From a bacterium (GTDB lineage: Bacteria > Desulfobacterota > Desulfocorpusculales > Desulfocorpusculum): a stretch of DNA of 64,000 nt. The stretch covers positions 440,989 to 504,988 of the forward strand of contig JBBFLE010000001.1 in the NCBI GenBank assembly GCA_037481695.1. The letters run 5' to 3'. A model generated the notes under the pieces. The model searched no databases and was not told the origin of the DNA. It saw nothing but the letters and a program-made list of their open reading frames with translations. The position numbers were made by a program, and so were the translations under genes. The number at the start of each line of letters is the position of its first letter. Position 1 is the first letter of the stretch. This document shows, piece after piece, positions 1 through 64,000 of the stretch.

Positions 1-82
1 ACTTATTCATACCCAATGCAGCCGTATCCCCTATTGAGCCCTTCTGGGCTCTGGGCCTTAAAACGCTAGTGGTGCCAGAGCC

Positions 83-99
83 TTGGGGCGCAGCCCCAA
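83..99. repeat. small GC-rich hairpin (7-bp arms)
   Basis: TTGGGGC and GCCCCAA are separated by three bases. The hairpin lies about 185 bases beyond the stop of the UshA-like selenoprotein gene. It has no T-tract on the minus side, so it is only a weak terminator candidate. Nothing else recognisable is seen in bases 1-283. Confidence 0.3.
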
Positions 100-283
100 A
101 CTCCTGGATATTGGGGAATGATCCGGGTTAAAAAAACAGTGAAGGCCTGGTTGCTCTACATGTTTTGTTTTTCAATGCTCAGAGCCTTGAGGCTTGAGGC
201 AGGTAATTCATCTGAGCCTTGGCATGAGCCTGGGGGAGTCCGGGCTTTTTACAGCTTGTAAAGAAAACCTGCTCTTTCTGAGT

Positions 284-1447
284 CTAGTCAGAGTGGATTT
301 GCGCCTCTTGAATCCACCCGCTTACTTCCTTGTTCTCTGGAAGAGATGGCTCCAGGGGCTCCAGCCTCCAGGAAAACCTATTTCCTCTGCCGCTTTCTTT
401 TTGCGCCTCCAGGAGTTCCTGTTCCACTTTGCTCCTTTGCTCCATGAGCTGTTTCAAAGAGCGATCCACTGAGGGGCTGCGGGAATCTAGCTTGGCCTTT
501 TCATGAGCTTTGATGCGGCCTTCTAGTCTGACAAGCTCGTGTTGCAGCCTGGAGGTTCTTGCCTCATCCCGAATGGGTCCTGAGGGATCCTGCCATTGAA
601 GCGTGAGCCTGCCCAGGTACATGCCTTTCTGATAGGACTGAAAAATCCAGGTGGATCCCTCTCGGTGAGGCGAGGACAGGAACCTCCCATCATGACCTCC
701 CAGTATCAGTTGGATACCAGGGATTTCTGTGGCCAGCCTCTGGTCCCGGGCCATACCCATATCTGAGAGAACCACAACCAAGTCAACCTTGCCCTTAAGC
801 CCCTCCACGGTTTTCCTGGCCGCATTCCAGGGATCCAGGACAGAGACATTTTCTCCCACTGCCTGGCGAACCTGCGGGTCCAGTTCCGGTCCCATGAGGC
901 CCACCATAGCTATCTTCAGGGAGCCCCTATGAATCACCCGCTGTGCTGGGAACAGTAGTTTTCCTGTGGAGGCCTCGGCCAGGTTGGCCGAGATCAGGGG
1001 AAGGCCTTCACCTTCCAGCCCCTTGAGGAATTCCACTCCCAAGAGAAGATCCAGGTCCCCGACATTTACCGCTGCCACGCCCATCTTCTTGTACGCCCTG
1101 GCCAGCACCTGGGCCTTGGCTTGGTTTTTTTTAAGATCAGCATCCACTTTTTTCTGGAAGAAAAGATCCCCGGAGTCCACCACCAGACAGTTGGAGCCTT
1201 TGGAACAGATCTTCTCCACGAGCTCTACCCGCCGGGCAAGACCGCCCAGCACTCTGTTGCCTCAGGTGGGGCACCCAAATAGATGCCCTGTCACATTGTT
1301 GGTGTGTAGAATCGTGATCTCATCTTTTTTTTGGGCCCAGGAAACAGGGGCCCTCCAAAGGGCCGAAAAACCCATGGCCACCCCTGCCAAAACCAGAAGA
1401 GGCAACATAGATCTCCTAAATACCGCAGTCCCAAGGAAATTCTTCAT
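284..1447 (-). CDS. UshA-like metallophosphatase selenoprotein (in-frame TGA = Sec62)
   Basis: The predicted product is a 387-residue exported protein of the 5'-nucleotidase/calcineurin-type metallophosphatase superfamily. A signal-peptide-like segment (about residues 10-38) is followed by ITILHTNNVTGHLFGCPT, the metal-site motif that is ILHTNDxHG in UshA. Next comes TGA (1264-1262), and the same frame continues without a stop to 284 through LVVDSGDLFF and the LVVVLSDMG and LILGGHDG metal motifs. Conventional calling would split this into a 61-codon stub and a 322-codon orphan lacking a signal peptide. The segment after the TGA is essential to the fold, so a true stop is unlikely. A hairpin with a GGTCTT loop starts 13 nt past the TGA, as in bacterial SECIS elements. 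UshA-like selenoproteins are known from anaerobes. The substrate is unknown. It is the last gene of the arsM operon, 65 bases after arsM. Confidence 0.8.
1230..1251 (-). promoter_or_regulatory. candidate bacterial SECIS hairpin
   Basis: Read on the minus strand after the TGA at 1264-1262, GGGC and GCCC pair around the loop GGTCTT. The stem extends outward by C-G, G-C and G-U pairs to about eight base pairs. The apical loop opens about 18 nt after the TGA. GGU at the start of the loop matches the SelB-recognised loop of E. coli fdhF. Pairing was done by eye; no folding energy was computed. Confidence 0.65.
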
Positions 1448-1512
1448 GGATTTTCGGGTCTCCTGATTTTTTTATGATCATACATCATATGCCATGAACC
1501 ATGAAGACAGGC

Positions 1513-2349
1513 CTATGTACTTGTGGGCTTGCAGGCCTGAATCCTCACACTGACTACCGCCTCGGCTGCCTTGGCCAGCTCCTGCCCAAAGCTCACCTTG
1601 AGGGAATCGGCCAGTTCGGCTATCGTTGGATCTTGGCTCAGGTAATCAATGGAAAAACCTGTTTTCTCCACCACCCGCACATCCTGGAATCCAGCCTTCT
1701 CCATGGCCCCTAGATAATCTTCCTTCTGCATGGCTCCGGCCACACACCCCACATAAGCTGCCACAGAACTGCGAATGGACTCTGGCAGCTCTCCTTCCAA
1801 AACTATGTCAGAGACCATGAGCCGTCCCCCAGGCCTCAACACCCGGAAAGCCTCTCTGAAAACCTGGGCCTTGTCTGTGGCCAGATTTATGACGCAGTTG
1901 GAGATTATCACGTCTACGGAGTTGTCCGGGGCTGGAAGATGTTCTATCTCTCCCAGACGGAATTCCACGTTCTGGAATCCTCCTTCCCTGGCGTTCTTAC
2001 GGGCTTTCTGGATCATCTCCGGGGTCATGTCCACGCCTATGACTTTTCCATGGGGGCCCACCTTCCTGGCTGCCAGAAAACAATCGAAACCCGCACCAGA
2101 GCCCAGATCCAGCACGGTCTGTCCCTCCTTGAGAGAGGCCAGGGCAACTGGATTCCCGCAGCCCAGACCCAGATTTGCTCCCTCAGGCACCTGGGAGAGC
2201 TCCTCCTGGGAGTAACCCAAAAGCTGGCTCACAGCCTGCACAGAACCCCCTTCGCAGCACGAGCCTTTGGTGCCACAACAGGAGGCTCCCCCCAAAGCCA
2301 CCCTGGCATAGCGTTGCCTTACCTTTTCTTTTATCTCTATATCATCCAT
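1513..2349 (-). CDS. arsM: arsenite methyltransferase ArsM
   Basis: The product is a 278-residue SAM-dependent methyltransferase that would methylate As(III) to mono- and dimethyl species. The SAM site is [11 protein letters not shown] (about residues 79-89). The three Cys of the ArsM arsenite site are present: Cys64 (LGLGCGNP), Cys152 (ISNCVINL) and Cys202 (YVGCVAGA). An N-terminal [10 protein letters not shown] cluster is typical of anaerobe ArsM. The start chosen is the second of two nearby ATGs, because AAAAGGAG sits six bases upstream of it. It overlaps the end of the AbrB-like gene by eight bases, which implies translational coupling. The upstream AbrB-like gene may encode its regulator. 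It is full length for the family. The arsenic assignment is firm; the physiological role here (detoxification or organoarsenical handling) is inference. Confidence 0.93.
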
Positions 2350-2659
2350 TGGCATCTCCTTTTCCCCTGTTGTCTTTGAGCAATTCCTGGCCGGCCATGA
2401 CATTCTGCACCACAGGATCCAGCATTTCCCTTACCTTGGCCGAGAGGGCCTGAGTCCTCATCAGCACAATGCAACAAACCTCCCCCTCCTTTTCCCAAAG
2501 CACCAGGGCCAGCTTCTCCCCCGGGACAATACCAGCCTTTTCCCTTATATCCTTGGGAAGCACCATCTGCCCCCGCTCATCTACGCTCACCAAAGATTCC
2601 ACCCTGCAACAGGTCCCGACCGTAGGAAGTAGCTCAGGGAAACGCTTTCGTCTGGGCAT
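2342..2659 (-). CDS. AbrB/SpoVT-type regulator, HgcC-like
   Basis: The 105-residue protein has a swapped-hairpin AbrB domain: [20 protein letters not shown] followed by [11 protein letters not shown], at about residues 24-57. This is the DNA-binding fold of AbrB/MazE-type regulators. A Cys pair (TCCRVE) just before the domain and a second pair (EVCCIV) inside it suggest metal or metalloid sensing. Short AbrB proteins of this type occur beside arsM and also beside hgcAB mercury-methylation genes, where they are called HgcC; no hgcA or hgcB is present here. GAGGTGG precedes the ATG at good spacing. It is translated into arsM with an eight-base overlap, so it probably regulates or modulates that operon (inference). 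Confidence 0.75.
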
Positions 2660-2832
2660 GAACCACCTCTTGATTCATGTGCTGGCAAAAGGCCAGGCCC
2701 CATGGAATTAAATTCAGTATAATCTGATTAATCAGAACTTGCAAGAATCCTGGAGTTGTCCAGCCCAACCAGCACCGTTACGCACAAGACTTTCCCCCCT
2801 CGAGAAAGCCCCGAGATGAATTGAAAGGCCTC

Positions 2833-3165
2833 TCAAGGGAGGCCCTTGCTCGCCTCTGAATGAGCGGCCCTTCTCAAGGCTTTTCTTATGAGCTCTACTG
2901 AGGGTACGTTTCCGAGGCGCCCGGCCTCGTCCCTGTAAGTCCTTCAAGAAACGGTGCCCTCCAACAATCGCAGCCCTTCCAGGTCCTCTCCATTGAGAAA
3001 CACCGTGGGAGAACCGGGAATGCCAAGGGTTCTGGCCTCCTGTTCCCCTACCACCAGGAAACTGATCTTTGCCTCCAGGCCTTCCTGGACCAAGGCCTCC
3101 CTTATGTTGGCCTCCAGAGCATGCCGTGAGGCGCACCCTTGTGACAAAAAGGCTTCTATCTTCAT
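2833..3165 (-). CDS. thioredoxin-like selenoprotein (in-frame TGA = Sec74)
   Basis: The 110-residue protein is small and thioredoxin-like. The N-terminal MKIEAFLSQGCASRHAL carries a redox Cys (Cys11) at the end of the first strand. GIPGSPTVFLNGEDLEG contains the cis-Pro and strand expected of the fold. A TGA (2946-2944) then falls in TVS-U-RTYRDEAGR, and the frame runs on to a TGA at 2835-2833 through PSVELIRKALRRA. Related short proteins that I recall end in a conserved CR(x)YR segment followed by a helix of this kind, so the TGA sits exactly at a conserved Cys. A six-base-pair hairpin follows at SECIS distance. GGGGGTGG precedes the ATG at 3165; an upstream TTG start lacks such support. It is the first gene of the arsM operon, so a redox role in arsenic or selenium handling is inferred. 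Confidence 0.75.
2913..2929 (-). promoter_or_regulatory. candidate bacterial SECIS hairpin
   Basis: On the minus strand, CGAGGC pairs perfectly with GCCTCG around the loop CGGGC. The stem begins 14 nt after the TGA at 2946-2944 and the loop about 20 nt after it, with G at the second loop position. That geometry is expected for SelB-dependent decoding. It lies inside the coding sequence, as bacterial SECIS elements do. Confidence 0.6.
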
Positions 3166-3471
3166 GTCCACCCCCAATCTCTGTGCCTGCTTCAACCTTG
3201 AATAATACAGCTTCAGACCTCTCCCGTGAACATGAAATGGGCCCCACCCGGACTGTTTCCAAGCCTTGTCAGATCAGGGCCCAAACCACCAGGCCTTGGC
3301 TGCTTTTGATCATTTGCCAATCCAAATCCGGGCCCAGCCAAAAGAAAAATAGGATCTGGCTGGAACAAGGACCGGTTCATATCAGGATATCATCAACTTA
3401 GCCAACCTATTCACCTCTAGTGAGCCCCAGATGGTAATTGACAAATCAGGTTGATTTGCTACTCTATGGAT
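3166..3471. other. divergent intergenic region, arsM operon / thi operon
   Basis: About 300 bases separate the start of the selenoprotein-arsM operon (minus strand) from the TPP riboswitch (plus strand). Promoters for both must lie here. I see no clear operator palindrome and no gene. Confidence 0.5.
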
Positions 3472-3560
3472 GTCGCTAGGGGTGGTCTACTGAGAGTCGC
3501 GCAGGATGCAGCGACAACCCTTAGAACCTGATCTGGGTAATACCAGCGTAGGGAAGCGAC
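3472..3560 (+). promoter_or_regulatory. TPP riboswitch (THI box)
   Basis: The P1 arms GTCGCT (3472-3477) and AGCGAC (3555-3560) close a region holding the conserved THI-box segments AGGGGTG, CTGAGA, ACCCTTAGAACCTGAT, CTGGGTAATACCAGCG and TAGGGA. This is a complete thiamin-pyrophosphate aptamer. It sits on the sense strand ahead of the thiS-thiF/ECF operon, with an intrinsic terminator downstream, so it should switch transcription off when TPP is plentiful. Confidence 0.97.
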
Positions 3561-3629
3561 TGGGGCTCTAGAAAATACACCTGGAGCCTGTGTGCCCGGG
3601 GCCTTCTGGCAAGAGGCACTTTGGGGATG

Positions 3630-3665
3630 CCGCTTCCCTCTTTTGAGGAAGCGGTTTTCTTTTTT
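3630..3665 (+). terminator. intrinsic terminator of the TPP riboswitch expression platform
   Basis: CCGCTTCC then CTC pair with GAG and GAAGCGG (about ten pairs, one bulged C) around a TTTT loop. TTTTCTTTTTT follows. It lies 70 bases past the aptamer and 28 bases before the thiS-thiF start, as expected for a transcription-termination riboswitch. Confidence 0.9.
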
Positions 3666-3692
3666 GGCAGGCATTCCAGAAAAGGAGTTCCC

Positions 3693-4526
3693 ATGGGAAG
3701 GCTGGAAATTTTGCTCAACGAGCAGCCCCTGGAGGTGGATGGGGGCACCACATTGTTCATGTTGAGGGATCGGTTCAAACCTGGGGCCGACATTCTCATC
3801 TACAACGGATTTCCCCAAAGCCAGGACCTTCCTGTGAGACAGGGAGACCGTGTTGTTCTCATACGCAAGGGAGAGATCCCATCCCCTCAGGAGTTGGAGG
3901 GCCTCATGGTGGCTCGCCACAGCCCGGGGGTGCATGAGAAGGTCAAGAAAGCCAAAGTGGGAGTAGCTGGCCTGGGTGGGCTGGGCTCCTCGGTGGCCAT
4001 AGCGCTGGCCAGGGTGGGTGTTGGAACCCTGATCCTGGCTGACTTCGATATAGTGGAGCCCAGCAACTTAAACCGCCAGCAGTACTTCGTGGAGCAGATC
4101 GGCATGTCCAAGGTGCAGGCCATGAAGGAGAACCTGGCCCGCATCAACCCTTATGTGTGCGTGGAAGCTCACGAGGTAATGCTGGAGAGGGAAAACATAC
4201 CAGAGATCTTTGCCTCCACCCCCATCATCGTGGAAGCCTTCGACAAGGCCGAGATGAAGGAAATGCTCATAACAACAGTGTTGGAGCGCATGCCTGGCAC
4301 CACGGTGGTGGCGGCCTCAGGGCTGGCGGGCTTCGGACCCAATAACACCATCAGAACAGAACGCATCTCACCGTACCTTTACATAGTGGGAGACCAGGTC
4401 TCGGCAGCCCGACCCGGTTGGGGCCTCATGGCGCCCAGGGTGGGCATTGCCGCCCATCACCAGGCCAATCTGGTGCTCAGGTTGATCCTGGGGGAGGAGC
4501 AAAAACAAACACAACAGGAGCAATGA
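3693..4526 (+). CDS. ThiS-ThiF fusion (sulfur carrier joined to adenylyltransferase)
   Basis: The 277-residue protein joins two thiamin/sulfur-transfer domains. Residues 1-65 look like a ubiquitin-like carrier (LEILLNEQPLEVDGGTTLFML with VRQGDRVVLIRKGE). The rest is an E1-like ThiF/MoeB/HesA domain with the nucleotide loop GVAGLGGLGSSVAIALARVG and the Asp/Asn/Arg motif FDIVEPSNLNRQQ. The carrier domain does not end in a free Gly-Gly, so an internal use or a tethering role is likely. No CxxC zinc pairs of MoeB are seen, as in short ThiF2-like proteins. The start at 3693 has AAAGGAG six bases upstream; the 24 codons upstream belong to the riboswitch terminator. It is the first gene under the TPP riboswitch and overlaps or abuts thiW. 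Confidence 0.88.
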   Translation: MGRLEILLNEQPLEVDGGTTLFMLRDRFKPGADILIYNGFPQSQDLPVRQGDRVVLIRKGEIPSPQELEGLMVARHSPGVHEKVKKAKVGVAGLGGLGSSVAIALARVGVGTLILADFDIVEPSNLNRQQYFVEQIGMSKVQAMKENLARINPYVCVEAHEVMLERENIPEIFASTPIIVEAFDKAEMKEMLITTVLERMPGTTVVAASGLAGFGPNNTIRTERISPYLYIVGDQVSAARPGWGLMAPRVGIAAHHQANLVLRLILGEEQKQTQQEQ

Positions 4527-4540
4527 GTGCTGGAGGAAAA

Positions 4541-5023
4541 ATGGAAACAAGGAAGGTAGCTCGGGCAGTGATCCTGGTGGCCATGGCAGTGACTTTGTCC
4601 CCCCTATTCATTCCCTTGGGATTCATAAAGCTTTTCCCCGCCCAACACATGATAAACGTCATAGGCGGGGTCATGTTGGGTCCTTGGTACGCCTTGGGAA
4701 TTGCCACTGCGGCTGCCATCATTAGAAATCTTCTGGGAGTAGGAACACCCCTGGCATTTCCAGGAGGTATGATAGGGGCTTTCATGGCCGGATGGGCATA
4801 TGTCCTTTTTCGCAGAACCTATGCGGCAGCCTTGGGAGAAGTAATTGGTACAGGCCTTCTGGGAGCACTTGTCAGTGTTTGGCTTGTGGCTCCCATGATA
4901 ATGAAGAAGACCATGGCAGTTTCGGTCATGATAGGAGCCTTTGCAGCCAGCTCCCTGGCCGGAGCCCTGCTGGGGATTGTGGCCCTCCAATTGCTCCGCA
5001 AGGCCGGGATCTGGCAAGCATGA
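4541..5023 (+). CDS. thiW: ThiW, substrate-binding (S) component of a thiazole ECF transporter
   Basis: The 160-residue membrane protein has about five hydrophobic segments, beginning ARAVILVAMAVTLSPLFIP. The ThiW signature region is NVIGGVMLGPWYALGIATAAAIIRN followed by GTPLAFPGGMIGAF. ThiW proteins are TPP-riboswitch-regulated S components thought to import the thiazole moiety of thiamin. The next two genes supply the ECF ATPases and the T protein, completing a dedicated transporter. The start at 4541 follows GGAGG with four-base spacing. An alternative ATG at 4523 overlaps the thiS-thiF stop (ATGA) and would add six residues. The substrate is known from the family, not shown by the sequence. 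Confidence 0.92.
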   Translation: METRKVARAVILVAMAVTLSPLFIPLGFIKLFPAQHMINVIGGVMLGPWYALGIATAAAIIRNLLGVGTPLAFPGGMIGAFMAGWAYVLFRRTYAAALGEVIGTGLLGALVSVWLVAPMIMKKTMAVSVMIGAFAASSLAGALLGIVALQLLRKAGIWQA

Positions 5024-6459
5024 TAGAGCTGCAAGGTGTTACTTACGCATACCCTGGCACTGGCGGCCAGAGTGTTTTGGATGGCCTGGATCTCAAGGTA
5101 AGATCAGGGGAAATGCTACTGCTGGCAGGAGCAAGCGGCTCGGGCAAGTCCACCCTGGCATTTCTTTTGGGGGGATTCATCCCTTCTTTCCTGGGGGGTA
5201 GACTCAGAGGCAAGGCTTTTCTGGACAACATGGAACTGGGTCTTGCCTCCCCTTCGGAGTTACTTCCCTACCTGGGTCTCATAATGCAAAACGTTGATGC
5301 TCAGCTTTTCAATCCTACGGTGGAAAGGGAATTGGCCTTTGCTCTGGAGAGCCTGGGCCTTCCCGAGAAGGAAATCCTTGAAAGAATAGAGAAGACCACC
5401 CGGATGTTTTCTCTGGACCCCTTGCTACAAAGAAGCCCGGCAGAGCTCTCGGGTGGAGAAAAGAGACTGGTGGCCATAGCTGCCTGTGCTTGTCTGCCAT
5501 GTCCCACCATGGTGCTGGATGAACCTCTGGCGCATCTGGATGAAGTCTGCTCTGAGAAAGTGAAAAAGGCCCTTGGTCATCTGCGATCCCAAGGCAGAAC
5601 GGTCTTGATCGCAGAGCACAGGATTCAGACTCTTTTGGAAGAAGTAGAGCGATGTGTGATACTGGAAAGGGGAAGAGTTCTTTTTGACGGCCCTCCCTCC
5701 CAGGCCAGGGAAAAGCTACTGCAGCTGGGGCTTGTACCCACTTATCCTGCCAAGCCGCCAAGAGACTTCTCAAGAGCCCGGGTGGTTTTGGAGGTAAAGG
5801 AGCTTCACAAGAGGCTTGGCCAAAGGCGGATACTCAAAGACATCTCCTTTCGGCTCCACCAAGGAGAGATATTGGCCATACTAGGGCCCAATGGTGCTGG
5901 AAAGACAACCCTCATAAGGCATTTAAACGGGCTTCTCAGCCCGGACAAGGGGCAAGTTCTGCTCATGGGGGAACCCATTGCAGGCAAAGATCCATCCGCC
6001 TTGGCCTCCCAGGTGGGCATGGTCTTCCAAAACCCCAATGACCAGTTTTTTTGTCCATCGGTGAAACAGGAAATTCTGGCAGGACCCATATCAAGAAGCT
6101 CCTGTTCTCCCCAAAGGCTGCAATCCATTTGTGAGGCTCTGGGGCTAGTGCCCCTCCTGGAGCGATCTCCTTACAAGCTTAGCGAGGGAGAAAAAAGAAG
6201 GGTGGCCATTGCCACTGTCTTGGCCATGGGATCCCACATCCTTATATTGGATGAACCCACCTCGGGCCAGGATGGTAGGTCTCGAATGGAGCTGGCCAAG
6301 CTGCTCATCGGGCTGCAGGCCCAAGGAACCAGCATTGTCATGGTGACCCACGACCGAGCCTTTGCCCAGGGAGTGGCGGACCGATGTCTGGAGCTGGAAG
6401 AGGGACAGATAAGGCCTTGCACCCAAGTGTCACTGGGGCTGGCGAGCTGCGGGGTGTGA
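5020..6459 (+). CDS. ECF transporter ATPase with two ABC domains
   Basis: The 479-residue protein carries tandem ABC ATPase domains, equivalent to a fused EcfA1-EcfA2. The first has Walker A GASGSGKST, Q-loop LIMQNVDAQLFNPTV, signature LSGGEKR and Walker B MVLDEPLAHLD. The second has GPNGAGKTT, MVFQNPNDQFF, LSEGEKRR and LILDEPTSGQD. The acidic residues after Walker B and the switch His (AEHR, VTHDR) are present, so both sites look competent. The NxDxQ/NPNDQ Q-loops are typical of cobalt/ECF-type ATPases. The ATG at 5020 overlaps the thiW stop (ATGA), implying coupling, and the EcfT gene follows one base after the stop. Its job is to energise ThiW. Confidence 0.94.
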   Translation: MIELQGVTYAYPGTGGQSVLDGLDLKVRSGEMLLLAGASGSGKSTLAFLLGGFIPSFLGGRLRGKAFLDNMELGLASPSELLPYLGLIMQNVDAQLFNPTVERELAFALESLGLPEKEILERIEKTTRMFSLDPLLQRSPAELSGGEKRLVAIAACACLPCPTMVLDEPLAHLDEVCSEKVKKALGHLRSQGRTVLIAEHRIQTLLEEVERCVILERGRVLFDGPPSQAREKLLQLGLVPTYPAKPPRDFSRARVVLEVKELHKRLGQRRILKDISFRLHQGEILAILGPNGAGKTTLIRHLNGLLSPDKGQVLLMGEPIAGKDPSALASQVGMVFQNPNDQFFCPSVKQEILAGPISRSSCSPQRLQSICEALGLVPLLERSPYKLSEGEKRRVAIATVLAMGSHILILDEPTSGQDGRSRMELAKLLIGLQAQGTSIVMVTHDRAFAQGVADRCLELEEGQIRPCTQVSLGLASCGV

Positions 6460-6460
6460 A

Positions 6461-7138
6461 GTGGGAGCTTTGAGATCTTTGGACCCCAGGACGAGGTTGA
6501 TTCTGGGCCTTCTCACACTGAGCCTTGTGCTGTTCAGCCGTGAGCTCTGGCTGGTGTGTGTGGAGCTGGCAATGTTGGGCCTGGGGATCTTCTTGTTTGG
6601 CATGGGCAGGCTTTGGCTGAAGTCCCTGAAGGTCTCCCTGCCCATGGTGCTGATGGTATTTCTTGTGGGAGTTGCTGCTTTTCCTCTCAGGGAGGCCTTG
6701 GAGACGGCTTTGCGCTTCCAGGCTCTTCTGCTGGCTTCTTTGCTGCTTTTTGGATCCCTCAGCCCGGATGAACTGGAAGGTGGGCTTCGCAGGATGGGGG
6801 TACCTTACCGCTTTTGCTTCATATTGGTGAGCTCCATGCGTTATGTCTCTCTCATGGGCAGGCGGCTTAGGGCCATAACAGAGGCCCAGCGCTCCAGGGG
6901 CATGGATCTGAGACCCAGGCTTCGCAATCTGGGCAATCTGACAGCCTTGTTAGCTCCTTTGCTCATTCAGTCTTTTCAGCTGGCAGAAGATTTGGCCATG
7001 GCCATGGAAGCCAGAGGCTTTGCCAGGAAGAAGCGCACACTTCTGGGAAAGTGGAGGATCAGTGTTTGGGAGTATACACTGATGGGCCTTTGGGGTACAG
7101 CGGTGGCTCTGGTGGTATGGGTATCGGCAACGAATTGA
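6461..7138 (+). CDS. EcfT/CbiQ-type transmembrane component of the ThiW transporter
   Basis: The 225-residue membrane protein has about five hydrophobic segments (for example LILGLLTLSLVLFSRELWLV and VSLPMVLMVFLVGVAAF). The two coupling-helix motifs of EcfT are present: AQRSRGMDL and AMEARGF, matching the family pattern A-x-x-x-RG. N-terminal LDPRTRLILGL is typical of CbiQ/EcfT. The start is GTG, one base after the ATPase stop. Together with ThiW and the double ATPase it forms a complete ECF importer under the TPP riboswitch. Confidence 0.92.
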   Translation: MGALRSLDPRTRLILGLLTLSLVLFSRELWLVCVELAMLGLGIFLFGMGRLWLKSLKVSLPMVLMVFLVGVAAFPLREALETALRFQALLLASLLLFGSLSPDELEGGLRRMGVPYRFCFILVSSMRYVSLMGRRLRAITEAQRSRGMDLRPRLRNLGNLTALLAPLLIQSFQLAEDLAMAMEARGFARKKRTLLGKWRISVWEYTLMGLWGTAVALVVWVSATN

Positions 7139-7305
7139 GCAGAGCTATACTGCCAAATTCTGCTCTTGGGTCCTTGCCCGCTTTGGGCATGAAAATGGAT
7201 AAGAACATCTGGGGTTTGGGCAGACCCCAGCTCACTGATCCCAGGGAACAGCTGGGCAGGCCATGATGAGGCTTCCCAATTTCAGAGGCTTGGGATCAAT
7301 TCTGC

Positions 7306-7932
7306 GTGAGGGGAAGGTCAACGGAATTGCAAGACAAGATCGCACAAAAACTCCACCAACTGTGCCAGGAAGCACTTAGTTTGGGCGCAGGGAGAGTGGC
7401 TATAGTGCCCACCTCCCGCCTGATCCTAAAAGAAGCGGCCAGGGCCAAGTGCTTCATCCCCCTTTGCAAGTTCTATGGCAGTAGTGCCATGTGTCCGCCC
7501 CATAACCCACTTAAACCCCGCATCATGAGAAGGATCCTGAGGGAATACTCATGGGGTGTGCTTTTCCAGCTGGAGGCTCGAGTACAAGATTTCGTGGGGG
7601 AGGCCTGGCGTTCCAGACACCTCGACACAGAACTGAGACACAAAGAGATGGTGGCCAGGCTGGAGGCTGCGGCCTTCTACATGGGTTTCCCCTTGGCCAT
7701 GGGTTTTGCGGCTGGGGAGTGCTCCCTTTGCCTTCCCTCGACTTCTTGTGCGGTTCTGCAAGGCAAGGCCTGCGCCCATCCCCTCAGAGCAAGGCCTGCT
7801 ATGGAAGCCTGCGGCTTCGACGTCTTTGCCATAGCAAGGTCTGTGGGATGGCCCATGGTACCCATTGGGCACTCCTCGCAACCGGACAAAGTGCCCTGTG
7901 CAAGTCTAATTGGGCTTGTCTTGGTGGTTTGA
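7306..7932 (+). CDS. DUF2284 family predicted metal-binding protein
   Basis: The 208-residue soluble protein matches the pattern of DUF2284 proteins. Cys-rich segments are CKFYGSSAMCPPHNP (about residues 51-65), ECSLCLPSTSCAVLQGKACAHP (about 140-161) and MEACGFDVF. Their spacing suggests an iron-sulfur or zinc site. The biochemical role of the family is not established. It lies 167 bases after the EcfT gene, beside the thiamin genes, so a link with thiamin or a co-transport task is possible but only contextual. The start is a GTG at 7306 with weak ribosome-binding support; a TTG at 7327 behind AGGGGAAGG is a good alternative. The C-terminus is tightly linked to the following P-loop gene (17 bases). 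Confidence 0.8.
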   Translation: MRGRSTELQDKIAQKLHQLCQEALSLGAGRVAIVPTSRLILKEAARAKCFIPLCKFYGSSAMCPPHNPLKPRIMRRILREYSWGVLFQLEARVQDFVGEAWRSRHLDTELRHKEMVARLEAAAFYMGFPLAMGFAAGECSLCLPSTSCAVLQGKACAHPLRARPAMEACGFDVFAIARSVGWPMVPIGHSSQPDKVPCASLIGLVLVV

Positions 7933-7949
7933 GGTCAGGGATCCCAAAA

Positions 7950-8510
7950 ATGAAATTAGCAGTCGAGGATTTTTTAGGGAAGCGAACCCTCATAGTGGGG
8001 GATGTTAACTCTGGGAAGACTACCCTCAGCCAGGCCATCTTGGATGAGTTTTACCGAAGGGGAGTCGGCGGAAACATATTGATCCTGGATCTGGCGCCTG
8101 AGATTCCCGTCCACCTGGCAGCTTCCAAGGGATTGAGGGGAGTAGGCGGCACCTTGAGGCCCGCCCAGGGAGAGAGATTCAGGTACTTGAGGCCGACTCT
8201 GGTGCCGCCGCGACTCATGGGCACCAGTCACAAAGAGATTCTTGAAATGGCCAAGGCAAACCTTCTGGCCATAGAGGAGGTCATGGGCCAAACCTGGGCA
8301 GAAAAAGAGACCATCTTCCTGAACGATGTGAGCATGTACCTGCAGGCTGGCTCAGCCCAGAGGCTCTTTTCATGGCTGCAGGCCTTCCATACGGTGGTGG
8401 CCAACGGTTACCTGGGCAGAAGCTTGGGAGAGGGGGAGCTTTCTTGGCGGGAACGATCTCAGATGGAGACTCTGGCCGCACTCTTTGACCGGGTATTGCG
8501 ACTGGGCTGA
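7950..8510 (+). CDS. P-loop NTPase of unknown function
   Basis: The 186-residue protein has a Walker A motif near its N-terminus, IVGDVNSGKTTLSQAIL (about residues 15-31), and a Walker-B-like strand NILILDLAPEIP (about 42-53). A C-terminal strand ETIFLNDVSMYLQ may add a second acidic site. The layout is that of a small NTP-dependent enzyme or single-domain GTPase/kinase-like protein. I cannot name the family. The ATG at 7950 is chosen because the 133 codons upstream in the same frame shadow the DUF2284 gene. It stands between DUF2284 and thiD-thiN and is probably co-transcribed with both. Confidence 0.75.
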   Translation: MKLAVEDFLGKRTLIVGDVNSGKTTLSQAILDEFYRRGVGGNILILDLAPEIPVHLAASKGLRGVGGTLRPAQGERFRYLRPTLVPPRLMGTSHKEILEMAKANLLAIEEVMGQTWAEKETIFLNDVSMYLQAGSAQRLFSWLQAFHTVVANGYLGRSLGEGELSWRERSQMETLAALFDRVLRLG

Positions 8511-8586
8511 TTACGGAAAGCCCGGTCTGTGGAGAAAAGCGGCCTCATGTGCCTAGCAATTCTGTTTATGGGAAAGGAACTGATCC

Positions 8587-9924
8587 ATGAAGAGGATTCT
8601 AACCATAGCCGGCTCAGACTCAGGTGGAGGAGCTGGCATACAGGCAGATCTCAAGACCATAACTGTGTTGGGCGGCTATGGCATGAGCGTGCTGACGGCT
8701 CTTACTGCCCAAAACACCAGGGGGGTCTACGGGGTTCATCTGGTGCCAGCCAAGTTTGTAAAAGAGCAGATGGATGCTGTTCTGGGTGACATAGGGGCCG
8801 ACGCAGCCAAGACCGGAATGCTGGCCACAGCCGAGATCGTGCGGGCCGTGGCACAGGGGATAAAGGAGCACAAGGTGGAGCTCCTGGTAGTGGATCCTGT
8901 TATGGTGGCCAAAAGTGGTGACTCTTTGCTGTCAGAAGAGGCTGTTGAAGCCCTCTGTAAAGAGCTGCTACCCCTGGCTTATGTGGTCACCCCTAACCTG
9001 CCCGAAGCAGCCAGGCTGGCCGGAATCCCTGTGAGGGATCCAAAGGACATGGAGAGGGCAGCCCGAATCATCCACTCCATGGGACCTCGCCATGTGGTTG
9101 TAAAGGGAGGGCACCTGGAGGATGAACCGATGGATCTGGTCTTTGACGGCGAGTCTGCTCATCTTCTCCCCGGGCACAGGTTGGCCTCTCGAAACACCCA
9201 CGGCACTGGGTGTACTTTTTCGGCTGCCCTGGCCACTTTCCTGGCACAGGGACAAGACCTCAGGCAGGCTGTGGCAAGCTCCAAGGAGTTTGTGGCCAGA
9301 GCCATTGCCACTGGAGTTCCCTTGGGCAAAGGATTTGGACCCACCAATCCTTACGGGGAAGTGCTCAGGTGGAGGGAAAGACAAAATGTGCTGGATGAAC
9401 TCACAAAAGCGCTCCAAACACTGCAAGACCAACCTCTGGGGGAACTCATCCCCGAGGTCAGATCCAACCTGGGTTACGCTCTGCCAGGCGCCCAGAGCTT
9501 CCATGAGGTGGCGGCTGTACCAGGCCGCATAAGCCAGGTGGGCAAAAGGATTCTCGTTTCCATGCAGCCAGCCTTCGGGGCATCCCGCCACATAGCCAAA
9601 GTGATACTGGCCGCCATGCGCCATGACCCGGCCATGCGCTCTGCCATGAACATTAGATACTCCAAAGAGGTGATAGAAGCCTGCCAAAGGGCCGGGCTGA
9701 TCCTGGCCCATTTCCATCGCACAGAGGAGCCCAGGGAAATAAAAGAACAGGAAGGCTCCACACTGGAGTGGGGCACCGACAGAGCCATATCAATGCTGGG
9801 CAAGATCCCGGATGCCATCTATGACAAGGGAGATCTGGGCAAGGAGCCCATGGTGCGCCTGCTTGGCAAGACCCCTGAGGAGGTGGTGCAAAAGCTCCTG
9901 GAGGTGGCCAAGGCCATCTCTTGA
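8587..9924 (+). CDS. thiDN: ThiD-ThiN fusion: HMP kinase/HMP-P kinase with thiamin-phosphate synthase domain
   Basis: The 445-residue bifunctional enzyme has an N-terminal ThiD ribokinase-type domain (about residues 1-265). It shows ILTIAGSDSGGGAGIQADLKT, DPVMVAKSGDSLL, PNLPEAARLAG and the anion-hole/catalytic motif NTHGTGCTFSAALA. A C-terminal ThiN domain (about 275-445) carries EVRSNLGYALPGA, GRISQVGKRILVSMQPAFGASRHIAKVIL and EWGTDRAISML. ThiD phosphorylates HMP twice; ThiN condenses HMP-PP with thiazole phosphate, replacing ThiE. This fusion is common in archaea and some anaerobes. It fits the upstream ThiW importer, since imported thiazole would be used here. AAGGAAC precedes the ATG at a fair distance. 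It is full length. Confidence 0.95.
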   Translation: MKRILTIAGSDSGGGAGIQADLKTITVLGGYGMSVLTALTAQNTRGVYGVHLVPAKFVKEQMDAVLGDIGADAAKTGMLATAEIVRAVAQGIKEHKVELLVVDPVMVAKSGDSLLSEEAVEALCKELLPLAYVVTPNLPEAARLAGIPVRDPKDMERAARIIHSMGPRHVVVKGGHLEDEPMDLVFDGESAHLLPGHRLASRNTHGTGCTFSAALATFLAQGQDLRQAVASSKEFVARAIATGVPLGKGFGPTNPYGEVLRWRERQNVLDELTKALQTLQDQPLGELIPEVRSNLGYALPGAQSFHEVAAVPGRISQVGKRILVSMQPAFGASRHIAKVILAAMRHDPAMRSAMNIRYSKEVIEACQRAGLILAHFHRTEEPREIKEQEGSTLEWGTDRAISMLGKIPDAIYDKGDLGKEPMVRLLGKTPEEVVQKLLEVAKAIS

Positions 9925-10876
9925 AAACTAGGTCCCCAAAACCCCATTTTGGTTGGTGCCTGGCACCATAATTACTTTAAGTAGTTGATTTTATTGTAGC
10001 CAAGGAGCAACTTTTTTTCCCTTACCCCGGCCAAGATCATCCATTGCATAAGACCGAACCTTTCCAATTCTTGGCCGCGTGTGTCTGGTAAAGGCTTTAT
10101 CTTCCCGTCCTGGTCAACTCGAATTTTGTCTTGCATTTAAGAAAGCCCCTGATGCGGACAGGGATCGCTCCCACAAAGTGCACACCATCCATTAAGCAAA
10201 ACAGGGGAAACGGCAAAGCTTGGGAGAGAAAAATTCAATAAAGTGCCCAGAAGCCAAATTCAAGGCAGCCAGTTTTTACCCATTTCAGCTCAAAGCACTT
10301 TTGGGTAAAAAAGTATGGCATCTCAGATCTCACTAGCTATGGGCAAACTCAGCTGCATTTCTATGTGGATCAGTTTATGGGGGTATCTAATGACCTCAGC
10401 CCCTTGGGTTCACCCTTGGTGAATGCAGGGGGATCAGTGACCCTTTGGGCAAGCTTGTGGCCATGAGGCGGCTTTCAACAGGATACATCCCCAGCCCCAT
10501 CAGTACCCAATGGCTTGACAGGAGTGGGCATGGCCATGGAGCACCTGGCGGACAAGGCCATACCCCATTGCCTTGGCGCCCACTCGATTTTGGTATTTGC
10601 CGCAATCTGGCAGTGCATGATCCTCACACTCCAGAAAGCCAGGATACCCATGCTACAGAAAATTACTAGATTTTAATTACTTACATGGCCTGCACCTACG
10701 AAAGCCAAAAACAGCCCCTATGATTACAGTAGGTTAGAATGGCAGGTGTCAAAGTCTGGGAAAAATCTGGGCCTACCCCCCAGGTTCCCTTGAACCGGCC
10801 CCAGTGGAAGCTATTCTACTATTGAATGCTAAAGTAAACCTGGGAGCTTTGTTCCAGGGGATCAGGAGGAAGAGAG
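9925..10876. other. 952-base region without a recognisable gene
   Basis: It holds the palindrome at 9954-9968 and several short open frames with no family resemblance. No tRNA, small-RNA fold or transposase remnant was recognised. It may be a decayed insertion site, given the shared palindrome with the transposase near 63.6 kb. Confidence 0.5.
9954..9968. repeat. REP-like palindrome TGGTGCC-T-GGCACCA
   Basis: Seven-base perfect arms surround one central base. The same arms flank an A at 63572-63588, directly upstream of a Y1-type REP-associated transposase. This is probably a target or end sequence of that family. Confidence 0.6.
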
Positions 10877-11104
10877 ATGAACCCCATGAGATTACTTGAC
10901 TGGTTTTCCTATGTGCTCATTTTTGCAGGGGCGCTCAACTGGGGGATCTGGGGGGTCTTCGAGGTGGATCTTATAGGGCATATCTTCGGAGGCAGTACTG
11001 CCTTGCCCAGCAAGATCGTCTACATCCTTGTTGGCCTCTCTGCTCTCTACGAGATAGTTGGCTGGAGTGCCATCAGGCACCGGATCTGCGAAACGCCTGC
11101 CTGA
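10877..11104 (+). CDS. DUF378 family small membrane protein
   Basis: The 75-residue protein has two hydrophobic segments. The DUF378 pattern is visible: LLDWFSYVLIFAGALNWGIWG, then FEVDLIGHIFG and a second helix KIVYILVGLSALYEI. The role of the family is unknown. AGGAGGAAGAGAG gives a strong ribosome-binding site before the ATG. It stands alone, with a long gene-free region upstream. Confidence 0.9.
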   Translation: MNPMRLLDWFSYVLIFAGALNWGIWGVFEVDLIGHIFGGSTALPSKIVYILVGLSALYEIVGWSAIRHRICETPA

Positions 11105-11229
11105 TGAAGGGATGAGGCGGGTTTTCTCAACTGCCTTCAACATGATCCCAAGCATTACCACCCGGTTGGGTTGCTCTTGGGAGGTACGCCCTAGGCCGCC
11201 CCACAAACGGGAAAAACTCAAGCCCTTGA

Positions 11230-11250
11230 GGGAGGGGATAAACCCCTCCC
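11230..11250. terminator. possible terminator hairpin after the DUF378 gene
   Basis: GGGAGGGG and CCCCTCCC pair around ATAAA. It lies 126 bases after the DUF378 stop and before the convergent DJ-1/PfpI gene. There is no good T-tract, so it is only tentative. Confidence 0.35.
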
Positions 11251-11344
11251 CCTTCATAAACCAGGCAATATTGTCTCCCACCATGGGTTACTCTTAAGGC
11301 TACTGCCCCAAACCCCTTGGGCAACCGCCTGAGCTTTTAAGAGC

Positions 11345-11887
11345 CTATCTCAGGGATTCTATGATGGTTCTGCAGAACTCCGGCAGGTCATCGGGACAGC
11401 GGGAGGTTATGAGGTTCCCATCTTTTACCACCGGCCTGTCCATGTATTGGGCGCCCGCATTTGTCACGTCATCCTTGATGGCATAGAAACAGGTGGCCTT
11501 CTTCCCTTTCAATACACCCGCAGAAACCAGGACCCACCCCGCATGGCAGATGGCTGCCACTATTTTGCCTGCAGAGTGCATGTCTCTTACGAACCTAAGC
11601 AAACTTTGATTCCTGCGCATGTAATCCGGAGCGAATCCACCAGGGATGATAACCCCATCGAAAGACTCCACCTGCACTTCTTCCACGGATACGAGCTCTT
11701 CCAGACTCTCCCTTACACTTGGATGAGGAGCCGGCAATCCGCCAGAGCCCAGATATTCCCTGGGGCCTGTGCCCACTATGGTGACCTGGGCTCCGGCCTC
11801 TTTCATCCGAAAGTACGGGTACCAAAACTCAAACTCATTGTATTTGTTCTCCAAAAGAATCGCTACACGCTTTCCTCTAAGCTCCAT
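11345..11887 (-). CDS. DJ-1/PfpI family protein
   Basis: The 180-residue protein has a flavodoxin-like fold. RVAILLENKYNEFEFWYPYFRM carries the conserved Glu, DGVIIPGGFAPDYMRR the loop after the central strand, and IVAAICHAGWVLVSAGVLKG the nucleophile-elbow Cys followed by His. Family members act as glyoxalase III/deglycase, chaperone or peptidase; which applies here cannot be told. It stands alone on the minus strand between small unrelated genes. A second member of the family lies at 50.1 kb. Confidence 0.93.
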   Translation of the reverse strand: MELRGKRVAILLENKYNEFEFWYPYFRMKEAGAQVTIVGTGPREYLGSGGLPAPHPSVRESLEELVSVEEVQVESFDGVIIPGGFAPDYMRRNQSLLRFVRDMHSAGKIVAAICHAGWVLVSAGVLKGKKATCFYAIKDDVTNAGAQYMDRPVVKDGNLITSRCPDDLPEFCRTIIESLR

Positions 11888-12098
11888 GTAATGAACCTCC
11901 TTGAACCATTTTCATGTTTTGGTTGCCATTGGGGCGACGTACACACGCTCTCAGTATGATCACAGGCCGGCCAAAGCCTCTTGCAATGAATTTGGCTGCA
12001 CGGCTTTGAGACACCAAGCTTTCTGGCTGCAGGATCCTCCAGTTCACATGGAACATTTGCCTAGAACCTCGGGGCCTCCCATTGTCCCATGAGCCAGA

Positions 12099-12494
12099 TC
12101 AATTCTCCTCCGGATGTGGAGTCAGGCAAAGTTCCAAGACTCTTTCAACCCGAACAGTCAAAGCGCTTCTTGTCTGAGGCACAAGCCTCGCACCCTCATC
12201 CTCAGACATGTATCCGTCCAACATCTCCTCCACCTGGCCCATCTCAACGGTTCCGATCAGTTGAAAACCCCTTTGCCCCCATTCATCCATGAGGGACAAA
12301 GCAACACGGGGATTCTCTGACAGGTTATCTAGGCTCTGGAGGCAAAGCCAGTCCTTTATGCTAACCGTCTCTTTGTCCACCAGGGTCATACCTCTGGCAG
12401 CAGCCAGATGGGGCACCCCTTCCAGACTGGAAGTGGCCACCAAGATGACAATGTTGCCCCTGATCATTTCTTCCACTTCTTTTGGGATGTTCAT
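12099..12494 (-). CDS. pyridoxamine 5'-phosphate oxidase-like FMN-binding protein
   Basis: The 131-residue protein resembles the split-barrel PNPOx-like family: VEEMIRGNIVILVATSSLEGVPHLAAARGMTLVDKETV, then SIKDWL and NPRVALSLMDE. These are the strands that bind flavin in such proteins. Small stand-alone members usually bind FMN, F420 or haem and are rarely characterised. A single Cys-poor domain with no extra fusion is seen. About 310 bases lie between its start and the end of the next gene upstream, so it probably has its own promoter. Confidence 0.8.
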   Translation of the reverse strand: MNIPKEVEEMIRGNIVILVATSSLEGVPHLAAARGMTLVDKETVSIKDWLCLQSLDNLSENPRVALSLMDEWGQRGFQLIGTVEMGQVEEMLDGYMSEDEGARLVPQTRSALTVRVERVLELCLTPHPEEN

Positions 12495-12804
12495 GAGACC
12501 CCTCCTCCCGCACCTGCAAAAGAAACTCTCAATTACAATTTGCCTTGGGAAAGGGGCCCTGAAAAGACCCGGAGTTTAACTTTCACCGCCAATTATGATC
12601 CCTTGCTTCAGCCCGCGCTGTTCACAACTCGCGGATAATAAGAGGGCCATCTTCACCATGTCCTGGGGTACACTGGCTTTATATTCAGATGCAGCCTGAT
12701 TCCCTCTGTGGGGTGCTTCCCCGCTCCAAAGCTTAAAACAGGTCAAAGCATCAAGGAGCTGGAGCCTAGCCCCCAGCATCCCCAATCCTGGAAAATGATC
12801 CAAG
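12495..12804. other. intergenic region, nothing recognised
   Basis: About 310 bases lie between the DUF488 gene and the PNPOx-like gene, both on the minus strand. It presumably contains the PNPOx promoter. No gene or clear hairpin is seen. Confidence 0.4.
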
Positions 12805-13182
12805 CTAGAGTTCAATGTTCTCCTGGCTCGCCTGGAGCATTCTCTCCAGGTATTCCTTGAGAGCCACTGCATTATTGAGCTTGGTCTCTGTTGAGCCATA
12901 GAGAAGGGTAACTGGCCCCCTGCGAAGGTATTCCAGAAGTTTTTCCAGCTCCAGTGGATTCGCTTTCAACTCCTGGAAGTACTTGGATTTAAACTCCTCC
13001 CATTTGGCAGGATCATGACCGTACCAGCGCCTAAGCTCATGGGATGGTGCCAGTTGCCTGGCCCAGAAAACTATCTCTGCTTTCTCCTTGGATATCCCCC
13101 TGGGCCACAGCCTGTCCACCAGTATACGCTGACCGTCATGGGGGGAAGCTGGATCGTAGATCCTCTTGATCTTGAGTTGCAT
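12805..13182 (-). CDS. DUF488 family protein
   Basis: The 125-residue protein shows the DUF488 signature: [62 protein letters not shown] and a closing strand [22 protein letters not shown]. Many homologues carry a Cys in that strand (LLYxCKD/ArDe type); here it is Ser-Thr, as in the majority. The function is unknown. It lies downstream of the TRAP cluster on the same strand, 65 bases after it. Confidence 0.9.
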
Positions 13183-13247
13183 TGCCCTTTTCTCCTTTCC
13201 TACCCTGCTTTTCCCCCTGCTTAAGCTCTGGTCAGGAAACCTCTCTC

Positions 13248-15170
13248 TCAGGAACCCCCGTTTGCTTCCGGAATCCCTGCCTCATTAAGCTTTCTTCTTC
13301 TGGAGAGCCTTACCCTTGTTAACTGCACGGCCCAGACCAGCACAAGAATGCCTGCCCCTAGAATATCGGTCTCGGATCCGGGTTTTATGAGTAGCACTCC
13401 TGCCAAAATCAAGGTCCCCCTTTCCACCAGGTGAAGTTTCCCCACCAGGTAGCCCATCATTCCAGAGCCCAGGGCAACACAACCCACCATGGCAGTAATA
13501 GCAGCCTGAGCTATGACGGCCACCTCCCCTTTCCAGATCAGAGCCGGGTGAAAAACAAATATAAAGGGCACCACGTATGCCACAAGGGCAAGCCTCATGG
13601 CCTCAAATCCTGTGCGAAAGGGAGGAGAACCCGCTATGCCTGCCCCGGCAAAGGCCGCCAGTGCCACAGGAGGGGTTATGGTGCTCAGGCACGCATAGTA
13701 AAACACAAACATGTGGGCAGCCAGAGGATCCACACCCAGTTTTGTCAGCACAGGGCCTCCCAGGATCACCGTGAGTATGTATGCTGCCGAGGTGGTCAGT
13801 CCCATTCCCAGGACCAGGGAGGTCAGCATGACAAAAACAAGGGCCAGCAGTAGATGGCCCCCTGCAGCCTGGATCACAAGGCTTGAGAACTTCAGACCCA
13901 GTCCTGTTTGGGTCACAACCCCTATGACGATTCCAGCCGTGGCGCAGGCTGTGAGCACTTCCAGGGAGCCTTTGGCGCCCCTCTCGAAGGTCTCAAGGAT
14001 CTTTGCGGGGCTCATGCGGCTGGCCTTTTTCAAGCTGCTCACCAAAAGCACAGCCACTATGGACCAGAAACCGGCTTTCATGGGGGAGTAACCCAGTATC
14101 AATAGTATTAACAGCAAAGGGGCGGGAAGAAGCAGATAGCCTCCCTCCCGCAGCACAGGCACCAGCCTTGGCAATTCTGCCCTGGACAACCCCCTCAGCC
14201 CCTGTCTCAAGGCCTCCATGTGCACCATGTACAGAAGCGCAAAGAAGTAAAGCAAGGCTGGGATGGCAGCTGCCATGCATACCCTTAGGTAGGAAACTCC
14301 CAGCATATCTGCCATTATAAAGGCCCCTGCACCCATCACTGGCGGCATGATCTGCCCCCCTGTGGAGGCCACCGACTCCACTGCCCCGGCAAAAACAGGC
14401 CTATAACCTATGCGTTTCATCAGTGGGATAGTGAAGGAGCCCGTGGAGACCACATTGGCCACTGCAGAGCCCGAGATGGTTCCAAAGCAGGCCGAGGAAA
14501 GAACAGCCACTTTGGCAGGACCTCCCCTTAGGTGACCGGCCAGTGAATTGGCAAATTTGATGAAGAAGTCCCCTGTGCCTGAGCTGACCAGAAAGGCCCC
14601 GAACAGGATGAAAAGAAAGATAAAATTTGCGCTGGCCCCCAGGGGCACAGAGAAAAGGCCCTCTGTGGTCAAAAACTGATACTCCACGAGCTCATCCACA
14701 AAGACCCCCCTGTGGCCCCAGTCCCCTGGGATGTGATTTCCAAACAAGGCATAGGCCAGGCTCAAGGCCCCTATGATGCTAAGGGCCGGACCCAATACCC
14801 TTCGGGTGGCTTCGAGGGTAACCAGGATGACTATGGAGCCAAATACCAAATCAGCTGTGTTGGGAGCGCCTCCCCTCATGGCGATATTCCTGTACTGGCT
14901 GACGATGTACAGGAGGCCTGAGGCCCCGGCTCCCATGATGAGCATGTCCAGCAGCCTCACCAGGCCTTTGGCCGGCCCCTTTTTCATGCCGGGATACAAT
15001 AGAAAGACCAGAAGCACTCCAAAAAAAAGGTGAATGCCCCTTTGGATCACAGCTGGCCTCAGACCGAACTGGGCTGTGTAAAGGTGAAAAGCGCACATGG
15101 CCACTGCTGTCACAGTCACGACCAATCCCACAAAGTTAGCTCCCCCCTGCTTTCCACCGCTATGGGTCAT
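13248..15170 (-). CDS. TRAP transporter fused permease (TAXI type, 4TM+12TM)
   Basis: The 640-residue integral membrane protein fuses the small and large TRAP permease subunits, as is usual in TAXI systems. It has about 17-18 hydrophobic segments. Family motifs include [38 protein letters not shown] and [19 protein letters not shown]. It would import a carboxylate driven by an ion gradient, using the TAXI binding protein encoded two genes upstream. The start at 15170 places it 20 bases after the DUF1850 gene, with AAGGAG and AGGA upstream; the 69 codons before it shadow the DUF1850 gene. It is the last gene of the catabolic cluster. Confidence 0.95.
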
Positions 15171-15190
15171 TCCTGAATCTCTCCTTCCTG

Positions 15191-15715
15191 TCAGGGCTTG
15201 GGCAAAGAGCATAAGCCTTCTTCGGCCCCCAACAGGACCAAGGCACCGGCCGGAACCTCCTGGTTCAGAAAGTGCATCTTGCCGCCCAGCAAGATGCGGT
15301 GATTCGCATGCTCTTTGGCACCCATGATAAACTCCACCCTCTTCAACATTGTCCGCACTGCACCAGTTTGCAGCCATCCATCGGGCCTGGTATGGATCTC
15401 CGATGCCAAAAAACCTTGTCCGTTGAGCACGGATCTGGTGACCAGGCCTTCAAATAAAATTTTGCCTGGCCCCAGGATCCTGTAATGCTCCCTAACAGGC
15501 AAGCGCTCATAGGAGTGAACAAACTCCACAACAAACTCCTGTTGCGGCCATACAGGCCCACACCAAAGAGCCTCCCCCTTACCCTCCTGCCTGAGCACCA
15601 AAGCCATAGGCTCCTGAGCCCAGGCCCGCGGGGTTGCACTCAGCCACAGAACCACAGACAGAGCCCATAACACCAAGAAAGCCAATGCCCAGCCGGGCCC
15701 TGAGGCCCTGCTCAC
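15191..15715 (-). CDS. DUF1850 protein, TAXI-TRAP accessory
   Basis: The 174-residue exported protein has a signal peptide of about 34 residues (LAFLVLWALSVVLWLSATPRAWA). The domain contains FVVEFVHSYERLPVREHYRI, the most conserved DUF1850 segment (HS motif). DUF1850 genes typically sit between TAXI solute-binding and fused-permease genes, exactly as here, and are presumed to assist the transporter. It overlaps the TAXI gene by four bases. Confidence 0.9.
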   Translation of the reverse strand: MSRASGPGWALAFLVLWALSVVLWLSATPRAWAQEPMALVLRQEGKGEALWCGPVWPQQEFVVEFVHSYERLPVREHYRILGPGKILFEGLVTRSVLNGQGFLASEIHTRPDGWLQTGAVRTMLKRVEFIMGAKEHANHRILLGGKMHFLNQEVPAGALVLLGAEEGLCSLPKP

Positions 15716-16680
15716 TTGATTACTCCTTTTTCCTTCAAGAACTTCTCAGCTCCGGGGTGAAGAGGAATGGCTATGCTCTTGGCTGCGTTTTGGAGCTTTA
15801 TGTCCTTGAAGGCCACGTGGATCTGGTCCAGCTCTTCTTTGTGTTCGAAGACGGCCTTTAGGATATCGTAGGCCAGCTTTTCCTCCATGTCCTTGTTGCA
15901 GATGAAGATCCCGTAGTAGTTCACGGTGTTGAAGTCCTGAGATTGGTCTTTGTACGTTCCAGCCTTGACCGTGGTCTGGGAGTAAAAGGGATATTTCTCG
16001 CAGAAGGCCTTGGCTTTTTCGGGCTCCATGCTTATGAACACTATCTTTCTTTGGGTAGCCAGCTCCATGAGGGTGGGAGCGGGTGTGCCAAGCAGGTACA
16101 TGGCTGCGTCCACGGTGCCGTCTTTGAGCGCTTCGGTGGCCTCAGGGGCAGAGAGGAACTGGGGCTTGATGTGATCATAGGTGATGCCGTACATCTCCAG
16201 CACCATGCGGTTGAAGACCTCGGTACCTGATCCAGCCGCCCCTACCGCCACCTTCTTGCCCTTCAGGTCGGAGAAACTCTTTATTCCGGTCTTCTCCACA
16301 GTGTAAAAATAGGCCTCTATGGGGTACGTGGCAAAAAGGGCCCTTAAATTTTCGTATTTCTTGTCTGCCTTGAAATCCGCTTCCCCTTTGAAAGCAAAGT
16401 AGGCTGCATCCGGCATTACTATGGCCAGATCCACCCTTCCTCCGCCAACGTTCCTGATGTTCTCCACCGAGGCCCCCGAGGGCTTGGCCGAGGCAGAGGT
16501 ATTGGCCACGTACTTAGTTATGAGGTTGGCTACTCCGCCTCCAAGGGGATACCATGTCCCCCCTGTGGAGGCTGTGGCTATGACCAACCTTTTCTCAGCT
16601 GCCCAGCCAGGAGTGGTTCCCAAAAACAAAGCTGCCACCAAGATCACCCCGCAGAATCCTGCCATAAGCTTCCTTCCCAT
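15712..16680 (-). CDS. TAXI family TRAP transporter solute-binding protein
   Basis: The 322-residue periplasmic receptor has a signal peptide (residues 1-27, ending PGWAA). The TAXI hallmark ATASTGGTWYPLGGGVANLI follows at about residue 34. Later segments such as GKKVAVGAAGSGTEVFNRMVLEMYG and TVDAAMYLLGTPAPTLMEL fit the NMT1/TAXI fold. GGAGG eight bases before the ATG supports 16680. It feeds the fused permease. The ligand is unknown; the neighbours suggest an organic acid that is later activated with CoA. Confidence 0.95.
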   Translation of the reverse strand: MGRKLMAGFCGVILVAALFLGTTPGWAAEKRLVIATASTGGTWYPLGGGVANLITKYVANTSASAKPSGASVENIRNVGGGRVDLAIVMPDAAYFAFKGEADFKADKKYENLRALFATYPIEAYFYTVEKTGIKSFSDLKGKKVAVGAAGSGTEVFNRMVLEMYGITYDHIKPQFLSAPEATEALKDGTVDAAMYLLGTPAPTLMELATQRKIVFISMEPEKAKAFCEKYPFYSQTTVKAGTYKDQSQDFNTVNYYGIFICNKDMEEKLAYDILKAVFEHKEELDQIHVAFKDIKLQNAAKSIAIPLHPGAEKFLKEKGVIK

Positions 16681-16756
16681 TTGTAGAACCTCCTTTCTTC
16701 TGCTCTTGGGTCGTGCCACAAACCCGGTTTTGCCCCAAGACCTTGCACCTTCAGAC

Positions 16757-17551
16757 TCAGCTCAAGGCTACAGGTCTCACCGGAGAGGCCGTTGCTCCCT
16801 TGATCTTGAGAGGTGAGACCATAAGCAAGAACTCATAGACCTTTTCCTTGGCCAGCTCCTCCAGGTTCAAGACCTCCATTATGAGAATCCCGTTTTTTAC
16901 AAGAAGTATCACGTGAACCGGCAGATTGGAGGTAGGGGTCTTCTCGAGGGCCAGAGTGTCTGATCCCACGCAGCTAATTTTCTGTTCCACAAGCCAGGAG
17001 GCCCCGTCTTCCACCAGCCCAGGGCATCCTTTCTCATGTGACACATAATGAAGGGGGTTCGGGTAATTGCGGATCCACCCGGTGCGGATCAGGACCCCGT
17101 CGCCGGGTTCAATGGAGACTCCCTGGGCCTCGGCAGCACCCCGCAGGACTCTGGAGTCTATCCTGTAGTCAGCATCCAAGCATTCCACCTCTTCCTTTCC
17201 AGCTATGTCCAGCAAGACCCCCCTGGTAACTATGGGAGGGATGGTCTCTATGCCCCCCTTCTTGAGGCCGTGATAGTCCTGCCAGGGCTGTATGTCCCCG
17301 ACTCCATAGACCTCTTTGTCAAGGCTTATGTGGCCAGGTGCATCCAGGTGAGTTCCTGTGTGCCCTCCTGTGGTGAAAAGGCAGTTGCAGGCCGAGACCC
17401 CCCCTTCATACATTATCTCCCCGTGCAGCTTCAAAAGAGTTAAAGCAAAGCCAGGATGGTTGGGGTGATGTGGCATGCCCACGAAGTATTCCATCCCCAG
17501 GTCATAGAGCTTGCCTGTTCTGATCAAATCTTTTATGCGTCTGGAGTCCAT
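16757..17551 (-). CDS. cyclase family / kynurenine-formamidase-like hydrolase
   Basis: The 264-residue metal-dependent hydrolase belongs to the cyclase (KynB-like) family. The metal motif HxGTHxDxPxH is present as GGHTGTHLDAPGH at about residues 62-74. VLIRTGW and the later VGSDTLALEKTP strand are also typical. Such enzymes open or close amide/lactone or ring carbonyl substrates. In this cluster it may hydrolyse a cyclic intermediate during breakdown of an imported acid (inference). It lies 51 bases after the acyl-CoA dehydrogenase gene. Confidence 0.9.
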   Translation of the reverse strand: MDSRRIKDLIRTGKLYDLGMEYFVGMPHHPNHPGFALTLLKLHGEIMYEGGVSACNCLFTTGGHTGTHLDAPGHISLDKEVYGVGDIQPWQDYHGLKKGGIETIPPIVTRGVLLDIAGKEEVECLDADYRIDSRVLRGAAEAQGVSIEPGDGVLIRTGWIRNYPNPLHYVSHEKGCPGLVEDGASWLVEQKISCVGSDTLALEKTPTSNLPVHVILLVKNGILIMEVLNLEELAKEKVYEFLLMVSPLKIKGATASPVRPVALS

Positions 17552-17602
17552 CTTGAATCTCCTTCCTGCCAGAGCTCGGCTCTGGGCAACAGATCATCCC
17601 CA

Positions 17603-18760
17603 CTACCCAGCCCCCAAGGCCTTGTCTTTCTTGGTCAGTTTTCTGGAAATCACCAACCTCTGGATCTCGGAGGTGCCTTCGTAGATCCTAAGCGGCCTTA
17701 TCTCCCTGTAGAGCTGCTCCACTCTTGAACCTTTGAGCACCCCCATTCCACCATGGACCTGCAAGGCCCTGTCTATGCACCGAAACGCAGCCTCTGTGGC
17801 AAAGAGCTTGGCCATGGAGGAAAACAAAGAGGCGTCTTCAGCCCCTCTTTCTTTCTTGATTGCGGCAAGGTATACCAGAGCCCTGGCAGCCTCGGTCTCG
17901 GTGGCAGCATCGGCGATCTGAAAAGAAACCCCCTGAAACTCGGATATGGCTCTTCCGAACTGTACACGGCTTTTGGCCCAGGCCAGTGCCTCTTGCAAGG
18001 CTGCCTGTGCCATTCCCACAGCCGCAGCCCCCACCGACATCCTCATGAGCTCCAGGGTTTGCATGGCCAAGGCAAAACCCTGGCCCAGTGATCCCAGCAG
18101 ACTTGTGCTGGGGACTCTGAGATCCTTGAACCTGAATTCCACCAAATCATGGCTTGCCATGGGCTCAAGTCTGCGAAGCACTTCAAAGCCCTTCATCCCC
18201 TTCTCCACCACGAATCCAGACAGCGCCATGGGATTCGCCTCAGTGGGGCTGCGGGCAAAAACCACTGCCATGTCAGCGGAGTATCCGTTGGATATGAACC
18301 TTTTGAGACCATTGAGCAGAAAACCTCCATCCACTTCCTGCGCCCATGTCTCCAAAGAGCTTACATCCGAGCCGGCTCCTGGTTCTGTCAAGGCAAAGGT
18401 GGTGAGTCTCTCCCCCCTGGCCAGAGGGGGCAAATAGGATTTCTTCTGCTCTTCAGAACCGGCCAGTATTATGGGTTGGCTTCCAAGCCCTTGCATGGCA
18501 TAGGTGGTGTCAGCAGGCCCATACACACATGCCAGGGCTTCCCTGGCCAGGCAGATCTTAACAGCACTCACCCCGCTGCCCCCGTACTGTTCAGGAAACA
18601 GTGGGGCATAAAGTCCTGAGGCGGCCAGGGATCTGCGAAGGGCCTCTGGAACCACGTTCACCTCCCCCAGAGTCTGAGCCAGGGGGGCCAGCTCCTGCCT
18701 GGCATAGGTTTGGCATCTATTCCAAAAGGCTCTTTGTTCTTCTGTCAAAAGCGAGTGCAT
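17603..18760 (-). CDS. acyl-CoA dehydrogenase
   Basis: The 385-residue FAD enzyme would introduce a C2-C3 double bond into an acyl-CoA. ACAD signatures are FALTEPGAGSDVSSLET (FAD/substrate loop), FAVQ-type helices in QFGRAISEFQGVSFQIAD and the C-terminal QVHGGMGVLKGSRVEQLYRE with LRIYEGTSEIQR. The catalytic base region RIYEGTSE is intact. It lies 19 bases after the ligase gene, within the nine-gene minus-strand cluster, and probably acts on the CoA ester made by that ligase. Confidence 0.95.
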   Translation of the reverse strand: MHSLLTEEQRAFWNRCQTYARQELAPLAQTLGEVNVVPEALRRSLAASGLYAPLFPEQYGGSGVSAVKICLAREALACVYGPADTTYAMQGLGSQPIILAGSEEQKKSYLPPLARGERLTTFALTEPGAGSDVSSLETWAQEVDGGFLLNGLKRFISNGYSADMAVVFARSPTEANPMALSGFVVEKGMKGFEVLRRLEPMASHDLVEFRFKDLRVPSTSLLGSLGQGFALAMQTLELMRMSVGAAAVGMAQAALQEALAWAKSRVQFGRAISEFQGVSFQIADAATETEAARALVYLAAIKKERGAEDASLFSSMAKLFATEAAFRCIDRALQVHGGMGVLKGSRVEQLYREIRPLRIYEGTSEIQRLVISRKLTKKDKALGAG

Positions 18761-18779
18761 GCTCCTTACCTCTGTGGTG

Positions 18780-20288
18780 TCATGAAAGGCTCTTCTTCAG
18801 GATTTTCCCGGTGGAGCTCTTGGGCATCTCCTCCAGGATCTGTACCCACTTGGGCACCTTGTACGGAGCCAGGCGAGCCTCACAGAAGGCCCTTATTTCT
18901 TCAGGTTTCAGGGAAAAGCCGGCCTTGGGCACCACAAAGGCCTTGGGCACCTGGCCCAAGTGCGGGTGGGGCACTCCTATCACGGCCGCCTCGCCTACTG
19001 CCCAATGCTGGTAAAGAACCTCTTCTATCTCCCTGGGATAAATGTTGTAGCCCCCGCAGATCATGAGTTCATCTTTTCTTCCCACGATAAAGTAGTATTC
19101 CTGCTCATCCTTGCGGGCCAGGTCTTTTGTGCAGACCCATCCATTCCTGACAGCATGGGCCGTGGCCTCAGGCAGTCTCCAGTAACCGGGGGTGGCATTG
19201 GGCCCTTTGAAGACTATCTCCCCCACTTCTCCGGGTCCAACCTCATTCCCATCCTCTCCCAGCAGCCTCACAGAAACCCCTGCCACCTGCACCCCTATGG
19301 ACCCAACCTTGCGAATGCCGTAAAGGGGATTTGCCGTTACAAGACCCGTGGATTCCGTAAGCCCGTATACCTCCAGGATTGGAACCTGGAACATGTCCTG
19401 GAAACGTGTCAGATGCTCTGCCGAGAGGGATGCCCCCCCTGAAAGGCCCATGCGAAGAGAGGGCAGTTTCATGGGGTTTTGCTTCATCTCTTCCATGAGG
19501 TATATGAACATGGTAGGCACGCCTGGGAACCAAGTAATCCTTGCCTTTGACATGGCCTCCAGCACCCAAGCGCTTTGAAACCTCTCCATTATGAGGACCC
19601 GGCCCCCGCTGTTGAGCGCCCCCATTACAGGACTGGCATTGGCAAAGATGTGCACCATGGGCAGGCTAACCAGGGCTGCATCATCCTCCCTCAGGCCGTA
19701 GTGCTGGGCCGTGTTGGCCCCACCGAAGACGAGGTTTTTGTGATTCAAGATGACCCCCTTGGGCCGGCCGGTGGTGCCTGAGGTGTAAAAGATAAAGGCC
19801 GGGGCCTCGGATTCTGCGGGATGCATGAAATCTTTTCTTAGCTTTCCGCAGGCCCTCTCCAGAGTCTGGAAGAGGAGTTCTCCGGGCTGCTTTATGAGAA
19901 CCCTGCGCACATGAGAAAGGCCTCCTGGGATCTGTTCCAAGAGGGCTTTGAAGCCGTGGGTTGTAAGGAGTGTCTCGGCTCCGGAATCCTCCAGGATGTA
20001 AGAGACTTCCCCTGGGCTGTAGAGGGTGTTTATGGGGACCGCCACCCCGCCTGCCTGGATGATCGAAGCATAGGCCAGGACAAAATCCGTGTGGTTGGGA
20101 TGCAGGATGGCCACCCTGTCTCCAGGGCCCACTCCCAATTTGGAAAAGGCCCAGGCCATCCTGCTGGTGTGCTCGGCGAATTCGCCATAAGTGTAGCGTT
20201 TCTCCTGTTTCCAGTCCTCCAAGAAGACTCTTGAGCTGTAAAGAGAGGCCTTGGCCTGCATGTGTTGTGGAAAGCTAGGCCAGCTCAT
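18780..20288 (-). CDS. acyl-CoA ligase (AMP-forming), first of two
   Basis: The 502-residue adenylate-forming enzyme activates a carboxylic acid to its CoA thioester. AMP-binding motif FYTSGTTGRPKGVIL, ATP motif EVYGLTESTGL, hinge region YYFIVGRKDELMICGG and C-terminal catalytic Lys in SSTGKILKK are all present. The ATG at 20288 overlaps the SDR stop (ATGA), implying coupling. A second, distinct ligase opens the cluster at 23819, so two acids or two stages are activated. Confidence 0.95.
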   Translation of the reverse strand: MSWPSFPQHMQAKASLYSSRVFLEDWKQEKRYTYGEFAEHTSRMAWAFSKLGVGPGDRVAILHPNHTDFVLAYASIIQAGGVAVPINTLYSPGEVSYILEDSGAETLLTTHGFKALLEQIPGGLSHVRRVLIKQPGELLFQTLERACGKLRKDFMHPAESEAPAFIFYTSGTTGRPKGVILNHKNLVFGGANTAQHYGLREDDAALVSLPMVHIFANASPVMGALNSGGRVLIMERFQSAWVLEAMSKARITWFPGVPTMFIYLMEEMKQNPMKLPSLRMGLSGGASLSAEHLTRFQDMFQVPILEVYGLTESTGLVTANPLYGIRKVGSIGVQVAGVSVRLLGEDGNEVGPGEVGEIVFKGPNATPGYWRLPEATAHAVRNGWVCTKDLARKDEQEYYFIVGRKDELMICGGYNIYPREIEEVLYQHWAVGEAAVIGVPHPHLGQVPKAFVVPKAGFSLKPEEIRAFCEARLAPYKVPKWVQILEEMPKSSTGKILKKSLS

Positions 20289-21100
20289 GGATCTTCTCCT
20301 GGCCGCCCATCCTTGGGAGTTTCCCACTGAAGAGCCCAGCCAGCCCCGCTTCCGCCGTCCACAAAGATGGTCTGCCCTGTGATAAAGGATGATGCCTGGG
20401 TAACCAGCAGCAGGACGGCTCCGTCCAGATCCGAGAGTGTGGCAAGTCTTCTCATGGGAGACCTCTTCCTGAGCATCTCATAACGTTTGGGATCGCTAAG
20501 CCACTGCTTGGTCAGGGGAGTCTCTATGTATGTTGGGGCTATCCCGTTCACCCTTATGTTATAGGGGGCCCATTCCAGAGCCAGGATTCGGGTGAGGTGA
20601 TTCAAGCCTGCCTTGCTTATACTGTAAGGGGCAAGCCAGGGCACCGGCATACCGCCCGCAGCGGATGAGACATTTAGGATCCTGCCGCCTCCTCCGGGAA
20701 TCATCTCCTTGGCCGCTGCCTGGGAGCAGAAAAACGCTCCCTTCAAGTTGGTGTCCAGAATCCTGTCCCACTCCTGTTCCGAGAATTCCAATGCGGGTTT
20801 TCTCACATTGGTGCCAGCGTTGTTCACAAGCACATCCAGCCTGCCCTTCCACTCCATCACCCTCTCTATCATGCAAGAGACGCTCTCCACCCTGGAGACA
20901 TCCACAAAGACCCCTATGGCCTCCCCACCAGCATTTTTTATCTCCTGGGCCGCATCCTGAGATTCCTCTAGATTGCGGCTGGCCAAGGCCACTGAAGCTC
21001 CGTGTCTTGCAAGCAAACACCCAAGGTGTTTCCCTATGCCCTTGGAACCCCCTGTCACCAGGGCTACCTCTCCCCTGAGATCAAAAAGCTTACCTTCCAC
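20285..21100 (-). CDS. short-chain dehydrogenase/reductase
   Basis: The 271-residue Rossmann-fold oxidoreductase has the cofactor loop VTGGSKGIGKHLG, NNAG in LVNNAGTNV, Ser in NVSSAAGG and the catalytic YxxxK in YSISKAGLNHL. The C-terminus carries VDGGSGAGWALQW. It would oxidise or reduce a hydroxy/keto intermediate, for example a 3-hydroxyacyl-CoA. A GTG at 21100 is preferred because GGGAGG stands five bases before it; an ATG at 21133 would add eleven residues. Confidence 0.92.
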   Translation of the reverse strand: MEGKLFDLRGEVALVTGGSKGIGKHLGCLLARHGASVALASRNLEESQDAAQEIKNAGGEAIGVFVDVSRVESVSCMIERVMEWKGRLDVLVNNAGTNVRKPALEFSEQEWDRILDTNLKGAFFCSQAAAKEMIPGGGGRILNVSSAAGGMPVPWLAPYSISKAGLNHLTRILALEWAPYNIRVNGIAPTYIETPLTKQWLSDPKRYEMLRKRSPMRRLATLSDLDGAVLLLVTQASSFITGQTIFVDGGSGAGWALQWETPKDGRPGEDP

Positions 21101-21141
21101 GCGCGCCTCCCTTTTTTGGTGTCCCGAGAGCATCCTGAATC

Positions 21142-22263
21142 CTACTGGCCTGAGAAACCAGCGGCCTCAAGCCTGGGGTCCAGCACCACCTTGAGGGGCA
21201 TCTCCCCCGGCTCCTGCCCTGCCACCAACCTCAGGGCCCGTTCGGCCTCTTCAAGGGGAAACCTGTGGCTCACAAGCCGATCAAGGGGATACTTCCCCTG
21301 GCGGGCCATTTTCACTGCCGGTCCCACAGCTTGAAAATCGTGGGAAAAAACACCCAGAAGCCTAAGTTCCTTGAATACTACCTGGTCCAGAGCAAGGGAG
21401 ACTTCCTTCTTGTAGATCCCAGGCAGGACCACCGTGGCTTTCTTACCGGCCAAGGCAATGGCCAGGCACGCCCCTCCAGGACTGCCCGAGACATCCATCA
21501 CCACTTTAGCCATCTTCCCATCTGTGACCTCGGCCACCTCTTGCACAGGATCCTGCTTCTCCAGGTTGACCGTCAGGTGCGCCCCCAGCTCCCTGGCCAT
21601 GGCCAGCCTTGGGGCATCCCTTTCCAGCCCGACCACTACCACGGGTTCTGCTCCTGCCTCCCTGGCAACTGCAACCCCGGCCAAGCCCTGCTGGCCCGGA
21701 CCTATGATCACCACAGAATCTCCTATGGAGACTCCTCCCTTGTGCCTGAGCCACCTGATGGCATTGCCCAGCACAGCACATACGAGCACACCCACCTCCG
21801 GAGATACTTCTTCTCCCAGCTTGTGCACCATGGCCCTGGGATGGATGTACACATAATCGCTGTAACCCCCAAAAAGGTGAGGAGGCTCCTTGCATGAGAT
21901 CATGGAACCATATGTAAAATTCGCATCGCAGAGGGTGTAACTGCCAGAAAGACACATTTCGCAGGAGCCACAGCCAAAGGCGTATTCCAGCACAACCCTG
22001 TCCCCCAGTTCCAGACCCCTTCGCTTTCTGGCAATCTCACCCATCTCCACCACTCTTCCTACTATCTCATGGCCCAGTATGATGGGATAAGGCCTGGGGC
22101 CTCTTGTGGATCTGCCCGAGTATATTGCGGGATCAGAGCCGCAGACCCCCACTAGCTCCACCTCTAGGAGCCCTTCATCCTCTCCTATTACAGGGATCGG
22201 GAAGCTTTTCATCTCTAAGCTTCCCGGGCCTTTTAGAACCACTGCCCTGGATTGCTTTCTCAT
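21142..22263 (-). CDS. zinc-binding alcohol dehydrogenase family protein
   Basis: The 373-residue medium-chain dehydrogenase has catalytic-zinc residues in GVCGSDPAIYSG and GHEIVGRVVEMG. The structural zinc site is four Cys in GCGSCEMCLSGSYTLCDA. The nucleotide fold is VVIIGPGQQGLAGVAVARE. It oxidises an alcohol to a ketone or aldehyde with NAD(P). The start at 22263 follows a G-rich site; an upstream TTG lies within the ligase stop region. It overlaps the preceding ligase gene by about 20 bases. Confidence 0.93.
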   Translation of the reverse strand: MRKQSRAVVLKGPGSLEMKSFPIPVIGEDEGLLEVELVGVCGSDPAIYSGRSTRGPRPYPIILGHEIVGRVVEMGEIARKRRGLELGDRVVLEYAFGCGSCEMCLSGSYTLCDANFTYGSMISCKEPPHLFGGYSDYVYIHPRAMVHKLGEEVSPEVGVLVCAVLGNAIRWLRHKGGVSIGDSVVIIGPGQQGLAGVAVAREAGAEPVVVVGLERDAPRLAMARELGAHLTVNLEKQDPVQEVAEVTDGKMAKVVMDVSGSPGGACLAIALAGKKATVVLPGIYKKEVSLALDQVVFKELRLLGVFSHDFQAVGPAVKMARQGKYPLDRLVSHRFPLEEAERALRLVAGQEPGEMPLKVVLDPRLEAAGFSGQ

Positions 22264-22283
22264 GGGCCAACCCCCCCGGGGAT

Positions 22284-23819
22284 TCAAGCTTTGCCCTGTT
22301 CCATGGAGATCTCTCTAAGCCTTGTCTTAAGAGTCTTCCCAGAGGGATTCCTGGGGATCTGTTCCAGAAAAGTAACCCTTCTGGGCTTCTTGTAACCGGC
22401 CAATCTCTTCTTGCAGTATTCCACCACCGCCTCCTGGTTCAGGCTGTAACCTTCTCTGAGCACCAAGAAGGCGTGCACCACTTCCCCCCAAAGGGGATCT
22501 GGAGAGCCCACCACCGCAGCATCGGCTATGGCCGGGTGCTCCAGGAGCACCTCCTCTATCTCTCTGGGGAAAATATTCTCCCCTCCGCTTATGATGAGAT
22601 CTTTTTTCCTATCAACTATGTAGATGTAGCCCTCCTCGTCCATGCGGGCCAGATCTCCGGTGTGGAGCCAGCCACCTCTCATGACCTCCCGGGTGGCATC
22701 TGGTTTGCGGTAATATCCCAGCATCACGTTGGGGCCCCTGCATACCAGCTCCCCCACTTCCCCGGGAGCCACTTCCCGGTCCTGCTCATCCACGATCCTG
22801 ACCTCCACAAATGGCAGGGCCCTGCCCACAGAACCAGGTTTCTTTCTGGATTCCTGATCTCTGAGGATGCTGATGGTGGGAGCTGCTTCCGTGCAGCCGT
22901 ACACATCATAGATGCCCTGGATCCCAGGGAAAAAGGCCTCAAGCCTCCTGCGGGTCTCTTGGGGAAGGATGGAGGCTCCTGAGGTGCATTTGGTAATGGA
23001 GCTTCGATCGTACTTGTTGGCATTGGGATGCTCCATGAGCATGTGAAACATGGTGGGGGCCCCGGAGATGGTGGTGGCCTTTTCCTCCTGGATGACCCTT
23101 AGGACCAGCTCAGGCTCAAAACTTCTTATTAGGATGGCGGTGCCCCCCAGGGCCATCTGGATCGTGAGGTGGTTGTTTAGGGCGGCCGTATGATACATGG
23201 GGCCTATGATCAAGGCCTTTTCCCCTTCCCGGTCTTCCCTGCCGTACATGGTGTTGATGAGGTTCCAAAGAACTGCTCTGTGTGGGATGAGGGCCCCCTT
23301 GGGAGCACCCGTGGTGCCTGAGGTGTACATCAGCTGGCAGGGGTCTTCTTCCCGTGTTGGAAAGGGAGTCTCGATGTTGCTGACATCTGAAAGAAGCCTT
23401 TCAAACTCCTCACCTGGACCCTCTGCCTCCTTTTCTACTCTTACAAGCACATCTGGGCCTGGCAGGCCCTCCAGAGCCTCTGCTACCCTCTTGGCGTAAG
23501 ATGAATGGAAAAAAAGAGCCCTGGCCTCCGAGTCTTCCAATACAAAGCGTATTTCCTGAGCCAAGAAGCGAAAGTTCACCGGTGTGGCCACGGCCCCCAA
23601 GGCCAGGGTGGCAAAATAAGCCTCCACAAATTCATGGCAGTTGGGAAGCATGATGGCTACTTGATCCCCAGGCCTTATTCCCCTCTGAAGCATTCCAGCG
23701 GCCAGGCTTTTGACCCGCTCCAGAAGCGCAGCGTAGTCCCATCTTTTTCCCTCATCTACCAGGGCAATACGGCGGGGGTACTTGGAGCCGGTGAACCACA
23801 AGAGACTGGCCAGGTTCAC
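22284..23819 (-). CDS. acyl-CoA ligase (AMP-forming), second
   Basis: The 511-residue adenylate-forming ligase shows QLMYTSGTTGAPKGALIPH, DVYGCTEAAP, GYIYIVDRKKDLIISGGENI and the catalytic Lys in NPSGKTLKTRL. It starts with GTG behind GGAGAGG. It is the first gene of the minus-strand catabolic operon, so its promoter lies between 23820 and the divergent siroheme-decarboxylase gene at 23989. The substrate cannot be read from the sequence; it resembles long/medium-chain fatty acid and aromatic ligases alike. Confidence 0.95.
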   Translation of the reverse strand: MNLASLLWFTGSKYPRRIALVDEGKRWDYAALLERVKSLAAGMLQRGIRPGDQVAIMLPNCHEFVEAYFATLALGAVATPVNFRFLAQEIRFVLEDSEARALFFHSSYAKRVAEALEGLPGPDVLVRVEKEAEGPGEEFERLLSDVSNIETPFPTREEDPCQLMYTSGTTGAPKGALIPHRAVLWNLINTMYGREDREGEKALIIGPMYHTAALNNHLTIQMALGGTAILIRSFEPELVLRVIQEEKATTISGAPTMFHMLMEHPNANKYDRSSITKCTSGASILPQETRRRLEAFFPGIQGIYDVYGCTEAAPTISILRDQESRKKPGSVGRALPFVEVRIVDEQDREVAPGEVGELVCRGPNVMLGYYRKPDATREVMRGGWLHTGDLARMDEEGYIYIVDRKKDLIISGGENIFPREIEEVLLEHPAIADAAVVGSPDPLWGEVVHAFLVLREGYSLNQEAVVEYCKKRLAGYKKPRRVTFLEQIPRNPSGKTLKTRLREISMEQGKA

Positions 23820-23988
23820 GTGTGCCTCTCCGGTGATTCTTGAGATCTTCTTAGGGCAAGTTCATGGCTGTAAGAACAACTCAACGCTGGCCACGCTATC
23901 AACTCGGCCATGCCTTTGTCAACCCTACACCATGGTGGTTGGAGGGGCTTTCTTGACAGCGTCTCGGGGGACATGGTAGGTACCAATC

Positions 23989-24471
23989 ATGCCTAAGTCC
24001 AAAATTCCTTTGACCGAGCTGGACCGCCGCATCATAAGAATTCTTCAGGATGACCTGCCTTTGGTGGAAGCCCCTTATGAGGTAATTGCCAGAGGCTTGG
24101 GCGTATCCCAAGAGGAACTCTTGGAGCGTATACGCAGGATGAAGCAAACAGGGGTATTGCGCCGTTTCGGGGCCACACTTCGTCATCAGAAGGTGGGCTA
24201 CGTGGCCAATGCCATGAGCGCTTGGGTGGTGCCCCCGGAAAGGCTGGAGGAAGTGGGAAAACTCTTGGCCTCTTATGAACAGGTTACCCATTGTTATGAG
24301 AGACCCCCTGGGCCAAATCTGCCTTACAACCTTTACGCCATGATCCACGGGAAAGATCCACAGGATTGTAAGAGAATAGCCCAGGAAGTGGCCCATCTCA
24401 CAGGCCTGAATGAGTATGTGCTGCTTTTCAGCAACAAGGAGAACAAGAAATCCAGCATGCAATATTTCTGA
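23989..24471 (+). CDS. siroheme decarboxylase subunit (AhbA/AhbB, Lrp-like)
   Basis: The 160-residue protein is Lrp/AsnC-like, with an N-terminal winged helix (LTELDRRIIRILQDDLPLV, then IARGLGVSQEELLERIRRMKQTGVLRRFGATLRHQKVGY). The second half is a ferredoxin-like RAM domain with the haem-related VTHCYERPPGPNLPYNLYAMIHG. That VxHxYxR...LPYNLY pattern marks AhbA/AhbB/NirD-type siroheme decarboxylases rather than DNA-binding Lrp. They convert siroheme toward haem in sulfate reducers. Only one subunit is present here. hemL follows 240 bases later, which fits tetrapyrrole synthesis. Confidence 0.9.
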   Translation: MPKSKIPLTELDRRIIRILQDDLPLVEAPYEVIARGLGVSQEELLERIRRMKQTGVLRRFGATLRHQKVGYVANAMSAWVVPPERLEEVGKLLASYEQVTHCYERPPGPNLPYNLYAMIHGKDPQDCKRIAQEVAHLTGLNEYVLLFSNKENKKSSMQYF

Positions 24472-24651
24472 GGCTTTGCCTTTGGATACCCAATGAAGCG
24501 GATCTTCTGCGATGCTTTCAGCAATATGCCTCAAGGATGCAATCTGGGAGGATGAGCTGTTTTTGATGGTCTAAAGCATCTACGAGAAACAATAGCCGTT
24601 TTCTTAAGAAGCATTTGTGCTGGTTGATTTTTTAATTTACTCTTGCGGCTT

Positions 24652-24669
24652 AAGAGCCGCAGCACCTGT
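24652..24669 (+). other. hairpin in the hemL leader
   Basis: TGCGGCT and AGCCGCA pair perfectly around TAAG, about 45 bases before the hemL start; a T6 tract follows near 24679. It could be a terminator of the preceding gene or a leader structure. The pairing was read by eye. Confidence 0.4.
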
Positions 24670-24710
24670 GGCAGTCTTTTTTGCCGGGTGATCAGGACCG
24701 GGAGGTTTCC

Positions 24711-26000
24711 ATGCAACGCTCCACAGCCAAATCCAGAAATCTCTATGCAAGAGCCCTGGAGCTGATGCCAGGAGGTGTGAACAGCCCAGTGAGGGCTTTT
24801 AAGGCCGTGGGAGGAGACCCCCTTTTTATAGAAAGGGCCCAAGGAGCTCACCTCTGGGATGCGGATGGAAACACCTATGTGGATTATGTGGGTTCCTGGG
24901 GGCCCATGATCCTGGGGCACCGACACCCAGAGGTGCTGGAGGCTATTGAGAAAGCTCTGTCCAGGGGAAGCAGTTTTGGAGCTCCCACTGACCTGGAGAT
25001 AGAGCTGGCAGAGCTCATAGTGGAGAGGATCCCCTCGGTGGAGATGGTGCGGATGGTGAGCTCCGGAACAGAGGCCACCATGTCAGCCATCAGGCTTGCA
25101 CGAGGGGTAACGGGTAGGGACCGGATCGTGAAGTTTGAAGGATGCTACCATGGGCACGCAGATGGCCTCCTGGTCAAGGCTGGATCCGGGGCTATTACCT
25201 TCGGTGTGCCAGACAGCGCTGGGGTTCCAAGGGCCTATGCTGAGTTAACCTTGACCTTGCCTTTCAACGACGTGGAGGCCTTCAGAAAGGCCATGGGCGA
25301 GTGTGGGGAGGAAATAGCCTGCGTCATAGTAGAGCCAGTTGCAGGCAATGTGGGGGTCATCCCACCCCAAGAGGGGTTTCTCCAGGCCTTGAGACAGGAG
25401 ACCAGCAAGGCCGGTGCACTTCTAATATTCGATGAGGTCATAACCGGCTTCAGAGTATCTAGGGGCGGAGCTCAGGAGCTTTACGGGATAATGCCGGATC
25501 TGACCTGTTTGGGAAAGATCGTTGGAGGTGGGCTTCCTGTGGGAGCGTATGGGGGACCCAGGCATATCATGGAGCAGGTGGCGCCCCTTGGCCCTGTTTA
25601 CCAGGCAGGCACCCTCTCGGGTAACCCTCTGGCCATGGCAGCCGGCATAGCAACTCTCAAGGTGCTGGGAAGACCCGGTACTTATGAGGAACTGGAGGAA
25701 AAAGGCAAGAAGCTGGAGGAGGCCTTCAGGGATGCGGCCCGCCAGGCAGGAGTTCCCCTTCGACAGCACAGGGTGGGCTCCATGCTGGGAGCGTTTTTCA
25801 CCAAAGAAGAGGTGTGGGATTACGCATCGGCCAAAACTGCAGATACGGCCAGGTACGCCCGCTTCTTCATGGAAATGCTCTCTCGCGGGGTGTATTTGGC
25901 ACCATCGCAGTTCGAAGCTGCCTTCGTCTCCCTGGCCCACAGCAATGAGGACCTGGAGAGGACTCAAGAGGCCCTAGAAGCGGCCATGAAGAGACTGTGA
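24711..26000 (+). CDS. hemL: glutamate-1-semialdehyde 2,1-aminomutase
   Basis: The 429-residue PLP enzyme makes 5-aminolevulinate in the C5 pathway. Motifs include [61 protein letters not shown] and the PLP-Lys in [17 protein letters not shown]. The start at 24711 has GGGAGG five bases upstream; the ATG-less ten codons before it lack support. It follows a siroheme decarboxylase gene, a common pairing for anaerobic haem synthesis. Confidence 0.97.
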
Positions 26001-26445
26001 GTCAAGAAATTCCGTGGGAGTATTTTTCCCAAATCCATGGACTCAAACAAACGGAGTAACCCGCGTAACTGATGTAACTCAAACTCATAAAGGTTTTACC
26101 CATTACTCACAAAAGGGCAATACAAGAACCCTACCCAGACAAAACCGCTTGGGGCCCAAGAGGTTTAGAAGTAAAGTCCCCTGGGTGCACTAAGTCTTTT
26201 GGTCCCAGCCCACAGCCGTATTGAAGAAACTCCTTTGCCACAGGCACCATGTTTACCATGCTGGATCTACGGATTTTCAATTTCAGGCCTGGCATGATTT
26301 CAGAAGGGCCGGGTGAGACTGGCTTGACAGTATATGTCACAGTGTGGTAAATGCTTATGGACTTGGTAGGGTAGTCCCTATATGGTTTTGATTGGGCTTT
26401 GGCGGGCCTTCGGGGAAAAAACATAAGCTTTTAGGAGGTGAGTCC
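26001..26445. other. intergenic region, hemL to cytochrome gene
   Basis: It contains the cytochrome promoter region and a strong ribosome-binding site (AGGAGG) at its end. No gene or clear operator was recognised in its 445 bases. Confidence 0.4.
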
Positions 26446-27597
26446 ATGGGCAAGGTTTGGGTGGTGGCAGTGGCAGTGGCCGCTTCGGTCGGACTGTTGT
26501 GGTCAGGCCAGACCAGCAAAGCCGCAGGCAAGGGAAGCACCTCGGCCCAACCCTATGGGGCTACTTACGTGGGGTCGGCCAAGTGCAGTACATGCCACAA
26601 ACAGATTTACGATACCTTCATGAAATCGGGGCATCCATGGAAAGTAAGTAAGGTTGTGGACGGTAAAGCCCCTGAGCGCCCTTTTACTCAAATTCCTTCT
26701 CCTCCTGAAGGCTACAGCTGGTCTGACATCTCCTATTTGATCGGGGGTTATGCCTGGAAGGCCCGTTTCATGGACAAGAAAGGTTACATAATTACAGGTA
26801 AAGATGAGAAAGCAAAAACTCAGTGGAACTTCGCCAATCCTGTGGTAGGCAAGGAAGCTGGGTGGGTGGCATACAACCCCGGCAAGAAGGAGATGAAGTA
26901 CGACTGCGGACCCTGTCACACAACTGGATACAGACCCACAGGTAACCAGGACAACCTTCCGGGGATCGTGGGTACCTGGGCTGAGCCGGGCATCCAGTGC
27001 GAGGCATGTCACGGGCCTGGAAGCCTCCATGCGGAAAATCCCTATGGGGTAAAGGCTCAGGTGGTGAGGGATTCGGAGCTTTGCGGCAAATGCCACAGGC
27101 GTGGTGCGGTGGAGATGGTGGATGCCAAGGGGGGATTCATCGAACACCACGAGCAGTATGAGGAGCTTTTTCAAAGTAAACATGTGATTCTGAATTGTTC
27201 GATATGCCATGACCCACACACCGGCGTAATCCAGCTTCGCCAGGCCAACAAGCCCACGACCCGAACCCAGTGCACCAACTGCCACTTCGAGAAAGCCAAG
27301 TATCAGGCCTCGGATGCCCACAAGGCCATGGAGGTGGCCTGCATCGATTGCCACATGCCTAGGATTACCAAGAGCGCCTGGGGGGATCCCGCTAGGTTTA
27401 CTGGTGACATTCGTACCCATATGATGGCCATTGACCCGGATCAGATAGGCCAGTTCACCAAGGACGGAAAATACGCCCTTTCGCAGTTGTCATTGGACTT
27501 TGCCTGCAGACACTGCCATGTGCAGGGGGGCAAGGCCTCACCCAAGAGCGACGAGGAACTCAAGGCCAAGGCCAAAGGGTATCACAGGCGGACATAA
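26446..27597 (+). CDS. exported octahaem c-type cytochrome (cytochrome c554-like)
   Basis: The 383-residue exported protein has a signal peptide (residues 1-25). Eight CxxCH haem sites are seen in order: CSTCH, CGPCH, CEACH, CGKCH, CSICH, CTNCH, CIDCH and CRHCH. Spacing and the opening YVGSAKCSTCHKQIYDTFMKSGHPWK fit the c554/multihaem superfamily. The likely role is periplasmic electron transfer or reduction of an oxyanion; no catalytic signature such as the CxxCK of NrfA is present. AGGAGG seven bases before the ATG fixes the start. It stands as a single-gene unit followed by a hairpin terminator. Confidence 0.93.
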   Translation: MGKVWVVAVAVAASVGLLWSGQTSKAAGKGSTSAQPYGATYVGSAKCSTCHKQIYDTFMKSGHPWKVSKVVDGKAPERPFTQIPSPPEGYSWSDISYLIGGYAWKARFMDKKGYIITGKDEKAKTQWNFANPVVGKEAGWVAYNPGKKEMKYDCGPCHTTGYRPTGNQDNLPGIVGTWAEPGIQCEACHGPGSLHAENPYGVKAQVVRDSELCGKCHRRGAVEMVDAKGGFIEHHEQYEELFQSKHVILNCSICHDPHTGVIQLRQANKPTTRTQCTNCHFEKAKYQASDAHKAMEVACIDCHMPRITKSAWGDPARFTGDIRTHMMAIDPDQIGQFTKDGKYALSQLSLDFACRHCHVQGGKASPKSDEELKAKAKGYHRRT

Positions 27598-27625
27598 AGC
27601 CAAGGCCTCCATAAGCTGGGCAGCC

Positions 27626-27667
27626 CAAGAAGGGACCCGCCTAATGGGAAGGTTGGGTCCCTTCTTG
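27626..27667 (+). terminator. hairpin after the octahaem cytochrome gene
   Basis: CAAGAAGGGACCC and GGGTCCCTTCTTG form a 13-bp perfect stem 28 bases after the stop, with a 16-base loop. The T-tract is poor, so it is a probable but not textbook terminator. Confidence 0.65.
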
Positions 27668-28165
27668 AGTGACTGTTCTCTTCTGCCAGTTTCAACCAAA
27701 AAGCTCCGTTTACTGTGACCCCATCAAGAAGAAACGAGTGCCTTGGCCGCCCCCAGCCACGGTCGGCTTTGGCCCAACACCCCATATGCCTTTGATTTTA
27801 GCCTTTATCACTCACTATCAGTGAATAAACCAGGCCCTGGCATCCCTTATTCATGTCAAGGGCATTGTGATTTCCATTCTCGGGTCCTTTGCTGCTTTAC
27901 ACCCGAGAACAGCCCCATGTGCCTGTGGCTTGGGACCTCAGCACCCAAGCTCACAAATCGTGTGGAATAATCCAAGGCAGGCAATCTACAAGAGGCATGC
28001 CTTTTCCCCGGCATCAGAGCCCTTGGCAGGGGAAAAACTCCCATTCTTTCTCAAACAACCCGACTAATTCCGAGACGGGATGTACGGGCCTGGAGTGATA
28101 AGCCCCACTCTGCATTCATTCAAGCCCAAAGCCATGGCAGACCCAAACTGGGCCCTTCAAGACTA
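27668..28165. other. about 500 bases without a gene
   Basis: The region lies between the cytochrome terminator and the DsrC-like gene (convergent). Several short open frames are present but none resembles a protein family. No RNA gene was recognised. Confidence 0.45.
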
Positions 28166-28501
28166 TCAACAGCTCTTGGGTTGTGGAAGCCCTGCCAGGC
28201 GGTGAATGCTCATGAGACCCTTGGGGAAAAGCTCATGTATCCGCTTTACGCTTTGGTTTATTTGTCTTGAATACTCAGGGGGCATGGGAGAGCGGCCTCT
28301 GCTAAGGAAGAACTCCCTGGCATAATGTATCAGCTCCCTGTGCACCTGGGTGATGAAAAAGATTCCCTCCTCATGGGCGAACCTATCCACAAAATCCCAA
28401 GACCAGCTCTCCGGCGAGACCAAGAACCCCAAGTCGTCCAATTCATAGGGGTGTTTATGCTTTTGTCCATCTGTTTTGGGAAAGAGCCCCTTGCTTTCCA
28501 T
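28166..28501 (-). CDS. DsrC/TusE-like sulfur-carrier protein lacking the upstream Cys
   Basis: The 111-residue protein aligns by eye with DsrC/TusE/RspA proteins. FLVSPESWSWDFVDRFAHEEGI matches the N-terminal helix region, and RIHELFPKGLMSIHRLAGLPQPKSC matches the C-terminal arm. The final Cys (CysA of DsrC) is present, but the position of CysB carries His/Ser, as in TusE- or RspA-type proteins. It could carry sulfur for tRNA thiolation or act as a regulator rather than serve dissimilatory sulfite reductase. The start at 28501 has AGGAG six bases upstream. The gene ends TGT-TGA-TAG, with two successive stops; see findings. Confidence 0.8.
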   Translation of the reverse strand: MESKGLFPKTDGQKHKHPYELDDLGFLVSPESWSWDFVDRFAHEEGIFFITQVHRELIHYAREFFLSRGRSPMPPEYSRQINQSVKRIHELFPKGLMSIHRLAGLPQPKSC

Positions 28502-28651
28502 TCTTTTCTCCTGACTCGCATCATTGAACAATGCGGTCCAACTTGACCATATCCATGGATGAGCTGATCAATGGGCCAATGCGGCCTGATTCACCCTATG
28601 GGGTCCTTTCCTAATCCCAACCTGTTTCCCCAAGTGCCACGACTCCAAGCT

Positions 28652-29839
28652 TCAGTAAAGGGGGCCATTTTCCCCAACGCCGTACAGAGCCCTGATCTTG
28701 GAGATCATTGTCTCTGGCAGATACCTGCCCCAAAGAAGTATGGGCAGGGAGTCGATCTGAGTCTTGGGACTCAGCCCCAAGGAGAAAAGATACTCCACCA
28801 GGAATTCCACATTGGCCGGAATGTAGCCCTTGTAAACCTTTGTGTCCCTCTGGGCCAGGATGCGCTCCTCGTGGATGCAGGAACCCAGCTCTGATTCCAC
28901 CATATCAGGAAAGGTGGAAAACATCACCTCCAGGTAGAGTTCCGGTGATGCATCTTCCAGCCAGGCTCCAATTCCCTTGGCAAGCTCTTGCTCGGGGATC
29001 CCCCTGTTGAGGTAACGCTTCCAGCCTTCTTTTTCCATAAAAGCCTTGCAGACCCCATCCTTGTCCCACCTGTGTTTGAGAACAAAGCTCTTGGCTCGAT
29101 ACTCCCCCTTGTATTCCTCCTTTTCCACCACCTCCCAGTAAGGCCCCTCTTCCAAGAGCTCTTCCAGCCGGGCCAATGTCTGCTGGTCTGCAACAATCTT
29201 TATGCCGCCTATGTCGTTTATGGTCAGGGCCGAGCGATCCATCTGAATCCTTCCGTCCCTGAAACTTTCGGCTATCTCCTTCTCGGCCCGAATGAACTCC
29301 TGGGCCATCTCCTCCTCAGGAGTCAAAAGCAACTCCAAGGGAATACGCAGCACCCTTGCTCTTTCCTCGGCCAGGCGCCTGGCCTTCTGCTGTACCATCT
29401 GAAAGATCCAGTTGGCTATGTAACGATTGGCCTTCTCGGCTATCCTCCTGGGCCTCTTGAGGCGATAAAGCCCCAGGAGTCTCCCGTCCTGATCCAAGGC
29501 CATGACCCCGTTTATGGGCACGTCCTTGTAATAAAACTCGGGCCGCTTCCTGTAGTCCTGGATCAGTTCCATGACCCTGGGGGTCTGCTCCTGGACGCTC
29601 TTGCAAAGGGTCTCCCTGAGTTCCCCCTTGAAGTGGATGCGCTTGAGCTCAAAAGACCCCTGGTGAAAGGCTGCCAGAAGTTTCCGGATGATAGCCTCCA
29701 GAGTTTCCCCTAGCACGAATCCGTCGCAAATCAGAGTTCGGGTAATCAACAGGCCATCATCGGGCTCCAGCCTTGCACAAAGCCATCTTCTTGTGAGCTC
29801 AAAAAGCTGCTCTCTGTGCACAAATCCGCTTAAATACAT
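28652..29839 (-). CDS. unknown protein with a RelA/SpoT-like central region
   Basis: The 395-residue protein is soluble and not recognised at family level. The central part suggests a nucleotidyltransferase of the RelA/SpoT type. ALTINDIGGIKIVAD (about residues 206-220) parallels the DxxGxRI strand, YKGEYRAKSFVLKHRW parallels the GYRSLHL strand, and LYLEVMFSTFPDMVESELGS parallels the EIQIRT...E helix. Around it are charged helices such as QQKARRLAEERARVL. No HD hydrolase motif is seen. If correct, it would be a single-domain (p)ppGpp-like synthetase or a toxin; the resemblance is by eye only. It lies 18 bases after the RND pump gene on the same strand. Confidence 0.5.
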   Translation of the reverse strand: MYLSGFVHREQLFELTRRWLCARLEPDDGLLITRTLICDGFVLGETLEAIIRKLLAAFHQGSFELKRIHFKGELRETLCKSVQEQTPRVMELIQDYRKRPEFYYKDVPINGVMALDQDGRLLGLYRLKRPRRIAEKANRYIANWIFQMVQQKARRLAEERARVLRIPLELLLTPEEEMAQEFIRAEKEIAESFRDGRIQMDRSALTINDIGGIKIVADQQTLARLEELLEEGPYWEVVEKEEYKGEYRAKSFVLKHRWDKDGVCKAFMEKEGWKRYLNRGIPEQELAKGIGAWLEDASPELYLEVMFSTFPDMVESELGSCIHEERILAQRDTKVYKGYIPANVEFLVEYLFSLGLSPKTQIDSLPILLWGRYLPETMISKIRALYGVGENGPLY

Positions 29840-29857
29840 GGGGTTTGCCCGCTCCTG

Positions 29858-32800
29858 TCAGCAACTCTGTCCTGATAGGCCCTTTTCCATGCCGCTACCG
29901 TAAACAATGGAAACAAGCACTGGAACCAGGATCAAAGTGAGCAGAGTGGATATCCCGAGCCCGAATATCACCGCCACTGCCATGGGGCCCCACCATTGGG
30001 AGGATTCTCCGCCGATATCCCATCTGAAGGTCGTGAAATCAAAGCTGACCCCCGTAGCCATGGGCAAGAGCCCCAGTATGGTGGTAATAGCTGTAAGCAA
30101 CACGGGTCTTAAGCGAGCCAGTCCGGTCTGGATGAGGGCCTCTTGGCAACCAAGCCCTCTTTCCATTAGCTGGCGATGGTAATCGATGAGAACTATGGCA
30201 TTGTTCACCACCACTCCTGCCAGGCTTATTACCCCAATACCCGTCATTATGACGCCAAAGGGCATTTTGCACAGGAGCAAACCTGTGAACACCCCTATGA
30301 GGGAAAGCAAAACCGTGCTCATTATCACAAGGGGGATCTTGAATGAGTCGAACTGGATCACAAGGATCAGAAGTATCAGGAATACAGCCCCTACAAAAGC
30401 TTTACTGAGAAAGTCCTTGGCCTTGTCCTGCTCTTGTTGCTCTCCAGTGAAACGAAACCTGTATCCCCTTGGCCATTGCAGTTGTTGAAGCCGGCTATTT
30501 ATGTCCCGTATCACATCATTGGCCAGTCTTCCCGATACATTGCCTGAGATTGTGACCACCCTTTTTTGATCCAGGCGCTGTATGGCCCCCAACCCTGTGC
30601 TCAGGGATATAGTGGCTACGCTGGTCAAGGGAATTGGTTCCCCCTTGGGCCCTGATATGGTGAGTCTCTTTAGGCTTTCCAGGGAATGACGGTCCTTCTC
30701 AGGAAGCCTGGCCAAGATATCATACTCCTCTTTTCCTTCCCTGAAGACCCCAACTTTGGCTCCCCGCACCGCAGCCTTTACCGTGTAGGCAATGGTGTAT
30801 GTGTCCAGCCCCAAGAGTGCGGCTTTCTCCTTGTCCACTCGGATAGTGATCTCGGGTTTTCCCTTGACGAAGTTGTCCTTTAGATCCACCAGCCCCGGGA
30901 TGTCCCTGATCTCTTTCCTGACCGAGGCTGCCAACTCCCCGAGCACTTGGATCTCCTCTCCTGAGATCTCTATGTTCACTGGAGGACCCGTGGGAGGGCC
31001 GTGCTTTTCTTTTTCCACTTGGAGTTCTGCGCCCTTTACAAGAGATGTGAGACGGTTTCTTATCTCATCCACGACCTGGGATGAAGGCCTGCTGCGCTGG
31101 TGGATATCCACGAAGTCCAGGGCTACCCGGTTTATGTGGGTCCCTGTACCTCCCTGAGAAAAAGGATCCCCGCCCACTGAGCCGATATTGCTCACCACAA
31201 ATTTTATGTCGGGGTATTCCATCACAACCTTTTCCACCTGGGAAACCAGTGCATCTGAGGCATCTAGGTTGGTGCCCTCGGGGGCCTTCAGATACACGAA
31301 GGCATGTTTTGGTTCCACCTCAGGGAAGAACTCAACCCCCTTGCCCAATAATCCGAAAAGAGTCCCGGAGCCCCCCAAGGCCACCACTGCGCTGCCCAGC
31401 ACCACCCATCTGTGTTTCAAGGCCCAAACTAGGCTTCTTACGTAGAGTCTTTTGATCCAAGGGAGATTTCCTTCCTTGGCCCTGCCAGAGGTTTTGGGTC
31501 TCGCCGACTGATACCTGGCAGAGAGCACAGGATTTATGACTAGTGCCACAAAGAGCGAGCCCGAAAGTGCCAGGATCCCTGTCAGGGGAAGAAAGTACAT
31601 GAACTTGCCCATTATCCCAGGCCAAAACATCATGGGAAAGAAAGCTCCCAGGGTGGTCAGCGTGGAGGTTATTACTGGCCAGGCCACCTCATCCGTGGCA
31701 TCCCTGGCTGCTTGAAGGCGACCCTTGCCTTCCTCCATGTGGCGGTAGATGTTCTCCACGATAACGATTCCGTTGTCCACCAGCATGCCCAGTGCCAGGA
31801 CCAGTGAGAACAGAACTACCATGTTGAGGGTAATACCCATGGCCCAAAGAAGAAGAAAAGTGATGAACATGGAGTATGGAATGGCGAAGGAGATGAAGAT
31901 AGCCGAGCGAGCATTCACGAAAACAAAGATCACCGCCAGAACCAGTATGAGACCCGAAATGATGTTGTTTTCCAGGTCAGCCACCATGAGCCTCACATCC
32001 TCAGACATGTCAGAAGTGAGGTCCAGTTTGAGGGAAGGCGGCATTACAGAGCTCATCTCCTTTACCACCTGTTTCACCTCATCTGTGATCCTGATAATGT
32101 TCTCCCCGCTTCTTTTGAGCACTGCCACTGTTACGCTGGGCCGGCCGTTGAGACGACTCCTTGTAAGGGGATCCTGGTGACTGTCCTGGATCGTGGCCAC
32201 ATCTCTCAGGTATATGGGCTTTCCATTTTGCACAAAGGCCACCAGGGAAAATATCTCTGCAGGGTGCTTGAAATCCTCGGGCACCCGCACCAGATATCTT
32301 CCTAGACCTATGTCCATGCTGCCCCCGGGCATGTTCACATTGCCTTTCTGCACTGCCCCGATGAGGCTTGAGAAAGGCACGTTGTAAGCAGCCACCCTGT
32401 CCAGATCAAACTCCACATGTATCTCTCGCTGGAGCCCACCCGTGACTCTGGCCTCCAGAACCCCTGGAATACTCTCTATCCTGTCCTTCAGCTCGTCTGC
32501 GAAGGTCTTGAGCCTCTTTAAGCTGAAGGGTCCGGAAAGCACCACCCTGATCACCGGGATATCTGAGAAATTAACCTCCTTGATCACCGGATCGTCGGGT
32601 AGATCAGCGGGCAGATCAGCTTTGGCCTGATCCACCTTGTCGCGTACCTTTTGGACAGCGTCATCCAGATTGACCTTGGGCAAAAACTTCACAGCCACGG
32701 TGGAGATTCCTTCGGCTGAGGTGGAGCGGATCTCCTCCACATCAGCTATTCCCTTTAGCTTTCTTTCTATGGGAATGGTGACAAGCTTCTCCATGTCCTC

Positions 32801-32968
32801 CGGGGCCACGCCCTCATATGTTGTGGTCACGAAGACATAAGGAATGGGGATATCCGGGAAGGACTCCCTGGGAAGGACCTTGTAAGAGAAAAGTCCACCT
32901 ATTACCAGAAAAACCAAAAGCGCCAGCACGGCTGACTGACGCTTCAGAGCCCATCGGTTGATCATCAT
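29858..32968 (-). CDS. RND efflux permease (AcrB/HAE-type)
   Basis: The 1036-residue proton-driven inner-membrane pump begins with the classic RND N-terminus (VLPRESFPDIPIPYVFVTTTYEGVAPEDME region). About twelve hydrophobic segments and two large periplasmic loops are seen. VLALGMLVDNGIVIVENIYRH holds the TM4 Asp of the proton relay, and GVVVNNAIVLIDY is its TM10 counterpart. It works with the adaptor encoded upstream, whose stop overlaps the ATG (ATGA). No outer-membrane channel gene is nearby. The substrate is unknown. Confidence 0.95.
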   Translation of the reverse strand: MMINRWALKRQSAVLALLVFLVIGGLFSYKVLPRESFPDIPIPYVFVTTTYEGVAPEDMEKLVTIPIERKLKGIADVEEIRSTSAEGISTVAVKFLPKVNLDDAVQKVRDKVDQAKADLPADLPDDPVIKEVNFSDIPVIRVVLSGPFSLKRLKTFADELKDRIESIPGVLEARVTGGLQREIHVEFDLDRVAAYNVPFSSLIGAVQKGNVNMPGGSMDIGLGRYLVRVPEDFKHPAEIFSLVAFVQNGKPIYLRDVATIQDSHQDPLTRSRLNGRPSVTVAVLKRSGENIIRITDEVKQVVKEMSSVMPPSLKLDLTSDMSEDVRLMVADLENNIISGLILVLAVIFVFVNARSAIFISFAIPYSMFITFLLLWAMGITLNMVVLFSLVLALGMLVDNGIVIVENIYRHMEEGKGRLQAARDATDEVAWPVITSTLTTLGAFFPMMFWPGIMGKFMYFLPLTGILALSGSLFVALVINPVLSARYQSARPKTSGRAKEGNLPWIKRLYVRSLVWALKHRWVVLGSAVVALGGSGTLFGLLGKGVEFFPEVEPKHAFVYLKAPEGTNLDASDALVSQVEKVVMEYPDIKFVVSNIGSVGGDPFSQGGTGTHINRVALDFVDIHQRSRPSSQVVDEIRNRLTSLVKGAELQVEKEKHGPPTGPPVNIEISGEEIQVLGELAASVRKEIRDIPGLVDLKDNFVKGKPEITIRVDKEKAALLGLDTYTIAYTVKAAVRGAKVGVFREGKEEYDILARLPEKDRHSLESLKRLTISGPKGEPIPLTSVATISLSTGLGAIQRLDQKRVVTISGNVSGRLANDVIRDINSRLQQLQWPRGYRFRFTGEQQEQDKAKDFLSKAFVGAVFLILLILVIQFDSFKIPLVIMSTVLLSLIGVFTGLLLCKMPFGVIMTGIGVISLAGVVVNNAIVLIDYHRQLMERGLGCQEALIQTGLARLRPVLLTAITTILGLLPMATGVSFDFTTFRWDIGGESSQWWGPMAVAVIFGLGISTLLTLILVPVLVSIVYGSGMEKGLSGQSC

Positions 32969-34011
32969 TGCACCTGGACCTGCATGCCCTCTTCCACCTC
33001 GGCCTGCCCTGAGACAATCACCCTCTCGCCAGCACTGAGGCCGCTGGTGATCTGCACCCTGTCTCCCTCTATGATTCCTATGGAAACCGTTCTGGCAGAA
33101 GCCACCCCGTCTTTCTCCACGAAGAGCACCCTTTCACCCCCCTTGTTGACTATGGCAAAAAGGGGAACAGCCAAGGCGTCGTTCACCTCGCGCCTGAGCA
33201 ATCCTACGCGCGCTATCATACCCGGGCGGATCTCCTGGGCTGGATTGTCCACCACCACCTGAACCTGGAACGTCTTGGTGGCAGGGTCTGCCTTGTAAGC
33301 CACAAAATCCACCTTTCCCCAAAGCCTCTTGTCTGGCAGCGCGTCTATGCCCACCAGGGCCTGCTGGCCGGGTTTCAGGAATCTTACATCCATCTCCGGC
33401 ACATTTAGCTGAATCTTGATCTTTTCCACATTCACCAGATCCAGGAAGGGAGCACCCCTGGCCACGTACTCACCTGCATCAACGTAAAGATGGTTCACTA
33501 CCCCAGAGATGGGCGCCTTTAGGAACCCCCTTTCGTATTCCACCTGGGCCTGCCTCAGGTTGGTCTCGGCCAGAGCCAGCTCCGTGGCTGCCCTGTCCAG
33601 TTCCTCTTTGGAGATGATGCTTCTTTGAAACAGAGACTCCCTTCTTCTGAAAAGCTCATCGGCCAGATTGAAAGAGGCCTTGGCCCTGTCCAGGGCAGCC
33701 TTGCGGGCAGCCACATCTATTCGAGCCAGAAGTTCTCCTTTCCTTACCGCCTGGCCTTCCTTGGGCCCTATCCACTCCACAAGACCGTCCATGTCCGAGG
33801 AGACCCTGACATCCTCCCAGGCCCTGGTCTCTCCGGGCAAAACCAGCACGTCCTTCATGCTGGTGGGCTGCACCTCCAAAACAGAGACTCTCACAAGGGC
33901 AGGCTTGGAGGCCTGGGACTGACCCGCTACGTTGCTCTCGGATTTTTCGCAGGCAACCAGCACAAAGCTCAAGAATGCCCCTGTCAAGAAACTGCAAAGA
34001 AATTTCTTCAT
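32965..34011 (-). CDS. RND periplasmic adaptor (membrane fusion protein), lipoprotein
   Basis: The 348-residue protein has a lipobox, LSFVLVAC, near residue 20, so it is probably anchored by a lipid-modified Cys. The barrel-sandwich and helical hairpin of HlyD/AcrA adaptors are visible: VEWIGPKEGQAVRKGELLARID, a coiled-coil region with SLFQRSIISKEELDRAATELALAE, and APISGVVNHLYVDAGEYV. The start at 34011 lies four bases after the TetR stop. It bridges the RND pump to an outer-membrane channel encoded elsewhere. Confidence 0.95.
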   Translation of the reverse strand: MKKFLCSFLTGAFLSFVLVACEKSESNVAGQSQASKPALVRVSVLEVQPTSMKDVLVLPGETRAWEDVRVSSDMDGLVEWIGPKEGQAVRKGELLARIDVAARKAALDRAKASFNLADELFRRRESLFQRSIISKEELDRAATELALAETNLRQAQVEYERGFLKAPISGVVNHLYVDAGEYVARGAPFLDLVNVEKIKIQLNVPEMDVRFLKPGQQALVGIDALPDKRLWGKVDFVAYKADPATKTFQVQVVVDNPAQEIRPGMIARVGLLRREVNDALAVPLFAIVNKGGERVLFVEKDGVASARTVSIGIIEGDRVQITSGLSAGERVIVSGQAEVEEGMQVQVQ

Positions 34012-34015
34012 TATT

Positions 34016-34624
34016 TCATCCTCGCTGGGAAACCAGCCCCTCCATGGCAAGCCTCACCAACCTATCCATGCGACCAGGCTCGGCGTTTTGGGGGTAGCAT
34101 TGATCCAGATCGATGCAAAGGCTAAGCACGGCCAGCAGGAGCAAGGCCACATCCGAGGGATTCCTCACCTCAAGCTCGCCTCTTTCCATGCCTTGCTGAG
34201 CCAGGAGGGCCAGGGTCTGTGTCATGCGCCTGGGAAAGGATTCCAGATCAAAACTGGGCATGGCTCCATTGGAAGCGGAAAAGGCCAGCCGGTGCAAGAG
34301 CCTGAAAAGGTGAGGCCTTTGGGTTACCTCATGGTAGATCTCCCTGAACAGGGCAATTACCCTCTCGCGCACGCTGCCCTCTGTGGAAAGGGCCCTTTGC
34401 AAGAGCTCTTCTTGCCTCTTGCTAGCCTCCTCCAGTATGGCCTTGAACAATCCCTCCTTGCTGCCGAAGTAGTAGTAGAGAACGGGTTTGGTGACACCCG
34501 CTCCTGCCACTATCTCAGCCACAGAACAGGCAGAGTAGCCCTTGATGGAAAACATCTCGGTGGCAACCCCAAGGATCTTCTCCCTCGTGCCTTTGCCCCG
34601 AGAAGACTTAAGCAACCCTCCCAT
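34016..34624 (-). CDS. TetR family repressor of the RND operon
   Basis: The 202-residue regulator has an N-terminal helix-turn-helix: FSIKGYSACSVAEIVAGAGVTKPVLYYYFGSKEGLFKAIL (shown here as the recognisable TetR pattern, about residues 24-63; key residues are GxxxxSVxEI, AGV and YYYFGSKE). The ligand domain follows. GGAGG six bases before 34624 sets the start, which also keeps the operator palindrome outside the gene. It is the first gene of the adaptor-pump operon and most likely represses it. Confidence 0.93.
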   Translation of the reverse strand: MGGLLKSSRGKGTREKILGVATEMFSIKGYSACSVAEIVAGAGVTKPVLYYYFGSKEGLFKAILEEASKRQEELLQRALSTEGSVRERVIALFREIYHEVTQRPHLFRLLHRLAFSASNGAMPSFDLESFPRRMTQTLALLAQQGMERGELEVRNPSDVALLLLAVLSLCIDLDQCYPQNAEPGRMDRLVRLAMEGLVSQRG

Positions 34625-34651
34625 TCTCGACCTCCAAGAAGTCCTGAACTT

Positions 34652-34673
34652 TAATTTACCGATCGGTAAATTA
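34652..34673. promoter_or_regulatory. TetR-type operator palindrome
   Basis: A perfect 22-base palindrome with half-site TAATTTACCGA stands 28 bases before the TetR start. TTTACC/GGTAAA with a short centre is typical of TetR operators (TTTACCGATCGGTAAA core). It would allow autorepression and control of the pump. Confidence 0.85.
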
Positions 34674-35014
34674 TGTGTCAAGGCCAGAATTCCCCCTTGC
34701 CTGGCCGGTGAAAGCCCTTCATCTGGCCCGCATCATTGGAGATTAACTGAAAAGAGCTCATCTGGGCTCATTAATGCTCAAGTAAAGCCTCATTTCCCCC
34801 CATCAGCTCCTTACCCCATGTGAGCCTGAAAACGCGTTGAGATTCCGTGGGCTTGGGCCCTAGCTTTCAAGCTCACCGGTCCCTAGGGGGATCTGGGCTA
34901 GAATGGTACAAAGGTGGTCCATCAAATTGGGCTTGCCTTTTAGAACCCATCATGATGGGTGAGGAGGCCCAAAGCATTTTTTGTGAGGTATGCCTCGAAG
35001 GGAACCCTTTGGCT
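34674..35014. other. intergenic region, nothing recognised
   Basis: About 340 bases lie between the tetR promoter and the end of the QueG-like gene. The promoter of the RND operon probably extends into its left end. No gene is seen. Confidence 0.4.
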
Positions 35015-35890
35015 TCAGGCCCCATCTTGGGGAGCGGGTATCTTCTCCTCGCAAGGCACCAGGGTTTGGCAAAGTCCGCAACCATATCCGTCAAAGCCGT
35101 AATTGGCCTGTACGTACTGTCTGGTTGCAGGCCTTAAATGAGCCACGCATTTCCTCTTGTCATGACCTGCGGGGCTTAGAGCCCCCACCGGGCATCTGGG
35201 AATACACTTGCCGCAGGTGGCTCTGCTGAAAAACAGGCAGTATTCATGATGATCCGTGTAGGATCTCTCCGAAGGGGTCAAATCAATGCAGGCCACCACC
35301 GATCCCAGCCGCACGGCCTTGCCCAAAGGGGTGATCAATCCGTCGCAAAGCCCAAAGGTGCCCAGGCCGGCCACAAATGCCGCATGCCTCTCGGACCAGG
35401 TTGAAGCAAAGACAAATTTTTCGGATTCCATTCTGCGAAACTCCGGGCAAAGCACAGGAGCCAGGGCCTTGTAGCCTCTTTTTTCCAGCTCTGAGACCAC
35501 ATGTCTTCTGATCTTGTCATTGAACTCTTCCCCGAAGATCCTGGCCCTTGCCCAGCGTTCTGAGGGATAAACCTGCTGGGCCCTGTTGTCTTTGCGTGTG
35601 GCCTCGGTTTGGGGTAGCACCCAGGATATGACCCTCAGGTCGCGGGCCTCAACCTCCTCGCCCGGATAATGCAGCCTGAAGATCTCCAAAGGGGTCCAGT
35701 GAAAAGGGCCCACATATTGCTTCATGGACTCAAAAAGGGGATCCTCCCCCAGGGCAACCCCCACCAAGGGCGCATCAAAGGCCCTTTCTTTGAAAGAGCC
35801 CCCCAAGATGTTCTCCGGGGAGGAGCTTACAAATTCCACAATCATGGACTCCACCCATGAAATGGGTTTTTGCCCAAGGTTTTTTCTCAT
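35015..35890 (-). CDS. QueG-like iron-sulfur protein (epoxyqueuosine reductase relative)
   Basis: The 291-residue protein has a C-terminal double-cluster ferredoxin region: CGKCIPRCPVGAL, then a second group in GYGCGLCQTLVPCE. The preceding part has VFASTWSERHAAFVAGLGTFGLCDGLITPLGKAVRLGSVV in short pieces typical of the QueG/reductive-dehalogenase-like family (AGLGxxGxxxxLxTPxxGxxxRxGxV). True QueG is about 350 residues with a HEAT tail, which is absent here, so this is probably a paralogue of unknown substrate. It stands alone, with a normal ribosome-binding site (AGGAAAG). Confidence 0.82.
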   Translation of the reverse strand: MRKNLGQKPISWVESMIVEFVSSSPENILGGSFKERAFDAPLVGVALGEDPLFESMKQYVGPFHWTPLEIFRLHYPGEEVEARDLRVISWVLPQTEATRKDNRAQQVYPSERWARARIFGEEFNDKIRRHVVSELEKRGYKALAPVLCPEFRRMESEKFVFASTWSERHAAFVAGLGTFGLCDGLITPLGKAVRLGSVVACIDLTPSERSYTDHHEYCLFFSRATCGKCIPRCPVGALSPAGHDKRKCVAHLRPATRQYVQANYGFDGYGCGLCQTLVPCEEKIPAPQDGA

Positions 35891-35939
35891 GAGATGTCTT
35901 TCCTCCTAATGAATTGGCTGGCAAAGATTTCAAATCCTT

Positions 35940-36629
35940 TCAAAGTGCCTTTGTTTTTTCAGGGTAATCGCAAAGCTCCCTGATGGAGCATCTGGGGCAC
36001 CTGGGTTTTCTGGCCAGGCATGTTTTCCTTCCATGCCATATCAGAAGATTGCAAAGCCTGGCCCAATCCTCTTGGGGAGCCAGTTCCATGAGGTCGAATT
36101 CTATGCCCACTGGATCACGCTTGTCGCTAAGCCCTATCCTGCCAGCCAGCCTCTGGACATGGGTATCTACTACTATGCCCGGGACCCCGTAGGCTTCTGA
36201 GAGAACCAAGTTGGCGGTCTTTCTGCCCACACCAGGCAAGCTGACCAATTCCTCCAGGGTCCGAGGCACCTGCCCCCCGAACCTATCCATCAGGTGCTGG
36301 CCTATTCCCTTCAAGGTCTTGGCCTTCTGACGGAAAAACCCCGTGGGTCTTATCTCTTCCTCGAGCCTGCCCAGATCTGCGTGGGCGTAATCCTGGGCCT
36401 TCTTGTAAGACTTAAAGAGTCTTGCCGTGACCTGGTTGACTCTCTCATCTGTGCACTGGGCAGAAAGTACGGTGGCCACAAGCAGTTGAAGGGGGTCTTG
36501 AAAGCTCAAGGCAGTTCTCGCATCCGGGTAATCTCGCTCCAGCCTCTCCAAGATGGCTTTCACACGACTTTGCAATTCCTCCAAAGAGCTCGATTTATGA
36601 GCTTTTTGTCTTGGGAGCTTTTGAGCCAC
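35940..36629 (-). CDS. nth: endonuclease III
   Basis: The 229-residue base-excision-repair glycosylase/AP lyase has a helix-hairpin-helix LVSLPGVGRKTANLVL with the catalytic Lys, and VVDTHVQRLAGRIGL with the catalytic Asp. The 4Fe-4S cluster is CLARKPRCPRCSIRELC (Cys spacing 6-2-5). It opens with a GTG at 36629 preceded by GGAGG at five bases. This start lies inside the 3' end of the kinase gene (about 35-base overlap). It removes oxidised pyrimidines from DNA. Confidence 0.94.
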   Translation of the reverse strand: MAQKLPRQKAHKSSSLEELQSRVKAILERLERDYPDARTALSFQDPLQLLVATVLSAQCTDERVNQVTARLFKSYKKAQDYAHADLGRLEEEIRPTGFFRQKAKTLKGIGQHLMDRFGGQVPRTLEELVSLPGVGRKTANLVLSEAYGVPGIVVDTHVQRLAGRIGLSDKRDPVGIEFDLMELAPQEDWARLCNLLIWHGRKTCLARKPRCPRCSIRELCDYPEKTKAL

Positions 36630-38034
36630 TCCTGCCTCCTTTTCTTCTGGAGATGCTCCAAAACAATCTTCTTCTGGAATAAAGGATTTGGCCCACCAGC
36701 ACGACTGCCAAAAGCCCCCCACCTGCAAAAAGCCAGCTTCTGGTCCGAGCCACCCTCTCGCTGTAGCCCGCCTTGGAGAAACCCACCAGCAAAACGGCCT
36801 CAGCCCCACCTTCCATTTTTATCGGAAAACCTTTCACATAGATGTCCCCTTCCCTGGCCATACGCCCCTTGTCCGCAAACCTGGCCACCGTACGATCTCC
36901 CCTGGCCACCTCCAGAAAAACTATGTCCGGTTCCCTCCCCATGGCCCTCAAATAGCTTTCCAGCAGTTTCACCTTCTCAGCCGGGGAGTCTTCCACACCC
37001 ACCACCTCCAAGATCCGGGCCATGTGCCCCCCCCTCAGGGTGGTGGCCTGCTCCAAAAGACCCTTCTCTCCGCTCAGGGTAAAAAGGCCATAAGCCCCCA
37101 GCGCCAGCAGGAGGATGGCTGTGACAATAAAAGGAAGGCGGCTCTTCTTAGTCTTAGGGATCTCCATGGGGGCAGTGGGACCAAGCACTTCGGCTGGAGC
37201 CCCGCTCATCAGATGTAGAATCCTCTCCAGGCTTGTACGGAACTCCTTGGCAGAGCCTATTCTTTCCGAAGGATCTTTGGCCAAGGCCCTCATCATGAGG
37301 GCCTCCAGCGAAAGGGGTATCTCCGGGTTTATGGATCTGGGCAAGGCCGGATCCTGACTCAAGATTCTGGTTATGATCTCAGGAGAGGAGTTGCCTTCAA
37401 ACGGTAGTCTTCCGGTGAGCCACTGGTACAGGATCACCCCCAGCGAGAAAAGATCCGCCCTTCCGTCCACATTGCTGAAATCCTTTAGCTGCTCCGGTGA
37501 GCAATAGGCTGGAGAGCCCAACAACACTCCAGCCTTGGTAAGCCCCACGTCGGCATCCTCTATCCTGGCTATGCCGAAATCCGCTATCTTGACCCTGCCA
37601 TCTTCCATCACCATGATGTTGTCGGGTTTCACGTCCCTATGTATCACTCCTTGGGCATGGGCGTAATCCAGGGCATCGCAGATCTGGATGGCTATACGGA
37701 TAACCTCCCTCATGGCAAGGGGCTCTTCCATCTTCTCCAGAAGGCTCTTGCCTTTGAGATACTCCATAACTATGTAAGGCTGTCCTGCGCTGTGACCCAC
37801 CTGATGGATGGCTACTATGTTGGGATGATTCAACCTGGCCGCAGCCTGGGCCTCCTTGTAAAAACGAGCCTGGATCTCACGCACTTTCTCAGGCGGAAGC
37901 CTGCGGGAGGGATCCACGCGCAGAACCTTGATGGCCACCTCACGGTTGAGCCTGTTGTCATGGGCCCTGTACACGACCCCCATGCCCCCCTCCCCTATCT
38001 TTTCCAGGATCCTGTAATTGGGAGACTTATTCAT
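36595..38034 (-). CDS. membrane Ser/Thr protein kinase with extracytoplasmic sensor
   Basis: The 479-residue protein has an N-terminal PknB-type kinase domain (about residues 7-270): glycine loop IGEGGMGVVYRA, VAIK Lys, catalytic HRDVKPDNIMV, DFGIARIED and the APE-region GSPAYCSPEQ. A transmembrane helix LPFIVTAILLLALGAYGLFTL (about 305-325) leads to an outside domain of about 120 residues. A second helix, LFAGGGLLAVVLVGQILY, and a basic tail follow. Two helices with a periplasmic loop suggest signal input from outside, as in CHASE-like sensors. Its 3' end overlaps nth. Confidence 0.93.
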   Translation of the reverse strand: MNKSPNYRILEKIGEGGMGVVYRAHDNRLNREVAIKVLRVDPSRRLPPEKVREIQARFYKEAQAAARLNHPNIVAIHQVGHSAGQPYIVMEYLKGKSLLEKMEEPLAMREVIRIAIQICDALDYAHAQGVIHRDVKPDNIMVMEDGRVKIADFGIARIEDADVGLTKAGVLLGSPAYCSPEQLKDFSNVDGRADLFSLGVILYQWLTGRLPFEGNSSPEIITRILSQDPALPRSINPEIPLSLEALMMRALAKDPSERIGSAKEFRTSLERILHLMSGAPAEVLGPTAPMEIPKTKKSRLPFIVTAILLLALGAYGLFTLSGEKGLLEQATTLRGGHMARILEVVGVEDSPAEKVKLLESYLRAMGREPDIVFLEVARGDRTVARFADKGRMAREGDIYVKGFPIKMEGGAEAVLLVGFSKAGYSERVARTRSWLFAGGGLLAVVLVGQILYSRRRLFWSISRRKGGRSGSKAPKTKSS

Positions 38035-38234
38035 GGGGCAAGGAGCCTTTCATTGAACAAAAAACAATCCCGAAGCCTTTGGGAGTCATGGTTTTAAAAA
38101 CCGCAACCCGCTCAAGTGCTCTTCTTCCCATGGGCCTTATCATCGCTGGCCTCTGGGACCTCCACCTGGCATGCGGGCCCTTGTATAACAAACCCCTCTA
38201 CAGGATGTCAACCGAGCCAAAGCACTTGGCTTTC

Positions 38235-39212
38235 CTACAGGGGCAGCTGTGTGCCGATGCCCATCTCCCTGGCCCTTTGTAATATGGCCAGCCCAGTTAC
38301 CATGTCTTCTATGGCCAGGCCCAGGAAAACCGCCATGGTTTTCTCTGCCGGGTCCATTCTGCCCCTGCGGGACCCTGCTACCAGCTCGGCCAGTTCGGCG
38401 TGGGCCAGAGGCAACCTGGGGAAATACCCCAAAGATTTATAATAAGCTAACTGCTGGTGGTCATCCGTGACTATAAGATCCATTTCCTCCAGAGCCTCCC
38501 GGCTCCAGTAACAATCAAAATCCACTGCCGAGGCAAAGCTGCCCTTTTTGAGCCATCCTCCCAGTATGGTGGGCGTGGCCTCTTTCAGGATCAAGGCAGC
38601 AGTCACCAAAACATCCGCCTCTCTGGCCACCTCCTGCGGGTTTCGGGCTCGGTGAAAACCCAGGCGGGGGAACCTGGGCTCCATCTCTTCCAAGAAAACT
38701 TCTACGGCCCTGGGGTTCACATCGTACAGGAGCACATCTTCCATGTCCGGAAGCACCTCCACAAAGGCCTCCAGGTGACTTCTGCCCTGAACCCCACAAC
38801 CGCATATACCCATGACCCTGGAGTCAGGCCTGGCCAGATAACGGGCGGCCAGGGCTGAGGCAGCCCCGGTTCTCTTGGCAGTGATCCAAGTGCAGTCCAT
38901 GACTCCTAGGGGAAGCCCAGTGTCAGGGTCGTTGAGGATCAGGAGCCCGCTTATATAGGGAAGCCCTCGGGAAGGATTGGAAGGATACCCCGCAACCCAC
39001 TTTATACCGGCTGCCTTGCGCGAAGGTACGCACGCCGGCATGGCATGAAGAAAACTCTCAGGCCTAGGGTGTATCCCGGGTTTGGGAGGGGCCTCGGTCA
39101 AACCCCTTGCCTTCTCCATAAAAGCCGACTCCAGGGCATCTATGATCTCCCGCATGGGAAGCGAAACCCGCTCCACATCCATTCGGGAAAGGTAAAGGAG
39201 TTGTTGGCTCAC
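38235..39212 (-). CDS. ornithine cyclodeaminase / mu-crystallin family protein
   Basis: The 325-residue Rossmann enzyme of the OCD family shows KWVAGYPSNPSRGLPYISGLLILND with short recognisable parts KWVAGYP and GLLILND. TAKRTGAASALAARYLARPDS and the cofactor loop MGICGCGVQGRSHLEA follow. It binds NAD(P) and may act as an ornithine cyclodeaminase, alanine dehydrogenase or ketimine reductase; sequence alone cannot choose. A GTG at 39212 is preferred because GGAGG lies seven bases upstream. It stands alone, divergent from mfd. Confidence 0.88.
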   Translation of the reverse strand: MSQQLLYLSRMDVERVSLPMREIIDALESAFMEKARGLTEAPPKPGIHPRPESFLHAMPACVPSRKAAGIKWVAGYPSNPSRGLPYISGLLILNDPDTGLPLGVMDCTWITAKRTGAASALAARYLARPDSRVMGICGCGVQGRSHLEAFVEVLPDMEDVLLYDVNPRAVEVFLEEMEPRFPRLGFHRARNPQEVAREADVLVTAALILKEATPTILGGWLKKGSFASAVDFDCYWSREALEEMDLIVTDDHQQLAYYKSLGYFPRLPLAHAELAELVAGSRRGRMDPAEKTMAVFLGLAIEDMVTGLAILQRAREMGIGTQLPL

Positions 39213-39684
39213 CCAAGCTCCTCCCACAAGGAATTTTCTTACACGTTAAGGGCCTTGGACTCCTGTGTCAACAGCCTGGCAGGCACTGCACTTGGTAAGC
39301 AAAACAGATGCCTGTGTTCTTTGAGCCTGGCTCAAAGAAATTAGGCCTTTTTCAGCCAAAAAGGAACAGACGAGCCCCTCTCTAAGACATTGAGGATCTG
39401 CTCATGTTAGAATTATAGATGGCTTGGGATTTGTTGCCTGTGAGTTGCTTGGATTCTGATCATCCCCACAGGAGGGATCTGTTTTTCATCTGGGATTGGC
39501 AACAAAAGGAGGATTTGGGGTCATTTTACCATATCTTGAAACAAAGCTTTTCGTGCCCTGGCGTACTTAGGTTCTCCACCTGGGATATGGTCGGGGTTTG
39601 AACCTTAAAATGCCTAGATATGGTTTGGGAGCCCGGAGCTTGGGCTCAGGGCTCCTTGACATTAACTGATAATCCGGGTTGGAA
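39213..39684. other. divergent regulatory region with palindrome
   Basis: About 470 bases lie between the ornithine-cyclodeaminase homologue and mfd. It holds the palindrome at 39317-39339 and a second hairpin (CCTTTTT...AAAAAGG, about 39346-39364). Promoters for both genes must lie here; no gene is seen. Confidence 0.5.
39317..39339. promoter_or_regulatory. 23-base perfect palindrome (operator or terminator)
   Basis: TTCTTTGAGCC and GGCTCAAAGAA flank a single T. It sits about 105 bases upstream of the ornithine-cyclodeaminase start. It could be a dyad operator or a cruciform element; no T-tract follows directly. Confidence 0.5.
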
Positions 39685-42600
39685 ATGATCGAAGGCTTGC
39701 TTCATTCAATCCAGGAAGCTACCAAGACCCGCTTAGGGATAAGGTTAGAGGGCTTGAGAGGGGCCTGCGGGCCTTTTTTGGTGTCGCGCCTGGCAGCCAG
39801 GGTTTCCCAGCCCCTGGTGGTCATAGTGCAAAGTTCCTCCAGGGCGGATCTCTGGCACAGGGACCTGCGTTTCCTATGCAAGGCGGACACAAGGGTGGAG
39901 CTTTTCCCTTCCTGGGAGGTCCTGCCCTTTGATGAGAATTCACCCTACTTGCGGATCCAGTGCGCCAGGCTTCAAATCCTAAGAAGATTCCTCATGGGAG
40001 AGCCTCCCCAGGTGCTCGTGGTCCCCTTGGACGCCTGGATCTTGAGAACCCCTCCCAGAAAATGGCTGGAAAGCCAGAGCCTTTTTCTCACTCCAGGTCA
40101 GAACATGCCCATGGAAAAGCTGGCGGCAACCCTGGAGTCCTGGGGCTACCATAGAGTGGGCCTGGTGGAGGAGGTAGGGGATTACAGCATAAGGGGAGGC
40201 ATATTGGACTGCTTTGTTCCCGAGGCAGAGGAACCGGTACGCATGGATTTCCTGGGCGACCAGATAGAATCCATTCGCGCCTTTTCCCCCGACACCCAAC
40301 GTTCCACAAAGCGCATGAACTGGGTGGAACTCTCTCCTGTGAGGGAGATGCCCTGGTCCAAGGCAGATAGAGAAGCGGCCTTGAGGAGAATAGAGCCTCT
40401 TTTGCCTCAAAGGGCTCAAGCAGGACTCACCCCGGTTCTGGAGGCCCTGTCAGAGGGCATTGTTTTCCCGGGGATGGAGTTTTTGTTGCCCTTTTTCCAC
40501 AAGAGCCTGGATGCACTATGGGATTACCTGCCCCAAGAGGCCGTCTTGGTGTTGGAAGAGCCTGAAGAATTGCAAGAGGAACTGGCCAGGTCCTGGCAGA
40601 GGGTTCTGGCTAGAAGCACTCAAGGGGATCTTCCTCTGTGCGGTCTCCTGGAGCCTCAAAAACTATATGTGCCGCCTCAGGAAGCATGCATGGCATGGGA
40701 GTCCAGACCGGTTGTTCTCCTGGAATCTCTGGTAAAAGAAACACAGCCTCAAGACAAGAGGTCCTCTGTACGGGTTAGCTGCTCTGGCCATGAGGGGCTC
40801 AGGGCAGAGTTGGCCGGCATGGCGGCAGGTTCAGAGCCTTTGGGCGCATTGGCCAAGACGTTCCAGAGATGGGTGAGGGAAGGTTTGCATGTCCATTGGA
40901 TCATTCGTTCCCCAGGGCAGGCCCAGAGGTTGAGGGAGCACATGGCCTCCTCAGGCATCCCATGCCGGATGGATCTGCCCCAGGGAGAGTGGCCCTCTGG
41001 GCCTGCCAGGCTTTGGATTCGAGTGGGCGAACTCTCCAAGGGGTTTTCCTCAGCGGACTTGGGACTGGTCCTTCTGACCGAGGATGAGGTTTTCGGACCC
41101 ACAAGGGTTTTGGCTGCCCATCGTAAGGCCCGAAAGCCTGTTTCCTTGACTCACCTGGAGGACCTCAGGGAAGGGGATCTGGTTGTGCATGCCGACCACG
41201 GCATAGGGATTTACAGGGGGCTCAAGACCCTGGAGGCTGGCTCTGTCAAGGGTGACTTCCTGCATCTGGAATACCTTGGGGGAGACGGGCTTTATGTGCC
41301 TGTGGAACGCTTCCAGAGCGTTCACAAGTACATCGGCAATGAAGGAATACTGCCCAGGCTGGATCGGTTGGGGGGGCAGGGCTGGGAAAGCCGCAAGAGG
41401 AAGGTTCAGAAGGCCGTGGAAAGAATGGCCAAAGAGCTCTTGGAGCTTTATGCAGCCAGGGAGGTGACCCCAGGGCATGCCTTCTCACCCCCGGACTCCC
41501 TTTACGAGGAATTCTCCAGGGGCTTTTCTTACCAGGAGACGCCTGACCAGCTCAGGGCCATCGAAGAGGTCATGGCTGATATGAGCAGCTCCAGGCCCAT
41601 GGACAGGATTGTTTGCGGGGATGTGGGCTTTGGAAAGACGGAGGTGGCCATGAGGGCCGCCTTCAGGGCTGTGATGGACGGCAAACAGGTGGCTTATCTT
41701 GTGCCCACCACTTTACTGGCCGAACAGCAGTACCACGCCTTTCTGGAAAGATTCAGGGGCTACCCTGTGATCATAGAGGTTCTGAGCAGATTCAGGACTC
41801 CCACCCAGCAGCGTTCAGTGGTGGAGCGCAGCGCCCAAGGAAAGGTGGACATCCTCATAGGAACCCACAGGCTCTTGCAGAAAGATGTTAGGTTCAAGGA
41901 TCTTGGACTTCTCATTTTGGACGAGGAGCACCGCTTCGGCGTGGCCCACAAGGAGAAGCTCAAGAAGCTCAGAAAAGATGTGGACGTGCTCACCCTTACT
42001 GCCACTCCCATTCCCCGCACCCTGCACATGGCCCTGGTGGGTATCAGGGACCTAAGCATAATAGAAACACCTCCTCCGGAGCGCCTCTCGATTCGCACCG
42101 TGGTGGCTCCCTTTGATGAAAAGGTGATCAGGGAATCCGTGGAAAGGGAGCTGGCCAGGGGAGGACAGGTTTTCTTCGTGCACAATAGGGTCCAGGGCAT
42201 GGATCACATCGTGAACACCCTGAAACAGTGGCTTCCTCAAGTGAGTCTCGGGGTGGCCCACGGCCAGATGCCCGAGAGGGAATTGGCCCGGGTCATGGAG
42301 AGGTTTCACGCCCGGCAGATCCAGATGCTCGTTTGTACAACTATCATAGAGGCCGGCCTGGACATCCCCACCGCCAACACCATCCTCATCAATGATGCTC
42401 ACAAGCTGGGGCTGGCCGAAATGCACCAGATCCGAGGAAGAGTAGGCCGTTCAGGACATCAGGCTTACGCCTATCTGCTGCTCCCCAGGCAAGGTTCATC
42501 GGCTATGACCCAGGAGGCCCTTCAGAGGCTCCAAAGCCTTCAAGAATACAGCGAGCTGGGAGCCGGTTTCCGCATCGCCACCCGAGACCTGGAGATAAGG

Positions 42601-43185
42601 GGGGCGGGCACCCTGCTGGGACCTTCTCAATCAGGGCACATAGAGGCAGTGGGCTTTGAGCTTTACACCCAGCTCATGCAAAGGGCTGTGGCCTCCTTAA
42701 AAGGCGAGCCAGTTCAGGCCCAGGTGGAGCCTGAGGTGCAGCTTCCCCTGGCAGCCAGGATACCGGATTCTTATGTGCCTGACCCGCACCAGAGGCTTGC
42801 CCTTTATAGAAAGCTCACGAGGTGTGAGGGAGATGATGAGCTTAGGGCCCTGGGAGAGGAACTGGAAGACCGCTACGGCCCCCTGCCTCAGGAAGCCGTC
42901 AACTTGCTTCAACTAAGAGGGCTCAGAAATCTGCTTGTTGTGCTCGGGATCAAAAAACTGGGGCTCCATGACGGAAAGATGCGGGTTTCTTTCCACCCCT
43001 CCACTCCTGTGTCCCCTCAGAGGATAGTGGAGCTTGTCCAGAGCCGAAAAGGGGCCGGAATGACTCTTCTGGGAGAAGACACGGTGGAGCTGCCCTTGGA
43101 CAAGGGCTTTGTGGATCAGCCTTTGGCCCTGGCTGCGCGGGAAAGATTGAAACAACTCTTTCTGGATGCTAGCATGGCAGCTTGA
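39685..43185 (+). CDS. mfd: transcription-repair coupling factor Mfd
   Basis: The 1166-residue ATPase removes stalled RNA polymerase and recruits UvrA. The UvrB-like N-terminal module, the RNA-polymerase-interaction domain (EDLREGDLVVHADHGIGIYRGL) and the RecG-like motor are in order. The motor shows Walker A region CGDVGFGKTEVAMRAA, LVPTTLLAEQQY, the DEEH box LILDEEHRFGV, TLTATPIPRTLHMA and the final LRGRVGR-type motif IRGRVGRSGHQAYAYLL. The TRCF C-terminal domain is complete. The ATG at 39685 is preferred over a TTG two codons earlier. Its stop overlaps the frame upstream of the SurA-like gene. Confidence 0.97.
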   Translation: MIEGLLHSIQEATKTRLGIRLEGLRGACGPFLVSRLAARVSQPLVVIVQSSSRADLWHRDLRFLCKADTRVELFPSWEVLPFDENSPYLRIQCARLQILRRFLMGEPPQVLVVPLDAWILRTPPRKWLESQSLFLTPGQNMPMEKLAATLESWGYHRVGLVEEVGDYSIRGGILDCFVPEAEEPVRMDFLGDQIESIRAFSPDTQRSTKRMNWVELSPVREMPWSKADREAALRRIEPLLPQRAQAGLTPVLEALSEGIVFPGMEFLLPFFHKSLDALWDYLPQEAVLVLEEPEELQEELARSWQRVLARSTQGDLPLCGLLEPQKLYVPPQEACMAWESRPVVLLESLVKETQPQDKRSSVRVSCSGHEGLRAELAGMAAGSEPLGALAKTFQRWVREGLHVHWIIRSPGQAQRLREHMASSGIPCRMDLPQGEWPSGPARLWIRVGELSKGFSSADLGLVLLTEDEVFGPTRVLAAHRKARKPVSLTHLEDLREGDLVVHADHGIGIYRGLKTLEAGSVKGDFLHLEYLGGDGLYVPVERFQSVHKYIGNEGILPRLDRLGGQGWESRKRKVQKAVERMAKELLELYAAREVTPGHAFSPPDSLYEEFSRGFSYQETPDQLRAIEEVMADMSSSRPMDRIVCGDVGFGKTEVAMRAAFRAVMDGKQVAYLVPTTLLAEQQYHAFLERFRGYPVIIEVLSRFRTPTQQRSVVERSAQGKVDILIGTHRLLQKDVRFKDLGLLILDEEHRFGVAHKEKLKKLRKDVDVLTLTATPIPRTLHMALVGIRDLSIIETPPPERLSIRTVVAPFDEKVIRESVERELARGGQVFFVHNRVQGMDHIVNTLKQWLPQVSLGVAHGQMPERELARVMERFHARQIQMLVCTTIIEAGLDIPTANTILINDAHKLGLAEMHQIRGRVGRSGHQAYAYLLLPRQGSSAMTQEALQRLQSLQEYSELGAGFRIATRDLEIRGAGTLLGPSQSGHIEAVGFELYTQLMQRAVASLKGEPVQAQVEPEVQLPLAARIPDSYVPDPHQRLALYRKLTRCEGDDELRALGEELEDRYGPLPQEAVNLLQLRGLRNLLVVLGIKKLGLHDGKMRVSFHPSTPVSPQRIVELVQSRKGAGMTLLGEDTVELPLDKGFVDQPLALAARERLKQLFLDASMAA

Positions 43186-43226
43186 CCATCGCTGTTGGCT
43201 TCATTGCACGAAGAGGTGATCGAAAA

Positions 43227-44315
43227 ATGGGTATCAATTCCAGGATGTTGCTTGTCTTGGCTTTGACCGGTCTGTTGGCAGGCTGCGGTTCCAAAGCCAA
43301 GGAGGCCAAAGAAACTCAGGAAAAACTGGCCCGATGGGAAAAGGAGCATCAAAACCAGATCACCAAGCAGGAAAAAGCTCCCAGCAGTCCAACCCAGGCC
43401 GGGCAGCGTGCCGAAGGCATAGTGGCTAGGGTCAACAACGAGGTGATCTTCTACTCGGATCTGGAGTTCATGGGTAGGGAAATTTTTGAGAGGATTAGGC
43501 AGCAGACCCCACCCGAGCGGGTAGAAAGAGAGCTCCAGGAGGCCAGAAGGGCTCTTCTGGAACGGATAATTGACAGGACTCTCCTGGAGCAGGAAGCCGA
43601 ACGCCTGAAGGTCAAGATCATGGACGAGGAGGTGGAAGCCTCTTTACAGAACATGCTCAAGAACCGTGGGGCCACCAAAGAAGAACTGTATGTGGACCTT
43701 GCCAGGCAGAAGATGTCTCCCGAACGCTTCAGGGAAAAGCTTCGAAGGGAGCTTATGGTGGCCAGGATGTTGGATTTGCTGGTTCGCGCTCACATTCACG
43801 TGACTGACAAGGAATGCCAGGAATTCTACGAGGCCAATTACAAGAATCTCACTCCTTCGGCTCAGCCCGTGGGGGATGCAGTGCGGCTGCAGCAGATAAT
43901 CCTTCTGGTCAAAGGCAGTTCTGAAAAGGAGAAAGAGGAAAAGAAAAAGCTCTTGGAGGAAATAAGAAAGAGGGTGCTCAAGGGAGAGGATTTCGGCAAG
44001 CTTGCCAGGCAATACACCCAGGGACCCAATCCCGAAGGTGGGGGTGACTGTGGCTTTTTTAGGCCCGGGGATCTGCTGCCGGAGCTGGATCGAGTGGCCT
44101 TCAGTCTTAAGCCAGGGGAAGTCAGCCAGGTGGTGGAAACCCATGTGGGCTATCACCTCCTGAGGGTGATGGGCCGGGAGGAGGCATCCAGCAAGCTGCC
44201 CGATGCCGTAAAGGCAGAAATAAGGGCCAAGCTGGAAGAAAAACAGTTTCAGGAAGAAGTACGCAAGCTGGTGGAGTCTTTAAGAAAAAACGCTTTCATA
44301 GACATACGATTGTGA
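43227..44315 (+). CDS. SurA-like peptidyl-prolyl isomerase, lipoprotein
   Basis: The 362-residue exported chaperone has a signal peptide with lipobox LTGLLAGC (residues 13-20). A charged linker follows. The N-terminal SurA domain has VARVNNEVIFYSDLEF and LLERIIDRTLLEQEAERLKV. A parvulin (PPIC) rotamase domain comprises LQQIILLVKGS, GEDFGKLARQYTQGPNPEGGGDCGFFRPGDLLPEL in short recognisable pieces, and GYHLLRVM. It would help outer-membrane protein folding. It starts 41 bases after mfd. Confidence 0.92.
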   Translation: MGINSRMLLVLALTGLLAGCGSKAKEAKETQEKLARWEKEHQNQITKQEKAPSSPTQAGQRAEGIVARVNNEVIFYSDLEFMGREIFERIRQQTPPERVERELQEARRALLERIIDRTLLEQEAERLKVKIMDEEVEASLQNMLKNRGATKEELYVDLARQKMSPERFREKLRRELMVARMLDLLVRAHIHVTDKECQEFYEANYKNLTPSAQPVGDAVRLQQIILLVKGSSEKEKEEKKKLLEEIRKRVLKGEDFGKLARQYTQGPNPEGGGDCGFFRPGDLLPELDRVAFSLKPGEVSQVVETHVGYHLLRVMGREEASSKLPDAVKAEIRAKLEEKQFQEEVRKLVESLRKNAFIDIRL

Positions 44316-44570
44316 AGCTGTCTTTGGTTTCTTCTTACCTTGGAATTAGCCCCCTTTGCTTACGATTTAAGATAATGGGGCCAACTCTAGGATCTCCGGG
44401 GATGAACCGGTTCATGCTCCAATGCAGCCTGAGTTTTCCCACGTGGCTCTTCCCCGGATCTGAGCCTGAAAATGGTGAAATGTACCATGGGGAGCTGGAA
44501 GCTAAGCCACCAAGATAACCCATTGGGGGGGGATGATCTGGTTAAATCTCTTGGGACCTCTAGCCGCACC

Positions 44571-45626
44571 ATGAGTGATCTACCGGTCATAGCCATAACC
44601 ATGGGGGATCCTGCGGGTGTGGGCCCGGAAGTGATACTCAAGGCTTTGGCCAGGCCTGAACCCTGGGAAGTGTGCAATCCCCTGGTGGTGGGAGATCCTC
44701 TTACCCTGCAACGCGTCAGCAGCCTCCTGGGCATTAGGATCCCCATAAAGGTTGTTGATGTGTTTCCCCAAGGCTCCACATCTCCAGTGGTGAGCGTCAT
44801 CAAGGCCACCCAGGAGGATCTGGCCCACATCCAGTGGGGGAAGGTGGATCCCCGTTGCGGCAGGGCTCAGGTGGATTTCTTGCAAAAAGCTTTAAACATG
44901 GCCCTGGCAGGTGAGGTCCAGGCCATGGTCACTGCCCCCATCCACAAGGTGGGGCTTAAGCTGGCTGGGGTGGCGTTCCCCGGGCACACCGAGATGCTGG
45001 CTCAATGGACCAATACCCGAAAATTCGCCATGATGCTGGCCGGAAAGTTCCTCAGGGTGGTTCTTGTCACCATCCACTGTTCCCTGAAAGAGGCCTTGGA
45101 ACGTCTGTCCATGGAGGGAATAAAGGAGGTAGCTCTCCTTGCCCACCGGGCCTTGAGGGATTGGTTTGGTATAAAAAAGCCCAGGCTCGCCATATCGGGC
45201 CTCAATCCCCATGCCGGGGACCAAGGCCTTTTCGGCGACGAAGAGGAGCGCATCATCACCCCTGCGGTTAGGATTTTGAAACACGAGGGCCTCCACGTGA
45301 CAGGGCCTGTCTCCCCTGACGCAGTTTTCTGCATGGCCGCAGACGGGGTTTTTGATGTGGTTGTGGCCATGTATCACGATCAGGGTCTGATACCCCTGAA
45401 GCTTTTGGAAAGGCATGGGGCAGTGAATCTGACCCTTGGGCTACCCATCATAAGGACCTCAGTGGACCATGGCACAGCCTACGACATAGCAGGCACCGGC
45501 AAGGCCTCAGAGCAAAGTCTGTTGGAGGCCTTGATGCTGGCCGCCAGGCTGGCCTGCCATGCTGGGCTCAACAAGAGCGAAAATGCTAGCCAAACAGATT
45601 CTGGTAAGGGGAGCCTCCCAGCATAA
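44571..45626 (+). CDS. pdxA: 4-hydroxythreonine-4-phosphate dehydrogenase
   Basis: The 351-residue enzyme belongs to pyridoxal-phosphate synthesis by the DXP-dependent route. It shows [41 protein letters not shown], the metal ligands in [14 protein letters not shown] and [15 protein letters not shown], and the [18 protein letters not shown] end region. The length is close to the family norm. The start at 44571 fits the family; ribosome-binding support is weak. The end overlaps uvrA by 44 bases. Confidence 0.95.
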
Positions 45627-48069
45627 CCTCAAGCACGTGGACGTCTCCATCCCCCGGGAAGCTGTGACCGTGGTGACAGGCGTGAGCGGCTCCGGGAAGT
45701 CCTCTCTGGCCTTTGACACGATTTACGCCGAGGCCCAACGCCGTTTCCTGGAGACCCTCTCCATTCACTCCAGGGAGGCCCTGGGGAACATGGACAGGCC
45801 ACGGGTGAGCTCCATCGAGGGCCTCTCCCCGGCCATAGCCGTGGATCAGCGACCGCTGCACACTCACGCCCGCTCCACGGTGGGCACCGTAAGCGAGATC
45901 TATGATCTGCTCAGGCTTCTGTTCGCCAAGGCCGGGGAGCCTTACTGTCCCAACTGTGGCAAGCCCATGGGCCCAACCACCATCCATGAGATGAGAAACC
46001 GCATCATGGGCCTGGAAGGCTCGAGGGTAAACCTGTACGCCCCTGTGGTGATGCACAGGCCAGGCACCCACCAAAAACTGCTCCAAGAGCTTCTCAAAGC
46101 CGGTTACCTAAGGGCCCGCATAGACGGCCGGCTCACAGAATTGGATGAAAAGATCCATCTTTCCCCTGAGCTTCCCCATACCATAGAGGTGCTTGTGGAC
46201 AGACTCTGGGTCCAGCCTGAAAGAAAAAGCCGCCTCAGGGAATCCCTGGAGACTGCATCCAGACTCTCCCGGGGGATAGTGATGGTGGAGCCTGAGGCCG
46301 GGGAACCCATCTGGTTCACCCAGACGCCCCGATGCCTTGCTTGTGGAGTGGAATTGCCGCCTCCTACTGTGAGGCTTTTTTCCTTCAATGACCCCCAAGG
46401 AGCCTGCCAGGCCTGCTCTGGCCTGGGGTTCAGGGATCATGGGGTGGAGTGTTCCCAGTGCAAAGGCTCCAGGCTCAATGAGATGGCCAGGGCTTTCAAG
46501 ATAGGTTCCTTGAGCCTGGAGGAGATCTGCCGACGACCCCTGGAGGAGTTGGGGGGGCTGCTGGAACATCTTGAATTGCCTTCTTCCAGCCAGGATGTGG
46601 CCCAAGAGATCTTGGCAGCGGTTAAACAAAGGCTCAAGGCTCTTTGCGGCCTTGGGCTGGGATACCTTAGTCTGGGAAGGGGTTCTGAAACCCTCTCCGC
46701 AGGCGAGTCACAGAGGTTGAGGTTGGCTGCTCAGATGGGGTCTCCCTTGGTGGGAGTGCTTTATGTCCTGGATGAGCCCACCATGGGGCTGCACCCCGCG
46801 GATCAGGCTGATCTCATGGAAGCCATAAAGAGTCTCAAAGAGGCCGGCAACACGGTGATCATGGTAGAGCATGAACATCAGATCATCTTGGAGGCAGACT
46901 GGGTGATAGACCTGGGCCCCGCAGCAGGGGAACTGGGTGGGGAAATCCTCTACAGCGGCCCGCCACAGGGAATCCTCTCCTGCCAGAGCTCCATCACGGG
47001 AGATTACCTCTCAGGCAGGAAGAAAATTCAGGTGCCTCACCAAAGGAGATCTACCAAGGGGCCAGCCATCGAGGTCTTGGGAGCCTTTGAGCACAATCTC
47101 AAGAACATAAACGCAAGGTTTCCTCTGGGCTGTCTTACTTGCGTCACGGGGGTGAGTGGCTCGGGAAAGTCCAGCCTGGTCTTGGAGGTGCTTTGTAGAG
47201 AAGCCAGAAGGAGGCTCCAGGGCAGCTCTGGCAAGGAGGTACAGGGGGCCCAAGAGGTGCGGGGCCTGGAAAAGCTTCAGGCAATTGTGGAGGTGGATCA
47301 GTCCCCCATAGGCCGCACTTCCAGATCAAATCCGGCCACCTTCATGGGGCTCTTTAGACCCATCAGGGAACTCTTCTCCCAGATTCCCGAGGCGAGGGTG
47401 AGGGGATACGGTCCGGAACGCTTCAGTTTCAATGTCAAGGGAGGAAGGTGCGAGGCCTGCCAGGGCGAGGGAATCAGGAGCGTGGAGCTGATTTTCTTAC
47501 CGAACCTTTACATCACCTGTGAGACTTGTGGCGGTAGCAGATTCAATGAAGAAACCCTGGAGGTAAGGTACAAGGGTTTAAACATAGCTCAGGTCCTGGA
47601 GATGACGGTCAAGGAGGCCCTGGTCTTCTTCGAGAACATCCCCAGGCTAGTGCCTGGCCTCAGGCTCCTGATGGAGTTGGGCTTGGGTTATCTGCGCCTG
47701 GGGCAGCCAGCCCCGAGCCTCTCTGGTGGGGAGGCCCAGAGGTTGAAGTTGGCCAGAGAACTGGCCCGCGGCGGCCGGGGCACTACTCTGTATGTCCTGG
47801 ACGAGCCCACAACAGGACTTCATTTCGAGGATGTGCAAAGGCTCCTGGAGGTTATGGAGAGGCTCCTGGAGGCAGGCCATACCATTGTGGTGATCGAACA
47901 CAACCTGGATGTAATCAAATGTGCCGATCATGTGATCGACCTGGGCCCCGGGGCGGGCCCTCTGGGGGGAAATGTGGTGGCCGCAGGAACTCCTGAGCAG
48001 ATCGCCGCAAGCCCAAACTCTCTTACCGGTAGGTTTTTAAGGAAGGTTCTGTATGGGGCTCAGGGCTGA
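45583..48069 (+). CDS. uvrA: UvrA excinuclease subunit, shortened form
   Basis: The 828-residue ABC ATPase recognises DNA damage with UvrB. It has Walker A sites [16 protein letters not shown] and [14 protein letters not shown], and signatures [12 protein letters not shown] and [12 protein letters not shown]. Zinc modules are CPNCGKP, CLACGVE with CQACSGLG and CSQCKGSRL, and CEACQGEG with CETCGGSRF. Canonical UvrA is about 940 residues. Here the stretch between the [17 protein letters not shown] segment and the CxxCxGxRL segment is nearly absent, about 100 residues short. That segment is usually present in the housekeeping protein. This may be a UvrA2-like paralogue or a streamlined form. ATG at 45583; a nearby ATG at 45559 would add eight residues. 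Confidence 0.93.
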
Positions 48070-48093
48070 GATGCCTCTGGGGTCTTCCTTTGG

Positions 48094-48130
48094 GAAAAGA
48101 GAAGGGGGCACTCTCTGCCCCCCTCTTTTC
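48094..48130. terminator. bidirectional terminator between uvrA and atpE
   Basis: GAAAAGAG, two bases, then GGGGGCA pair with TGCCCCC and CTCTTTTC around a five-base loop. The genes converge on it. T-rich or A-rich flanks lie on both sides, so it can serve both directions. Confidence 0.85.
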
Positions 48131-48157
48131 AGATCTTGATTAGGCTCGAATACCGGG

Positions 48158-48487
48158 TCACACCACGAACAGCATGATCAAGGCGATGACCAGGGCATAA
48201 ATACACAAGGACTCGATCAGGGCCAGACCGATCAGCATGGTTGTTGTAAGCTTACCCGAGGCCTCGGGATTCCTGGCTGTCCCCTCACAGGCAGCCGCTA
48301 TGGCATTTCCCATGCCCTGTCCGGTTCCATGGGCCGCTATCCCGATGCCCAGGCCGGCTCCTATCATAACCGCCACCTTCACCCAATTGGTCCCTCCGGC
48401 TCCGGGCTCGGCAGCCAGGGCTACACCGGCACCCAGGAACAAAACAGCCGCAAGCACCATTCCCAACGTCAACACCTTCTTTCGCAT
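48158..48487 (-). CDS. atpE: ATP synthase Fo c subunit with N-terminal signal-like extension
   Basis: The 109-residue proteolipid has two helices: [23 protein letters not shown] and [23 protein letters not shown]. The ion-binding Glu is in IESLCIY. The loop [13 protein letters not shown] matches the F1-facing R-x-P of c subunits. An extra N-terminal hydrophobic segment (about 25 residues, [17 protein letters not shown]) is signal-like and may be cleaved, as in several related bacteria. GAAGGAT stands before the ATG. It is the last of four Fo genes here; F1 genes must lie elsewhere. Confidence 0.95.
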
Positions 48488-48557
48488 TGATCCTTCCTCC
48501 TTCCTCAGCATTGGGATCTTCTATATGTAGTTATTCCTACCCGCCGATCCCTTCGCC

Positions 48558-49238
48558 TCAATGCCCTTCCTCAACGGCCCCTGCCAAGTACATGGCCGTA
48601 AGCAAGGCGAAGATCAAGGCCTGGATGAAAGACACAAAAAGGCCCAGAACAAAGATCGGCAGAGGGACAAGGAAGAGAATTCCCTTGCTCATGACCACCA
48701 GAAAAAACAGCACTCCCAGCAAGATATCCTTCCCCCGGATGTTTCCGAAGAGTCGGAAAGAGAGGGAAAGCATCCTGCTGAAATTGGAGATGAGCTCAAC
48801 GATGAAAAAAAGCGGAGCCAGCCAGGCAATGGGCCCCAGGAAATGTTTTATGTACCCGGGACCGTGCTTCTTGATCCCCACGTAGTTGTAGTAGATGAAG
48901 ACCAAAACCGCCATGGACAAAGTGGTATTTAGCATGTTGGTGGGAGAGTCGAAAAGCGGTACCAGGGACATGACATTGCACAGGAATATATATATGCCCA
49001 ATGTGGCTATCAGTGGGAAGAATCGCCTGGTCTCGTGCCCCAGCACGTCATGGAAAAAGTCGTAAATTCCTCCCACTACGGCCTCCAGAACCACCTGGAA
49101 CTTCCCAGGCACCATCTGCAGCCTAGAGCGCATCACCAGCCCCAAGATGAGCAGACAGGCCATAAGCAGCCAGGTAAAAAAAAGATGATGCGGGACGTGG
49201 AGTCCCAAGAGGTGGTAGAGCTGTATGGGTTCCTTCAT
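48558..49238 (-). CDS. atpB: ATP synthase Fo a subunit
   Basis: The 226-residue membrane protein has five to six helices. The channel Arg is found in the helix LFFIVELISNFSRMLSLSFRLFGN (short motif SLSFRLFGN), and LVPLPIFVLGLFVSFIQALIFALLTAMYL ends the protein. The N-terminus includes HLLGLHVPHHLFFTWLLMACLL. It forms the ion half-channels beside the c ring. It follows the subunit I gene by six bases and is followed by atpE after 70 bases. Confidence 0.95.
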   Translation of the reverse strand: MKEPIQLYHLLGLHVPHHLFFTWLLMACLLILGLVMRSRLQMVPGKFQVVLEAVVGGIYDFFHDVLGHETRRFFPLIATLGIYIFLCNVMSLVPLFDSPTNMLNTTLSMAVLVFIYYNYVGIKKHGPGYIKHFLGPIAWLAPLFFIVELISNFSRMLSLSFRLFGNIRGKDILLGVLFFLVVMSKGILFLVPLPIFVLGLFVSFIQALIFALLTAMYLAGAVEEGH

Positions 49239-49244
49239 AGCGCC

Positions 49245-49616
49245 TCAGACCTCCGTTTGGATTCTGCGAAAATCAACCATGCCGCTCAACATCAGGTTCA
49301 ATACCACCACCGACAAGCCCAAGAGAAGCCCCACCGGGTCCGCCAGCTTGGAGCAAAGCAGCACTGCCATTACACCGAAAAGCACAGCCATCCATCCATA
49401 GTGAAATGCCACTATCCTGCCCCTGGCCCTGTGGGAAGGAAGATCCAGCACCTTGGAGACAACACCTTTTAGGACCCTAAATCCCAGTAGGCTCAAGCCT
49501 CCCCCGGCGGCCACCCCTGCCAAGAACTTCCAGTCTCCCCAAAGGAAGCTCCCCACAAGGAATATCCCCCAGAGAATCCAGTTTCTTTTTTCGATTCTTC
49601 GTATCAGAGGGCTCAT
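49245..49616 (-). CDS. atpI: ATP synthase subunit I-like protein
   Basis: The 123-residue membrane protein has about four helices: WILWGIFLVGSFLWGDW, LAGVAAGGGLSLLGF, WMAVLFGVMAVLLC and VGLLLGLSVVVLNLMLSGMV. The order between AtpZ and the a subunit and the small size fit AtpI, which assists c-ring assembly. The family is weakly conserved, so the call rests mostly on position. Confidence 0.85.
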   Translation of the reverse strand: MSPLIRRIEKRNWILWGIFLVGSFLWGDWKFLAGVAAGGGLSLLGFRVLKGVVSKVLDLPSHRARGRIVAFHYGWMAVLFGVMAVLLCSKLADPVGLLLGLSVVVLNLMLSGMVDFRRIQTEV

Positions 49617-49623
49617 GTCTCAA

Positions 49624-49887
49624 TCATTGCCTTTTTCCCTCTGGAGGCGGCTTTTCAGCCGGAGGCTCTCTCATATACTTCGTATAGAAAACCCACAGGT
49701 TCCTGTACGCCGCCAGGATCCCCACCACAAGACCAATCCAGAAGAAAAACTTGGTGCCCAGCCATTTATCCAGGAAGTATCCACCCAGCACTCCTGTGGC
49801 CACGGAGATTGCCATGGCTATCCCCATGGTACTCAGGATGCCGAGCTGGGCCCACCACTTTCGGTCTTGGGGGCCTGTGCCCCTCAC
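49624..49887 (-). CDS. AtpZ/AtpI-type small Fo accessory protein
   Basis: The 87-residue membrane protein has two helices, MGIAMAISVATGVLGGYFLDKWLG and FFFWIGLVVGILAAYRNLW. The G(Y/F)xxDxxxGTxP-like turn (GGYFLDKWLGTKFF) is typical of AtpZ proteins that sit first in Fo operons. The GTG at 49887 has GGGAG seven bases before it. Open frame upstream on this strand is antisense to a DJ-1 gene and is rejected. It opens the four-gene Fo operon. Confidence 0.85.
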   Translation of the reverse strand: MRGTGPQDRKWWAQLGILSTMGIAMAISVATGVLGGYFLDKWLGTKFFFWIGLVVGILAAYRNLWVFYTKYMREPPAEKPPPEGKRQ

Positions 49888-50085
49888 TTGGTTTCTCCCG
49901 CGGGCTACCCCGGCATGAATCACCGCGCATGCATACCATGAACAAGCCCCTTTCGTCAAGTCTGTGCTTGGGGGCGTTCCTTTAAGAATTTCATTGACCC
50001 TGCAGTGCACTTGTAGTATCAGAGCCTTGGGAGCCAGGGCCAGTTGGCCTATCCCTTCAACCACTTTTGGGCAAGGAGGAACACC

Positions 50086-50673
50086 ATGGCAGCCAAGAAA
50101 ATACTGATGCTGGTGGGTGATTATGTGGAAGACTACGAGGTGATGGTCCCTTTTCAGATGCTCTTGATGGTGGGCCACACAGTCCATGCTGTGTGTCCCG
50201 GGAAAAATGCTGGTGAACAGGTCAGAACCGCTGTGCACGACTTCGAGGGAGACCAGACCTACAGCGAAAAGAGAGGGCACAACTTCACCCTCAACGCCAC
50301 ATTCCAGGATGTAAAGCCCGAGGACTACGACGGGCTGGTCATTCCGGGGGGCCGTGCACCTGAGTACATTCGCTTGAATGACAGAGTCTTGGAGATAGTA
50401 CGCCATTTTGCCCAGAACCGAAAACCCATTGCATCCATCTGCCACGGTCAGCAGGTGTTGGTGGCAGCAGGAGTTGTGGAAGGCAGGCTCTGCACAGCAT
50501 ATCCAGCCGTCAAACCGGATCTTTTGCGAGCAGGGGCAAACTGGGGCGAGGTCAATGAAACCTTCTCCAATGCTTATGTAGATGGGAATCTGGTTACTGC
50601 CCCGGCATGGCCGGCCCATCCCCAATGGATGAGAAAGTTCCTGGAACTTTTGGGCTCCAAGATCCAGCCCTAG
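50086..50673 (+). CDS. DJ-1/PfpI family protein, second copy
   Basis: The 195-residue protein shows [22 protein letters not shown] with the conserved Glu, [16 protein letters not shown], and [22 protein letters not shown] with the nucleophile Cys. The end [22 protein letters not shown] is typical of the larger deglycase-like group. AGGAGG stands seven bases before the ATG. It is a stand-alone gene ending in a strong hairpin. Its closest functional guess is glyoxal or glycation repair. Confidence 0.93.
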
Positions 50674-50707
50674 AAGCAGATTGCAGGGTTTTACACAGGC
50701 TCACATG

Positions 50708-50746
50708 CCATATGGGCTCTCCCTCGTGGTGGGAGAGCCCACATGG
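50708..50746 (+). terminator. strong hairpin after the second DJ-1/PfpI gene
   Basis: GCCAT, one mismatch, then TGGGCTCTCCC pairs with GGGAGAGCCCA, one mismatch, ATGGC, around a seven-base loop. It lies 35 bases after the stop. No T-tract follows, so its strength as a terminator is uncertain. Confidence 0.6.
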
Positions 50747-51022
50747 CAACCCTGGAATGAGCATGAGATTTCCCTCCGTTATGAGCCCAGCCTAGAGCCT
50801 TTGCCATCAGTCTTCATGATGCCCCGCACCCAAGCCAAAACAGCAAAGGCCACAGGGAAATCCTCTTTTGTGGAAGATCTCAAACAGAAAAACACTGGGG
50901 AAAGAGGTTGAGCTTCAGAGCTTTCTTCAGCATGAGATGGGGGCTGGTATTTTTGATGCAGTTTTCCTTTGAACTGTGGGCCTGAAGGCAATCTTACGCT
51001 GGTCTCAACACTGTCTTTTGTA
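50747..51022. other. intergenic region, nothing recognised
   Basis: About 275 bases lie between the hairpin above and the convergent lipocalin-like gene. No gene is seen. Confidence 0.4.
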
Positions 51023-52156
51023 TCAAAACAGCCCTCCCAAGGAACCAGCATAACCCGTCATTTCCACATATCCTTCGCACTCTACGGGATTTCCCGCCGA
51101 GATACCCTTTCCTTCCACGGCCCCCTCCCAGTAAACAACTCCCGTAGAGCCCTCACTGTTGATCTCCTGGTGGGGCAAGAGGCTCTTGATCTGCAAGTCA
51201 ATTCCCTGCTCGGGAATCTTTATGCCCCAGCGTGAAGGATAGCTTGCCCCGCTTTGTTGGCTCTTCCATCTGTCTAGCACAGTAACCTGGAAATGAGTCC
51301 GTGGCAGGTGATTCCAATTCCCATCTTTTTCCACCAAGGTCCCCGAAGAGGCTGGCTCAATGGAACCGTCTTTGAGACGAAGCAGATAGATCATAAGATC
51401 CCGGCCATCCGAGAGATGAAGGGCGAACCAATCCCAACCCTCCTGATTTCCGGCCAATTGGTTGGATCCAAACTCTTGATCAAACCAACTGATCCCCTCC
51501 ACTTCCACCTCTTTGCCCGTCTTTTTCAGTGAGATGTGGCCTCGGGTCTCAAGGTCTGTGAATGAGTGATAATAGGAAGCCTGGCCCAAGGCCGACCCCT
51601 TACGACTCAGACCGTTTTCCCCGTGGAGAACAGGCGGCTTTCTGGGCCGAAGCTCAAGAGAGATTGCCTTGTCATGGTCTTGGGCTTTCAATGAAATTAC
51701 ACCCTCTTGCATGCGAGCTGCCCAATCCAGCAGCCAGACATCCATCCGGGCAACCTTTGAACCAGCCAGGCCCGGCCCTGTGCGGCTTATCCTGTCAGAA
51801 AAAAAGAACCTTCCCCCACTGACATCTGTCAAGGCAAAATGTGCCAGGTAAACATCCCTTATGCTCCAGGCATTGCCTCTCTGGGGAGGGTCTTTTCTTA
51901 GGGCTTGGCGGAAAAAAGTCAACTGATATCCATATCGGCTCCCGTCTTGGTCTCGGAGGTTGCCGGTAAAGTACCACCATTCGGTCCTGAACTCCGGATG
52001 GCTTCCGTGGTCTTTGGGGAATTCCCAATTCCATGGAGCCCATGCCTGAGGCCAGAGATCTTCTTGCTGTGCAACAGGCCGCCCCTGAAAAAGCACAGCA
52101 ACAGCCACGAAAAGAAGCCACTTCAAAATCCATTTCTTCTTTGTTTCTGCTGCCAT
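51023..52156 (-). CDS. AttH/CrtC-like lipocalin-fold exported protein
   Basis: The 377-residue protein has an N-terminal hydrophobic segment WLLFVAVAVLFQG. WNWEFPKDHGSHPEFRTEWWYFTGNL, in its recognisable part EFRTEWWYFTGNL, is the signature of the AttH/CrtC (carotenoid 1,2-hydratase-like) lipocalin family. GISWFDQEFGSNQLAGNQEGWDWFALHLSDG (core WFDQEFGSNQ) is the second. Such genes typically follow an ABC transporter permease and ATPase, as here; the stop of the permease is directly followed by this ATG. It probably binds a lipid or lipoprotein in the envelope. Confidence 0.9.
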   Translation of the reverse strand: MAAETKKKWILKWLLFVAVAVLFQGRPVAQQEDLWPQAWAPWNWEFPKDHGSHPEFRTEWWYFTGNLRDQDGSRYGYQLTFFRQALRKDPPQRGNAWSIRDVYLAHFALTDVSGGRFFFSDRISRTGPGLAGSKVARMDVWLLDWAARMQEGVISLKAQDHDKAISLELRPRKPPVLHGENGLSRKGSALGQASYYHSFTDLETRGHISLKKTGKEVEVEGISWFDQEFGSNQLAGNQEGWDWFALHLSDGRDLMIYLLRLKDGSIEPASSGTLVEKDGNWNHLPRTHFQVTVLDRWKSQQSGASYPSRWGIKIPEQGIDLQIKSLLPHQEINSEGSTGVVYWEGAVEGKGISAGNPVECEGYVEMTGYAGSLGGLF

Positions 52157-54637
52157 CTACTCATCCCGTATCTGCATCAGTGGGTAGGTCCTGTAAACCC
52201 TCCAGGTGGGGTATAGCGCAGCCCCCAGGCTGGCTATCAAGGCTGTAGCCAGACTCAAGACATACGGCTCCCATCCCAAGTGAAAGAAAATGGTCCAATG
52301 GAAGCTCCTTAGATTTATGGCCCTTATCAGGACCCAGGCAAGGGCTGTACCCGCAAAGACGCTGAGCACAAAACTCCAGACTCCCATGGCCAGACCCTCC
52401 AGAACCGTGATCCCGGCCACCTGGCCCGAGGAGAAACCCAAAGCCCGGTATATCCCAAAATCCCTCTGCCTTTCTATGAACAAGGTGAGGATGGCTCCTG
52501 CTATTCCAAAAAAAGCCACCACCACGGCCATGGCCCTCATGGATCGGGTCACTGCAAAGGTGGCATCAAACAAAGAGAGTATGTTCCCGTGGAACTCCCT
52601 TTGTTCCGAAACAGGAAGTCCATACTTCCAGGCCAGGCTCTTGACCTTCTCCATCACCTGTTGCCTTGCTATGCCCCCTGCTTCAATAAAGACCACCAAG
52701 GCATCTATGGTGGGGTCATCGAAGATCTCCAGGTAGGTTTTCCTGTCCATCATTATGAGGCCGTGTTCTGTGGTGTAGTCGTAAAACACAGCCTCTATGC
52801 GCCTCTTTACAGGACCCTTTGCCCCTTCAAGGGTCAGGTACTCTCCCTCGCCCAGCTGGAATCGCCTGGCAAAGCTCTCCGATACGATCACATCTCCCTG
52901 GAGGACTCTGTCCCAGTGTTCTTGGCCGCCTTTGAGCCAGCCGAACCTGGTAAATTTTTTGAGGGTCCTGGCATCTACGGCCGAAATCTGCACCCACCGG
53001 CCCATGTAAAGGGTTTGAGTGTTCCGGTAAGGATCCAGCCCTCCTATCCCTGGGATTCCCTGGAGCTCCTGGAGAAGCAGCTCTGGCACCTCTACCTCTC
53101 TGGAAGGAGCTATGTAAAGGTCCCCACGCAACTGGCTGTCCATCCACCACATTAGTGTCTCCCTGAAGCTCCCTATCATGGAGCCCAGTCCTATGGACAT
53201 GGAAAGAGCCACCATAAATGCGGCCACAGCCACCGCCGTCCGTCCCAGATTCTGGCTCACGTTGGAAGCTGCCAGCCTGCCTCCGCAACCAGCGGCCAGA
53301 CCGAGAATGGCTTTCAGCGGGGAGCCCAGCCTTCTCATCACCCATCCCACCATGAGGCTGGCACTCAAAAGGGTACCGAAGGCAGAGGCAAACCCCCAGT
53401 AAACCCCTCCCGAGAAAAGCAGTATGGCCCCACTCAAAGCCAGACATGTCACCCCGCCCAAGGCCAGCTTCCTGATGGTAGTTGCTTTTGGATGAGACTG
53501 GGCTCTGCCTCTCATGGCCTTTATTGGGTCGGTCTTCAAGAGGTCCGCCAGGGGAACCACTGCTCCCAAGAGACTGGCCCCCACACCCAAGAGCACCCCA
53601 TAAAACAACAACTGGTAAGACCAGTCCGGTCTTTCTGGCCATAAGAAAAAATAGAGCTGACTGATTGTTCTGCTAACCACCTGAGTCAAGGTCAGGCTAA
53701 GCACATAGCCCAACAAACTTCCCAGTACTCCTCCCAAGCCCCCCAGTATTAGAAGCTCGGTGAGAAATGCCTTGAGTATCTCTGCCCTGGTAGCCCCGAG
53801 ACTCAGGAGTATCCCGGCGTCCCTTTTTCTGCTGACCACTGCGAACATGGCAGTGTTGTACACCAGGAAGACTCCTACAAACAGGGCCAGAAGGGATAGG
53901 GCTTCCAGATTGAGCCTGAATGCCGAGAGCATCTCGGTCAAAGACGAGCTTTGTTCCTGGACCGACCTCACCACATACCCTTGGGACCATCTAGAGAGAA
54001 AGTCCACCTCATCTCTCAAGATGAGATCCACCCTGTCTATTCTCCCCTCCAGGGCGAACAAAGACTGGGCATGGGAGATGTCCATGAGTATGAGCGGCTC
54101 CCCGGATCGGTTGGGAAAACTGCCCAATACCCACAGATCTCCATGTGATGTCTCCAGGCTGTGGCCTTTTCCCAACATCATCCTGGCGTATGTGGAGGAA
54201 TCTACCAGAACAGTTCTTTCTTGTAGAAGAAAGCTCAGGAACTCCTCCTCTCCCCAGCCAGCGATCTTCCCCTGTTGGTAAAACTCCGGACGCACCTTCC
54301 GATCCAGAAATGGATCTATCCCCATTACTCTCACCACCTCGCCGGTGGAAAAGGTCAGTCTTCTGTCTATGACCGGAGAAAAAGCCTCAACAGCTTCATC
54401 AAAAGCAAGATTCAAGACATCCTTCTCAGGCATGGGCCCAGCAGGCCGCTCCAGGATGTGGGTGGCATTCCCCTTCAGAAATTCAACAGCTCTTTGGAAG
54501 CTGTAAAGCGCGGTTCTTGCCGACAGCACCATTCCAACGGTTGCCGCTACCCCGAGAGCTATTCCTATCACCTGAAGCAGGCTAAGGCCTTTTCTGCGTG
54601 GCAGGTATCTGAGAAAAGCCTTCGTGACAATGCTCAC
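52157..54637 (-). CDS. FtsX-type ABC permease (AttFG-like, large)
   Basis: The 826-residue membrane protein has two FtsX/MacB permease units in one chain. The N-terminal half starts with FLRYLPRRKGLSLLQVIGIALGVAATVGMVL and ends its unit with VFLVYNTAMFAVVSRKRDAGILLSLGA. The C-terminal half has MAVVVAFFGIAGAILTLFIERQRDFGIYRALGFS. Large periplasmic loops lie between. This resembles fused AttF-AttG proteins or LolC/E-like exporters. It lies 12 bases after the ATPase gene. The likely role is extraction or export of an envelope lipid or lipoprotein. Confidence 0.92.
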   Translation of the reverse strand: MSIVTKAFLRYLPRRKGLSLLQVIGIALGVAATVGMVLSARTALYSFQRAVEFLKGNATHILERPAGPMPEKDVLNLAFDEAVEAFSPVIDRRLTFSTGEVVRVMGIDPFLDRKVRPEFYQQGKIAGWGEEEFLSFLLQERTVLVDSSTYARMMLGKGHSLETSHGDLWVLGSFPNRSGEPLILMDISHAQSLFALEGRIDRVDLILRDEVDFLSRWSQGYVVRSVQEQSSSLTEMLSAFRLNLEALSLLALFVGVFLVYNTAMFAVVSRKRDAGILLSLGATRAEILKAFLTELLILGGLGGVLGSLLGYVLSLTLTQVVSRTISQLYFFLWPERPDWSYQLLFYGVLLGVGASLLGAVVPLADLLKTDPIKAMRGRAQSHPKATTIRKLALGGVTCLALSGAILLFSGGVYWGFASAFGTLLSASLMVGWVMRRLGSPLKAILGLAAGCGGRLAASNVSQNLGRTAVAVAAFMVALSMSIGLGSMIGSFRETLMWWMDSQLRGDLYIAPSREVEVPELLLQELQGIPGIGGLDPYRNTQTLYMGRWVQISAVDARTLKKFTRFGWLKGGQEHWDRVLQGDVIVSESFARRFQLGEGEYLTLEGAKGPVKRRIEAVFYDYTTEHGLIMMDRKTYLEIFDDPTIDALVVFIEAGGIARQQVMEKVKSLAWKYGLPVSEQREFHGNILSLFDATFAVTRSMRAMAVVVAFFGIAGAILTLFIERQRDFGIYRALGFSSGQVAGITVLEGLAMGVWSFVLSVFAGTALAWVLIRAINLRSFHWTIFFHLGWEPYVLSLATALIASLGAALYPTWRVYRTYPLMQIRDE

Positions 54638-54649
54638 AAGCTCTTCACC

Positions 54650-55357
54650 TCAAAGACTCTCCATGGGAGTCCCTTGCCGGGGTGGCCGGTCCTCCACTAT
54701 TTGGCCGTCTACCATCCGAAGTATCCTGTCGCAAAGCCGGGAGCTCCTGGGACTGTGCGTGGCCATTATTAGAGTTGCCCCGCTTTCACGGCAGCTCTTG
54801 GAAAGAAGCTCCAGTACAAGATCCCCTGTCAACGTGTCCAGGCTGCCTGTGGGCTCGTCGGCCAGCACCAGCTCGGGCTCTTTTACCATTGCTCTGGCAA
54901 TTGCCACCCGCTGCTGTTCGCCACCCGAAAGCTGGTATGGAAATCTATCCTCCTTCCCTTCCAGGCCCACCTCGGCCAAGGCTCTAAGAGCCTTCTTGGG
55001 GTCGGGGGATCCTGCCAGCTCAAGGGAAAGATGCACGTTTTCAAAAGCCGTAAGGGTTGGAAGCAGGTTGAAAAACTGGAAAACAAATCCGATCCTTTGG
55101 CGCCTGAGTCGGGTGCGGCCCGCCTCCCCCATCTTCTCCAGGTCTTGACCGCAAATCACAATTCTGCCTTTGCTGGGCCGGTCCAGTCCTGCTATCAGGT
55201 TCAAAAGGGTGGTCTTACCCGAACCGCTTCTGCCGTAAAGTGCCACCACTTGACCGGCCTCTATCTGTAGATTGGCTCCTCTTAGCGCGGCCTGGGCTGA
55301 GCCCTGCTGCCCATCGTAATGCTTCCAAAGGTTCTCCCCCACGATGGCTTGATTCAT
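54650..55357 (-). CDS. ABC ATPase of the FtsX-type exporter (LolD/MacB-like)
   Basis: The 235-residue ABC ATPase has Walker A GRSGSGKTTLLNLIAG, Q-loop GFVFQFFNLLPTLTAFENV, signature LSGGEQQRVAIARA and Walker B LVLADEPTGSLD. The NLLPTLTAxENV segment is typical of LolD/MacB-type ATPases. GAGGAGG before the ATG at 55357 sets the start; an upstream ATG at 55399 lacks this. It opens the three-gene operon with the permease and lipocalin-like protein. Confidence 0.95.
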   Translation of the reverse strand: MNQAIVGENLWKHYDGQQGSAQAALRGANLQIEAGQVVALYGRSGSGKTTLLNLIAGLDRPSKGRIVICGQDLEKMGEAGRTRLRRQRIGFVFQFFNLLPTLTAFENVHLSLELAGSPDPKKALRALAEVGLEGKEDRFPYQLSGGEQQRVAIARAMVKEPELVLADEPTGSLDTLTGDLVLELLSKSCRESGATLIMATHSPRSSRLCDRILRMVDGQIVEDRPPRQGTPMESL

Positions 55358-55655
55358 TCCCAATGCCTCCTCACTGGAATGGGCACTTGTAAGAAGCATA
55401 GCGCCTGCATAACGCTCTTAACAGTCCTGAGGAGCTCAGATTGGGCTGTATTGAACTTTATGCATTTCCCTCAGTCCCTTCTGCGATCCCCTATGCCACC
55501 CCTAACCCCAAAAAGCGGACACATCACTTGCTATATCAACCGGACATTTCACATGCTAACGACAAAAACCACAGTCGGCCTTGACTTGCGGGATTGAATG
55601 AGATATAGGGCATAGCGAAAATAGAAGACAACGGATAGAATTCAAACGGCCTTCC
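55358..55655. other. divergent intergenic region
   Basis: About 300 bases lie between the ABC exporter operon (minus) and the Lon/sigma operon (plus). It is richer in A and T toward the right-hand side than the flanking genes. Promoters for both operons should lie here. No operator dyad was spotted. Confidence 0.45.
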
Positions 55656-56135
55656 ATGAAAAGAGCTTCCAATGATTTGTTGGAGGAGTTGAAACGCCTG
55701 GCCCTTGTTAAAGACTTTTCAAGGAGATCTTCGCGTACCGTAACTCGAGAATATGTAAGGGAAAAATCGTACGTGGGCCATTTTGAACAAATAGACGACT
55801 TAAAAGGCCATCTCTTTTTGATCGGCAATGAATACCTGGGTATCTCTAGAGAGGCTAAGCTAAGGCACCCATGTTGTGTGATCTTCGAAATAACTAGAAA
55901 GGTAGGAGTCAGCAAGGGGACTGACCCAAGACATATCAAGCCCTCATACAGGGATTTCTATGTTATAGTTAAACCCGATGCTCAAAACGGCCTTAAAAAA
56001 CCGACTGCTTTCGATCCTTTCTTGAGAGAAATACCTACCAAGGCGATTTTCGGCGAAGACTACATGGGCTCCTTATCTGATAAGGATCTTCAACGCCTGC
56101 TGGAAGCGGTGAAAAGGCATGCCGGTAAAAGCTAA
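55656..56135 (+). CDS. MazF/PemK-like protein, first gene of the Lon-sigma operon
   Basis: The 159-residue soluble protein is not assigned with certainty. The C-terminal 110 residues read like the MazF/PemK beta-barrel: GHLFLIGNEYLG, then LRHPCCVIFEITRK with Arg70-His71-Pro72 (the RP of MazF), FYVIVKP, NGLKKPTAFD and the closing helix MGSLSDKDLQRLLEAVKRHAG. In MazF the equivalent is IGxLSxxELxxVxxAL. An N-terminal basic segment of about 45 residues is extra. RNase activity would need Arg70 and a downstream Ser/Thr; this is unverified. It may be a toxin or a binding partner. The sigma-like gene overlaps its end by 17 bases. Codon use seems more AT-rich than in neighbouring genes. Confidence 0.6.
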   Translation: MKRASNDLLEELKRLALVKDFSRRSSRTVTREYVREKSYVGHFEQIDDLKGHLFLIGNEYLGISREAKLRHPCCVIFEITRKVGVSKGTDPRHIKPSYRDFYVIVKPDAQNGLKKPTAFDPFLREIPTKAIFGEDYMGSLSDKDLQRLLEAVKRHAGKS

Positions 56136-57066
56136 AACCAACATCTGGGAAGAACCGTTCGGTTTCAGGATCGAGCTTGTTCGCTGCCAACAAAAAGGCG
56201 GTATTACAGAAGGTTTTATAGATAAACTAAAGGATTTGGTGCGGGCCAAAAGACCCCGATCTGAATCCCCTGGCCTTTACGGTTTGGAATCGGAGACCTG
56301 GGACGAATCGGCGATCCATGAGCTGGCCTTGAACTTTTTGACTGAACATCTCTTATCAAAAAACGGACCCAAGCTTCCATATATCAAGGAAAGTGCAGAT
56401 CAGGGTGTCCCTGTGGATGGCTATGTGATAGAGGTCTTCAAGCAGTTCCTGGCTGAAATCAAGAGAAGAAAGGTCCCCCATCGTTGGAACATGAGAAAAA
56501 GGATACTCCAGGTACTAAAGGAGATGGAAAGCCAAGGCAAGTTGGTCCCCTGCCAAAAGTTCAGCGGATCCTGGAGGAGCTCGGCAAACAGCTATGAAGA
56601 AAGGGTTGAGATGGAACACCTCCGTTCCATTGCTAATCTTTTACCCAACGTGGAGAAAAAGATTTATGTAGAGCAAGAGCGCATGCATCCGGTCCTGGAC
56701 AACAGAGAGCTCTCTAGACTTGTAGATGGGGTTTTCGAACTAGTCAGCGGTTGCGTCTCAGAGGAGGAGTTGGTGGAGTTTTTGCTTGAGCAATTGCAGG
56801 TCAGCGATCCATCTTTCCAGTATTTGGAGGACCTGCTCACTGAGCGCAGCGAACATGAGTTCGCACAAAATCAAGCCATGTCTCCAGAGGTTAGGCAAAG
56901 GCTCAAGAGAGCCATAGAAGGACTGTGTCCTAGACAAAAGAAAATATTTAATATGAGGTTCCTGCAGGAAATGTCCATCCCAGAGATTTGCTCAGTTATG
57001 GGACTTGGCAAGACAGTAGTTTACCAAGAAGTGGCCAAGATTGAACGTAGGCTAAAGGGTTTTTGA
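56119..57066 (+). CDS. sigma-70-like factor with region 4
   Basis: The 315-residue protein has a clear C-terminal sigma region 4 (about residues 259-315): RLKRAIEGLCPRQKKIFNMRF, then the helix-turn-helix SIPEICSVMGLGKTVVYQEV (286-305) and AKIERRL. The middle part has a possible region-2-like helix pair (YVIEVFKQFLAEIKRRKVPHRW, about 109-130, trimmed here to its core FKQFLAEIKRR). The N-terminal 90 residues match nothing I know. Most ECF sigma factors are about 180-200 residues, so this one has large extra segments, perhaps for binding the partner proteins. It overlaps the MazF-like gene and is followed after 57 bases by the next gene. It probably directs transcription of defence or stress genes when released. 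Confidence 0.75.
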   Translation: MPVKAKTNIWEEPFGFRIELVRCQQKGGITEGFIDKLKDLVRAKRPRSESPGLYGLESETWDESAIHELALNFLTEHLLSKNGPKLPYIKESADQGVPVDGYVIEVFKQFLAEIKRRKVPHRWNMRKRILQVLKEMESQGKLVPCQKFSGSWRSSANSYEERVEMEHLRSIANLLPNVEKKIYVEQERMHPVLDNRELSRLVDGVFELVSGCVSEEELVEFLLEQLQVSDPSFQYLEDLLTERSEHEFAQNQAMSPEVRQRLKRAIEGLCPRQKKIFNMRFLQEMSIPEICSVMGLGKTVVYQEVAKIERRLKGF

Positions 57067-57123
57067 AAATCGGAAAAAGAGAGCCTTTCGCCGTTTATCA
57101 CCTTTAGTGAAAAGGTGTGTGCC

Positions 57124-58062
57124 ATGAACAAGGATTTTCTCGATAATGAAATCAATTCCCGGTTCAGGGAGATTATCCGAAGAATGAAGGAAAAACCCAC
57201 CAGAATCCCGAAGGAAGGAGACTGCTTCTTCCTCAATGCCCCTACCCTTAGACCATTGGATGAGCCTAACCGAGCCTTGGTTGTTGCTGTAGAGATGACA
57301 GATAGTGGGCTCTTGATATGCCTATTGATGTCCTTGGAATACTGGGAGGCATCCGAGTTCGATTACATGTTGGACTCCACGGAATGGACTGGGGGCTACC
57401 CAGTCATAGTGGAGGCCTGGAATCCAATTGTCATCGCGCCTGACGAGCTGGGTTGCATTCCAATTCATGGCGAGCTTGGGGCAGAAGCCTTGGAAAGGAT
57501 CCGAATTCTTTTTCATTGCCACCAGTCTGGAGAAAGGGTCTCATCCAGCGTGGAGGCGGTAGGGAGGGCCTTGGAAGACGAAGGGGATCCACGCTGGGAT
57601 TTTCGAGCTAAAGAGGCTGCCATATTGGAGAGGGTGCGACGCCATTACCATGAGGGTTGGGATGTGGCGGTAATTGAATTGCCCAGACGGCCTAGCCCTA
57701 AGGGGAGGCAGGTGCCAGTGGCAGCAGCCAGCGGGGACCTTCCAACAAGGCTGCAGGCAGAACTGAAGGCCCAGGAGTTAGACCGAGAAGTCCTAAGCAC
57801 ACCTCGTGGAAAGATTCTTGTTCGCAGAGATTCTTCTTTGCCGGGCTACCTTTTCATTTGGTATTCCAAGGAAGGGTATCCGGCCCCAGAGGTAGAAGCT
57901 GATCCCCCTCTGGAACCCCCTCCAGAAGGCCCTTCCGGCCGGGTTCAGGTTGCACTTGGCTTTTGGAGAGACCAATTGTTGGATAAAGAGCCAATACTGA
58001 GACTTCGCTCGGAAGCTGTATCCAGGGATATCTTGGTGCGCCTACCCAAGAAAAGGAAATGA
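57124..58062 (+). CDS. unknown protein with MazF-like N-terminus (possible sigma partner)
   Basis: The 312-residue protein is not recognised by name. Residues 28-130 read like a second MazF/PemK barrel: KEGDCFFLNAP (GD motif), LDEPNRALVVAVEM with Arg50, ICLLMSLEYWEASEFDYML, PIVIAPDELG and HGELGAEALERIRILF, the closing GxL...L helix. The middle is helical and charged. A Pro-rich stretch (EADPPLEPPPEGPSG, about 265-280) precedes a short C-terminal strand-rich end GRVQVALGFWRDQLL. It lies between the sigma and Lon genes, and its TGA overlaps the Lon ATG. By position and size it is a candidate anti-sigma and protease substrate, like the MazF homologue CalpT. AAGGTG six bases before the ATG at 57124 fixes the start. 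Confidence 0.55.
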   Translation: MNKDFLDNEINSRFREIIRRMKEKPTRIPKEGDCFFLNAPTLRPLDEPNRALVVAVEMTDSGLLICLLMSLEYWEASEFDYMLDSTEWTGGYPVIVEAWNPIVIAPDELGCIPIHGELGAEALERIRILFHCHQSGERVSSSVEAVGRALEDEGDPRWDFRAKEAAILERVRRHYHEGWDVAVIELPRRPSPKGRQVPVAAASGDLPTRLQAELKAQELDREVLSTPRGKILVRRDSSLPGYLFIWYSKEGYPAPEVEADPPLEPPPEGPSGRVQVALGFWRDQLLDKEPILRLRSEAVSRDILVRLPKKRK

Positions 58063-59873
58063 GAACAGAGTTTGAAATTCTCCATATCTTGGGTTATCCC
58101 GAAAACCCATTAGAAGCACTTCGAAGGATTATGTTGCTTCATCCCCGCTCCCCCAAAGCTGAGCGCCGCAAGCTCGTTTCAATTCAGTTTCTGGTTCAAG
58201 ACCCTGAATTCAAAGTGTACCCTGCTGCTTGGAAGCAGTTGCTTTCAGAGTCTTTATTACCTCCCTACATTCTTCCCAATGAGGTCTGTACCCCTTCGGG
58301 GTGGCCAATCCCTGTTTTCCTTGAGAGGGCTGGCTGTGGAGGGGTCATCCATGTCACGTACGAGAATGGGGGCCAGGAGAAAAAAGGCCACAGGCTTGAT
58401 TTTGCTGCTGCAATGGAAGTTTTCCTGGAAACTTGTTCAAATATCGGCGAGACAGCTTTTCCCAATTCTTCTTGTTTTCCTTTCGCAGCCAGGGTCAGAC
58501 CTGGAATAAGCGTGGATGGTAGATCTTGGGAGCTTTCCTGTCTTGTGGGTTACTTTGCTGTCCACTCCCAAAAGGAGATAGCGCCTGTATTCACTACCGG
58601 GGCCATTAACTCAGACGGGTCATTGGTTCCTGTGGAAAGGGTACCCGAAAAGATTAAAGGATGGCTTCGGGAAGTAGGCCCGGGAGGGGTTGCTCTGATC
58701 CTCGAGGAACAACAAGAGAAAATTTGGCCTTTCAAGGGACAGTTCCACCAGATTCGAGTTATTCGAGATCTTTCGGATCTGGTGGAATGTTTCAGGGAAT
58801 GGGGCTGGTTGCAACCCCATCAAAAGCCACCTACTAGGCTGCGCTTGGAAAGAATGCTCAGGGAGAGCGAGGCTTGGTACCGCCATGGCAGACCCAAGCT
58901 CGCTCTTCGCACACTTGAGGCTGTGCACAGGCACAAAAGAGAGCTCACGCCAAGGCAGAAAATTTTGTTCCTCGACGGCATGCATTACCTGAATTCTTGT
59001 TTCGGGCGTTTTGACAAGGGTCTGCTGTTCCTAAAGAAGATGAAAGCTCTCCTGGAGCAAGAGCCAAATCTTCTCAGCCCAGATGAAAAGGCGATCCGGA
59101 TGGCCAAAGCTGCGGTACAGCTTTATGACGCTCATCTTTTCAAGAATGCGGAAGAGCTTCTGCGGCCGTTGCTCGAGAAGAGCACGCTTTCTGGACTCTC
59201 AGAAGTTTCCCGGGCAAAGCTCTTAGGAGCATTGGGCCAGGTACTGACTGCTGTGGGTGATTATGAAGAGGCAGCTTCACTTCTTGCTGAAGCAGTCGAG
59301 ATTTTCAAGGCAATTGAACCTTTGGAGGTGTCAAGGGCTTACAACTACTTGATTCACAACAGGCTGCGGGCTGGGGATCTTACGAAAGCACAAGATTTAC
59401 TGTTTGAATCTGAAGGATGGATTGAGGAGACAGACACTTACGGCAAACTCTTTCGTGCTTTTTACCGGGCCGAGCTGGACAGGAGGTACAAACGTCCATC
59501 CCCTCGGCCAAAACTGCCTGAGGGATACCCAGGACTGATCCATCCATATGCATTCGCCTTACAGGCTTGGGCGAGGAATCTGACTCATCTTGCCAAAGAT
59601 CGCAAGGAGGCTATCGAAGAGGCGGCGGATAGACTTGAGCAGGTCCCTGCCAAGGGGGGGGTCCTAGAGTTTTTGGCTCACACTTACAGAGTCTACAAGG
59701 CCGTACTGCTCGCAGAAGAGGATTCGTTTCGCAAGGCAAGAAAAAACTGGCAGACATGGTTGGATCAACATGGTAAAAGCCCCTTTAAACACAGATACCA
59801 GCAAATCCCCTTTGAACTGGAAGAGGCCAGAACGTATATGGATGAACTGATGGATCGTATCCCCTACCACTAA
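58059..59873 (+). CDS. Lon-type protease domain fused to TPR-like repeats
   Basis: The 604-residue protein has three parts. Residues 1-110 are an unknown domain. Residues about 110-235 form a Lon (S16) serine-lysine protease: catalytic Ser156 in GISVDGRSWELS, TTGAINSDGSLVPVERV and Lys198 in ERVPEKIKGW. The Ser-Lys spacing of 42 residues agrees with Lon (679 and 722 in E. coli). No AAA+ ATPase or substrate-threading domain is present. Residues about 256-600 are helical pairs of TPR type (for example AEAWYRHGRPKLALRTLEAV, LGALGQVLTAVGDYEEAASLLAEAVEIF). ATPase-free Lon domains are used as signal-activated proteases, for example CalpL. The ATG overlaps the previous stop. It is the last gene of the operon, and the CRISPR array starts 460 bases on. 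Confidence 0.85.
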   Translation: MRTEFEILHILGYPENPLEALRRIMLLHPRSPKAERRKLVSIQFLVQDPEFKVYPAAWKQLLSESLLPPYILPNEVCTPSGWPIPVFLERAGCGGVIHVTYENGGQEKKGHRLDFAAAMEVFLETCSNIGETAFPNSSCFPFAARVRPGISVDGRSWELSCLVGYFAVHSQKEIAPVFTTGAINSDGSLVPVERVPEKIKGWLREVGPGGVALILEEQQEKIWPFKGQFHQIRVIRDLSDLVECFREWGWLQPHQKPPTRLRLERMLRESEAWYRHGRPKLALRTLEAVHRHKRELTPRQKILFLDGMHYLNSCFGRFDKGLLFLKKMKALLEQEPNLLSPDEKAIRMAKAAVQLYDAHLFKNAEELLRPLLEKSTLSGLSEVSRAKLLGALGQVLTAVGDYEEAASLLAEAVEIFKAIEPLEVSRAYNYLIHNRLRAGDLTKAQDLLFESEGWIEETDTYGKLFRAFYRAELDRRYKRPSPRPKLPEGYPGLIHPYAFALQAWARNLTHLAKDRKEAIEEAADRLEQVPAKGGVLEFLAHTYRVYKAVLLAEEDSFRKARKNWQTWLDQHGKSPFKHRYQQIPFELEEARTYMDELMDRIPYH

Positions 59874-60335
59874 TTCTCGGTAAGATGAAAGTGTTCTTTG
59901 AAAGTAGAGGTGACAAAAATGTTGTGAAGCTATTAAAGGGAAATCAGATGCGAACGCGGCGTCACTCCATGGAATGAGTTCTTGGGCCCTCGAAAATCGT
60001 ATTAGGGGAGTGATTATCAAGGGAGGTGATCTTCTATATCACCGGAACTTGACATCAAGGATGCTTTGGCCTAGAGTTCGAGGGAAACTGAAAGATGTGA
60101 TTAGTAAACCCCTGTAGGTTTTTTCAACATAGAGCTAAGTATTTGTTTTTCTTTCTTTTTGTTGAAATCGGGTTCGCGAGGTTTACTAATGCCAGAAAAT
60201 CGCATGATATTGAAGCCTTGCAATATCGGTCCTACAAATTTGTATGATAAGTTTGACCTTGTCTGGGGCAAAATTGGGAGGTTTACTAATCGCCGTCTGC
60301 AAACCCGCACCAGCACTGGGCTCGTACGGGGTGCT
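59874..60335 (+). other. leader region of the CRISPR array
   Basis: The 462 bases before the first repeat are the likely leader, because the opposite end of the array is degenerate and the repeat's 3' end ATTGCGAC faces away. It contains an inverted-repeat-bounded segment (60099-60291, separate entry). No gene or cas remnant is recognised. Confidence 0.6.
60099..60291. repeat. 193-base segment bounded by 12-base inverted repeats
   Basis: GATTAGTAAACC at 60099-60110 and its perfect reverse complement GGTTTACTAATC at 60280-60291 bound the segment. An extra direct copy, GGTTTACTAAT, lies at 60180-60190. It could be a miniature inserted element within the leader or paired protein-binding sites. 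No target-site duplication was established. Confidence 0.6.
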
Positions 60336-61330
60336 GTCCGAAGATAGCCCCGATCACAAAGGGGATTGCGACTGGACTTTCCACAGGGCAGAGCCCTCAC
60401 GCAAATTCGTCCGAAGATAGCCCCGATCACAAAGGGGATTGCGACGGGTAGCGGGTGCTCAAGCACCCACCACCCCGGGTAGTCCGAAGATAGCCCCGAT
60501 CACAAAGGGGATTGCGACATATAGCTCTTTATGAGCTATATTTCGTGCTTCTTGTCCGAAGATAGCCCCGATCACAAAGGGGATTGCGACTCTAAAAGCT
60601 GAGAAGGGTGGAATCCTGACAAGATATGTCCGAAGATAGCCCCGATCACAAAGGGGATTGCGACGAGGGGATAGAAAATGAAGGCGGGCACCCCGCCTTG
60701 GCGTCCGAAGATAGCCCCGATCACAAAGGGGATTGCGACGTTGATATGAAGTTCTTTACTGCAAGCTTGTTTTGTCCGAAGATAGCCCCGATCACAAAGG
60801 GGATTGCGACCGTGCAGTCTCCCGCACAAGAGTCTGAAGCGCCGGAGTCAGTCCGAAGATAGCCCCGATCACAAAGGGGATTGCGACATGGTGCCACGGC
60901 GCGACGTGGCATTGAAAATCCGGTCCGAAGATAGCCCCGATCACAAAGGGGATTGCGACAACGTGAAGTCGAACACCCACTTGGAGTTGACCATCAGGTC
61001 CGAAGATAGCCCCGATCACAAAGGGGATTGCGACTTATATCCTCGGCCAGCTTTCCTTCCCCGTCCAAGCTGTCCGAAGATAGCCCCGATCACAAAGGGG
61101 ATTGCGACTCTCTCAGACGACCCAGGACCGCATCGAGATTTACCTGTCCGAAGATAGCCCCGATCACAAAGGGGATTGCGACCTTCTTGTCCTCTTTCTC
61201 TCTTTTCTCTCCGCCATGGGTCCGAAGATAGCCCCGATCACAAAGGGGATTGCGACAGCCTTGAGCAATCCAAGGCCCTTGGGCTTCTCCTTCGTCCGAA
61301 GATAGCCCCGATCACAAAGGGGATTGCGAC
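60336..61330 (+). CRISPR. CRISPR array, 14 repeats of 37 bases, 13 spacers
   Basis: The repeat starts GTCCGAAGATAGC, continues CCCGATCACAAAG and ends GGGGATTGCGAC. All 14 copies appear identical by eye, starting at 60336, 60409, 60482, 60554, 60628, 60703, 60774, 60851, 60923, 60998, 61072, 61146, 61220 and 61294. Spacers are 34-40 bases. The repeat's 3' end ATTGCGAC resembles the ATTGAAAC tag of many type I/III repeats, supporting plus-strand orientation. CCCC and GGGG inside the repeat can pair around nine bases. No cas gene lies within the window. The type therefore cannot be assigned. A truncated repeat follows at 61544-61571. Confidence 0.97.
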
Positions 61331-61543
61331 CCTGGGGCTTCGCCCGCACAGAGCACGGAGCACAGAGCACAGGGTCCAAAACAATCTTCAACGGGCCAGC
61401 CTATCGGCTCATTTCTCGGCTTACATTCACACATCTCGTTCAGGATCCCAGCCGAGCGGTTTCTAAAAGCCTCTTCTTAGGTTTTCCCCAGAGGTTTTCT
61501 TGTTGCTTTTAGCTCTGTGCCCTGTGCCCTGTGCTGCTTCTGC
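61331..61543. repeat. hairpin element, copy 1, at the distal end of the array
   Basis: A left arm with repeated GAGCACAGAGCAC-type units (about 61344-61374) faces a right arm CTCTGTGCCCTGTGCCCTGTGC (about 61514-61535). The middle is unlike a gene. Copy 2 at 61572-61795 shares both arms but a diverged middle. It abuts the last full CRISPR repeat. Confidence 0.6.
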
Positions 61544-61571
61544 TAGCCCCGATCACAAAGGGGATTGCGAC
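61544..61571 (+). CRISPR. truncated CRISPR repeat
   Basis: The 28 bases from TAGCCCCGATC to ATTGCGAC equal the last 28 bases of the array repeat. It stands 213 bases beyond the last full repeat, between two copies of the hairpin element. It is a degenerate distal relic of the array, or was carried there by the duplication. Confidence 0.85.
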
Positions 61572-61795
61572 CCTGGGCTTCGCCCGCACAGAGCACGGAG
61601 CACAGAGCACAGGGTAAAGACCAAACTACTGGCGGGCTGCTCCACCGGCTCATTTCCTGGCGCACGCACCAGCACCTCGCTCCGGATCCTGGCCAAAGGC
61701 CTTCAGGAAACTTCCTACACGAACCTTGGCCCGTATGCTCTGTGCCCTGTGCTGCTTCTGCTAGCCCTGTGCCGCTTCTGCTAGCCCTGTGCCCA
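61572..61795. repeat. hairpin element, copy 2
   Basis: It begins with the same GGGCTTCGCCCGCACAGAGC region as copy 1 and closes with CTCTGTGCCCTGTGCTGCTTC. The closing arm holds a further tandem repetition of GCTTCTGCTAGCCCTGTGCC-type units (about 61751-61795). It appears to be a REP/BIME-like or MITE-like element. No gene is encoded. Confidence 0.55.
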
Positions 61796-62050
61796 CAGGC
61801 GTTGAGCTTGCATTGGGGTTTGGAGAACCTATAGTTTTACCTGGTTCTGGAAAGGTTAGAGTCTTTGGGCAATTCGGATTTGAAAAATGCTGTGGCGATT
61901 GGTTGCAAAATTGGAGAAAATGTTCTAGAAAGTACTAAACTTTCTTTCCTTTTTGACCGGGGCAAACGTTCAAGCTAGTAGCTCTCTAATTCAACTTAAA
62001 ACAGATCCTTGGGCGCATTATGAAAAGAGTCATCTTCAGGAGGGGGAAAG
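61796..62050. other. intergenic region before the propeller gene
   Basis: About 255 AT-rich bases hold the presumed promoter of the next gene and end in a GGAGGGGG ribosome-binding site. Nothing else is recognised. Confidence 0.4.
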
Positions 62051-63373
62051 ATGATGAGAAAAGCCTTCTTAGTCATCGGGTCATTGGCTTGTATAGGCAT
62101 TCTCGGCTGGCGTGTTGAAGCAGCCCTCCTCTGGGAAAGCCATTACGACCGCTCGGCCAACGGTGAGGACGTGGTCAACGCCATGGCCGTAAAGGGTAAC
62201 ACCGTCTTTGCTGCCGGATACACTTCTACCACCGAGGGTGGAAGGGCATTCACCGTCAGGGCGTACTCTTCTCAGGATGGATCGGTTCTTTGGGAAGACC
62301 ATTACGACCGTGAGGGTACCGGTGCGGATGTCGCTAATGCTCTGGCCCTAAAAGGCAACATACTCTTTGCTGGAGGTTACACGTCCACGGCCAGTGGGGG
62401 AAGAGCCTTTTCGGTGAGAGCTTATGACGTAACCAATGGATCTCTGCTTTGGGAAAGCCATTACGACCACCAGGGTTCATACAACGATGAGGTGAAGGCC
62501 CTGGCGGTGAAGGGCAATGTGTTAATCGCTGGCGGTTTTGTCTCAACAGGTGGAGGTTCGGCGGCCTTTGCCGTAAGAGCTTACTTCACAAAAGATGGTT
62601 CTTTGCTTTGGGAGGATGTCTATGATCCAGGTACAAGTGTTGATGAAGTCAATGCTCTTGCGGTTAAGGGGAATACGGTGTTTGCGGGTGGGTTGGCAAG
62701 GGGCGCTTTTACTTTAAGAGCCTATTCTATCAAAAAAGGCCTTCTTATATGGGAGGATGTTTACAATCGGGAGGGGGGTGGCGCTGACCTCTTATACGCT
62801 TTAGCAGTAAAAGGCAACAGAGTCTTTGCAGGCGGTTATACGGAGACCGTGTCGGGTGGCAAAGCTTTTACTGTAAGGGCTTACTCGGCCAAAGATGGTT
62901 CGTTGCTTTGGGAGAATCATTACGACCGGGAAGGCGCTCTAAGGGATGAAGTGCGAGCATTGACAGTTGCGGCAGGGGTTGTGATTGCAGGGGGAAACAC
63001 AACATCATCCTTCGGTGGGAGTTGCTGGAGTGTGAGAGCTTACTCTCCCCAAAACGGCACGCTTCTCTGGGAAGACCAGTACGACCGGGAAGCGAGCAAC
63101 GCCTTGGATGGGATTTATGCTCTGACAGCCAAGGGAAGTATTGTCTTTGCCGGAGGGTACACCCAAACGTCGGCTTCTGGATATAGTTTCAGCGTCCGGG
63201 CCTACACAGCCAAAAAAGGAACCCTGTTGTGGGAGGATCACTATGATAGGGAAGGCACCAGGAACGATTTTGTCTATGCTTTGGCTGTTGGAGGAAACAA
63301 GGTTTTTGCGGGAGGTTTTACGGAGACTACAGCTGGGGGTCGAGCCTTTAGCATCAGGGCCTATGATTTTTGA
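62051..63373 (+). CDS. secreted eight-repeat beta-propeller protein
   Basis: The 440-residue exported protein has a signal peptide (residues 1-24, ending RVEAA). Eight tandem repeats of about 53 residues follow. Each starts LLWExxYDRE, continues with DxVxALAVKGNxVFAGGYT and ends GGxAFxVRAYxxKDGS. The number and strand pattern suggest an eight-bladed propeller related to PQQ/WD40-like folds. No enzymatic residues or anchor are seen. The role is unknown; such proteins bind ligands or partners in the envelope. The repeats are close to each other in sequence, which suggests recent internal duplication. AGGAGG precedes the ATG. Confidence 0.85.
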   Translation: MMRKAFLVIGSLACIGILGWRVEAALLWESHYDRSANGEDVVNAMAVKGNTVFAAGYTSTTEGGRAFTVRAYSSQDGSVLWEDHYDREGTGADVANALALKGNILFAGGYTSTASGGRAFSVRAYDVTNGSLLWESHYDHQGSYNDEVKALAVKGNVLIAGGFVSTGGGSAAFAVRAYFTKDGSLLWEDVYDPGTSVDEVNALAVKGNTVFAGGLARGAFTLRAYSIKKGLLIWEDVYNREGGGADLLYALAVKGNRVFAGGYTETVSGGKAFTVRAYSAKDGSLLWENHYDREGALRDEVRALTVAAGVVIAGGNTTSSFGGSCWSVRAYSPQNGTLLWEDQYDREASNALDGIYALTAKGSIVFAGGYTQTSASGYSFSVRAYTAKKGTLLWEDHYDREGTRNDFVYALAVGGNKVFAGGFTETTAGGRAFSIRAYDF

Positions 63374-63571
63374 AACTGAACAGATACCAGGGACCCCCTT
63401 AGGCCCGGAGTCCCCGGGAATGTCTAAGGCAAATCACTTCTACGAGGTTGAAATACGAACCAACTTAGCGCTAGGCATCAGTCAATTGAATTCGGGGAAA
63501 GTGGACATAGAAAGCACGATAGTAGCAAAAATATAATTCATATAGCGTGATATTAATATGTTGTAACCTTT

Positions 63572-63588
63572 TTGGTGCCAGGCACCAA
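63572..63588. repeat. REP-like palindrome TTGGTGCC-A-GGCACCAA
   Basis: Eight-base perfect arms flank a central A, 12 bases before the transposase start. The arms match those at 9954-9968. Such palindromes are the recognised DNA of REP-associated tyrosine transposases. Confidence 0.7.
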
Positions 63589-63599
63589 CACGCTAGACC

Positions 63600-64000
63600 A
63601 TGGGAAGATTACCTCGCATTCATATCCCCGAGCATCCACACCATGTTGTCATGCGGTGCAACAACAAAGAGGCCCTGTTCAATCAGGCATCCGATGTTCA
63701 GAAGTTTCTCCATCTCCTGGGCTATTTTAAGAAACGCCACAATTACAGACTCTACGCCTATACCATCATGTCGAACCATGTGCACCTGCTGTTGGACCCC
63801 GGCCAGATAGTCCCGCTGGCTGAAGTAATGAGAGACATCATGGCAAACTTCGCCAAATGGTACAACTGGAAGCACAATCGCAGGGGTCACTTCTGGGCCT
63901 CACGCTATCATCCTACAGTCATCCAGGACGACACCTATGCCTTGACGTGCATGCGATACATCCACAGAAATCCGCTGCGAGCTGGGATAGTGGGAGTGGC
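63600..64000 (+). mobile_element. REP-associated (Y1, IS200-like) transposase, cut by the window end
   Basis: The 133 codons visible start MGRLPRIHIPEHPHHVVMRCN and show the HUH motif MSNHVHLLLDP (about residues 58-68). The tail FWASRYHPTVIQDD and MRYIHRNPLRAGI carries the catalytic-Tyr helix. This is the RAYT/Y1_Tnp family. The typical length is about 180-240 residues, so the 3' part lies beyond 64000. It nicks single-stranded DNA at REP palindromes; one is adjacent. Confidence 0.92.

Follow-up and report, generated by a model that had tools for sequence, protein, structure and literature searches.

The window, the whole 64,000-nt stretch of DNA that was analysed, carries on its + strand four consecutive genes, here called A to D, followed by a leader-like stretch and a CRISPR array:

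55656..56135, + strand: gene A, ORF of 159 aa, at the place of the small 'a' gene that precedes CalpS
56119..57066, + strand: gene B, 315 aa, sigma-70 region 4, CalpS position
57124..58062, + strand: gene C, 312 aa, CalpT position, candidate protease substrate
58059..59873, + strand: gene D, 604 aa, Lon-type domain and TPR-like part, CalpL position
59874..60335, + strand: leader-like stretch between gene D and the array
60336..61330, + strand: CRISPR array, 14 identical 37-nt repeats and 13 spacers of 34-40 nt

The ORF coordinates agree with the preliminary description, which counted four same-strand genes forming two overlapping pairs and never more than 57 bases apart. Indeed, genes A and B overlap by 17 nt and genes C and D by 4 nt, and 57 nt separate the stop codon of gene B from the ATG at 57124, the likely start of gene C (whose ORF spans 57115-58062). 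Four consecutive overlapping ORFs, one with a significant sigma factor match and another with TPR, are judged not to be a product of chance. The 14-repeat array, placed about 460 bases downstream by the same description, begins 462 nt after the stop codon of gene D. At 60049-60077, the leader includes TTGACA-17-TAGAGT, which resembles a sigma-70 promoter (10/12 matches) but is weak because promoter-like sites occur there at chance level (5 found, 4.2 expected). A scan of positions 55000-62000 against Rfam returned no family.

The Calp system associates CalpL (a Lon-SAVED protease), CalpT (an anti-sigma factor) and CalpS (an ECF sigma factor) with type III CRISPR and is activated by cA4. True CalpL proteins, i.e. 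Lon-SAVED, were found in ten related genomes (4 of the 390 drawn from the phylum and 9 of 30 from one family, three being common to both); of CalpL, the G135 locus contains just the rear portion. The order small protein 'a' - CalpS - CalpT - CalpL is found in seven of the eight loci long enough to be judged, and Cas10 follows CalpL in 8/10 loci, once with a 133-aa ORF in between, the other two having only about 1 kb of downstream sequence. The window operon displays the same order: small protein, sigma factor, a gene at the CalpT position and Lon protease.

The Lon-type domain of gene D covers approximately residues 65-245 (limits set by eye), and the Ser156 and Lys198 reported earlier, 42 residues apart, are seen there as a catalytic dyad in register. 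Lon-type profiles match it weakly (CRISPR-Lon E=0.0024, SAVED_LON E=0.019, LonB E=0.13), Pfam Lon_C matches neither the whole protein (E<=1) nor the fragment (E<=10), the PDB sequences give no Lon match at E<=1, and the Lon region is poor, below 50, in a single-sequence structure model. When compared with the Lon domains of CalpL, gene D ranks first of 132 (itself and 131 ORFs), and none of 150 shuffles scores as high. HHalign gives the domain a score of 32.3 with CalpL versus 18.5 with ordinary Lon; in the HHalign ranking, gene D is first by score, two distinct array-derived ORFs having better E-values. Over 360 ORFs, a CalpL HMM places gene D (E=1.4) behind one array-derived ORF listed twice, and an ordinary-Lon HMM places it fifth (E=5.1). 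Within its own genome, the CRISPR-Lon profile ranks gene D above four ORFs as long as a complete Lon (816-836 aa). Furthermore, its catalytic serine is followed by an aromatic residue (GRSWEL), as in CalpL (G[KDE]SFML) and unlike the GPSAG motif. These comparisons support a Lon domain that is closer to that of CalpL than to an ordinary one. Since the E-values of single profiles are modest and Pfam Lon_C does not match, the ATPase-free Lon domain with its Ser/Lys dyad, a feature shared with Calp, is recognised on the combined evidence only.

The second part of gene D (about residues 255-600) is helical and TPR-like. It includes a TPR_12 match at residues 352-418 (E=4.4e-5, under the Pfam cut-off), and the single-sequence model predicts a helical solenoid at about 260-470, with a block pLDDT of 55-85. 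The fusion of an ATPase-free Lon protease to TPR-like helices that had been proposed is thus retained, on the weak Lon profiles, the first rank against CalpL, the TPR_12 match and the solenoid. The absence of SAVED and CARF, also announced, agrees with profile scans of gene D, which gave no SAVED match and no convincing CARF match; TPR stands where CalpL has SAVED. A PADLOC CARF-HEPN match over the TPR region (E=0.48) was taken as chance. The single SAVED match of the genome lies elsewhere, next to a nucleotidyltransferase-like ORF, and probably belongs to a CBASS locus.

A fold search with the solenoid retrieved TPR and PPR proteins as best matches, the TPR matches including MalT as well as peptide-bound NprR and Rap. 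Such matches, together with the lack of a recognised cyclic-nucleotide sensor in gene D, would suit a protease-to-sigma switch acting outside CRISPR immunity, for example in stress or peptide sensing, in which the ligand of the TPR part would be a peptide or protein, as for NprR and Rap, and the array would be adjacent by chance. The genes found in the 11.5 kb between gene D and cas10, seemingly unrelated and including a transposase-like one (names from reading), point the same way; the operon may therefore lie near the cas genes without any functional tie to them. However, the operon has the order of Calp loci, which adjoin cas10 in 8/10, and the array right behind gene D has the repeat of a type III-A system, so that a switch foreign to CRISPR appears unlikely.

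This type III-A locus is located outside the window, on the + strand of the same contig, 11.5 kb downstream of gene D. It encodes Cas10/Csm1 (E=1.9e-171), Csm2-5, two CARF-HEPN proteins, Csx20, Cas6, PrimPol and Cas1, and a second array of 8 repeats beside cas1 has a repeat identical to that of the window array. A type III-A neighbourhood is thus shared with Calp, and the linkage to cas10 is present but looser than in true Calp loci, where 44-67 bases (seven loci) or 461 bases (the eighth) replace the 11.5 kb. This downstream type III-A CRISPR-Cas system is probably the one that the operon serves as an accessory.

Gene B carries sigma-70 region 4 at residues 259-311 (PF08281, E=5.7e-9), in keeping with the sigma region-4 protein of the preliminary description, and matches TIGR02937 with E=2e-10, slightly under the cut-off of that model. 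Profile scans detected no region 2 in it; of two CalpS proteins tested, by contrast, region 2 is detected in one and region 4 in neither. Against CalpS, gene B ranks third of 132 (shuffle p 0.38); in a separate pairwise test, the pair gene B-CalpS gives p 0.031, and the non-matching pair gene A-CalpS does better (p 0.002). Gene B is therefore sigma-like, and its sequence suggests at most a weak relation to CalpS, its identity with that protein not being clear.

Gene C, at the CalpT position, matches no family of Pfam, NCBIfam or PADLOC. It has no match at E<=1 with the CRISPR-T profile (PDLC01048), to which a true CalpT gives 5.8e-57; it is absent from the matches of a CalpT HMM at E<=10; and in a direct comparison with CalpT it ranks 27th of 132, at chance level (shuffle p 0.52). 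Gene C thus differs from CalpT by the lack of detectable sequence similarity. Sizes differ too: genes B and C encode 315 and 312 aa, versus 227-246 for CalpS and 259-277 for CalpT. A single-sequence structure model of gene C was useless (mean pLDDT 35). What gene C does share is an alanine-rich motif at about residues 181-200: AAASG occurs at residue 200, and an AASSK-like motif starts at 181-195 in 8/9 CalpT. The occurrence of AA[AS]S near that place in gene C has a shuffle p of 0.0008, for a motif chosen post hoc. Cleavage there is predicted to yield pieces of 23.0 and 12.6 kDa, the first of which matches the 23-kDa fragment reported for CalpT (PMC9704534, PMC12751052).

The four genes thus form an operon that is Calp-like yet lies outside Calp, two features of the latter being absent, SAVED on the protease and detectable homology with CalpT.

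The preliminary description also saw two MazF/PemK-like proteins, which remain unproven. Gene A has no family at E<=1 in Pfam, NCBIfam or PADLOC, and neither gene A nor gene C matches in a PemK/MazF family search; a MazF alignment of 17 sequences ranks them 11th and 207th among 360 ORFs. The C-terminus of gene A aligns, without significance, with the C-terminal stretch of MazF, and a MazF/PemK-like fold of gene A is possible but unproven. The MazF test is insensitive, since it also missed true CalpT, the 23-kDa fragment of which was originally reported to resemble MazF (PMC9704534). Compared with the 'a' proteins of Calp loci, gene A ranks first of 132 (itself and 131 ORFs; shuffle p 0.026), and it is on top when an 'a' HMM is run over the 360 ORFs, yet with 2.0 bits and E=3.6; its sequence thus weakly resembles that of 'a', its positional counterpart. 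If A and C were MazF-like toxins, the operon could resemble a toxin-antitoxin module, with D releasing the toxin and B acting only in autoregulation. The C-terminal alignment of gene A and the first description of the CalpT fragment agree with this, but the comparisons of genes A and C with PemK/MazF are non-significant and CalpT is nowadays described as an anti-sigma factor (PMC12751052), which makes such a module improbable.

Relatives of the operon genes were sought in several collections. Gene D retrieved only itself from 198 genomes at E<=0.001, as did gene B from 395 genomes at E<=1e-7, and a scan of genome contigs with gene D gave no relative. With gene C, 395 genomes gave at E<=0.01, besides itself, five short matches (<=21.1 bits, 36-54 residues) that were taken as chance. 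No relative was found among plasmids (genes D, B and C), phages (genes D and B) or viral contigs (the only collection searched with gene A), and a plasmid search with CalpL and CalpT found none either. The Lon active site, written as a degenerate DNA pattern, had one chance match, in an unrelated gene; the silence of this pattern is weak evidence, because only a single spacing with a tryptophan can satisfy it. A profile built from gene D and nine CalpL Lon domains matched 47 of 390 genomes of the phylum (E<=1e-4), namely its own, four Calp genomes and 42 others. The matches in the latter are frames of 754-941 aa (full-length Lon size), except one of 470 aa; 24 of the 42, the 470-aa one apart, were examined as loci and all have a GPSAG-like motif, the remaining ones being judged by frame length. 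No second TPR-Lon was thus recognised among the 390 genomes, and literature searches, which covered open-licence PMC texts, revealed no TPR-Lon sigma operon.

Two other protease systems invite comparison. The type III-E Craspase consists of Cas7-11, TPR-CHAT (Csx29), Csx30 and CASP-sigma, CHAT being caspase-like. Its TPR-CHAT protease sits on the RNA-guided effector, and what it cleaves is an inhibitor of a sigma factor (PMC10028731). A TPR-bearing protease and a sigma factor in one operon are common to both; however, gene D has a serine Lon domain instead of CHAT, and the effector near the operon is Cas10-Csm, not Cas7-11. Scans of gene D against Pfam, NCBIfam and PADLOC gave no CHAT match, and family scans recognised no Csx30 or Csx31 among the operon proteins. 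The link to type III-E drawn earlier therefore comes down to the TPR and is not upheld. CARF-Lon proteins, predicted according to a review (PMC9704534), also fuse a Lon protease to a variable sensor. In the G360 operon, encountered in the present analysis, the neighbours of Lon-CARF are an anti-sigma-like zf-HC2 gene and a gene that looks sigma-like (named from reading). This operon differs from the window operon by its CARF sensor, its zinc-finger protein, its Lon motif GGSIGL and the lack of a recognised gene at the place of gene A.

Globally, the Calp gene order, the CalpL-like Lon domain, the TPR in place of SAVED and the type III-A locus, whose repeat is that of the window array, make a protease-to-sigma switch, as first proposed, the best reading, and a Calp-like switch in which TPR has replaced the sensor domain is fairly probable. 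The proposal of a third, independently assembled switch is not favoured, because the shared four-gene order and the CalpL-like protease point rather to a Calp-type operon with a swapped sensor, even though gene C has no detectable similarity to CalpT. In such a Calp-like switch, sigma factor B would be held inactive at rest by a partner, most likely C and possibly A. Binding of a trigger by the TPR part of D would switch on its ATP-independent Lon domain (Ser156/Lys198), which would cut C, perhaps at AAASG, into pieces of about 23 and 13 kDa, and freed B would redirect transcription within the antiviral response. In this scheme, the roles of gene C as anti-sigma factor and substrate are inferred, and so are the place of cleavage, the triggering of D, the part played in defence and the regulation by the nearby type III-A complex.

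A type III switch devoid of a cyclic-nucleotide sensor, in which TPR would read a protein partner (RNA-bound Csm or a phage product) and connect target recognition directly to transcription, is a tentative and somewhat doubtful proposal. More specifically, the TPR of gene D could dock on the Csm complex or Cas10, and the binding of target RNA would then activate gene D directly, in the way that Cas7-11 activates TPR-CHAT and without a second messenger. The TPR at the place of SAVED in a Calp-like operon near a type III-A system would fit, as would the TPR-CHAT precedent on an RNA-guided effector (PMC10028731). However, this docking is proposed by analogy with Cas7-11, while the nearby complex is Csm, and the III-A locus probably makes cyclic oligoadenylates since it encodes CARF-HEPN proteins and Csx20; it is therefore rated as unlikely.

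Within CRISPR immunity, the release of sigma factors by proteases is a recent theme. An operon with a changed sensor, in which protease and gene order are kept, would show that the module is exchangeable, and it raises the testable question of whether type III systems can signal to transcription by protein contact rather than by a second messenger. The Lon-CARF operon of G360, with its anti-sigma-like gene, suggests that such combinations arose or diversified more than once.

Proteolysis frees a sigma factor both in the CalpL-CalpT-CalpS system (Lon-SAVED protease, anti-sigma and sigma factor; Calp) and in Craspase, as three papers describe (PMC11417357, PMC12751052, PMC10028731). Other sources place the caspase and Lon families among cOA-activated effectors (a 2025 classification, PMC12669027), count CalpL in 17 loci of a type III effector survey (PMC11229360) and mention predicted CARF-Lon fusions (a 2022 review, PMC9704534). 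No description of a TPR-Lon was found in the open-licence PMC texts searched. The operon that encodes such a protein lies at 55656-59873 of the window (G000:C1:440989-504988) and consists of four genes, all on the same strand:

A, first gene: small protein, 159 aa
B, second gene: sigma region 4 protein, 315 aa
C, third gene: protein in the CalpT position, 312 aa counted from the ATG at 57124
D, fourth gene: Lon-TPR protein, 604 aa

The overlap is 17 nt between A and B and 4 nt between C and D; the ATG of C follows the stop of B after a gap of 57 nt. The G+C content of the operon is 0.44-0.53. Its third-position G+C (0.46-0.54) is lower than that of five of the six other window genes measured (0.63-0.69); the exception (0.51) is the gene of the repeat protein at 62051, and four cas genes are intermediate (0.56-0.65). 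The low operon G+C is compatible with horizontal gain, without being proof of it.

An array of 14 perfect 37-nt CRISPR repeats starts 462 nt past the D stop. On the same contig and strand, Cas10/Csm1 (profile E=1.9e-171) starts 11.5 kb past D and is followed by Csm2, Csm3, Csm4, Csm5, two CARF-HEPN proteins of the Csx1 type, Csx20, a CRISPR-associated PrimPol and Cas1; Cas6 of this type III-A locus is on the opposite strand. An 8-repeat array after cas1 has repeats identical to those behind D; the repeat of the type III-A system is therefore also that of the array next to the operon. Besides the gene of the repeat protein, the interval between D and cas10 carries one that is transposase-like and several seemingly unrelated ones (non-cas genes named by reading). 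The repeat protein (62051-63373, 440 aa) contains seven copies of an internal repeat spaced by 141-162 nt. Partial copies of the CRISPR repeat (26-28 bases) occur outside arrays at 61544-61571, adjoining a repeated element with CAGAGCACGGAGCACAGAGCACAGGG, and around 530592-532215 of the contig. A locus overlapping the window (L018, 8461-9160) shows adjoining small ORFs, nucleotidyltransferase-like and HEPN-like by reading, possibly a toxin-antitoxin pair. The genome also has a second CRISPR-Cas locus (L020, G000:C7:60000-79999) with its own cas1 and, by reading of its ORFs, long arrays whose repeat differs.

With the PADLOC CRISPR-Lon model (E<=1e-12), four genomes of a 390-genome draw from the phylum proved to carry CalpL, as did 9 of 30 from one family, three being in common. 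Stretches from all ten genomes were compared; in the one from G135, CalpL is covered in its rear part only. The genes are ordered as 'a' (122-150 aa), CalpS, CalpT and CalpL, then usually cas10. The window operon keeps this order, with somewhat larger proteins. The small gene 'a' precedes CalpS in seven of the eight loci covering that stretch (L031, L032, L033, L040, L041, L043 and L044; absent from L042), and may be a fourth Calp component; it belongs to no family in Pfam (two proteins tested) or PADLOC (one tested). CalpS of L043 is not a single open frame. Profile-confirmed cas10 lies behind CalpL in 8/10 loci, with a 133-aa ORF in between in L033; none was found in the ~1 kb covered downstream of CalpL in L042 and L044.

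The Lon domain of D is weakly matched but correctly placed by profiles (CRISPR-Lon E=0.0024, SAVED_LON E=0.019, LonB E=0.13), with Ser156 and Lys198 in register with the Lon catalytic residues. Pfam Lon_C does not match D, on a scale where a true CalpL gets only E=0.043, and no PDB Lon chain matches at E<=1. Against CalpL Lon domains, D ranks first of 132 (itself and 131 ORFs of at least 150 aa), and none of 150 shuffles scores as high. It is also top by HHalign score among 360 ORFs (some of them duplicates from the overlap of the window with L018), although in E-value and probability it is surpassed by two distinct array-derived ORFs; this score is 32.3 with CalpL versus 18.5 with 27 ordinary Lon domains. 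BLASTP against one CalpL yields an alignment at the Lys motif (48% over 21 residues, pair E=0.010). When the CRISPR-Lon profile is run over its own 4.1-Mb genome, D (E=0.0071) outscores four ORFs as long as ordinary Lon (816-836 aa) and is outscored by a 1159-aa ORF and a SAVED protein. An aromatic residue follows the Ser in D as in nine CalpL, whereas the six ordinary Lons compared have GPSAG; the Ser-to-TG spacing (24) is nearer to that of ordinary Lon (25 in 5/6) than of CalpL (21). Plain HMM scores of D are not significant (CalpL E=1.4, ordinary Lon E=5.1); in the HMM test with 1500 shuffles, D against CalpL gives p 0.0027.

For the other matching pairs, the same test gives 0.022 (A), 0.031 (B) and 0.053 (C), but one non-matching pair, A with CalpS, gets 0.002. 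A and C match no family in Pfam, NCBIfam or PADLOC profiles. A ranks first of 132 against 'a' proteins (shuffle p 0.026). B carries a sigma-70 region 4 (PF08281, E=5.7e-9) and ranks third against CalpS (p 0.38); C ranks 27th against CalpT (p 0.52), and BLASTP with one CalpT yields no alignment better than E=0.45. From these ranks, shuffles and HMM results, D is probably a Calp-type Lon, A is likely the counterpart of 'a', B is taken to be a sigma factor that occupies the position of CalpS, and C is unproven as a CalpT counterpart.

By the search used, eight of nine CalpT have an AASSK-like motif that begins within residues 181-195, and a cut there would give 21-23 and ~9 kDa; the published site is reportedly around Ala195. 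At residue 200 of C stands AAASG; a cut at this site is predicted to give 23.0 and 12.6 kDa (shuffle p 0.0008 for AA[AS]S near this residue, a motif picked after looking). CalpT is cleaved into 23- and 10-kDa pieces, according to PMC9704534 and PMC12751052. The MazF/PemK likeness of two proteins, put forward in the preliminary description, is possible but unproven: against MazF proteins from related genomes (17/30 loci passed extraction), A ranks 11th, matching at its C-terminal end, and C 207th of 360, in a test that is insensitive since CalpT and 'a' also fail it.

The C-terminal half of D is TPR-like (TPR_12, E=4.4e-5, under the Pfam cut-off). The model of D from its sequence alone (mean pLDDT 51) shows a solenoid at ~260-470 (block pLDDT 55-85), for which a fold search ranked the MalT TPR domain, LGN, IFIT1, designed PPRs and NprR highest. 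Family and PADLOC profile searches found no SAVED and no convincing CARF match in D. The sole SAVED match of the genome is a 582-aa ORF (C1:161.6 kb, E=2.9e-25) adjoining a nucleotidyltransferase-like ORF (named by reading), as in CBASS; this locus (L108, ~160.2-163.7 kb) is probably a CBASS locus. In another genome (L077, G360:C38, 4253-7112), three consecutive ORFs encode a sigma-like protein (named by reading; only weak HTH-type matches in PADLOC), an anti-sigma-like protein with zf-HC2 (E=6.8e-7) and a fusion of Lon with CARF (Lon_C 4.6e-10, Csm6 CARF 1.3e-9), ~3.7 kb from an 8-repeat array (48-596) and near a 666-aa CARF-type protein; this is a further Lon-sensor and anti-sigma arrangement.

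The operon is not classed as a member of Calp because a SAVED domain and CalpT similarity were both looked for and neither was found. The chance that the operon works like Calp is somewhat better than even. A profile including D, run over 390 genomes drawn from the phylum, revealed no second TPR-Lon that could be recognised (a judgement from frame length, with the motifs of 24 inspected). Together with the lack of a SAVED match in D, this makes the TPR in the position of SAVED the actual novelty, and candidate triggers of D are the Csm complex itself, some product of a phage or a peptide of the host.

Follow-up and report, generated by a model that had tools for sequence, protein, structure and literature searches.

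Hairpin-forming spacers are enriched in a CAPP-associated type III-A CRISPR array and in related type III arrays

Spacers of a type III-A CRISPR array located in the window (the whole stretch of 64,000 nucleotides analysed, from a Desulfocorpusculum genome) contain perfect hairpins in excess of chance expectation. The excess recurs in related type III arrays and several of the hairpins are natural features of the source from which the spacers were taken. It is probable, in our judgement, that type III-A acquisition preferentially captures the inverted repeats that invading elements naturally carry as stem-loops.

The array occupies positions 60336-61330 on the forward strand and consists of 14 perfect 37-nt repeats (GTCCGAAGATAGCCCCGATCACAAAGGGGATTGCGAC) and 13 spacers of 34-40 nt. 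A second array with an identical repeat lies 28 kb away on the same contig (L024:9844-10392). The leader of the window array (60178-60335, forward strand), in which GAGGTTTACTAAT occurs twice, was recognised by its likeness to that of the second array; positions 60229-60335 are nearly identical, and 60178-60228 partly alike, to the sequence upstream of the latter (L024:9700-9843). Since the last 105 bp or so preceding repeat 1 are nearly identical between the two leaders, the leader is placed at the left end of the array. The region 60099-60291 contains GATTAGTAAACC together with two copies of GAGGTTTACTAAT (inverted and direct), motifs that are also found in the second array's leader and are possibly a binding site. 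A trailer element at 61331-61570 (forward strand; CCTGGGGCTTCGCCC...CACAGAGCACGGAGCACAGAGCACAG...) terminates in a 27-nt partial CRISPR repeat (61544-61570) and restarts at 61571. Units of this kind, approximately 226-240 bp in length (CCTGGGGCTTCGCCCGCACAGAGCACGGAGCACAGAGCACAGGG...), are repeated behind both arrays (window 61331-61800; C1:530392-532420), with copies terminating in the 27-nt partial repeat. The core of the unit has seven exact copies in the genome, every one beside the two type III-A arrays, and a related sequence is also present behind the unrelated array of contig 7. Adjoining the array, positions 62051-63373 encode a secreted-looking protein of 440 amino acids with about eight repeats around LLWEDHYDREG and VRAYS, and at 63600-64000 the start of a gene (MGRLPRIHIPEHPHHVVMRCNN...) was recognised by eye as similar to the REP-associated tyrosine transposases (TnpA_REP type, Y1).

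Hairpins were scored as the longest perfect stem per spacer with a loop of 3-8 and compared with 2,000 dinucleotide shuffles. The five hairpins written out in the first-pass annotation are all present, letter for letter, on the forward strand: AGGGC-AGA-GCCCT in spacer 1 (60385-60397; 5 bp; shuffle p 0.095; z for folding as single-stranded DNA -2.3), GGGTGC-TCAA-GCACCC in spacer 2 (60453-60468; 6 bp; p 0.10; z -1.5), ATATAGCTC-TTTAT-GAGCTATAT in spacer 3 (60519-60541; 9 bp; 0 of 2,000 shuffles, p <0.0005; z -6.5), AAGGCGGG-CAC-CCCGCCTT in spacer 5 (60681-60699; 8 bp; p 0.001; z -2.8) and TGCCACG-GCGCGA-CGTGGCA in spacer 8 (60892-60911; 7 bp; p 0.015; z -1.5). The hairpin of spacer 3 is flush with the 5' end of the spacer. 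Stem lengths had been given as 6-9 bp, which is correct for spacers 2, 3, 5 and 8 but not for the 5-bp stem of spacer 1, and a further 6-bp stem in spacer 13 on the same strand (GCCTTG-AGCAATC-CAAGGC, 61258-61276; p 0.13) had been overlooked. Only spacers 3, 5 and 8 are individually significant, the values for spacers 1, 2 and 13 being close to 0.1.

Taken over the 13 spacers, stems of at least 5 bp number 6 against 1.9 expected from shuffles (p 0.006). For stems of at least 6 bp the count is 5 against 0.53 (approximately tenfold), for at least 7 bp it is 3 against 0.13 (approximately twentyfold) and for at least 8 bp 2 against 0.04, and no shuffle reached any of these three counts. The hairpin excess in this array is thus confirmed by permutation. 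Some of the 13 spacers of this one array may, however, stem from repeated sampling of one element. Four of the five hairpins first listed are proximal to the leader, the position of which at the left end was confirmed; the corresponding trend in pooled CAPP-linked arrays is weak (p 0.07).

One spacer of the second array, TTAGCTAGCCCACTAGTCTCTAGTGGGCTAGCTTTGT, is a perfect hairpin of 14 bp (z -7.3 as single-stranded DNA). The two type III-A arrays together (20 spacers) contain 6 stems of at least 6 bp, with 0.77 expected, and 4 of at least 7 bp, with 0.20 expected. An array on contig 7 (L026:11-7047), which adjoins III-B and Cas3/Cas7/Cas1/Cas4 genes, yielded no stem of at least 6 bp among its 91 spacers, where shuffles predicted 2.8. 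The type III-A arrays differ significantly from it at thresholds of both 6 bp (6/20 versus 0/91; Fisher 1.7e-5) and 7 bp (Fisher 8e-4). Because the contig 7 array belongs to the same genome, the base composition of the host does not explain the excess, and the difference therefore lies between the systems. The contig 7 array falls below the shuffle expectation, as if it avoided self-folding spacers.

Between the two arrays lie csm1-5 (L023:12359-18843), followed by genes for Csx20, a CARF-HEPN protein of the Csx1/Csm6 family (E 7e-104), two Cas6 proteins, a TPR protein, a TPR-AEP primase-polymerase, Cas1 and Cas2. The locus is a complete type III-A system (Csm1-5) with a CAPP adaptation module. 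Cas10/Csm1 and Csm2-5 matched TIGR02578, TIGR01870, TIGR02582, TIGR01903 and TIGR01899, all above the curated cut-offs, and an HD domain (PF01966) was identified in Csm1, in agreement with the definition of type III-A by a Cas10/Csm1 with HD and palm domains together with Csm2-5. The CARF-HEPN protein and Csx20 are predicted ancillary effectors of the cyclic-oligoadenylate type. The CAPP protein combines TPR with an AEP-TOTE domain (PF22548, 6.7e-45) and was detected by PADLOC as a PrimPol 'adaptation polymerase' (1.4e-85); its family profile matched the solved chains 7nqd and 7nqf at 1e-63, and the AEP catalytic motifs LDLD, SGYKGVH, EVFPKQ and KLPLGVH are intact and conserved across 15 family members. 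With cas1 starting approximately 13 bp behind the CAPP gene on the same strand, the module has the characteristics of CAPP_A (TPR type), its predicted primase/polymerase sharing an operon with cas1 and cas2 in which no Argonaute gene was recognised. Capture of RNA through a reverse transcriptase fused to Cas1, as raised in the first-pass annotation, is not supported by the gene content: no RVT_1 match was obtained in the 4.10-Mb assembly (52 contigs, 100% estimated completeness), neither cas1 gene of the genome carries an RT fusion and a primase-polymerase is present instead.

The excess recurred when arrays of related loci were analysed. The discovery set was made up of loci of the phylum that encode CAPP homologues, with arrays detected by a simple script; stems of at least 7 bp were present in 66 of 1,068 spacers (6.2%) against 8.9 from shuffles, and in 1.19% of 36-mers from the flanking DNA of these loci. 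In a replication set of other loci and phyla, for which GTDB genomes were scanned using the CAPP alignment, 21 of 434 spacers (4.8%) carried such stems, against 3.8 expected. Pooled CAPP-linked arrays from many phyla yielded a rate of 5.8% among 1,502 spacers (95% bootstrap over loci 4.2-7.6), with no hairpin excess in the four arrays L073, L091, L094 and L096. As a non-type-III control, arrays adjoining the phylum's other cas1 genes were used, the subtype not being confirmed array by array; they reached 1.95% (1.25% excluding the I-C-like array L117), significantly lower than the CAPP-linked arrays (Fisher 2e-7). Type III-A loci in which no CAPP homologue is present were intermediate at 11 of 320 spacers (3.4%; binomial p 0.002 versus flanking DNA). 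CAPP arrays therefore have the highest rate among the groups, while within type III the difference between arrays with and without CAPP lacks significance (p 0.10), nor do those without CAPP differ significantly from the non-type-III arrays when L117 is counted in (p 0.14). The proportions of spacers with a folding-energy z below -2 (11.8%, 10.0% and 6.9%) rank the groups as the stems do. A bias specific to CAPP is not supported, since type III arrays without CAPP are enriched as well. Furthermore, the phenomenon extends beyond type III: in the I-C-like array L117:10922-16647 (genome G014), 10 of 83 spacers have stems of at least 7 bp, a proportion as high as in type III. One hairpin was sampled twice in L117.

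Searches by blastn of 50,697 phage and 72,556 plasmid records found no protospacer for any of the 20 spacers, and exact patterns in viral contigs found none for three spacers. For most hairpin spacers of other hosts blastn against phages was likewise negative, and viral contigs scanned with exact patterns yielded no protospacer in any of seven scans. Outside the arrays the host genome contains no match to any of the 20 spacers, and the hairpin spacers of genomes G333 and G210 likewise have no self matches; host terminators, REP elements and self-targeting were rejected as the source on these grounds. The original proposal that acquisition favours structured sources is partly supported: the enrichment is real, recurs in related arrays and points to such sources, whereas host terminators or REP elements and RNA capture by RT-Cas1 found no support. 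Overlapping spacers provide evidence of origin. Spacers L068#85 and L146#13 contain an identical whole hairpin with differing end points, L149#9 and #12 derive from a single long, imperfect inverted repeat, read on opposite strands and with an identical loop, and L069#2, 16, 19 and 79 together with L147#5, 24 and 46 sample a single family of terminator-like sequences; in the I-C-like array, L117#29 and #31 likewise overlap in this manner. Because the same hairpin is carried independently by overlapping spacers, several hairpins were present in the source and are natural. Approximately 6 of the 115 related-array spacers with stems of at least 6 bp are terminator-like, with an A-tract beside the stem, and look like terminators of foreign elements.

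The hairpins might alternatively have been made during acquisition, the CAPP protein extending the 3' end of a self-folded single-stranded prespacer so that the hairpin is absent from the invader. The adjacency of the primase-polymerase to cas1-cas2 and the snap-back DNA synthesis displayed in vitro by RT-Cas1/Cas2 (PMC11014452) accord with such copying, as does the position of the stems, of which 16 of 87 reach exactly to the spacer's 3' end and 5 of 87 to its 5' end, compared with about 9% each in flanking DNA (3' excess p 0.004; asymmetry p 0.03). This excess is, however, not significant for stems of at least 6 bp, and 56 of the 87 hairpins are interior, with at least two unpaired nucleotides on both sides, flanks that copying would not leave. 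The same hairpin was moreover acquired independently from opposite strands, in cases that include L149#9, the only testable 3'-flush example in a CAPP array, and hairpins also occur in type III arrays without CAPP. Snap-back copying may lie behind the modest 3'-flush excess; it does not account for the interior majority, and as a general explanation it is unlikely. Reverse transcription of structured RNA such as terminators into spacers is less likely still. The A-tracts beside some stems of related arrays resemble antisense copies of intrinsic terminators, but few hairpin spacers have this appearance, the genome lacks both an RVT_1 match and a Cas1-fused RT, and the activities described for CAPPs (PMC8211822) are those of DNA-dependent polymerases and primases.

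If the invaders were simply rich in hairpins, any CRISPR system sampling them would exhibit an excess. The richness of the I-C-like L117 fits this account, as does the derivation of several spacers of one host from a single terminator-like family. In two genomes carrying both systems, by contrast, the excess is confined to the CAPP-linked type III arrays; comparison of the two systems in G333 gave 22 of 161 against 2 of 85 spacers. This contrast would be void had the two systems encountered different invaders, and three further genomes with both systems showed no significant difference. Hairpin-rich invaders could contribute to the excess, and we regard them as a rather improbable explanation of the whole. 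Chance within one short array can be given hardly any credence: only 3 of the 13 spacers are significant individually, but the joint permutation gave p <0.0005, and independent replication across hundreds of spacers refutes chance for the pooled set.

The preferred reading, capture of natural stem-loops, would most likely involve single-stranded or locally unwound DNA as the substrate, in which the hairpin would provide the duplex required by Cas1-Cas2, itself the presumed selecting step. The adjoining CAPP protein could prime or fill in folded single-stranded DNA and may copy the hairpin. The hairpins are best explained as a fingerprint of acquisition rather than of crRNA function; since a self-folding crRNA should guide poorly, the excess more likely arose from acquisition than from selection. 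A stronger version, in which CAPP drives the capture by initiating synthesis on folds of single-stranded DNA, or filling them in, and passing the duplex to Cas1-Cas2, is put forward only tentatively and seems rather unlikely. If true, CAPP modules would be acquisition systems for single-stranded, hairpin-bearing invaders.

A hairpin signature in standing arrays permits comparison across thousands of genomes without infection experiments. It would mean that natural type III systems, beyond two laboratory hosts, record those parts of invaders that fold, a habit that may be of use against elements with single-stranded stages. Whether type III Cas1-Cas2 recognises secondary structure itself or through another factor is a question raised in a review (PMC9048733), and CAPP is a candidate for such a factor.

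The hairpin preference of type III-A adaptation is already known from experiments. According to that review, the type III-A systems of Streptococcus thermophilus and Staphylococcus epidermidis preferentially acquire spacers from single-stranded DNA stem-loops (Zhang 2021, Aviram 2022), favouring stem-loop regions such as sso, oriT and the coding strands of tRNA and rRNA, a preference explained by single-stranded DNA hairpins acting as substrates. Those systems are RT-free, like the present one. They were studied through newly acquired spacers, whereas the present data derive from the standing arrays of bacteria that are uncultured or have been little studied, and the review mentions no primase-polymerase for them of the kind found in the adaptation operon here. 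As far as the searched literature shows, the visibility of the preference in standing arrays over many phyla, with a possible link to CAPP, is new. Polymerase, primase and strand-displacement activities and contact with Cas1-Cas2 have been published for other CAPP members (PMC8211822). Among these, MpCAPP of Marinitoga piezophila (CAPP_A) shares with the present protein the TPR and AEP domains, a C-terminal cysteine region, cas1 and cas2 in line and a type III effector, but differs in that the operon described here has no recognised Argonaute gene; spacer structure is not the subject of that paper, the main text of which does not mention hairpins. The RT-Cas1 of Marinomonas mediterranea (PMC11014452) is likewise a polymerase dedicated to adaptation and capable of snap-back synthesis, although it is a reverse transcriptase, an enzyme that the present system lacks.
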